Positions 1 through 22,598 of a DNA stretch of 22,598 nucleotides are shown piece by piece. The translations under genes and the position numbers were made by a program. Numbering within the stretch: the stretch's first letter is position 1; every line of letters begins with the position of its first letter. This DNA is from a virus. The notes under the pieces are model-generated. The model saw only the letters and a list, made by a program, of their open reading frames with translations. It was not told the DNA's origin and did no database searches. The stretch lies in IMG/VR virus record IMGVR_UViG_3300031773_000042, positions 1 through 22,598 of that record. One strand, 5' to 3'.

Positions 1-33
1 ATCAATTATACCACCTATAGTTAAATTAGACAT
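1..33 (-). CDS. Start of a further gene, cut by the window edge
   Basis: An ATG on the minus strand at 33 lies 6 bases after the TAA of the nuclease gene. It opens a frame of 11 codons (MSNLTIGGIID) that runs off the window without a stop. The tight spacing after the nuclease matches the operon spacing seen throughout the window, so this is probably the 5' end of the next gene in the post-terminator transcription unit. Too little is visible to assign a function. Confidence 0.5.
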   Translation of the reverse strand, partial: MSNLTIGGIID

Positions 34-39
34 ATGCTA

Positions 40-978
40 TTATTTCTTTGAAAATAAACTTTTTTTCTTAGTTTTATTGTAAGTATTTTGCTTTTTACTG
101 AACAATCCTTGTGCAACTTTTGCCGGTTTGGATTTTTCTTTTAATTCAGCTCTATTCTTTTTATAATTTTTATCTATTTTTTTAGTTACATCTTTAACTT
201 TATAAAGTTTAAAATTTGGCTTATTTAAGTCAACTTTAACTCTTTTGATAGTATATGCATCACCACGATCATTATCTTTCTTATTTACAGGTTTTTGACG
301 CAACCAAACTATCCATCTTTCCTCAACTTTAAGATCAGTATTAGTTTGAATAACATTAGCATAATCAGATAATTGAATTGTATATTTATTTAAATTTGTA
401 TTATACATATTAGAAAAATCTCCCGATAATTTCTTATTACCATATACTTCATTTATATTTCTTTTATTTGTTTTCCAATCAAATATTACTAAGTTTCCAG
501 TATCTTTATTTAATAACAATCCATCAACTGTTCCTGCATGTAATGTAGATTCATCATAAACTCTTAATTCTAAAAACAACACAACATAATTATCAGGTAA
601 CCATTCATAAAAGTCAAGAACTGCTTGTTCTCTCCAATCTATAGGATAATCAAAATTAGGAAAACATTCTGAAAATAAATGAACTCTAGTTCCCATTATG
701 GATGCTTCACTTCCAATTAATTTCCAACGTTGTCTATAATATAGTCCTGTACGTTTATCATTTGCATTTTCTTTTAACTTTTTTCTACCTTTGGCTTCTG
801 ATGCATGGTATGAATTAAAAGCTTCTGAAAAACGTTTTAAATAAGTTGTTGTGCTAATTAATTGTTTTCCGTTTAATGTATAAGTATGTGTTTCTTCATC
901 AAAAGATAACCCTGAAAACGTTTTATTAATTTTATTTCTTAATTTATTAGTTTTAGGAGAATCACAAAAATTTTTCAT
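40..978 (-). CDS. RecB/Cas4-like PD-(D/E)XK exonuclease
   Basis: A 312-residue protein with the motif series of RecB/Cas4-type nucleases. GTRVH ends at H100, followed by E104. LELRV contains E137. AGTVD gives D152. FDWKT gives D167 and K169, the D-x-K active site. QLSDY gives the Q-x3-Y helix motif (Q202, Y206). The family degrades or resects DNA with a divalent metal, and phage versions serve recombination or replication; the exact role here is inferred. The N-terminal stretch (GLSFDEETHTYTLNGKQL) is usual for phage members. The C-terminal 50 residues are very lysine-rich, and the pentapeptide LFSKK occurs twice (292-296 and 308-312, the latter the extreme C-terminus). The gene lies beyond a terminator from the structural operon, so it probably belongs to a separately transcribed DNA-metabolism unit. 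No iron-sulfur cysteine cluster of the Cas4 kind is evident. Confidence 0.85.
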   Translation of the reverse strand: MKNFCDSPKTNKLRNKINKTFSGLSFDEETHTYTLNGKQLISTTTYLKRFSEAFNSYHASEAKGRKKLKENANDKRTGLYYRQRWKLIGSEASIMGTRVHLFSECFPNFDYPIDWREQAVLDFYEWLPDNYVVLFLELRVYDESTLHAGTVDGLLLNKDTGNLVIFDWKTNKRNINEVYGNKKLSGDFSNMYNTNLNKYTIQLSDYANVIQTNTDLKVEERWIVWLRQKPVNKKDNDRGDAYTIKRVKVDLNKPNFKLYKVKDVTKKIDKNYKKNRAELKEKSKPAKVAQGLFSKKQNTYNKTKKKSLFSKK

Positions 979-980
979 AT

Positions 981-1104
981 AGTTAATTAGTTAGTTAATA
1001 ATGTTGTAATATACTCATAATTATTAACTAAACGGTCATAATAAATGAAAAAGCCTCTATTTTACTAGAGGCTGTGAAAATAAAATTATAACTAACTAAC
1101 TAAA
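981..1104. repeat. Inverted repeat of TAAC/GTTA units flanking the terminator
   Basis: The plus strand reads agttaattagttagtta at 981-997 and taactaactaactaaat at about 1089-1105. These arms are inverted complements (15 of 17 positions) and enclose about 90 bases that include the intrinsic terminator. The left arm lies directly before the nuclease start codon. The rest of the 979-1168 gap is AT-rich with no convincing gene. A promoter for the nuclease must lie here if it is separately transcribed, but no element could be assigned with confidence. Confidence 0.6.
1049..1074 (-). terminator. Intrinsic terminator ending the late structural operon
   Basis: A perfect 8-bp stem (agcctcta at 1053-1060, tagaggct at 1067-1074) has a 6-base loop. 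Read on the minus strand it is followed by a run of four T (1052-1049), then C and more A/T. On the plus strand no T run follows, so it works for leftward transcription. It falls after the last small gene of the structural operon and before the nuclease gene. It is the only GC-containing stem-loop with a T tract noticed in the window. Confidence 0.8.
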
Positions 1105-1168
1105 TATTTTCATTTAAATTATTACTATTTTTAATCTTCAATTTTAGTAATTATTTATTTTCAAATAT

Positions 1169-1273
1169 TTATTTATTTTTATTACACTTGTCCTTAAGTT
1201 TTTTAATTCTTTTCTTCTGTTTTTCAATAAATTCTTCAAGAATTTTATTGTGATCTACTTCTTGTTTTAACAT
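1169..1273 (-). CDS. Possible 34-residue lysine-rich small protein
   Basis: A short frame starts at ATG 1273, 11 bases after the stop of the holin-like gene, and ends at TAA 1169. It encodes a helical, highly charged peptide (begins MLKQEVDHNKILEEF, ends CNKNK) with a heptad-like pattern. It fills most of the space before the terminator. No function is recognised. Its place in the operon and clean start favour a gene, but a length of 34 codons in AT-rich, lysine-biased DNA can arise by chance. Confidence 0.4.
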   Translation of the reverse strand: MLKQEVDHNKILEEFIEKQKKRIKKLKDKCNKNK

Positions 1274-1284
1274 AATATTAAATT

Positions 1285-1317
1285 TTAGTCTAATAATCTA
1301 AATTTATTATTAATAAG
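1285..1317. repeat. 33-base direct repeat, copy A (3' end of the holin-like gene)
   Basis: This 33-base stretch matches 3438-3470 at 31 of 33 positions in the same orientation. Copy A encodes the last residues LINNKFRLLD plus stop of the holin-like protein. Copy B would encode LINNKFRFLD plus stop. One difference is silent (AAT/AAC) and the other is L to F. Confidence 0.85.
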
Positions 1318-1587
1318 CTGGTGTATAGATTCTATTGCAACAACAGCTCCATTTAAACTTTCCTGGGTTTCTAAGTCACGCTCTCTTGTGTATTTATTAA
1401 GTTCCCTTAATTCTACTGTATGACGTTCAATAAGCCCTTTAATTTCTTTTTGACACTCTTGCCTCTCTATTCTTAATAAAGCTTTTTCTTCTTTATACAT
1501 TTTAAGAAGTTGCCAAATTGCTAAACCACAGCCGATAATTAAGGGAGATTGCTCGGCAAAACGCTGCATTAATAATGTAAAATCCAT
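1285..1587 (-). CDS. Holin-like small membrane protein
   Basis: A 100-residue protein. A short N-terminal region is followed by one hydrophobic segment at about residues 14-29 (SPLIIGCGLAIWQLLK). A long charged helical region then runs to the end, rich in E, K and R and probably coiled coil. The layout of one N-terminal membrane span plus a charged cytoplasmic helix resembles BhlA/UviB-type holin-like proteins, which permeabilise the inner membrane at lysis. That is a layout argument, not a sequence match. It is near the end of the structural operon, where lysis genes often lie, but no endolysin is visible in the window. The last codons (LINNKFRLLD and stop) are duplicated as DNA at 3438-3470. 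Confidence 0.55.
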   Translation of the reverse strand: MDFTLLMQRFAEQSPLIIGCGLAIWQLLKMYKEEKALLRIERQECQKEIKGLIERHTVELRELNKYTRERDLETQESLNGAVVAIESIHQLINNKFRLLD

Positions 1588-1622
1588 TAATATGTTTAGT
1601 TTTTTATATTTTTAAATATTAT

Positions 1623-2171
1623 TTAATATTCAATACTCATGACCGCTATAATTGCGTCTTTTAATGTTATTGTAATTGTTATTTCGTTTATTGCGTTTAT
1701 AGATATTAAATATCTATTATTGTATACTTCTTGATGTTTAACAAGTGCTGATCCTACAAAATTAGTAACGTCTGTTGAATTTTCAAAAAATAATACCGTC
1801 CCATTATTCCCTAAAAACTCAAAAGGATATGTAAAGTTATCTTTGAAAATCATCATAGAATTATAGTAGCTAAATTGAGTTCTTGATATATTAAAAGTAT
1901 TACCTGAATCTAATGGATACTCAAAAACGTTAATAAGATTCTTATCATCTTCTTTTTGTATCTGCTCTATTCTAAGGTTTTTAGTTACTTGTAATATACT
2001 ATTAGATATGTCAGTAGTTAAACTATCTTCATAGCTTTCTATGTTGGTATTATTAATATAGTCTTTAGCTATATAATAATTTGTATCCTTAGTAACCATT
2101 TCACCTAAGAAATAAGTTCCTTCTATAAGAGGAATAATCTGAACAGAGTAATTTTCGCTATTGTAATTCAT
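1623..2171 (-). CDS. Hypothetical tail-module protein, 182 residues
   Basis: No family is recognised. The sequence has no signal peptide or clear membrane span and looks mostly beta-structured, with many alternating hydrophobic residues. It ends in a strand-rich stretch (about 150-182, including SINAINEITITITLKDAI). The start codon overlaps the stop of the preceding fibre gene by one base (TAATG), so the two are probably translationally coupled. Its place after a fibre gene and before the holin-like gene suggests a fibre accessory, a receptor-binding tip, or a fibre-assembly helper. This is inference from position only. Confidence 0.75.
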   Translation of the reverse strand: MNYNSENYSVQIIPLIEGTYFLGEMVTKDTNYYIAKDYINNTNIESYEDSLTTDISNSILQVTKNLRIEQIQKEDDKNLINVFEYPLDSGNTFNISRTQFSYYNSMMIFKDNFTYPFEFLGNNGTVLFFENSTDVTNFVGSALVKHQEVYNNRYLISINAINEITITITLKDAIIAVMSIEY

Positions 2172-3223
2172 TATCTTCTATTTTGTAAACTAACTAATAC
2201 AGAGCTAGGAAAACTAGGATTACTACCACTATTCTCTATGGCTTGCCCTATTGTACCCGATTGAGCAAATGCTGCCCCAATAACATCACCTGCTCCTGCC
2301 GTATTAGGATATACATTATAACCTATTGTTATGGCAGCACTATAGTCAACATAGTATATACCAAAGTGATGCACTGCTACATATGTCTCATTTGGATTGC
2401 CTGTTGCTGCACCCCTTCTTGTAACAACACCTTGAGTAACATTTCTCTCTCCCGTTGATGATATATAATTTAAAACAGGAAACTCAACACCGCCAATAGT
2501 TGCAGCAGTTGTAGTTATAAATACTACCTTTTGTACAGCAACTGTTTGCACAGTAGTATCTTCTACACATATGTTCATTGCCACACTGATCCACAAATCA
2601 TATCCGCTATTATATGTCTCTATTAATCCTTGTCTTTTATTAAATACTTGAAAATTATTTGTAGGACTTGGGTAAGCTGCATCTCTTGCTATAGCATCAT
2701 CTACCATTGGCGTACTAGCTAAAAAATTAGCTACATCTGTACTTCTTAAAGTTCCACTATTTTCTAGTAAAACTTTCATTCCTGCAATAGGTGTTATACT
2801 AGCGTAATTTGTTATAAGTTGAGGTTGTGCTTGAATTTCTATTTCATCAGTACCTTCTGTAATATCAAAATCTGCAGATGATAAACTTCTAAATTCTAAA
2901 TCAACGCCTGTCTTTTGCTTGAAGACTCCAGCACCACCACCAACATTACTAGCTGTATTTACTTCTCCAGAACCTGGAGGAGCAGGCGTAGTTACATATA
3001 GTATAGAATCTGCTTTAGACTGTAAGTTATCATTTATTTTAATTAATATCTTGTCATTCTGTATTGCATCTGCTAATGAGTTTGCAGAAGATATTTGATC
3101 AAAAGTAAAATTATTAGTGACAATAAAATCTCCACCATATGATACATTTATATTTAATTCTTTTATAAATATATTTTCATATGGTTTAGACACATTAATT
3201 AATGTAACTGTGGCATTACTCAT
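2171..3223 (-). CDS. Phage tail fibre / receptor-binding protein
   Basis: A 350-residue protein. Residues about 90-130 carry a motif recurrent in tail fibres and virion appendages of many phages (NVGGGAGVFKQKTGVDLEF then RSL), preceded by a short Pro/Gly linker (TPAPPGSGEVNTASN). The C-terminal 150 residues are beta-rich, with long Thr/Val/Ala-rich strands, and probably form the receptor-binding tip. Its ATG is embedded in the stop of the 50-residue membrane ORF (ATGA), and its own stop overlaps the next start. The role is adhesion at the tail or capsid surface. The fibre call is firm at the level of motif and context, while the receptor and exact site are unknown. Confidence 0.7.
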   Translation of the reverse strand: MSNATVTLINVSKPYENIFIKELNINVSYGGDFIVTNNFTFDQISSANSLADAIQNDKILIKINDNLQSKADSILYVTTPAPPGSGEVNTASNVGGGAGVFKQKTGVDLEFRSLSSADFDITEGTDEIEIQAQPQLITNYASITPIAGMKVLLENSGTLRSTDVANFLASTPMVDDAIARDAAYPSPTNNFQVFNKRQGLIETYNSGYDLWISVAMNICVEDTTVQTVAVQKVVFITTTAATIGGVEFPVLNYISSTGERNVTQGVVTRRGAATGNPNETYVAVHHFGIYYVDYSAAITIGYNVYPNTAGAGDVIGAAFAQSGTIGQAIENSGSNPSFPSSVLVSLQNRR

Positions 3224-3372
3224 TTAAAATATCTTTTGTAAAACAAAGTTAGCGCTGCAACAACTCCAAAATTACTAATTATTTTTATAATAGAATCTAT
3301 TGCAGTAATATCTGTCCCTGTAAATAATAATCCTCCTGTAGCTAAAAAATCTGCAATATCTAAATTAAACAT
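3220..3372 (-). CDS. Small membrane protein, 50 residues
   Basis: The frame starts at ATG 3372 and ends with TGA at 3220-3222. That stop overlaps the ATG of the fibre gene as ATGA, a classic coupling arrangement that argues for real translation. The peptide begins MFNLDIADFLATGGLLF, has a hydrophobic span at about residues 27-45 (including IIKIISNFGVVAALTLF), and ends in a basic tail (YKRYFK). The layout suits an inner-membrane protein with its C-terminus in the cytoplasm, so it could be holin-like or a lysis accessory. No named family is recognised. It is easily missed because it is only 50 codons long. Confidence 0.65.
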   Translation of the reverse strand: MFNLDIADFLATGGLLFTGTDITAIDSIIKIISNFGVVAALTLFYKRYFK

Positions 3373-3437
3373 ATTATATTTTTTTCGATTTTTTTAATCT
3401 TTTTATCAAGAGTAAATTTATTTAATTTTTAAATTCA

Positions 3438-3470
3438 TTAGTCTAAAAATCTAAATTTGTTATTAATAAG
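3438..3470. repeat. 33-base direct repeat, copy B (relic of the holin-like gene end)
   Basis: This segment matches the 3' end of the holin-like gene at 31 of 33 bases and begins a few bases after the stop of the tailspike gene. It has no start codon or open frame of its own. The remaining 3373-3475 gap is A/T-rich with no other gene seen. It is best read as a leftover of a duplication or recombination event in the fibre/lysis region. Confidence 0.8.
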
Positions 3471-3475
3471 GGTTG

Positions 3476-5035
3476 TTAAAATTGATATCCATTTAATACA
3501 AATTCTCTTACTAAAATATCCTTAGGGGTAGAAGTTCCTCCCGTATTAAAGGATTCAAATTCTACATCAAATACATCTCCAAAGGTAGCTTGACCTATAA
3601 CACTGAATGTAAAAGATTGTGCCCTACCTTGTCTTATTTCGGGATAACCTATTGCATAAGGAATAGCTGTTCCATTAGAACGCAACCTACAAGCTATAAA
3701 TCCATCACCCGACATTTCAACTGTCGCTGTAACAACTACCATGAAATTTGCATCTACCTTTGAGTCATAAGTAAGTGAGCAATTTGCAGCACTTGTTATC
3801 ACCCTCGTAACAAGAGGAAATGTTGGTGTATTTGTAAAAGCACCTGTTGTTACATTAGCTGCCGCTAAAACTTGAGGGTTTGTAGTTCCTGTGTCTAAAT
3901 CATTTAAGTTTCCTACAATAGACAGAGTTGCCTTAGCATTTCCATTACCAATACCTTGATTGGCTTGAATAATTGTAGTGTTCTGAATGTCATAATCAAT
4001 ACTTGTAACAGCACCGGTTGTCAACCCTACATCTATACCTGTATTTGCAGATATAGTTCCAAAACCTATTGTTGTAGTATTATCTATTTTTATTCCGTCT
4101 TGTGTTTGTTGAGGATGAAATAAACAACCTGAAATATTAACTGCTCCAAAACCATTACCTGCACCATTAGGGCGTAATTCTATAAGAGGAGTTAATGCCC
4201 ACCCACTTGGCGTAGGAATACTTGTTTCATCAAACCACCTTACAAACTCGCAACTTGATAACTGAAGTTTAGAATTATTTTGGAAATGACACCCCATTAC
4301 AGTAGCTTGAACATACCAAACTAAAGTGTTTTGAATATCTACCAAATCAAACCCTTCAATATGCCAAACATCATAGCAATTCCTAAATTGGCAGTTGACA
4401 ATAGTAAGTACCTTATCTCTGCCATCATTAAACCCTACACCGTAATTATGGTTGTCTGCTCTTAATACAACCTCTCCTCCTGTGACATTTGTAGAAGAAA
4501 ACTTTAAATTTGAAAACTCACAGTTGACATTATCAACTGTTATGAAATCACCTCCACTACTTGTGTATGTTAAACCATCTTTGTCTCTATCCCAACCAAG
4601 AATGGCTATGTTATCCCCATTTATTAACAGTCTATTAGAACAATTAACATTACCCCTAATAAAATAAGTTGTGTTAGCTGCTAATGTAATAACACTCCCT
4701 ACGGCAGTTCCAAAATCTGATTCTTGAGCAATCTCTACTACATTTACACCATTAATTGTAGGAGTAAATACTCCTCCAAACCCACTGGCAGTATAATTAG
4801 GATGAAGTGTAAATGTCTTTGCTAATGTATCAGTTATTAATATTTCTTCTGTAGTTCCAGGATCACGTAATTTCCAAGAATTAGCGTTTGAAGTTTGTGT
4901 ATTCCATACAAAGTTGCCACCCGTAGAATCTATCTCAGGGTTGGAAGTTGCATCAAATTGTATTTCAGAATCAACTTTTAATATAGAACCTTTTAACCAG
5001 TGTCCTGCTGTTTTTAATATCGTTCTTAATCCCAT
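3476..5035 (-). CDS. Tailspike-like protein with probable parallel beta-helix
   Basis: A 519-residue protein. A short N-terminal part (1-60) probably anchors it to the virion. The central region (about 110-370) has the texture of a right-handed parallel beta-helix: repeated short strands with Asn/Cys/Ser ladders, such as VDNVNCEFSNLKFSS, LTIVNCQFRNCYDVW, LQLSSCEFVRW and AVNISGCLFHP, spaced about 20-25 residues apart. The C-terminal 120 residues look like a beta-sandwich. Phage tailspikes with this fold bind and often cleave surface polysaccharide; no catalytic residues can be named here. It starts 11 bases downstream of the stop of the 88-residue gene. The fold is judged from pattern, not from a search. 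Confidence 0.7.
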   Translation of the reverse strand: MGLRTILKTAGHWLKGSILKVDSEIQFDATSNPEIDSTGGNFVWNTQTSNANSWKLRDPGTTEEILITDTLAKTFTLHPNYTASGFGGVFTPTINGVNVVEIAQESDFGTAVGSVITLAANTTYFIRGNVNCSNRLLINGDNIAILGWDRDKDGLTYTSSGGDFITVDNVNCEFSNLKFSSTNVTGGEVVLRADNHNYGVGFNDGRDKVLTIVNCQFRNCYDVWHIEGFDLVDIQNTLVWYVQATVMGCHFQNNSKLQLSSCEFVRWFDETSIPTPSGWALTPLIELRPNGAGNGFGAVNISGCLFHPQQTQDGIKIDNTTTIGFGTISANTGIDVGLTTGAVTSIDYDIQNTTIIQANQGIGNGNAKATLSIVGNLNDLDTGTTNPQVLAAANVTTGAFTNTPTFPLVTRVITSAANCSLTYDSKVDANFMVVVTATVEMSGDGFIACRLRSNGTAIPYAIGYPEIRQGRAQSFTFSVIGQATFGDVFDVEFESFNTGGTSTPKDILVREFVLNGYQF

Positions 5036-5046
5036 TGTTTTTTATT

Positions 5047-5313
5047 TTATACTATAAATGGATCGTTCCATTCTTCTGTTAACATTATTGCCATCATTTC
5101 TTCATATGTATATGGACCTTCTTTTGTTATTAAATCATCAAGAAAGTCTGGAGGATTACCGTGCTTCCACTTTACAAATGCTTTAGTTTGATCTACCGAC
5201 CTTCTAACATCTTCTGTTTCATAAACCTGAGAAAAATCTATTTTTGATAATTCACTAATATTGAATATGATAGAATCTCTATTTTCATAACTATGTGACA
5301 TCGTATCTACCAT
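5047..5313 (-). CDS. Small phage protein between lectin and spike genes, 88 residues
   Basis: The gene overlaps the end of the LamG-like gene. From ATG 5313 the overlap is 23 bases. A second ATG at 5301 (MSHSYENRD) would cut it to 11 bases and is an equally good start. The protein is acidic and has the pattern RRSVDQTKAFVKW followed by PYTYEEMMAIMLTEEW, which resembles small proteins I associate with phage fibre loci. It may help fibre folding or attachment, but no function is established. There is no signal peptide or membrane span. Confidence 0.65.
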   Translation of the reverse strand: MVDTMSHSYENRDSIIFNISELSKIDFSQVYETEDVRRSVDQTKAFVKWKHGNPPDFLDDLITKEGPYTYEEMMAIMLTEEWNDPFIV

Positions 5314-6130
5314 TTAATGTGTTAATATTCTGTGTTACTTCTTCTTGTGTTAACACTCTATCATATACTAATGTTTGATAAGTTGTTCCAGGAAATTGAA
5401 ATAACGGTACTGTTCCTGTTCCTATCCACCCATTAAGTGCAACTTTCATAGATGTAGTTTGAAATGTATTTGTTAAAGCTCCATAACTTATAACTATTAC
5501 ATTACTTTGCAGTTTGCCATCAATGTAAAATGTTGGTCTATCTAGCCCATCGTTTGTATTTATAGAGCCATCAAAACAAATAGTTAAATTATGTATTTTA
5601 TTTGCCTCTATAATATCTCCATCACTTCTTACAAGTCTTGTTTGTGGGAATCCACCAATAAGACCTGGGGATGTGTAAGGAATATGTTCTATTCTTATTC
5701 CTCCATAGCTTTCTGCTGTAATGTTTCTTACTAACATAAGGAGCTGCCTGTTGTTTCCGGAACCAAATTTTGAAAAGAAAGTATATGGAACATCGTCTGC
5801 TAATGTATCAAACTTTATCCAAGTTTGAATTGTATAAGTAGGACTTGTCCCTCCTATTACTCCATTAAGTATGTTCCCTAAGTCAATAGTATCATCTAAA
5901 CCATCAAAAGCTACTCCCCCACCTTTATCTGTAGTATAAGAAGTACCATTAAGCATAGTGCCATCATAGTTGTTACCTGTAAGGTCACTCCATGTGTTAT
6001 TACCTCCTGCTAACGATGAACTATAAAAACCATCTAAATTTAAAACAAGTCCACTTGTGACTAATCCAAAGGGTAATTTTTGTCCTTTTAGATACTTTAA
6101 ATTTTTTACATTTATATTCTTAATTATCAT
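5291..6130 (-). CDS. LamG/concanavalin-like lectin domain virion protein
   Basis: A 279-residue protein dominated by a LamG-type jelly roll. Landmarks are LVLNLDG (28-34), TWSDLTGN (46-53), GGVAFDGLDDTIDLG (71-85), the central YTIQTWIKF strand, the FYIDGKLQ hairpin, and the family-typical ending VYDRVLTQEEVTQNINTLNGRY (split here as VYDRVLTQEEV, about 255-265, then TQNINTLNGRY). Such domains bind carbohydrate, so host glycan recognition is the likely role. The first 20 residues (IIKNINVKNLKYLKGQKLP) may attach it to the virion. Its start overlaps the stop of the upstream fibre gene as ATGA. Its stop is TAG, evidence against TAG recoding. Confidence 0.85.
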   Translation of the reverse strand: MIIKNINVKNLKYLKGQKLPFGLVTSGLVLNLDGFYSSSLAGGNNTWSDLTGNNYDGTMLNGTSYTTDKGGGVAFDGLDDTIDLGNILNGVIGGTSPTYTIQTWIKFDTLADDVPYTFFSKFGSGNNRQLLMLVRNITAESYGGIRIEHIPYTSPGLIGGFPQTRLVRSDGDIIEANKIHNLTICFDGSINTNDGLDRPTFYIDGKLQSNVIVISYGALTNTFQTTSMKVALNGWIGTGTVPLFQFPGTTYQTLVYDRVLTQEEVTQNINTLNGRYDVT

Positions 6131-7224
6131 ATCAATACTTCGCTAAACACAGTTTCAGATTTCCATTTTATCTCTAATGCATCTCCTGATGTTACCTTTA
6201 CGTCAAGCACTCCAGTACCTGCCTCTAAAACTGCTGACCAACCTGAAGTGGCTGCATCCTCGGCTATTAACTCATCCGTAACAGTGTCAACAATAGAAGT
6301 AACAGCAGAAAATTGCTTTATAGCACCCCTAAACTCATGACACCAAACATCGCCCGTTGATGTTTTAATAGCAGTAATCCTTGTAACAAAAGACTGAACT
6401 GAATTGTTTGTTATAGCTTTAGAAGATGTTAATGTTGTTTGCGCTGCAGTTGTTAAAGTTGCCGTTTGTACATATGAACCTCCTGCAATATCAGAAAGAA
6501 AAGCAACTGTTCCACTTGCATCTTGAAATGTATAAGTTTGATCTCCACTTAAAGCAGGTGGTACTAATAACCCATCAAATGTATTGCCACTTGGCTGTAA
6601 ACTTATTTGATTAGTATAAAGAGTACCTGCTGTCTTAGCAGTTATACCTACTCCAGAAACAATAACAACATTGTCCAATCCTGCGCCAATGAAAGAATTA
6701 AGACCTACTCCTGCTGCACCCGTTCCTATACCAATAGCTTTATCAGTTTCTGAAACAAATCCAGCATCAGTAACACTATTATCTTGTATTTTAAATGTAC
6801 TAAGAACTAAAAGATTTGCATCTGCTATCGCTGCAACTCTATCACCATTAATAACAACCCCTGATTTATCACCACTTTGATTACTTTGTATATCTATTCC
6901 TGTGGAGTATGCACTTAATATACCAGCTGCACCCCAACCAATTTGTGCTGTTGTTGCATCACCATATATCCAAGATTCTCCATAAGCTGTATTATCTGAA
7001 GAAATTGACCATCCTCCAAAAGGTCCATTTAAATTTATAGAATGGGTAGTTCCTGCAGCTATAATTGTATCAGCAGTTAGACCACTTCCTGACAATATAA
7101 TATCTCTTCCTCCTGTGGTATTACCTAATACAAGAGTAGCAGCTAAATCTTCACCACCACCTGGGCCCGCAGGATTAAGCTCTTGGAAATTATCTTCTAA
7201 TAAAGGATTATATTTTAAAGCCAT
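6127..7224 (-). CDS. Tail fibre protein with SGTVAFLSDI motif
   Basis: A 365-residue protein built like modular phage fibres. The N-terminal 60 residues hold AATLVLGNTTGGRDIILSGS, the 'NTTGG-DI' motif seen in many appendage proteins. The middle is Gly/Ala/Thr-rich repetitive beta structure. At about residues 230-245 the motif TYTFQDASGTVAFLSDI marks the junction before a C-terminal domain. The C-terminal 110 residues (from about 255) form a compact beta domain with WCHEFRGAIKQF, likely an oligomerisation or receptor tip. It lies one base from the upstream gene (TAA T ATG) and overlaps the downstream lectin gene by 4 bases. It ends with TGA. Confidence 0.75.
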   Translation of the reverse strand: MALKYNPLLEDNFQELNPAGPGGGEDLAATLVLGNTTGGRDIILSGSGLTADTIIAAGTTHSINLNGPFGGWSISSDNTAYGESWIYGDATTAQIGWGAAGILSAYSTGIDIQSNQSGDKSGVVINGDRVAAIADANLLVLSTFKIQDNSVTDAGFVSETDKAIGIGTGAAGVGLNSFIGAGLDNVVIVSGVGITAKTAGTLYTNQISLQPSGNTFDGLLVPPALSGDQTYTFQDASGTVAFLSDIAGGSYVQTATLTTAAQTTLTSSKAITNNSVQSFVTRITAIKTSTGDVWCHEFRGAIKQFSAVTSIVDTVTDELIAEDAATSGWSAVLEAGTGVLDVKVTSGDALEIKWKSETVFSEVLI

Positions 7225-7225
7225 A

Positions 7226-7552
7226 TTATGATAAAGTTATTGTAGCTACATGATAAGTACCTGCGCCACCATTATAAGTAAAAGTTTTAATAACAGTAAG
7301 TCCTAATTGCGAAGAACTGTATGTTATAGTATCAGGTCTTTGATCTGATGCTCCACCATCAAGCCATACATAAGTAGTAACTAAATCATTAGCTTGAGTT
7401 TCAAGTTTTTCTAAGTTGCTTTTAGAATTAGTGTTTAAATTAATATTTTTTAATTCTATTAATTTCTTAACTATTGCGTTTAAAGCTCCTAATTCCGTGT
7501 TTTTATTAGACGAACCCGTTCTACCAGGAAGTCCAAGTCTAGGTCCTGCCAT
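7226..7552 (-). CDS. Small fibre-module protein, 108 residues
   Basis: The protein has a Gly/Arg-rich start (MAGPRLGLPGRTGSSNK). A helical, probably coiled-coil stretch follows (about 20-60, ELGALNAIVKKLIELKN onward), then a C-terminal beta region of about 40 residues (TYVWLDGGASDQRPDTITY, then LGLTVIKTFTYNGG). The layout suits a trimeric stalk with a small head, or an adaptor between baseplate and fibre. No family is recognised. It lies between the 72-residue anchor-like gene and the SGTVAF fibre gene with gaps of 6 bases and 1 base, so co-expression is likely. Confidence 0.6.
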   Translation of the reverse strand: MAGPRLGLPGRTGSSNKNTELGALNAIVKKLIELKNINLNTNSKSNLEKLETQANDLVTTYVWLDGGASDQRPDTITYSSSQLGLTVIKTFTYNGGAGTYHVATITLS

Positions 7553-7558
7553 GATTTA

Positions 7559-7777
7559 TTATATTTTGTATGATATTGTATTATCAGTTGAGTTTTTATA
7601 TAATTGACCGGTAGTTATTCCTGCAGTGCCTGCAGCTGCGTCGTCTACATATTCAGGTAAAGCTTGTAATAATTGAAGTACAAAAGTATGCACTGCAACT
7701 GGATTATCCATAAGTATTTTGGACTTTGCTCCTGTTACTGCTGTTCTTCTGTCGATAAATAATTTGTTACTTGACAT
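7559..7777 (-). CDS. Small paralogue of the fibre N-terminal anchor, 72 residues
   Basis: Residues 5-33 (KLFIDRRTAVTGAKSKIL, then MDNPVAVHTFV) align without gaps to residues 11-39 of the neighbouring large fibre (EYFIDKRVFVTGRKSVL, then SLDNPFNLTAFV). Shared positions include FID, VTG, KS, DNP and FV. The large protein continues into a long fibre, whereas this one stops soon after with AGITTGQLYKNSTDNTISYKI. It could be a short adaptor occupying the same attachment site, a chaperone, or a relic of a duplicated fibre. The 47 bases before it are almost pure A/T. Confidence 0.7.
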   Translation of the reverse strand: MSSNKLFIDRRTAVTGAKSKILMDNPVAVHTFVLQLLQALPEYVDDAAAGTAGITTGQLYKNSTDNTISYKI

Positions 7778-7824
7778 AATTTTGAATTTTAATATTATTA
7801 ATATTTTATTATTATTTTATTATT

Positions 7825-9681
7825 TTAAAAATTTGATATAATAAACCATTCAGTTCCATTACTTATAACTGTGATTGCATTATATTGTGAATTCAATGGT
7901 TGATCATTTACACCGTCTATTGTCTCAACTCCATTACCTAATACATGAACAACTCCTGCACCAGGATCAATTTTTTTAATAGTTATTTGTTGATTTGGTC
8001 TTGCTGCTAATGGTAATGTTATATCTTTATCTGTTGCACCAGTAGTTACTAAAACAACTTCTTTATGATTTGCTGTATAATTTATTGCAGTACTAACAAC
8101 ATTTATAGAATCTTCCCAATTAATATTATTTCCTCCATCATTAACAAGGCCCTGACCTGCAAGACCATCTGCTGTTGGGAAATTATAAGAATAAACAGGA
8201 ACCTTAGAATTTCCAAATTTAACTCCATTAGTCTCTTGTAACTGTATGTACATTGCATTTCCGACAGCATCACTAGACTCTAAATATACTTGTGAATCAC
8301 TTACTGTAACAGAACCTCTTTGTGTACCTACTTCATTTGATATGAGTATACTAGTATCAAAAAGAACAAATCTTTCAAGATCTTGACTAGGAATAGTCTG
8401 ATACATTATAGGTTGAGGAGGATATGATGCAAGTACAGCATTCAATGCTGTTGAAGGAATAAGTCCACTGCCCCCACTTAAAGTATGAGATACACCTGTA
8501 GAAAGTGGACCCCATCCTGATCCTAAATAATATGTTACTGTAGCTGTGTTTGAAGGATTTGCTAAATTCCAATTTATTACTAGTTGTTCTATTGTGTTTA
8601 CTCCATCAGTAGTTATTACTATTGAATTTCCTATTGTACCATAATTATCTGCAATTATTTCAAATGAAAATCCAACTGCAGGATTAACTATTCCTGTAGT
8701 AGCCTGTGTTCCTGTTGTAGAGATATTAGAAATAATTCCTGGTCCATATGAAGGATTTGTTCCTATTCCTAAACTTAAATTAGTATCTGCAACTGTTCCA
8801 CTTTCTTTTACTTCCCATAAACCTGCATTTGCTACTTCTAAATTTTCACTTGACCCTATTCCTGCACCTCCAAGTTTAACTGTTCCTGCAGGTGATTCTG
8901 TAAGTCCTAAACCTACATTTAATAAACCACTTGGAGTTTGCCATTCACATTCCCCAGTACCTGCTACTACAGCAGTTAATATATCACCAACCTGACTACC
9001 TGCTACACCCGGAGTTTTAATAAGTATAGCATTATCCGCTGATAATGTTAAATTATTTAATGATGATAATGTTATATCATTTGTATCACTAACTTGAAAA
9101 GTAGAAAACTCTTCAAAAGTAATACTATATAATTCTCCATCTCCCCCTATTGATCTATTAGTAGCTACGGTGCCATCTGCTGTATATATATTATTAAGCA
9201 TTGCTGCACTTGGATCAGCCCATTCACATGTTCCACCTGTAACAGGCCCTGCAGATGATTGTAAAGTTAATATTTGTCCAGCTGTACCAGTAGAAGCTAC
9301 AATACTAGGAGTAATTAATTTTACTGTTGAGTCTCCTCGTAGTAATAAAGTTTGTGCAGATCTTATGGCTATAGTCTCTGCATATTGAGTAAACCAAAAA
9401 TCTCCTGTAAAGTCTAAATCTACAGTATCAAATGCAAATTGATGCCCTCCCCCTGTAACTGTAGTACCATGTAATAATGTACCACCTAATTCTGTACAAT
9501 TAGTTTGTGTTCCAGTTATAGGATCTAATGCTGTTTGAATATTTAATCCATTTTGAGCACAAGAAACACCCATTAATGAAATTTGACTATTCACAAAAGC
9601 AGTTAGATTAAACGGGTTATCTAAAGAAAGAACAGATTTTCTTCCTGTTACAAATACACGTTTATCTATAAAATACTCCAT
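7825..9681 (-). CDS. Large modular tail fibre protein
   Basis: From ATG 9681 the protein has 618 residues. A longer frame opens at 9708, but the 9681 start is preferred. It follows the upstream stop by 7 bases rather than overlapping it, and alignment with the 72-residue paralogue begins there (MEYFIDKRVFVTGRKS). Counted from 9708, residues 132-165 and 229-260 hold two related segments, each with a GQILT or GDILT strand and a CEW motif (GGTCEW, GECEW). Residues about 345-413 are a module shared with the 414-residue protein. The last 100 residues resemble a common fibre C-terminal domain (DITLPLAARPNQQITIKK, then the VETIDGVNDQPLN and EWFIISNF strands). The role is an adhesin or structural fibre. 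Confidence 0.75.
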   Translation of the reverse strand: MEYFIDKRVFVTGRKSVLSLDNPFNLTAFVNSQISLMGVSCAQNGLNIQTALDPITGTQTNCTELGGTLLHGTTVTGGGHQFAFDTVDLDFTGDFWFTQYAETIAIRSAQTLLLRGDSTVKLITPSIVASTGTAGQILTLQSSAGPVTGGTCEWADPSAAMLNNIYTADGTVATNRSIGGDGELYSITFEEFSTFQVSDTNDITLSSLNNLTLSADNAILIKTPGVAGSQVGDILTAVVAGTGECEWQTPSGLLNVGLGLTESPAGTVKLGGAGIGSSENLEVANAGLWEVKESGTVADTNLSLGIGTNPSYGPGIISNISTTGTQATTGIVNPAVGFSFEIIADNYGTIGNSIVITTDGVNTIEQLVINWNLANPSNTATVTYYLGSGWGPLSTGVSHTLSGGSGLIPSTALNAVLASYPPQPIMYQTIPSQDLERFVLFDTSILISNEVGTQRGSVTVSDSQVYLESSDAVGNAMYIQLQETNGVKFGNSKVPVYSYNFPTADGLAGQGLVNDGGNNINWEDSINVVSTAINYTANHKEVVLVTTGATDKDITLPLAARPNQQITIKKIDPGAGVVHVLGNGVETIDGVNDQPLNSQYNAITVISNGTEWFIISNF

Positions 9682-9688
9682 AGTTAAT

Positions 9689-9928
9689 TTAACACCCTCT
9701 ACAGGCACTAGAATAGTTAGTTAATAGTAATTGTCTATATTTATTAAGATCGTTAATAACAGCACCATTTAAAGAACAGTTAACGATATTGTCTTCAATT
9801 GTAATAAATCGTTTAACTGTATTAATATCACTTAGTAATACTTCCATATTACAATTATATCCATATAATATCCTTGATGCATATTGGGATAATTGTTTAA
9901 CAAAATGACATTTTAAATCTGGATCCAT
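9689..9928 (-). CDS. Small cysteine-rich protein, 79 residues
   Basis: It starts one base after the TAA of the 414-residue gene, so it is probably coupled to it. The protein is soluble-looking and helical, with five cysteines (C7, C26, C51, C76, C79) and a terminal CRGC. The order LKC, then L-Y-x-x-x-C, then C, then a terminal CxxC parallels the C-terminal 90 residues of the neighbouring 414-residue protein, so it may be a detached copy of that domain. The cysteines could bind zinc or form disulfides in the finished virion. No named family is recognised. Confidence 0.65.
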   Translation of the reverse strand: MDPDLKCHFVKQLSQYASRILYGYNCNMEVLLSDINTVKRFITIEDNIVNCSLNGAVINDLNKYRQLLLTNYSSACRGC

Positions 9929-9929
9929 A

Positions 9930-11174
9930 TTAACAGCTGCTACAAGGGTTATTATTAGAATTAGTTGGATATGCTATAGGGCTTAATTTATTAGCTACAG
10001 TAGAAGCATCAGAACAATTACAATCATCAATTCTACCAAAACATCCATCTGTTTGCAATAAAACAATTAATATTTCATATAATGCACATATTTCAGAATA
10101 TGAAACACTTGATGTACAATCATTAGAATATAATAATGCATTATAAAAATCCATTATATTAGAATCAACACATAAAACCCATTTATTAACAACTTGGCAT
10201 TTAAGTGTTCCACAATCAATAAATATATGATTTTGTATACATGTTGATGTTGTATCTTGGTTTACCTCACAAAATATAATTTCATAAGTACCAGGTAACA
10301 TAGTTGTTGAATCATATAAAGAATTAACACTTAATTGTATAACTTCATCAACTCCACCTGATAATGTAAACGTTTCTCCATTTGAAGGAGTATAATCACT
10401 ACCTTCAATTTCAGTTAATGTTATAGTATTAGTAGGATTAGCAGCATTCCAATTTGAAACAAGTGCGCTTAATAAATCAATACCATCACCCGTAATAACA
10501 ATACCATTACCAATTATTCCCGTATTATCAGCAGTTAAGTTTATTGCTTCTGGTGTACCGCCTGTTGTGGCAGCAAAAGAACCCGATAAAGTAGTAACAT
10601 TTCCTGTAGTTGCTGCAATTCCAGGAGAGGCTATTTGCACAATATTACTTGGTAAAGCAGGGTATGTAATTACAGTTCCTGAAAGAACTCCATCACAAGT
10701 ACCACCTGATTTTGTTATAATAAAGTCTATAACATAAACAAATCCAGATTGAGTTGTTATTGTAAGTTCATAGGTTGTAGCAAGTCCATATCCACTTGAT
10801 AAAGTAAGATCTATACTTAATACCCCACCAACAACAGTAGATACAGGACTAATAGGTAATCCACCATCAATTACTAAAGATAAATTTCCAGATATTAAAT
10901 CTCCGTTAAATCCAGCAAATTGAACGCTATATACATCATTTGGACCTGCAAGAACACATGATTCACTCAATACAAATTGATATCGAGGTGCAATATTGGT
11001 TATAATACCAGGTGTACAACAATTGGTAGAATGTGTTATTGTATACTTATCAACATTTGTAAAATCCTTAACAGCAGAGCCCAGTATGTAATCAACATAC
11101 TGAAGCCCTGTTGTAGGAGTATTAAATGTTATAGCATCACAATTTGTTGTATTTAAAAAATTGAGATCTGCCAT
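9930..11174 (-). CDS. Cysteine-rich virion or fibre protein
   Basis: A 414-residue protein. The first 175 residues are beta-rich with Ig-like texture (YQFVLSESCVLAGPNDVYSV, LSIDLTLSSGYGLATTYEL). Residues about 197-275 are a module also present in the large fibre, with the core TADNTGIIGNGIVITGDG and NWNAANPTNTITL. The C-terminal 115 residues hold 12 of the 17 cysteines and end in NPCSSC. Such cysteine density is unusual for a protein folded in a reducing cytoplasm and suggests metal binding or late oxidation. Position between the abundant structural protein and the fibre genes suggests a tail hub, a collar, or the base of the fibre assembly. No named family is recognised. Confidence 0.65.
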   Translation of the reverse strand: MADLNFLNTTNCDAITFNTPTTGLQYVDYILGSAVKDFTNVDKYTITHSTNCCTPGIITNIAPRYQFVLSESCVLAGPNDVYSVQFAGFNGDLISGNLSLVIDGGLPISPVSTVVGGVLSIDLTLSSGYGLATTYELTITTQSGFVYVIDFIITKSGGTCDGVLSGTVITYPALPSNIVQIASPGIAATTGNVTTLSGSFAATTGGTPEAINLTADNTGIIGNGIVITGDGIDLLSALVSNWNAANPTNTITLTEIEGSDYTPSNGETFTLSGGVDEVIQLSVNSLYDSTTMLPGTYEIIFCEVNQDTTSTCIQNHIFIDCGTLKCQVVNKWVLCVDSNIMDFYNALLYSNDCTSSVSYSEICALYEILIVLLQTDGCFGRIDDCNCSDASTVANKLSPIAYPTNSNNNPCSSC

Positions 11175-11186
11175 TTTAATGTTTTA

Positions 11187-12593
11187 TTAAGCTAATGGTG
11201 CACCTGATGCTGTTGCGTTTAAGTTATTATTAGTATTAAATAAATTTAACATGGTAAATAAATAAGTACGTTGAGCAAGGGCGGTAGCACTTCCAAAAAA
11301 TGGATTAGTTGTAGCATCACCAATAGTCGTATTAACGACTGCTATAATAGTTGTATTTCTATTTACAGAAGGCATTCCACTAGACGCTGTTCTACCATCA
11401 CAATGTTCTATTACAAAATAATCATAGAAAGCATTAGCTTTAAATGCATTTGGAAATTCAACATTATAACTTTCCCAAGGCATTCTTGAACGATTAGTTT
11501 CTTCATAGCGATTATTCATTTGATATTGAATATTCAATTGATGACCATAACCTTGACCTTCAGAACCAACACTAATTCTTGATTGAGGTACATTGTCTAA
11601 TCCACTAACTAGACCTACTTCAACTCTACGTTTAGTTTGCATTCTAAAATCATAATATGCTTGACCTTCATCTAATGCCATGACATAAATCATGTCACAA
11701 GTACCAGCACCTGCTATTACTACACCTGCTGGAATATTAGTAGATCCTACTACAGCATAAGGTATTAGCTTTACAGTATCGGCACCAAAGCCTTTAGCTA
11801 CTAAATCAGCCTCTAATGCCGCAAAAGATACTATCATTTCCGCTGTAAGTACAAATGACTGAACACCTCCCTGTCGGTCATATCCAATGACTACATTAGT
11901 ACCAGCAGCTACAGGTGCCGGTGCACCAAGACTGTTACCTAAATTAGATATTAATTCTGCTCCTGTTCCTGCACCTACACCTGATGAGTCTAGTGCAACA
12001 GCAAATGCCATTTGTTGAGATTTATTGTCATTGACAGCAAGTGCTAATTCAGCAACAATTGTATCTCTTTGTTGAGGAACAGTGAGTGTACCAAGAGAAA
12101 AATCAGGAGTTGTATAAAATCCAAATATTGTTGGAGTGTTATATCCACCATTAAACCAATCAGTACGGTCACCATGACCAGATACTTGAATTTGATAAGT
12201 AGTTAAATCGGCAGGTACAATTTGACTTGATGCAACACTTGCATCTCCTATTAAATGAGAATCATTAGATCCTAGAGCGGCATTAGACTGATCAATTATA
12301 ATACCTTCTGAACAGAAAGCGTTAATCCAATCAGATTGCTCAAATGGACGATTATACAATGGAGATTTATCTAAAGATGTATCTCTGCGTTGGATTATTT
12401 GAAATGCAGATCCTGGACCACCAGCTCCAACTTCAACGTGATTACCACTACCTGGTACTGGACCATAAAGTCCTGTGCTACCTACTGCTAAATTAAGTAC
12501 ACCTCCTGCGGTATACAAATCACTTCCTACACCTGGAGCCGCTACAGCGGGATCAAGTATAAAGTATTTTGTTTGACTATGTTTTGAAATCAT
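11187..12593 (-). CDS. Probable abundant virion structural protein, 468 residues
   Basis: No family is recognised with certainty. The protein lacks a signal peptide and membrane spans and is rich in Gly, Ala and Thr, with mixed alpha/beta texture. It has a conserved-looking late region (GYGHQLNIQYQMNNRYEET, SRMPWESYNVEFPNAF, YDYFVIEHCDGRT). Its size, composition and place just after the connector-like gene fit a major virion component such as a tail tube, a tail knob, or a head-decoration protein. A contractile sheath is possible on size alone, but no separate small tube gene follows it. It is flanked by short gaps (40 and 12 bases). Confidence 0.6.
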   Translation of the reverse strand: MISKHSQTKYFILDPAVAAPGVGSDLYTAGGVLNLAVGSTGLYGPVPGSGNHVEVGAGGPGSAFQIIQRRDTSLDKSPLYNRPFEQSDWINAFCSEGIIIDQSNAALGSNDSHLIGDASVASSQIVPADLTTYQIQVSGHGDRTDWFNGGYNTPTIFGFYTTPDFSLGTLTVPQQRDTIVAELALAVNDNKSQQMAFAVALDSSGVGAGTGAELISNLGNSLGAPAPVAAGTNVVIGYDRQGGVQSFVLTAEMIVSFAALEADLVAKGFGADTVKLIPYAVVGSTNIPAGVVIAGAGTCDMIYVMALDEGQAYYDFRMQTKRRVEVGLVSGLDNVPQSRISVGSEGQGYGHQLNIQYQMNNRYEETNRSRMPWESYNVEFPNAFKANAFYDYFVIEHCDGRTASSGMPSVNRNTTIIAVVNTTIGDATTNPFFGSATALAQRTYLFTMLNLFNTNNNLNATASGAPLA

Positions 12594-12633
12594 TTTAAGT
12601 AATTTTTAATTAATAATTATAAATTGTTTAGTA

Positions 12634-13497
12634 TTATTTTTGTGTTTTTGGAGGCGGAGGAGCTTGATTTATTCCACCAATTATATCTTTTAATGCAAGT
12701 TGTATTGCCATTTGAACTATGTCTTGATGAAAACCTTCATCAATATCACATTGAATTTGTTCAGTAGTAGCTGTTGAATGTTTATCAATATGTGCATATC
12801 CTCCTATAAAAACTCTATTTGGATATTTAATATAACTTATACATGCATTACTTACTGTAAATTGTTGTGTTCCATCAGAGCCGTTTGTATCAAGATATAA
12901 AGATTGTAATTGATCATTATTAAAACGCTCAGTTGTAAGTCCAGGATCATCTATTAACTTAGCAGTCATATCATATGAATCTGCATTAATTGCAGGAGCA
13001 GGTATGATTGCTGGAGTATTATAAGTTGATTTACCAAACATTGCAAGTATTTCTCCCCAATCAAAACTAGGTTGACTAAAAAAGGTTTTGTTGTCATCAG
13101 TTTGATGTAAATTAACTCTAATTTTTTTAGTACAAGTTCCCTTCGCTATTGTTATCTCTGCTTTTGTTAAAAATAAATATCTAAAGTATTGATTATTAAT
13201 GTTATTACCTAAATCATTTAATCTTACTTCGTATAAACCATTACCCAAATCAGTGGGTGTTATTGCTGGTTGTAATTCAGGAGATTTTATATGCAAGTTT
13301 GCAAGTTCAGACATTCTAAATTGATCAACCTCAAATGCCTTCCGAGCTTGATCAAGTTTATATCTTTTTTTTAAAAATAACAAGATTGCATTATTTAGAT
13401 ATTCATCTATTTCCCACGGCATAAAATCAGGTCGATCATTTGATGCGACCCGATCTAAGCCAAGTTCAAAATTATAATGCATTTGTTCAATACGCAT
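12634..13497 (-). CDS. Probable head-tail connector protein
   Basis: A 287-residue protein. The N-terminal 45 residues (MHYNFELGLDRVASNDRPDF, EIDEYLNNAILLFLKKRY) resemble a helical opening common in small structural proteins of Bacteroidota phages, which I associate with connector or adaptor proteins. The middle is beta-rich, and the C-terminus has a helix (FHQDIVQMAIQLALKDIIGG) followed by a Pro-rich tail (APPPPKTQK). The order capsid, unknown, connector, structural protein is usual for a head-completion block. The role would be to join portal to tail. It begins 2 bases after the stop of the upstream gene, so the two are coupled. The family is not firmly established. Confidence 0.6.
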   Translation of the reverse strand: MRIEQMHYNFELGLDRVASNDRPDFMPWEIDEYLNNAILLFLKKRYKLDQARKAFEVDQFRMSELANLHIKSPELQPAITPTDLGNGLYEVRLNDLGNNINNQYFRYLFLTKAEITIAKGTCTKKIRVNLHQTDDNKTFFSQPSFDWGEILAMFGKSTYNTPAIIPAPAINADSYDMTAKLIDDPGLTTERFNNDQLQSLYLDTNGSDGTQQFTVSNACISYIKYPNRVFIGGYAHIDKHSTATTEQIQCDIDEGFHQDIVQMAIQLALKDIIGGINQAPPPPKTQK

Positions 13498-13499
13498 AT

Positions 13500-14582
13500 T
13501 TATTTAATTTTACTTTCGTATTCTTCCTGAAGCATTTCTACATTTTCTTGATTTGCCGGATCCAATAAAAACTCAACAATAAAATTCATTTTACCATTGA
13601 ATGTAAATGTTTCAGCCGGTTCACCAGGGATTGTTTTGTACCAAGTATATCTTCCACCTTTATAAGCAACTAAACCTTGATTTTGATAATCAAATAAATC
13701 ACCCATTGCAATAAATTTATTTCTACCGACAACAGGGTCTTTCCACAAATTATATATTTCAATAAACTGATCAAAAGATTTAATACTTTTATTATAATAA
13801 TTATATATAATATTAAATGCTTTATCTTTAGTTATATTGCGATCAGAAGCCTCTGATAATTCTAATGCTTTAGTCATTGTGATTATAGAATCTGAATTAC
13901 TATCCATTAATTCTTTTAAAGCAGCACCACCTTCAACTACACGCATTGATTTAGACTTCTGACGTTTTTGTTTTGATTCATCATCAACAATATACCATTC
14001 AGCTTCTTCGTTACCACCATCCATAAGTTCATCCCAAGTATTAGCAACGGATTTATGTGCCAATAGCGTATAGTAATTAACTTTATGAATAGGGTTTGAA
14101 AGATGCAGAAATGTTACATTACCATCTAATCTAGGTTTAGATTCAACAGTTTCAAAGAACCTTTTATCAACTTTATCTGAAGCAACTACTCCATTAGGAA
14201 TACGATGAGTTAGATAATCCAAAGAATATCCACACTCATACTCTAAAATATGTTGTAAAAGAACCTTTTCCTTTCCTTTTAATACTACTTCCCATTCAGG
14301 TGTATATGAATTAACATCTTTATATGGGTTTGTAACTAGCATATCAAGTCCTGTATTTAATCCCTTTTGAGTTCTTGCTGGGGCAACTCTTTTACTTGTC
14401 CCCGGAACTCTATATAGTGATTCAGGTGTAACTTCTGTATACACAGGATTACCTTGCAAATTAACTACAGGTTGACCGCCACTAAGCTTTTTAGTTTTCA
14501 TTTTAAACTTTTGCTTAATATTTCGATAAGGATTAGGTTCAATTCTAATTTTTCTGTTATCTTCTTTAATATATTTAGTCAT
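13500..14582 (-). CDS. Virion-associated protein downstream of the capsid gene, 360 residues
   Basis: No family is recognised. The first 70 residues are very basic and extended (KIRIEPNPYRNIKQKFKMKTKK), followed by a mixed region. A Lys/Arg patch lies near 200-215 (KQKRQKSKSMR), then a helical domain, then a beta hairpin segment near 300-335 (QGLVAYKGGRYTWYKTIPGE, AETFTFNGKMNFIVEF). A basic extended arm directly after the capsid gene suits a protein lining the capsid or contacting packaged DNA, such as a minor capsid or head-completion factor. This is inference from composition and place. Its leader contains ttagttag repeats, as do those of the chaperonin and nuclease genes. Confidence 0.6.
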   Translation of the reverse strand: MTKYIKEDNRKIRIEPNPYRNIKQKFKMKTKKLSGGQPVVNLQGNPVYTEVTPESLYRVPGTSKRVAPARTQKGLNTGLDMLVTNPYKDVNSYTPEWEVVLKGKEKVLLQHILEYECGYSLDYLTHRIPNGVVASDKVDKRFFETVESKPRLDGNVTFLHLSNPIHKVNYYTLLAHKSVANTWDELMDGGNEEAEWYIVDDESKQKRQKSKSMRVVEGGAALKELMDSNSDSIITMTKALELSEASDRNITKDKAFNIIYNYYNKSIKSFDQFIEIYNLWKDPVVGRNKFIAMGDLFDYQNQGLVAYKGGRYTWYKTIPGEPAETFTFNGKMNFIVEFLLDPANQENVEMLQEEYESKIK

Positions 14583-14619
14583 TTTTTTAGTTAGTTTTTA
14601 AATTATGAAATGTATTTTA

Positions 14620-16218
14620 TTAATCAAATGATAAGAATATTGCACCACAACGAGTTACATCAGCAACCATAAGACCAACAGATTTTTCACGTGAAATAGA
14701 ATATCCTGATACACCTCCAGCTTGACCCAAGCCACCGTCAGTAATAGGCATTCCTGTTTTACCATCATGTTCGCCATACCATTTACCATTATAGCTAATG
14801 TTATAGTTACAATAAGATTCTTGAATCATTGAAATATTATCGGTTTCTCCACCTGTTCCTTGTTGTTTACTAGAACCAAAATCAAGGATATCTGCACGCC
14901 AAGAATCAATAGGTACATTTGTACGTACTGGGTGCATTTGTGGACAATAGTATTGATTGTCATAAGCTGGATTTTCCATTACAGAAATATCAACTGTAAA
15001 TCCTTTATAGTTAGCAAAATAAGAACCATAATCCATATGACGGAAATTATCTCCTTTACGTAAGAATAATGAGTCAACAGTTGTAAATGCTTTAGCATCT
15101 GCTTTAATCATCTTATCAAACATTTTACGGAATTCACGTCCTGCAGATAATATAATTTTTTGTTCGCCTTCAGAGATTTTATCTTTAATGATAGAATCAA
15201 ACCAATCTTCTAACTCTTCAAGAGATAGAGCACCATTATGTTCTAATGTATGTCCTGATTCTAATTGTTGACGTAAACCTGAAGCTGTTAAAATTTGATG
15301 ACCTTCAGGAGATACCATGTTATTAGATGTTTTACCAAATACTAACGTCCATTCACAGTTTTGATATAATTCATTAAATGCTTCTGCATCTAACAATGCC
15401 ATAAAACGAGCCATTGGTTTACCTGTAACTTTATCTTCATATTTAACCCAAAGCATTTTCAAATATTTACCATATTCGTCCATTCCACCTTTACCGTCCA
15501 TAGCTTGTTTAGATCTACGAGCAGCTTTATCTGATACAGCTACTTTAATTGCATGTTGTTGAATTTGACCTTCACTTTCAAAAATTGAATAGAACTGGAA
15601 TCCACCAGCATCAATATTATCTTCTGTAGCTACAGCACCGGATACTTTACACCATTCCTGTCCTTCTTGAATATATTTAGGATCTAAGAATTCATTACCG
15701 TTATTAGTAACATATTGAATAGTATACCTAAATGCATTAGGGCCTACTTGGTGATGAGAACGGGATTGACCATTACCATAAGTCATTACACGACATAATT
15801 TTTGATTATGCTGAGGAATTATGATATCTGATACATTGAACCAAGGTTTATCAACTACAATATCAAAAGATTGTAAGTGAAGACCAGGTCTAGCATCATT
15901 ACATGGAACTTGAGTAATACGAGCTTTTTGTGTATTACCTCCTGATAGTTCCCAACGGAACCCTGAACGATTAATTGTTTTTACTTTACCTTTAGCTTCG
16001 GTCATACCAATCATTGGTTTACCATAATAACGGTTAGTCGCAGAGAATATCTGAGCATAACCCATATTTATGGTTTCAAGATTTTCAGTACTTCCAAAAG
16101 CTTGACTTAGGTGAAGTCCTTTAATTGTACCTGTTGCCAAAAGACCATCTGTTAATACGGTAGGTCTTAATTGTCCATTATGGATAAATTTGGCATTTTC
16201 AAATGTTTTTACTGACAT
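14620..16218 (-). CDS. Probable major capsid protein
   Basis: A 532-residue protein in the expected position after portal and scaffold. Its size agrees with capsid proteins of crAss-like and related Bacteroidota phages. Visible features fit an HK97-type capsid subunit. The N-terminal arm is extended (1-60). A long helical segment with ESGHTLEHNGALSLEELEDW and FRKMFDKMIKADAKAF would be the spine-like region. A beta-rich C-terminal region follows, with KGFTVDISVMENPAYDN and the late GLMVADVTRCGAIFLSF. About 400-800 copies would form the icosahedral shell. The upstream leader is AT-rich with no Shine-Dalgarno. The neighbouring chaperonin may assist its folding. HK97 fold assignment rests on context and texture rather than a search. 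Confidence 0.8.
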   Translation of the reverse strand: MSVKTFENAKFIHNGQLRPTVLTDGLLATGTIKGLHLSQAFGSTENLETINMGYAQIFSATNRYYGKPMIGMTEAKGKVKTINRSGFRWELSGGNTQKARITQVPCNDARPGLHLQSFDIVVDKPWFNVSDIIIPQHNQKLCRVMTYGNGQSRSHHQVGPNAFRYTIQYVTNNGNEFLDPKYIQEGQEWCKVSGAVATEDNIDAGGFQFYSIFESEGQIQQHAIKVAVSDKAARRSKQAMDGKGGMDEYGKYLKMLWVKYEDKVTGKPMARFMALLDAEAFNELYQNCEWTLVFGKTSNNMVSPEGHQILTASGLRQQLESGHTLEHNGALSLEELEDWFDSIIKDKISEGEQKIILSAGREFRKMFDKMIKADAKAFTTVDSLFLRKGDNFRHMDYGSYFANYKGFTVDISVMENPAYDNQYYCPQMHPVRTNVPIDSWRADILDFGSSKQQGTGGETDNISMIQESYCNYNISYNGKWYGEHDGKTGMPITDGGLGQAGGVSGYSISREKSVGLMVADVTRCGAIFLSFD

Positions 16219-16258
16219 TGTTAAATGTGTTTAATTATAAAAATAAATATTATTAATT

Positions 16259-17389
16259 TTAAATATTTCGAGGGTCAATTCTTTGAACTGAAGAATTTGA
16301 TTGTCTTTTATCGCTATATTGACCTTTTGATCTATTTTGTTTTTTACTGTTTATTAAATTTTGTATTGTCGATGTTACTTGTTTATTAACCGGAACTCCT
16401 CTTGAATTAAATTGTAATGTATGAGGATCAAGATCTGAAATAAAATCTATAAAAACTTGTGTTAAATTTGGATCTTTCCATAGTTCATTAAATTTATATC
16501 TCCACATTTCCATTTCTCTACCATCATCTAATTCTACAATATCAAATTGTTTAACAACATTGTTTTTTTTATTTTGAGACCAATTTCTTTGATTTAATGT
16601 TTGCCTAAAATCATTAATCCATTCTTGTTGTTGTTGAGCTTGCTGTTGTTGGTATTGAAGTTCTTGTTGTTGAGCTTGTTGTTGTTGATAGGCAACCATT
16701 TGTTTTTGTTCATTTACTTTACCTAAAAAATAATTTTTTGCCTCCTGGGCAATATCCTCTGCTTCTAATCTATCAAAATAATTTTCTACCTCATTAGGAA
16801 TATTTTCAATCCTTCGTTGATGTGCCGGGTTTTGAGGATCTAATCCTTCTCTTAAATAAGAATCAATTAAATATCTTTGATCATCTGTTTCTTGAGTATT
16901 CAATGATTCGATATTAATTTCATCACTTATAGTTTGTTTCATTTCTTCAAATCCATGCCACGATCCTCCTTGATAAACATAATCAAATAATTCAGTTATT
17001 TTAGGATCAGCTGCATTCATTCGCATTTCATTTAAAATAGCAGACCGTTGATTTTGTTTATTCTGTTCTATAAGGTCATTCCATGTCTCTTGATTAATAT
17101 CCCCAATATCATCAGGTATATTAAGTAAGTTATTTTCTCTCAATACATCTAAAGCAGCTGAATAAACATCGTTATTATATGATGGTTGTTGCTGTTCAGT
17201 AACTTGTTCTTCTACTGCAGGTTCATTCTCTGCAGTATGATGTTCGATAGTTTGTTGAACATCTTCCATAAAATCGGAAGTATTTTCACTATCTGTCGGT
17301 TCGGAGGAAGCTTCATTTGTTGTCTTAAGAATATCATCAAGACCAAAATCAAAATTCATTTCCTCTTCGGGGATACTTGGATCAATCAT
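16259..17389 (-). CDS. Probable capsid scaffolding protein, Q-rich
   Basis: A 376-residue, mostly helical protein just upstream of the capsid gene. The N-terminal 70 residues are acidic and low-complexity (many E, D, S, T). The middle is helical with coiled-coil character. Residues 234-257 are two 12-residue tandem copies beginning YQQQQAQQQ. The last 35 residues are basic and polar (SKKQNRSKGQYSDKRQ, ending RIDPRNI). An acidic helical rod with a basic C-terminal tail that can bind the capsid inner face is the usual layout of phage scaffolds, and gene order agrees. No protease gene or domain is visible in the window, so whether the scaffold is cleaved or leaves intact is open. An internal virion protein is the main alternative. 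Confidence 0.65.
   Translation of the reverse strand: MIDPSIPEEEMNFDFGLDDILKTTNEASSEPTDSENTSDFMEDVQQTIEHHTAENEPAVEEQVTEQQQPSYNNDVYSAALDVLRENNLLNIPDDIGDINQETWNDLIEQNKQNQRSAILNEMRMNAADPKITELFDYVYQGGSWHGFEEMKQTISDEINIESLNTQETDDQRYLIDSYLREGLDPQNPAHQRRIENIPNEVENYFDRLEAEDIAQEAKNYFLGKVNEQKQMVAYQQQQAQQQELQYQQQQAQQQQEWINDFRQTLNQRNWSQNKKNNVVKQFDIVELDDGREMEMWRYKFNELWKDPNLTQVFIDFISDLDPHTLQFNSRGVPVNKQVTSTIQNLINSKKQNRSKGQYSDKRQSNSSVQRIDPRNI
16619..16690. repeat. Tandem 36-base repeat coding for Q-rich segments
   Basis: Two adjacent 36-base units encode YQQQQAQQQELQ and YQQQQAQQQQEW (residues 234-257 of the probable scaffold). The plus strand shows runs of ttg/gtt broken by gagctt. Copy-number change by slippage would keep the reading frame. 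Confidence 0.8.
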
Positions 17390-17464
17390 GTGTAATTTAC
17401 GTAATTTAGTTATTAATAAGTTATATTTTATTTATTTATATTTTAATAGTTGTCATAATTAAGC

Positions 17465-19033
17465 CTATACACTTAATTTTTTACCATCAAATATTATATC
17501 TTTTATTGATAATAATGATTTTGCAACTGTTGATGCATTAATTAAAGAGTCAATAAGAACCGAAGATGGATCGTATACTCTATATTTAGCATTAGATAAT
17601 TTGTATAATTTATTATCCCTTAAGTCTAATGCAAAACCATCAGTTAATTTTTCTTTATATGTTTCATAGTTATCAAACAGATCTGCATTAACTAATAATT
17701 GTTTAAAGGGTTCACTTAATGAATCAATAATTAATTGACAACCTGGTTCAAAGCATAATTCTTTTTTACATCTTTTATTTAATGTATTTTGACAGTTTAA
17801 ATAAGTAGAACCACCACCTACATTAACACCTTGTTTAATAGCTGATTCTACTGCTAATACTGCATCATCAAGTCTATCCTTTAATTCTTTCATCTCCATG
17901 TGAGTTCTTCCCCCTACATGTATAACTGCAACTCCCCCTGTTAAATTAGCTAATCTTTTTTTATGAAATTTACGATCTACTTTTGTTATAAGTGTTTCAT
18001 CACTATTATCATCATCTGATAGTATTTCTTTAATGTCATAAATTATGTCTTCAATTAATTCCTCATCGTTATTACCATCTAAGATAGAAGTATACCATTC
18101 GTCTACTTTTACTTGTTTAGCAAATCCTAGATTACGAGGATCAAAATCATCCTGTGCTCCTATAACATAAGATGAAGTTAATGCAGCCAAATCATTCATT
18201 AATAAATGCTTTCTATCTCCATGTCCATCATTAGTAACAAAACAAATAGGATTACCTGTAGCACCCATAAACTTTTCTATTTGAGTAAGAGTAATATCAG
18301 TGATATCCTCACAAAATACTACAAGAGGTTTCCCCATTAAATGTTTAATATATTGATCAATATCAGTTACGGCTTGAATAACATCGTCAATAATAAGAAT
18401 GTGACAATCATCTGCTTTAAAACACATTTCGCGAGTATCGTTAACCATAAAGTTTTCAATCCAACCTTTATGTAATTTCATACCTTTTGTTTTGTTAACA
18501 CGTGTTTCTGAGTATTGACTTTCCTTAACTTCGATATCACCATATAAACCAATATCATCAATTATAGAATAAATGAATTCACCAAGCTTTTCATCATTGG
18601 ATGAAATAGATGCTATTTCTTTTAATAGTTCTTTATTGTTTTCAATTTTAATTGAATCATAATTTACATAATCAACAACATTTTGAACAGCTTTATCAAT
18701 CTGTTTACTTAATTCATAATAACTTAACCCGTTATCAATTAATTTAAGTCCCTCAGTAAGAATATACTGTGCCAATATCATTGTTGTAGTGGTGCCGTCA
18801 CCACTTGATTTCATGGTTTTTAACGATGCTTCTCTTAATACAGTAATAACCATATTCTCATAATCATCAGCTGACATTATATGTCTTGCAACAGTAACAC
18901 CATCTTTTGTTATATGTGTTCTATTGTTTTCATCATTAAATAAAATTGTTCTACCTTTAGTACCTAATGTTTGTTTGACGGTATTAGCAAGGGTATTAAC
19001 CCCATGTAAAATAATTTCAGTTGTTTTATTCAT
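17465..19033 (-). CDS. groEL-like: GroEL-type (group I) chaperonin
   Basis: A full-length 522-residue Cpn60, slightly shorter than the roughly 548-residue E. coli GroEL. Equatorial ATP-site motifs are present: TLGTKGR (22-28), ITKDGVTVARHI with D44 (GroEL D52), GDGTTTT with D79 (D87), RLDDAV with D390 (D398), VNVGGGS (G406-408) and YDPSSV with D488 (D495). The intermediate and apical domains align throughout, for example GKPLVVFCEDI, GDRKHLLMNDLAALT and LTGGVAVIHVGG. The substrate-binding strand at 190-196 reads GWIENFM where E. coli has GYLSPYF. The C-terminus ends KKLSV and lacks the GGM-rich tail. It lies between portal and scaffold genes, so folding of the capsid or other virion proteins is the likely job. 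No GroES gene is visible. The stop is TAG. Confidence 0.95.
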   Translation of the reverse strand: MNKTTEIILHGVNTLANTVKQTLGTKGRTILFNDENNRTHITKDGVTVARHIMSADDYENMVITVLREASLKTMKSSGDGTTTTMILAQYILTEGLKLIDNGLSYYELSKQIDKAVQNVVDYVNYDSIKIENNKELLKEIASISSNDEKLGEFIYSIIDDIGLYGDIEVKESQYSETRVNKTKGMKLHKGWIENFMVNDTREMCFKADDCHILIIDDVIQAVTDIDQYIKHLMGKPLVVFCEDITDITLTQIEKFMGATGNPICFVTNDGHGDRKHLLMNDLAALTSSYVIGAQDDFDPRNLGFAKQVKVDEWYTSILDGNNDEELIEDIIYDIKEILSDDDNSDETLITKVDRKFHKKRLANLTGGVAVIHVGGRTHMEMKELKDRLDDAVLAVESAIKQGVNVGGGSTYLNCQNTLNKRCKKELCFEPGCQLIIDSLSEPFKQLLVNADLFDNYETYKEKLTDGFALDLRDNKLYKLSNAKYRVYDPSSVLIDSLINASTVAKSLLSIKDIIFDGKKLSV

Positions 19034-19034
19034 T

Positions 19035-19061
19035 TTAGTTAGTTAGTTAGTTAATTAGTTA
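19035..19061 (-). promoter_or_regulatory. TAAC-repeat leader before the chaperonin start
   Basis: On the minus strand the last codon of the portal gene is followed by TAACTAATTAACTAACTAAC and then TAAAATG, so the portal stop is the first unit of a tetranucleotide repeat that runs up to the chaperonin ATG. The repeat places stops in all three frames. Similar but shorter units precede the 360-residue gene (14587-14595) and the nuclease gene (981-997). It may keep the start region unstructured in the absence of a Shine-Dalgarno sequence. Confidence 0.5.
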
Positions 19062-21782
19062 TTTGGATTTATTTTTATCTTTTATGGCTTTTATTTTCAT
19101 AGCCTCTAATCTTTCTTTTTGTTGCATTTCAAGATCTTTCATTTGCCTATCTAATGCTTCTTTTTCTAATTTTAATTTAGAATCATTCATTTTAAATTCT
19201 TGTTCTTTTTCAACTTTACGTTCTTCCATTCCAAGTTTAAATTCTTCTATATCTATTTTACGACTTTCATTATTTACTTTTTGTTGTAATTGTTCCCATT
19301 GTAAATAATCAGGAATACCATCTCTGTTATAATCTTTTTCTTCATCAAATGATGCAGCATTTAATTCAGCTTTCATTAATTCTTTTTGATATTCAATTCT
19401 ACCTTTAAGATATATTTCATCAAGTCTTGCAATTTGAGCATCTTCAGATTGTTTTCTAGCCATTTCAGCCATTTCTTTTTCATGATCTCTTTGAGCCTGT
19501 TCAGATTCTTGTCTACGTTGTCTATTCTCTTCTTCAATCTCTTTAACAATATGTTTAAATTCACTGAGATTTTCAGTTTCCATTAATTCAATCAATGTAT
19601 CAAGACTTGCTTTATCATTTTGTACAAGAGCATGACTAAGTTGTTTAGCTTGTTCAAGTATTTTAAATGCTTTAGAATTATCAGCTACTCTGAGTTTAAA
19701 ATTATCTTCTAATGTTAATAAATCTAAATTTACAAGTACTTTTTCTTCATCATTAAGAAACCCTCTTATCTTACCTGTAGATTCACTTAAAACAGATAAT
19801 GTCATTTCCATCATTCCTTGTAATACATCCTGCCACAATAAATCATGTGCTGCATGTAATGGTTCAGTTATATTAATAGAGTGCATTGTGTCTCTATAAT
19901 TATCAGTAGCTGTCATACGCGCATTAGTTTGTGCTAAACGTTGATCAGACATTCCGGATGATAATTTAATATTTTGTTCTATAAATTGTAGAATATTAAT
20001 ATAATGTTGAATTGCACCTGAGTTAGTAGCGTCAATACGTTCGGCTACTTTCATGGTATTTGTATTACCAAAATTACCAGCCCCCTTAGAGTTACTTAAT
20101 GGATTATAAGGGATTATACCATTATCTTCAGCAACTCTTAATGCCTCTTTGAAACCTAAATTTTTATCAAGCATGTGTATATTAATAAAAGTTAATACAC
20201 CTCTATCTTGACTAATTAGTTTTAACATCCTAGCCATTATAACATAGTATAGTTTCTGCCAGGGTTTCATTCTATCCATTAAGGAAATGCTATATGCATT
20301 CCTATTATTATATACATGTCCGTATATTGGTAATTTAACATCATAAGGATTTAATAATGATTGATACGCATGTTTAACGGGCCCTATTTGACAATATATA
20401 TCTTGACCTATTCTGATACCTTTCCATACTTCAGGAACCCATATCCATTCTAAAGAAAATTGTTTGGTAGTATCCTTTTTATCTACCCAGTTATAAATTA
20501 CTTTATTTTTAGTATAACCGTTTGATACTGTTTCTTTTCTTGCACTTCTAGGAATGCTAAATGATTCATCAACATAAGTTATATCTGGTTCACCATACTC
20601 ATTAATAAAAGAATATTTTCCTAATTTACGTTGAGACTTCCAATATATTGTATATACATTTATATATTCACGTAATTTATTAGTACGAGTATCAGTAGCA
20701 TTCAATCCTAATCTATTAACATAATCTGTTCCTATATAACCATTGTTACCCATATCAGAAAGAATATAATCTTCTGCATTTAATGAGTTTTGATCACGAG
20801 GAAGGTTTTTAAAATTACGAACTTCTCTATCTTCAGATGGCTGTTTATTATTTTTATCTACCGAGAAAGGATGATTTAATCCTTTTAAATCTCCAAAGTA
20901 TGGTCCTGTTTCTGTTAGTTTTTTATATTCCTCTTTTGTTATAAACTCACCATATTCTTCAATCACTTTATCAACAGTTTGTAATTCTGAATACCCTGCA
21001 AAATCTGCATCTTGTATCCACATTACATCTGGTGATTTTTGAAAGAATAAATTTAAGGGGTTTATTTGCCTAACTCTAGGTAAGTCATTTTCATGAAGAG
21101 AATAAATTTCAACAGCCTCTCTTCCTGCTATAATAGCATCTTCAAAGGTTTGATTCTTTACAAATTTTAAATTGAGCTTATCTGAAATCATTTTCATGAT
21201 TCTACTCATTGCTATTTCCTCTGCTGTTGTTATATTTTTATATTTATCAAATACTGTTTTTGGATCAGCTATTTCTCCATATAATTTATCATATCTTGCT
21301 TGTAACTTTTCTATTTCTCCTTGAGCCTGTTGCTCATCCATTGAACCTTTTATTCTTTGCTCTTCAATTTTATAGAGTTCAATTTGTCTTTCTGATTCAA
21401 CTTTAAATATTTCATTTGCTATCTCTTCTATTTCTCTTCTTTTATCTCTTTCTAATTTATCTACTGTTCGTTTAGAGTTATTAATAATACTAAAAGAAAA
21501 AGGTCTATTCCATTCTTCACCTTTATGAGCATCAATAATATTATGTGTTTTATTATATGCATTAATAAATACATCGGAATGTTCCTCAGTACCCAACCCT
21601 TTACATATACTCGCAATTTCACTACGATTTAATTGATTATTCTTAAGAGCATAATTTTCTTCAATCTTTTCCCATTCATCTGACCAAGAATAAGATAACT
21701 CGACATGGTAATCAACCATTTTTTCTCTCCATTTCTTATTCTTCTTTTTAGAAGAAATACGTTGATTTAAAAAATACTTCAT
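19059..21782 (-). CDS. Portal protein
   Basis: A 907-residue protein, large for a portal but usual for crAss-like and related phages, directly after the terminase (6-base gap). Residues about 105-170 are a charged helical stretch (KLERDKRREIEEIANEIF onward). The central region carries wing- and stem-type sequence (INPLNLFFQKSPDVMWIQDA, LMDRMKPWQKLYYVIMARM, SSGMSDQRLAQTNARMTATD). From about 745 to the end is a long, highly charged helix, probably the barrel reaching into the capsid, interrupted at 817-825 by DYNRDGIPD, an EF-hand-like calcium loop. As a dodecamer it would form the DNA entry vertex, bind TerL during packaging and bind the connector afterwards. An alternative start at residue 22 (MVDYHVELSY) is possible. 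Confidence 0.85.
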   Translation of the reverse strand: MKYFLNQRISSKKKNKKWREKMVDYHVELSYSWSDEWEKIEENYALKNNQLNRSEIASICKGLGTEEHSDVFINAYNKTHNIIDAHKGEEWNRPFSFSIINNSKRTVDKLERDKRREIEEIANEIFKVESERQIELYKIEEQRIKGSMDEQQAQGEIEKLQARYDKLYGEIADPKTVFDKYKNITTAEEIAMSRIMKMISDKLNLKFVKNQTFEDAIIAGREAVEIYSLHENDLPRVRQINPLNLFFQKSPDVMWIQDADFAGYSELQTVDKVIEEYGEFITKEEYKKLTETGPYFGDLKGLNHPFSVDKNNKQPSEDREVRNFKNLPRDQNSLNAEDYILSDMGNNGYIGTDYVNRLGLNATDTRTNKLREYINVYTIYWKSQRKLGKYSFINEYGEPDITYVDESFSIPRSARKETVSNGYTKNKVIYNWVDKKDTTKQFSLEWIWVPEVWKGIRIGQDIYCQIGPVKHAYQSLLNPYDVKLPIYGHVYNNRNAYSISLMDRMKPWQKLYYVIMARMLKLISQDRGVLTFINIHMLDKNLGFKEALRVAEDNGIIPYNPLSNSKGAGNFGNTNTMKVAERIDATNSGAIQHYINILQFIEQNIKLSSGMSDQRLAQTNARMTATDNYRDTMHSINITEPLHAAHDLLWQDVLQGMMEMTLSVLSESTGKIRGFLNDEEKVLVNLDLLTLEDNFKLRVADNSKAFKILEQAKQLSHALVQNDKASLDTLIELMETENLSEFKHIVKEIEEENRQRRQESEQAQRDHEKEMAEMARKQSEDAQIARLDEIYLKGRIEYQKELMKAELNAASFDEEKDYNRDGIPDYLQWEQLQQKVNNESRKIDIEEFKLGMEERKVEKEQEFKMNDSKLKLEKEALDRQMKDLEMQQKERLEAMKIKAIKDKNKSK

Positions 21783-21788
21783 TGATAA

Positions 21789-22598
21789 TTATAATTTAAA
21801 CTTTTTATTTATGTTTTTCATTTTTTCTTCATAGCTTCCATATCGTTCCATTCTCCACTCAAGTAATTGATCTGAAATACTATTCTCTTCCCATGAATTA
21901 TCTTCTTCAGGGTCATACCATTCTTTTAATTGAACTACAATACCCATCATTGCCATAACTAAATCGTAGTTACCGGATCTCTCATAGTTTATTAATTGTT
22001 CAATTAGCAATTGATCTTCTAATCTATCTATATTACGAACACCTTTCTTAATTACTTTTTCACCATCTTCTGTATCGTAATAATTAGTATTCACTCCACG
22101 TTGATCTAACCACTCATATAATAAATCTTCACCTATTTGTTTATGTCGTACACTAGACATTGCATGTCCATAAGCCCTACGATTAGTTTTACTACCCGGC
22201 ATTATTTTTTCTAGTGTTGTAATAGGTGGTCCCATTAATCTAGATGCTTCACCCTTACGTATAAAAAATTGAGGAATACCTCCATCTCTATCATTCTCAA
22301 CTGTTATCTTAGCGTTGTAATATTTAGATAGTTTTAATAATAATCTATGTACATATCCTTGTGGATTCATTCTTTTTCTACCAAAGTATATTCCAACTAT
22401 TTTCTCAGGTCCAATCCATTGTTCATACTTTCGTGTTTTATAAACAATAATAGCACTTAATGATTTACCCGCATTTGTATTTTGACCAATAGGGTCAACA
22501 GATATAATATAAGCATCTTCTGGTACATCTCCTCTAATTTTCTGAGGAGGTTCATATCTTAAAAAACATCCTTCTCGCTCAGACTCGTTAAAAGTATT
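21789..22598 (-). CDS. terL: Terminase large subunit, C-terminal nuclease part (5' truncated by window)
   Basis: The frame is open from the window edge: the 76 codons above the internal ATG at 22370 read without a stop, so that ATG is not the start. The visible 269 residues are the RNase H-like nuclease domain. AYIISVDPIGQNTNAGKS gives the first metal-binding Asp (fragment residue 35). ITVENDRDGG gives the second acidic position (about 101). NYDLVMAMMG gives the third (Asp 212). The ATPase domain lies outside the window. The enzyme packages DNA through the portal and cuts concatemers. The next gene is the portal, 6 bases on, the usual order in packaging modules. Confidence 0.9.
   Translation of the reverse strand, partial: NTFNESEREGCFLRYEPPQKIRGDVPEDAYIISVDPIGQNTNAGKSLSAIIVYKTRKYEQWIGPEKIVGIYFGRKRMNPQGYVHRLLLKLSKYYNAKITVENDRDGGIPQFFIRKGEASRLMGPPITTLEKIMPGSKTNRRAYGHAMSSVRHKQIGEDLLYEWLDQRGVNTNYYDTEDGEKVIKKGVRNIDRLEDQLLIEQLINYERSGNYDLVMAMMGIVVQLKEWYDPEEDNSWEENSISDQLLEWRMERYGSYEEKMKNINKKFKL

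Follow-up and report, generated by a model that had tools for sequence, protein, structure and literature searches.

The window analyzed here is the full 22,598-nucleotide stretch of the 22.6-kb IMG/VR record IMGVR_UViG_3300031773_000042, which comes from an uncultured crAss-like phage and carries its main genes on the minus strand, running from right to left. It encodes a crAss-type major capsid protein (PF23898, E 2e-34), a portal protein (phrog_6547), and a terminase (phrog_6681), the latter two from PHROG matches, and on these three proteins the phage belongs to the Crassvirales. No DNA resembling the window was found in the phage collection, and the capsid protein matched 53 records there, all at less than 60% identity (20 to 22% among the 20 matches listed). 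A GroEL-type chaperonin gene (17465-19033, minus strand; PF00118, E 1.8e-43; phrog_5725, E 3.4e-106) lies between the portal and capsid genes.

Relatives, identified by locus numbers, were taken from IMG/VR: 17 loci through the capsid protein, 17 through the 100-amino-acid (100-aa) gene described below, 8 through the end of the 519-aa gene, and 1 and then a further 40 through the 350-aa fibre, with 38 of the last 40 matching only part of the fibre protein. Several loci are different stretches of the same contig (L005/L041; L006/L044/L069; L040/L067/L068), and some contigs are closely similar (L026/L027; L031 to L033; L036/L037).

Genes of the fibre region

The region of interest (Table 1) holds a putative tailspike gene of 519 codons and a putative fibre gene of 350 codons, names that we base on gene context and sequence character; the structure models of both proteins are of low confidence (pLDDT 41 and 31, respectively). 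Homologues of the 519-aa protein occur in L041 to L048 and N-terminal relatives in L026 and L040, and a comparison of the gene with the phage collection returned none. The 350-aa fibre is 77% identical to its homologue in L044, and its only counterpart in the phage collection is a 39-residue match in Pseudomonas phage Rollin. That match (residues 76 to 114) nearly covers fibre residues 90 to 116, which are also spanned by all 38 partial fibre matches, one of them on a 424-kb contig (L077); fibre residues ~81 to 134 (window positions 2822-2983) resemble a linker of the type GSGEVNTASNVGGGAGVFKQKTGVDLEFRSL. The 50-aa ORF between spike and fibre had no Pfam or PHROG match.

Two further observations concern the genes beyond the spike. 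A 279-aa protein (5291-6130, minus strand) matches the concanavalin-like lectin family PF13385 with an E value of 1.2e-5, just under the curated cutoff, and is a candidate host-binding protein. A 72-aa ORF and a 618/627-aa ORF (7559-9708, minus strand) share a stretch of 48% identity, as tandem tail-gene paralogues do.

Table 1. Positions of genes, repeat copies, and other features in the fibre region of the window
Feature	Position	Strand	Remarks
Terminator-like hairpin	1052..1073	-	Follows the 34-aa ORF
34-aa ORF	1169..1273	-	Pairs with the 100-aa gene in relatives (cluster C2)
100-aa membrane/coiled-coil gene	1285..1587	-	Intact copy, holin position
Copy A	1285..1317	-	3'-terminal 33 nt of the 100-aa gene, encoding LINNKFRLLD stop
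182-aa gene	1623..2171	-	Companion of the fibre; its partner in L040 is 57% identical
350-aa fibre gene (putative)	2171..3223	-	N-terminus common to L044; body common to L040 and L044
50-aa membrane-like ORF	3220..3372	-	3' end overlaps the fibre start
AATTTAA	3429..3435	-	Short continuation of the repeat beyond the stop codon, after a 2-nt gap (blastn)
Copy B	3438..3470	-	Probable 3'-end relic of a second 100-aa gene; translation would be LINNKFRFLD stop
AACCCTTA	3467..3474	-	Presumed 5' leader relic of a lost gene; its CTTA is shared with copy B (first 4 nt)
519-aa tailspike-like protein (putative)	3476..5035	-	N-terminus MGLRT...HWLKG; adjoins the cassette on the left

A gene end repeated beside the spike

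The original prediction drew attention to a 33-base direct repeat around these genes, and the repeat holds up: copies A and B, both read on the minus strand, are identical at 31 of 33 bases, with T/C and A/T as the two mismatches (sense strand), and a pattern covering both copies with up to three mismatches found just these 2 sites in the window and 0 in 100 dinucleotide shuffles. The blastn alignment is longer, extending over 42 nt at 90% identity with a 2-nt gap (3429-3470 versus 1278-1317, E 2e-9). It is likewise borne out that copy A ends the gene noted as holin-like, here the 100-aa ORF, and that copy B has no gene of its own, since it begins 5 nt past the stop of the 519-aa ORF and falls inside none of the listed ORFs (those of 40 aa or more). 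The 50-, 350-, and 182-aa ORFs were rightly given as the enclosed genes, but that list omitted the 100-aa gene itself, which is enclosed except for its last 33 nt. A degenerate repeat pattern had 0 matches in the viral contig collection, which possibly does not include the window's own record.

To characterize copy A, we compared 12 homologous 3' ends of the long-form 100-aa gene, 9 of them distinct (the short forms in L034 to L038 and the cut-off L039 were omitted). C-terminal peptides related to that of copy A are found in the 8 other distinct ends, and the pairwise differences at codon positions 1, 2, and 3 number 108, 22, and 184; of the codon differences, 113 are silent and 110 change the residue. 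Given that the DNA of copy A varies freely among homologues, it behaves as part of the gene rather than as a fixed DNA element or binding site, and as copy A sits in an intact gene, we take copy B to be the stray. Copy B differs from the window's copy A at 2 positions and from any relative at 6 or more.

The 100-aa gene in the holin position

Homologues of the 100-aa gene were found at 17 loci. An ORF of 34 to 48 residues follows the gene, belonging to cluster C2 in the window and 10 loci and to cluster C16 in L034 to L038, and in L024 and L025 the order continues from the 100-aa gene through the small ORF to an amidase (endolysin) gene. In L040, the pair of 350- and 182-aa genes is followed instead by a Phage_holin_4_1 gene (PF05105), another ORF, and a related amidase gene. 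These neighbors, together with the holin of L040, place the 100-aa gene in the holin position, from which we infer a role in lysis. The holin family considered for the gene is the BhlA/UviB type. The window's 100-aa protein has no Pfam match and no profile names the gene a holin; the PHROG matches of the family are weak (e.g., phrog_2429 in 3 of 13 members, with a best E value of 0.016). Searches for the gene gave no match in the phage collection, none in 12 of 14 related records, several of which are fragments, and no confirmed case among the 164 stretches that fit its pattern in the genome contig collection. The hairpin after the 34-aa ORF, one of three terminator-like sites in positions 900 to 5200 (1.5 expected), probably closes the operon.

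Opposite ends of the same gene are stranded next to the spike

The bases entering copy B, AACAACCCTTA, contain the motif AACCCTTA, which occurs once in the sense strand of the window, exactly at this point. Across both strands of 469 kb (43 loci plus the window, whose own site is counted), the motif occurs 17 times, and 4 of these sites lie 3 to 4 nt before the ATG of the 100-aa gene (L023, L024, L025, and L039). The two most similar copies of the gene, those of L039 and L023, both carry it there, and it is absent from that spot in the other loci with the gene (4 of 17 loci have it). From the 12 remaining sites we calculated a chance of ~1.3e-4 for the motif to fall within a 10-base stretch; the leader match at copy B is just 8 to 11 nt long. 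A leader that abuts a 3' end and shares CTTA with it is the remnant expected from an internal deletion of a full gene, with CTTA as the presumed microhomology.

A complementary remnant lies in L044, whose contig encodes a capsid protein 97% identical to that of the window. Here, the spike homologue is followed, after 10 bases, by the first 24 nt of the 100-aa gene (matching both L024 and L029 at 22 of 24 positions), located just before the homologous fibre and running into a 12-codon frame that overlaps the fibre's start. The window thus keeps the 3' end and L044 the 5' end, so that opposite ends of the same gene are stranded at the same place. Neither a further stranded 5' end nor any stranded 3' end was found in 43 related loci (446 kb) and the 40 loci fetched with the fibre (277 kb); L069 shows the relic of L044 again, being the same contig. 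The corresponding scan of the window returned copy B alone, and a Markov control of 1.88 Mb under the same limits gave 0 matches for the 5' end and 1 for the 3' end.

Two other candidate relics were rejected. A second 5'-end candidate, in L040, vanished once the true gene starts of L031 to L033 were used. The stretch after copy B scores against the 34-aa ORF at a level that just 9 of 300 random window stretches attain; because 164 of 300 and 159 of 300 shuffles reach that score (under two scoring schemes), we put it down to base composition.

The 100-aa gene marks the edge of a variable fibre region

In several relatives an intact 100-aa gene directly follows a spike-type gene, with gaps of 1 base in L026 and L027, 16 bases in L028, and 14 bases in L023. 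Their spikes are 42% (L026 and L027) and 60% (L028) identical to that of the window, and L023 has just an 80-residue spike fragment, whose relatives are the spikes of L026 and L040. The spike of L028 is the closest among relatives lacking the cassette; closer contigs end at the site. The search among the relatives gave no near-identical genome that lacks the cassette. Five loci (L042, L043, L045, L046, and L047) have other sequence after the spike homologue, and the contig of L041 ends 8 bases past the spike stop.

We then compared 14 distinct contigs, chosen for carrying the 100-aa gene (the near-duplicates L027, L031, L033, and L037 were dropped). Ungapped identity averages 33% over the 100 bases upstream of the gene (13 contigs) and 40% over the nearest 40, and it stands at 77 to 79% at the start codon and 77% over the first 105 bases of the gene. 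The genes upstream, visible in 13 contigs, fall into 7 clusters. In these 14 contigs, a highly variable fibre region borders on the 100-aa gene right at its start codon.

Contig ends cluster around the spike stop beyond what even placement would give (combined p 1.7e-4, 8 loci); the corresponding values are p 0.025 at the 100-aa gene and p 0.83 at the capsid gene, which served as a control (17 loci each). At 6 of the 8 loci (L041, L042, L044, L045, L046, and L047) the contig runs out less than 1 kb from the spike stop. Since the loci are not all independent, this is only suggestive of strain mixtures that differ at the site.

Proposed history of the locus and alternative explanations

We consider it probable, at roughly three chances in four, that an incoming fibre cassette brought along a 100-aa gene of its own and that the older copy was then deleted, leaving copy B as a scar of leader and 3' end. 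The older gene would once have stood directly after the 519-aa spike gene, and the cassette, comprising the 350-aa fibre, its 182-aa partner, and perhaps the 50-aa ORF, would have arrived with a new 100-aa gene behind it, giving the order spike, old gene, fibre, 182-aa gene, new gene. The old copy, now redundant, would afterwards have lost ~275 bp from between its leader (..CCCTTA) and its 3' end (..CTTATTAAT..), probably through joining at the CTTA that these two share, and it would have been cut down differently in the lineages of the window and L044. A donor phage as the source of the cassette, the order of events, and the microhomology route are our inferences from these remnants. Two features that such a history should leave are present, namely, a gene end that is broken or duplicated where the parts join (the window's copy B and the L044 5' relic) and a conserved edge beside differing interior genes in relatives (the 14 contigs carrying the 100-aa gene). 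Against it count the lack of a near-identical pair with and without the cassette, the attribution of the small-ORF trace after copy B to base composition, the shortness of the leader match, the missing 100-aa gene in 12 of the 14 related records, and the five loci in which the spike homologue precedes other sequence.

The closeness of copy B to copy A, at two differences, also fits a duplication inside the window lineage. Template switching within one genome might have copied the 3' end of the 100-aa gene beside the spike, with neither a cassette arriving nor a complete second gene involved, and the fact that copy B differs from A at fewer positions than from any relative speaks for this. Yet such a copying event leaves unexplained both the leader-like AACCCTTA before copy B and the 5' relic of L044 at the same site, and we regard it as unlikely.

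The original prediction saw in the repeat the footprint of a cassette exchange and in the 33 bases a possible site of homologous recombination. The footprint is upheld in that copy B is the stranded end of a gene that follows the spikes in L023 and L026 to L028, with the 5' relic of L044 as its counterpart. The role of the 33 bases as the crossover that brought the cassette in or took one out is not, and is improbable even though the direct repeat brackets the cassette and the clustered contig ends near the spike stop suggest strain mixtures: the bases to the left of copy B resemble a leader, unlike those to the left of copy A, and point instead to an internal deletion. By coordinates, moreover, an A-B recombination would cost the window 2,153 bp, among them ~270 of the 303 nt of its only intact 100-aa gene. 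As most of the sole intact copy would be lost, it is unlikely that the repeat works as a useful switch, and the suggestion that it could still support excision is weak.

It is very improbable that the repeat has a regulatory role, as a promoter or a terminator, and overlaps a gene end by chance. A partial look-alike does lie at 17403-17420 (minus strand), 13 nt upstream of a 376-aa gene, it is present in 3 of 13 related records searched and in L014, and the RNA around copy B has a somewhat more favourable fold than its shuffles (z -2.1, with 6 of 200 shuffles equally good). However, the 18-base core with up to 3 mismatches has 4 matches against 3.1 expected, which is chance level, the look-alike is missing from 10 of the 13 records, including one of 178 kb, the DNA of copy A varies among relatives, and a scan of positions 900 to 5200 found no terminator-like site at copy B. 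The reading of the repeat as a promoter or other DNA element was rejected on the first two of these grounds. Finally, although a pair of direct repeats flanking or close to a putative host-binding gene could recall the attachment sites of a site-specific recombinase or the template and variable repeats of a diversity-generating retroelement (DGR), this is extremely unlikely, as none of 20 window proteins scanned (ORFs 7559-7777, 9689-9928, and 1169-1273 were left out) matches a recombinase or reverse transcriptase and, for the retroelement, base A is involved in just one of the two mismatches between the copies.

Relation to known systems and significance

In phage T4, the holin gene t adjoins gene 38. 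The window resembles such a distal tail fibre locus (genes 37 and 38, then gene t) in that host-recognition genes are swapped as modules, the domains of T4-like gp37/gp38 being often shuffled according to a statement in PMC3797505 that cites Tetart et al. 1998. In contrast to the T4 locus, the trace in the window is a dead copy of a lysis-position gene, and it lies in a crAss-like phage. In zeta crAss-like phages, tail fibre proteins are described in a section of PMC12386605 as DGR diversified, so that these crAss-like phages also vary their tail fibre proteins. There, however, the means is mutation targeted by a reverse transcriptase, whereas the window points to the gain of a module and the decay of a gene, with no such enzyme among the 20 proteins scanned. 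On the favoured reading, copy B is a fresh example of known modular fibre exchange and an ordinary kind of gene-swap scar. In the open-licence PMC literature, we found no report of a pair of opposite relics or of a lysis-position gene as an edge in crAss-like phages.

It is tempting to speculate that fibre cassettes in this group land again and again with the lysis-position gene as their edge, each cassette bringing its own copy so that lysis goes uninterrupted while the outdated copy decays, and that the stranded ends record successive changes of host range; we hold this broader view only tentatively. If the proposed history is true, the locus would be a readable record of an uncultured crAss-like phage gaining a second putative receptor-binding protein, and the 100-aa gene would serve, in contigs carrying it, as a marker for the border of the fibre region, which may help in finding fibre cassettes in fragmentary metagenomic contigs.
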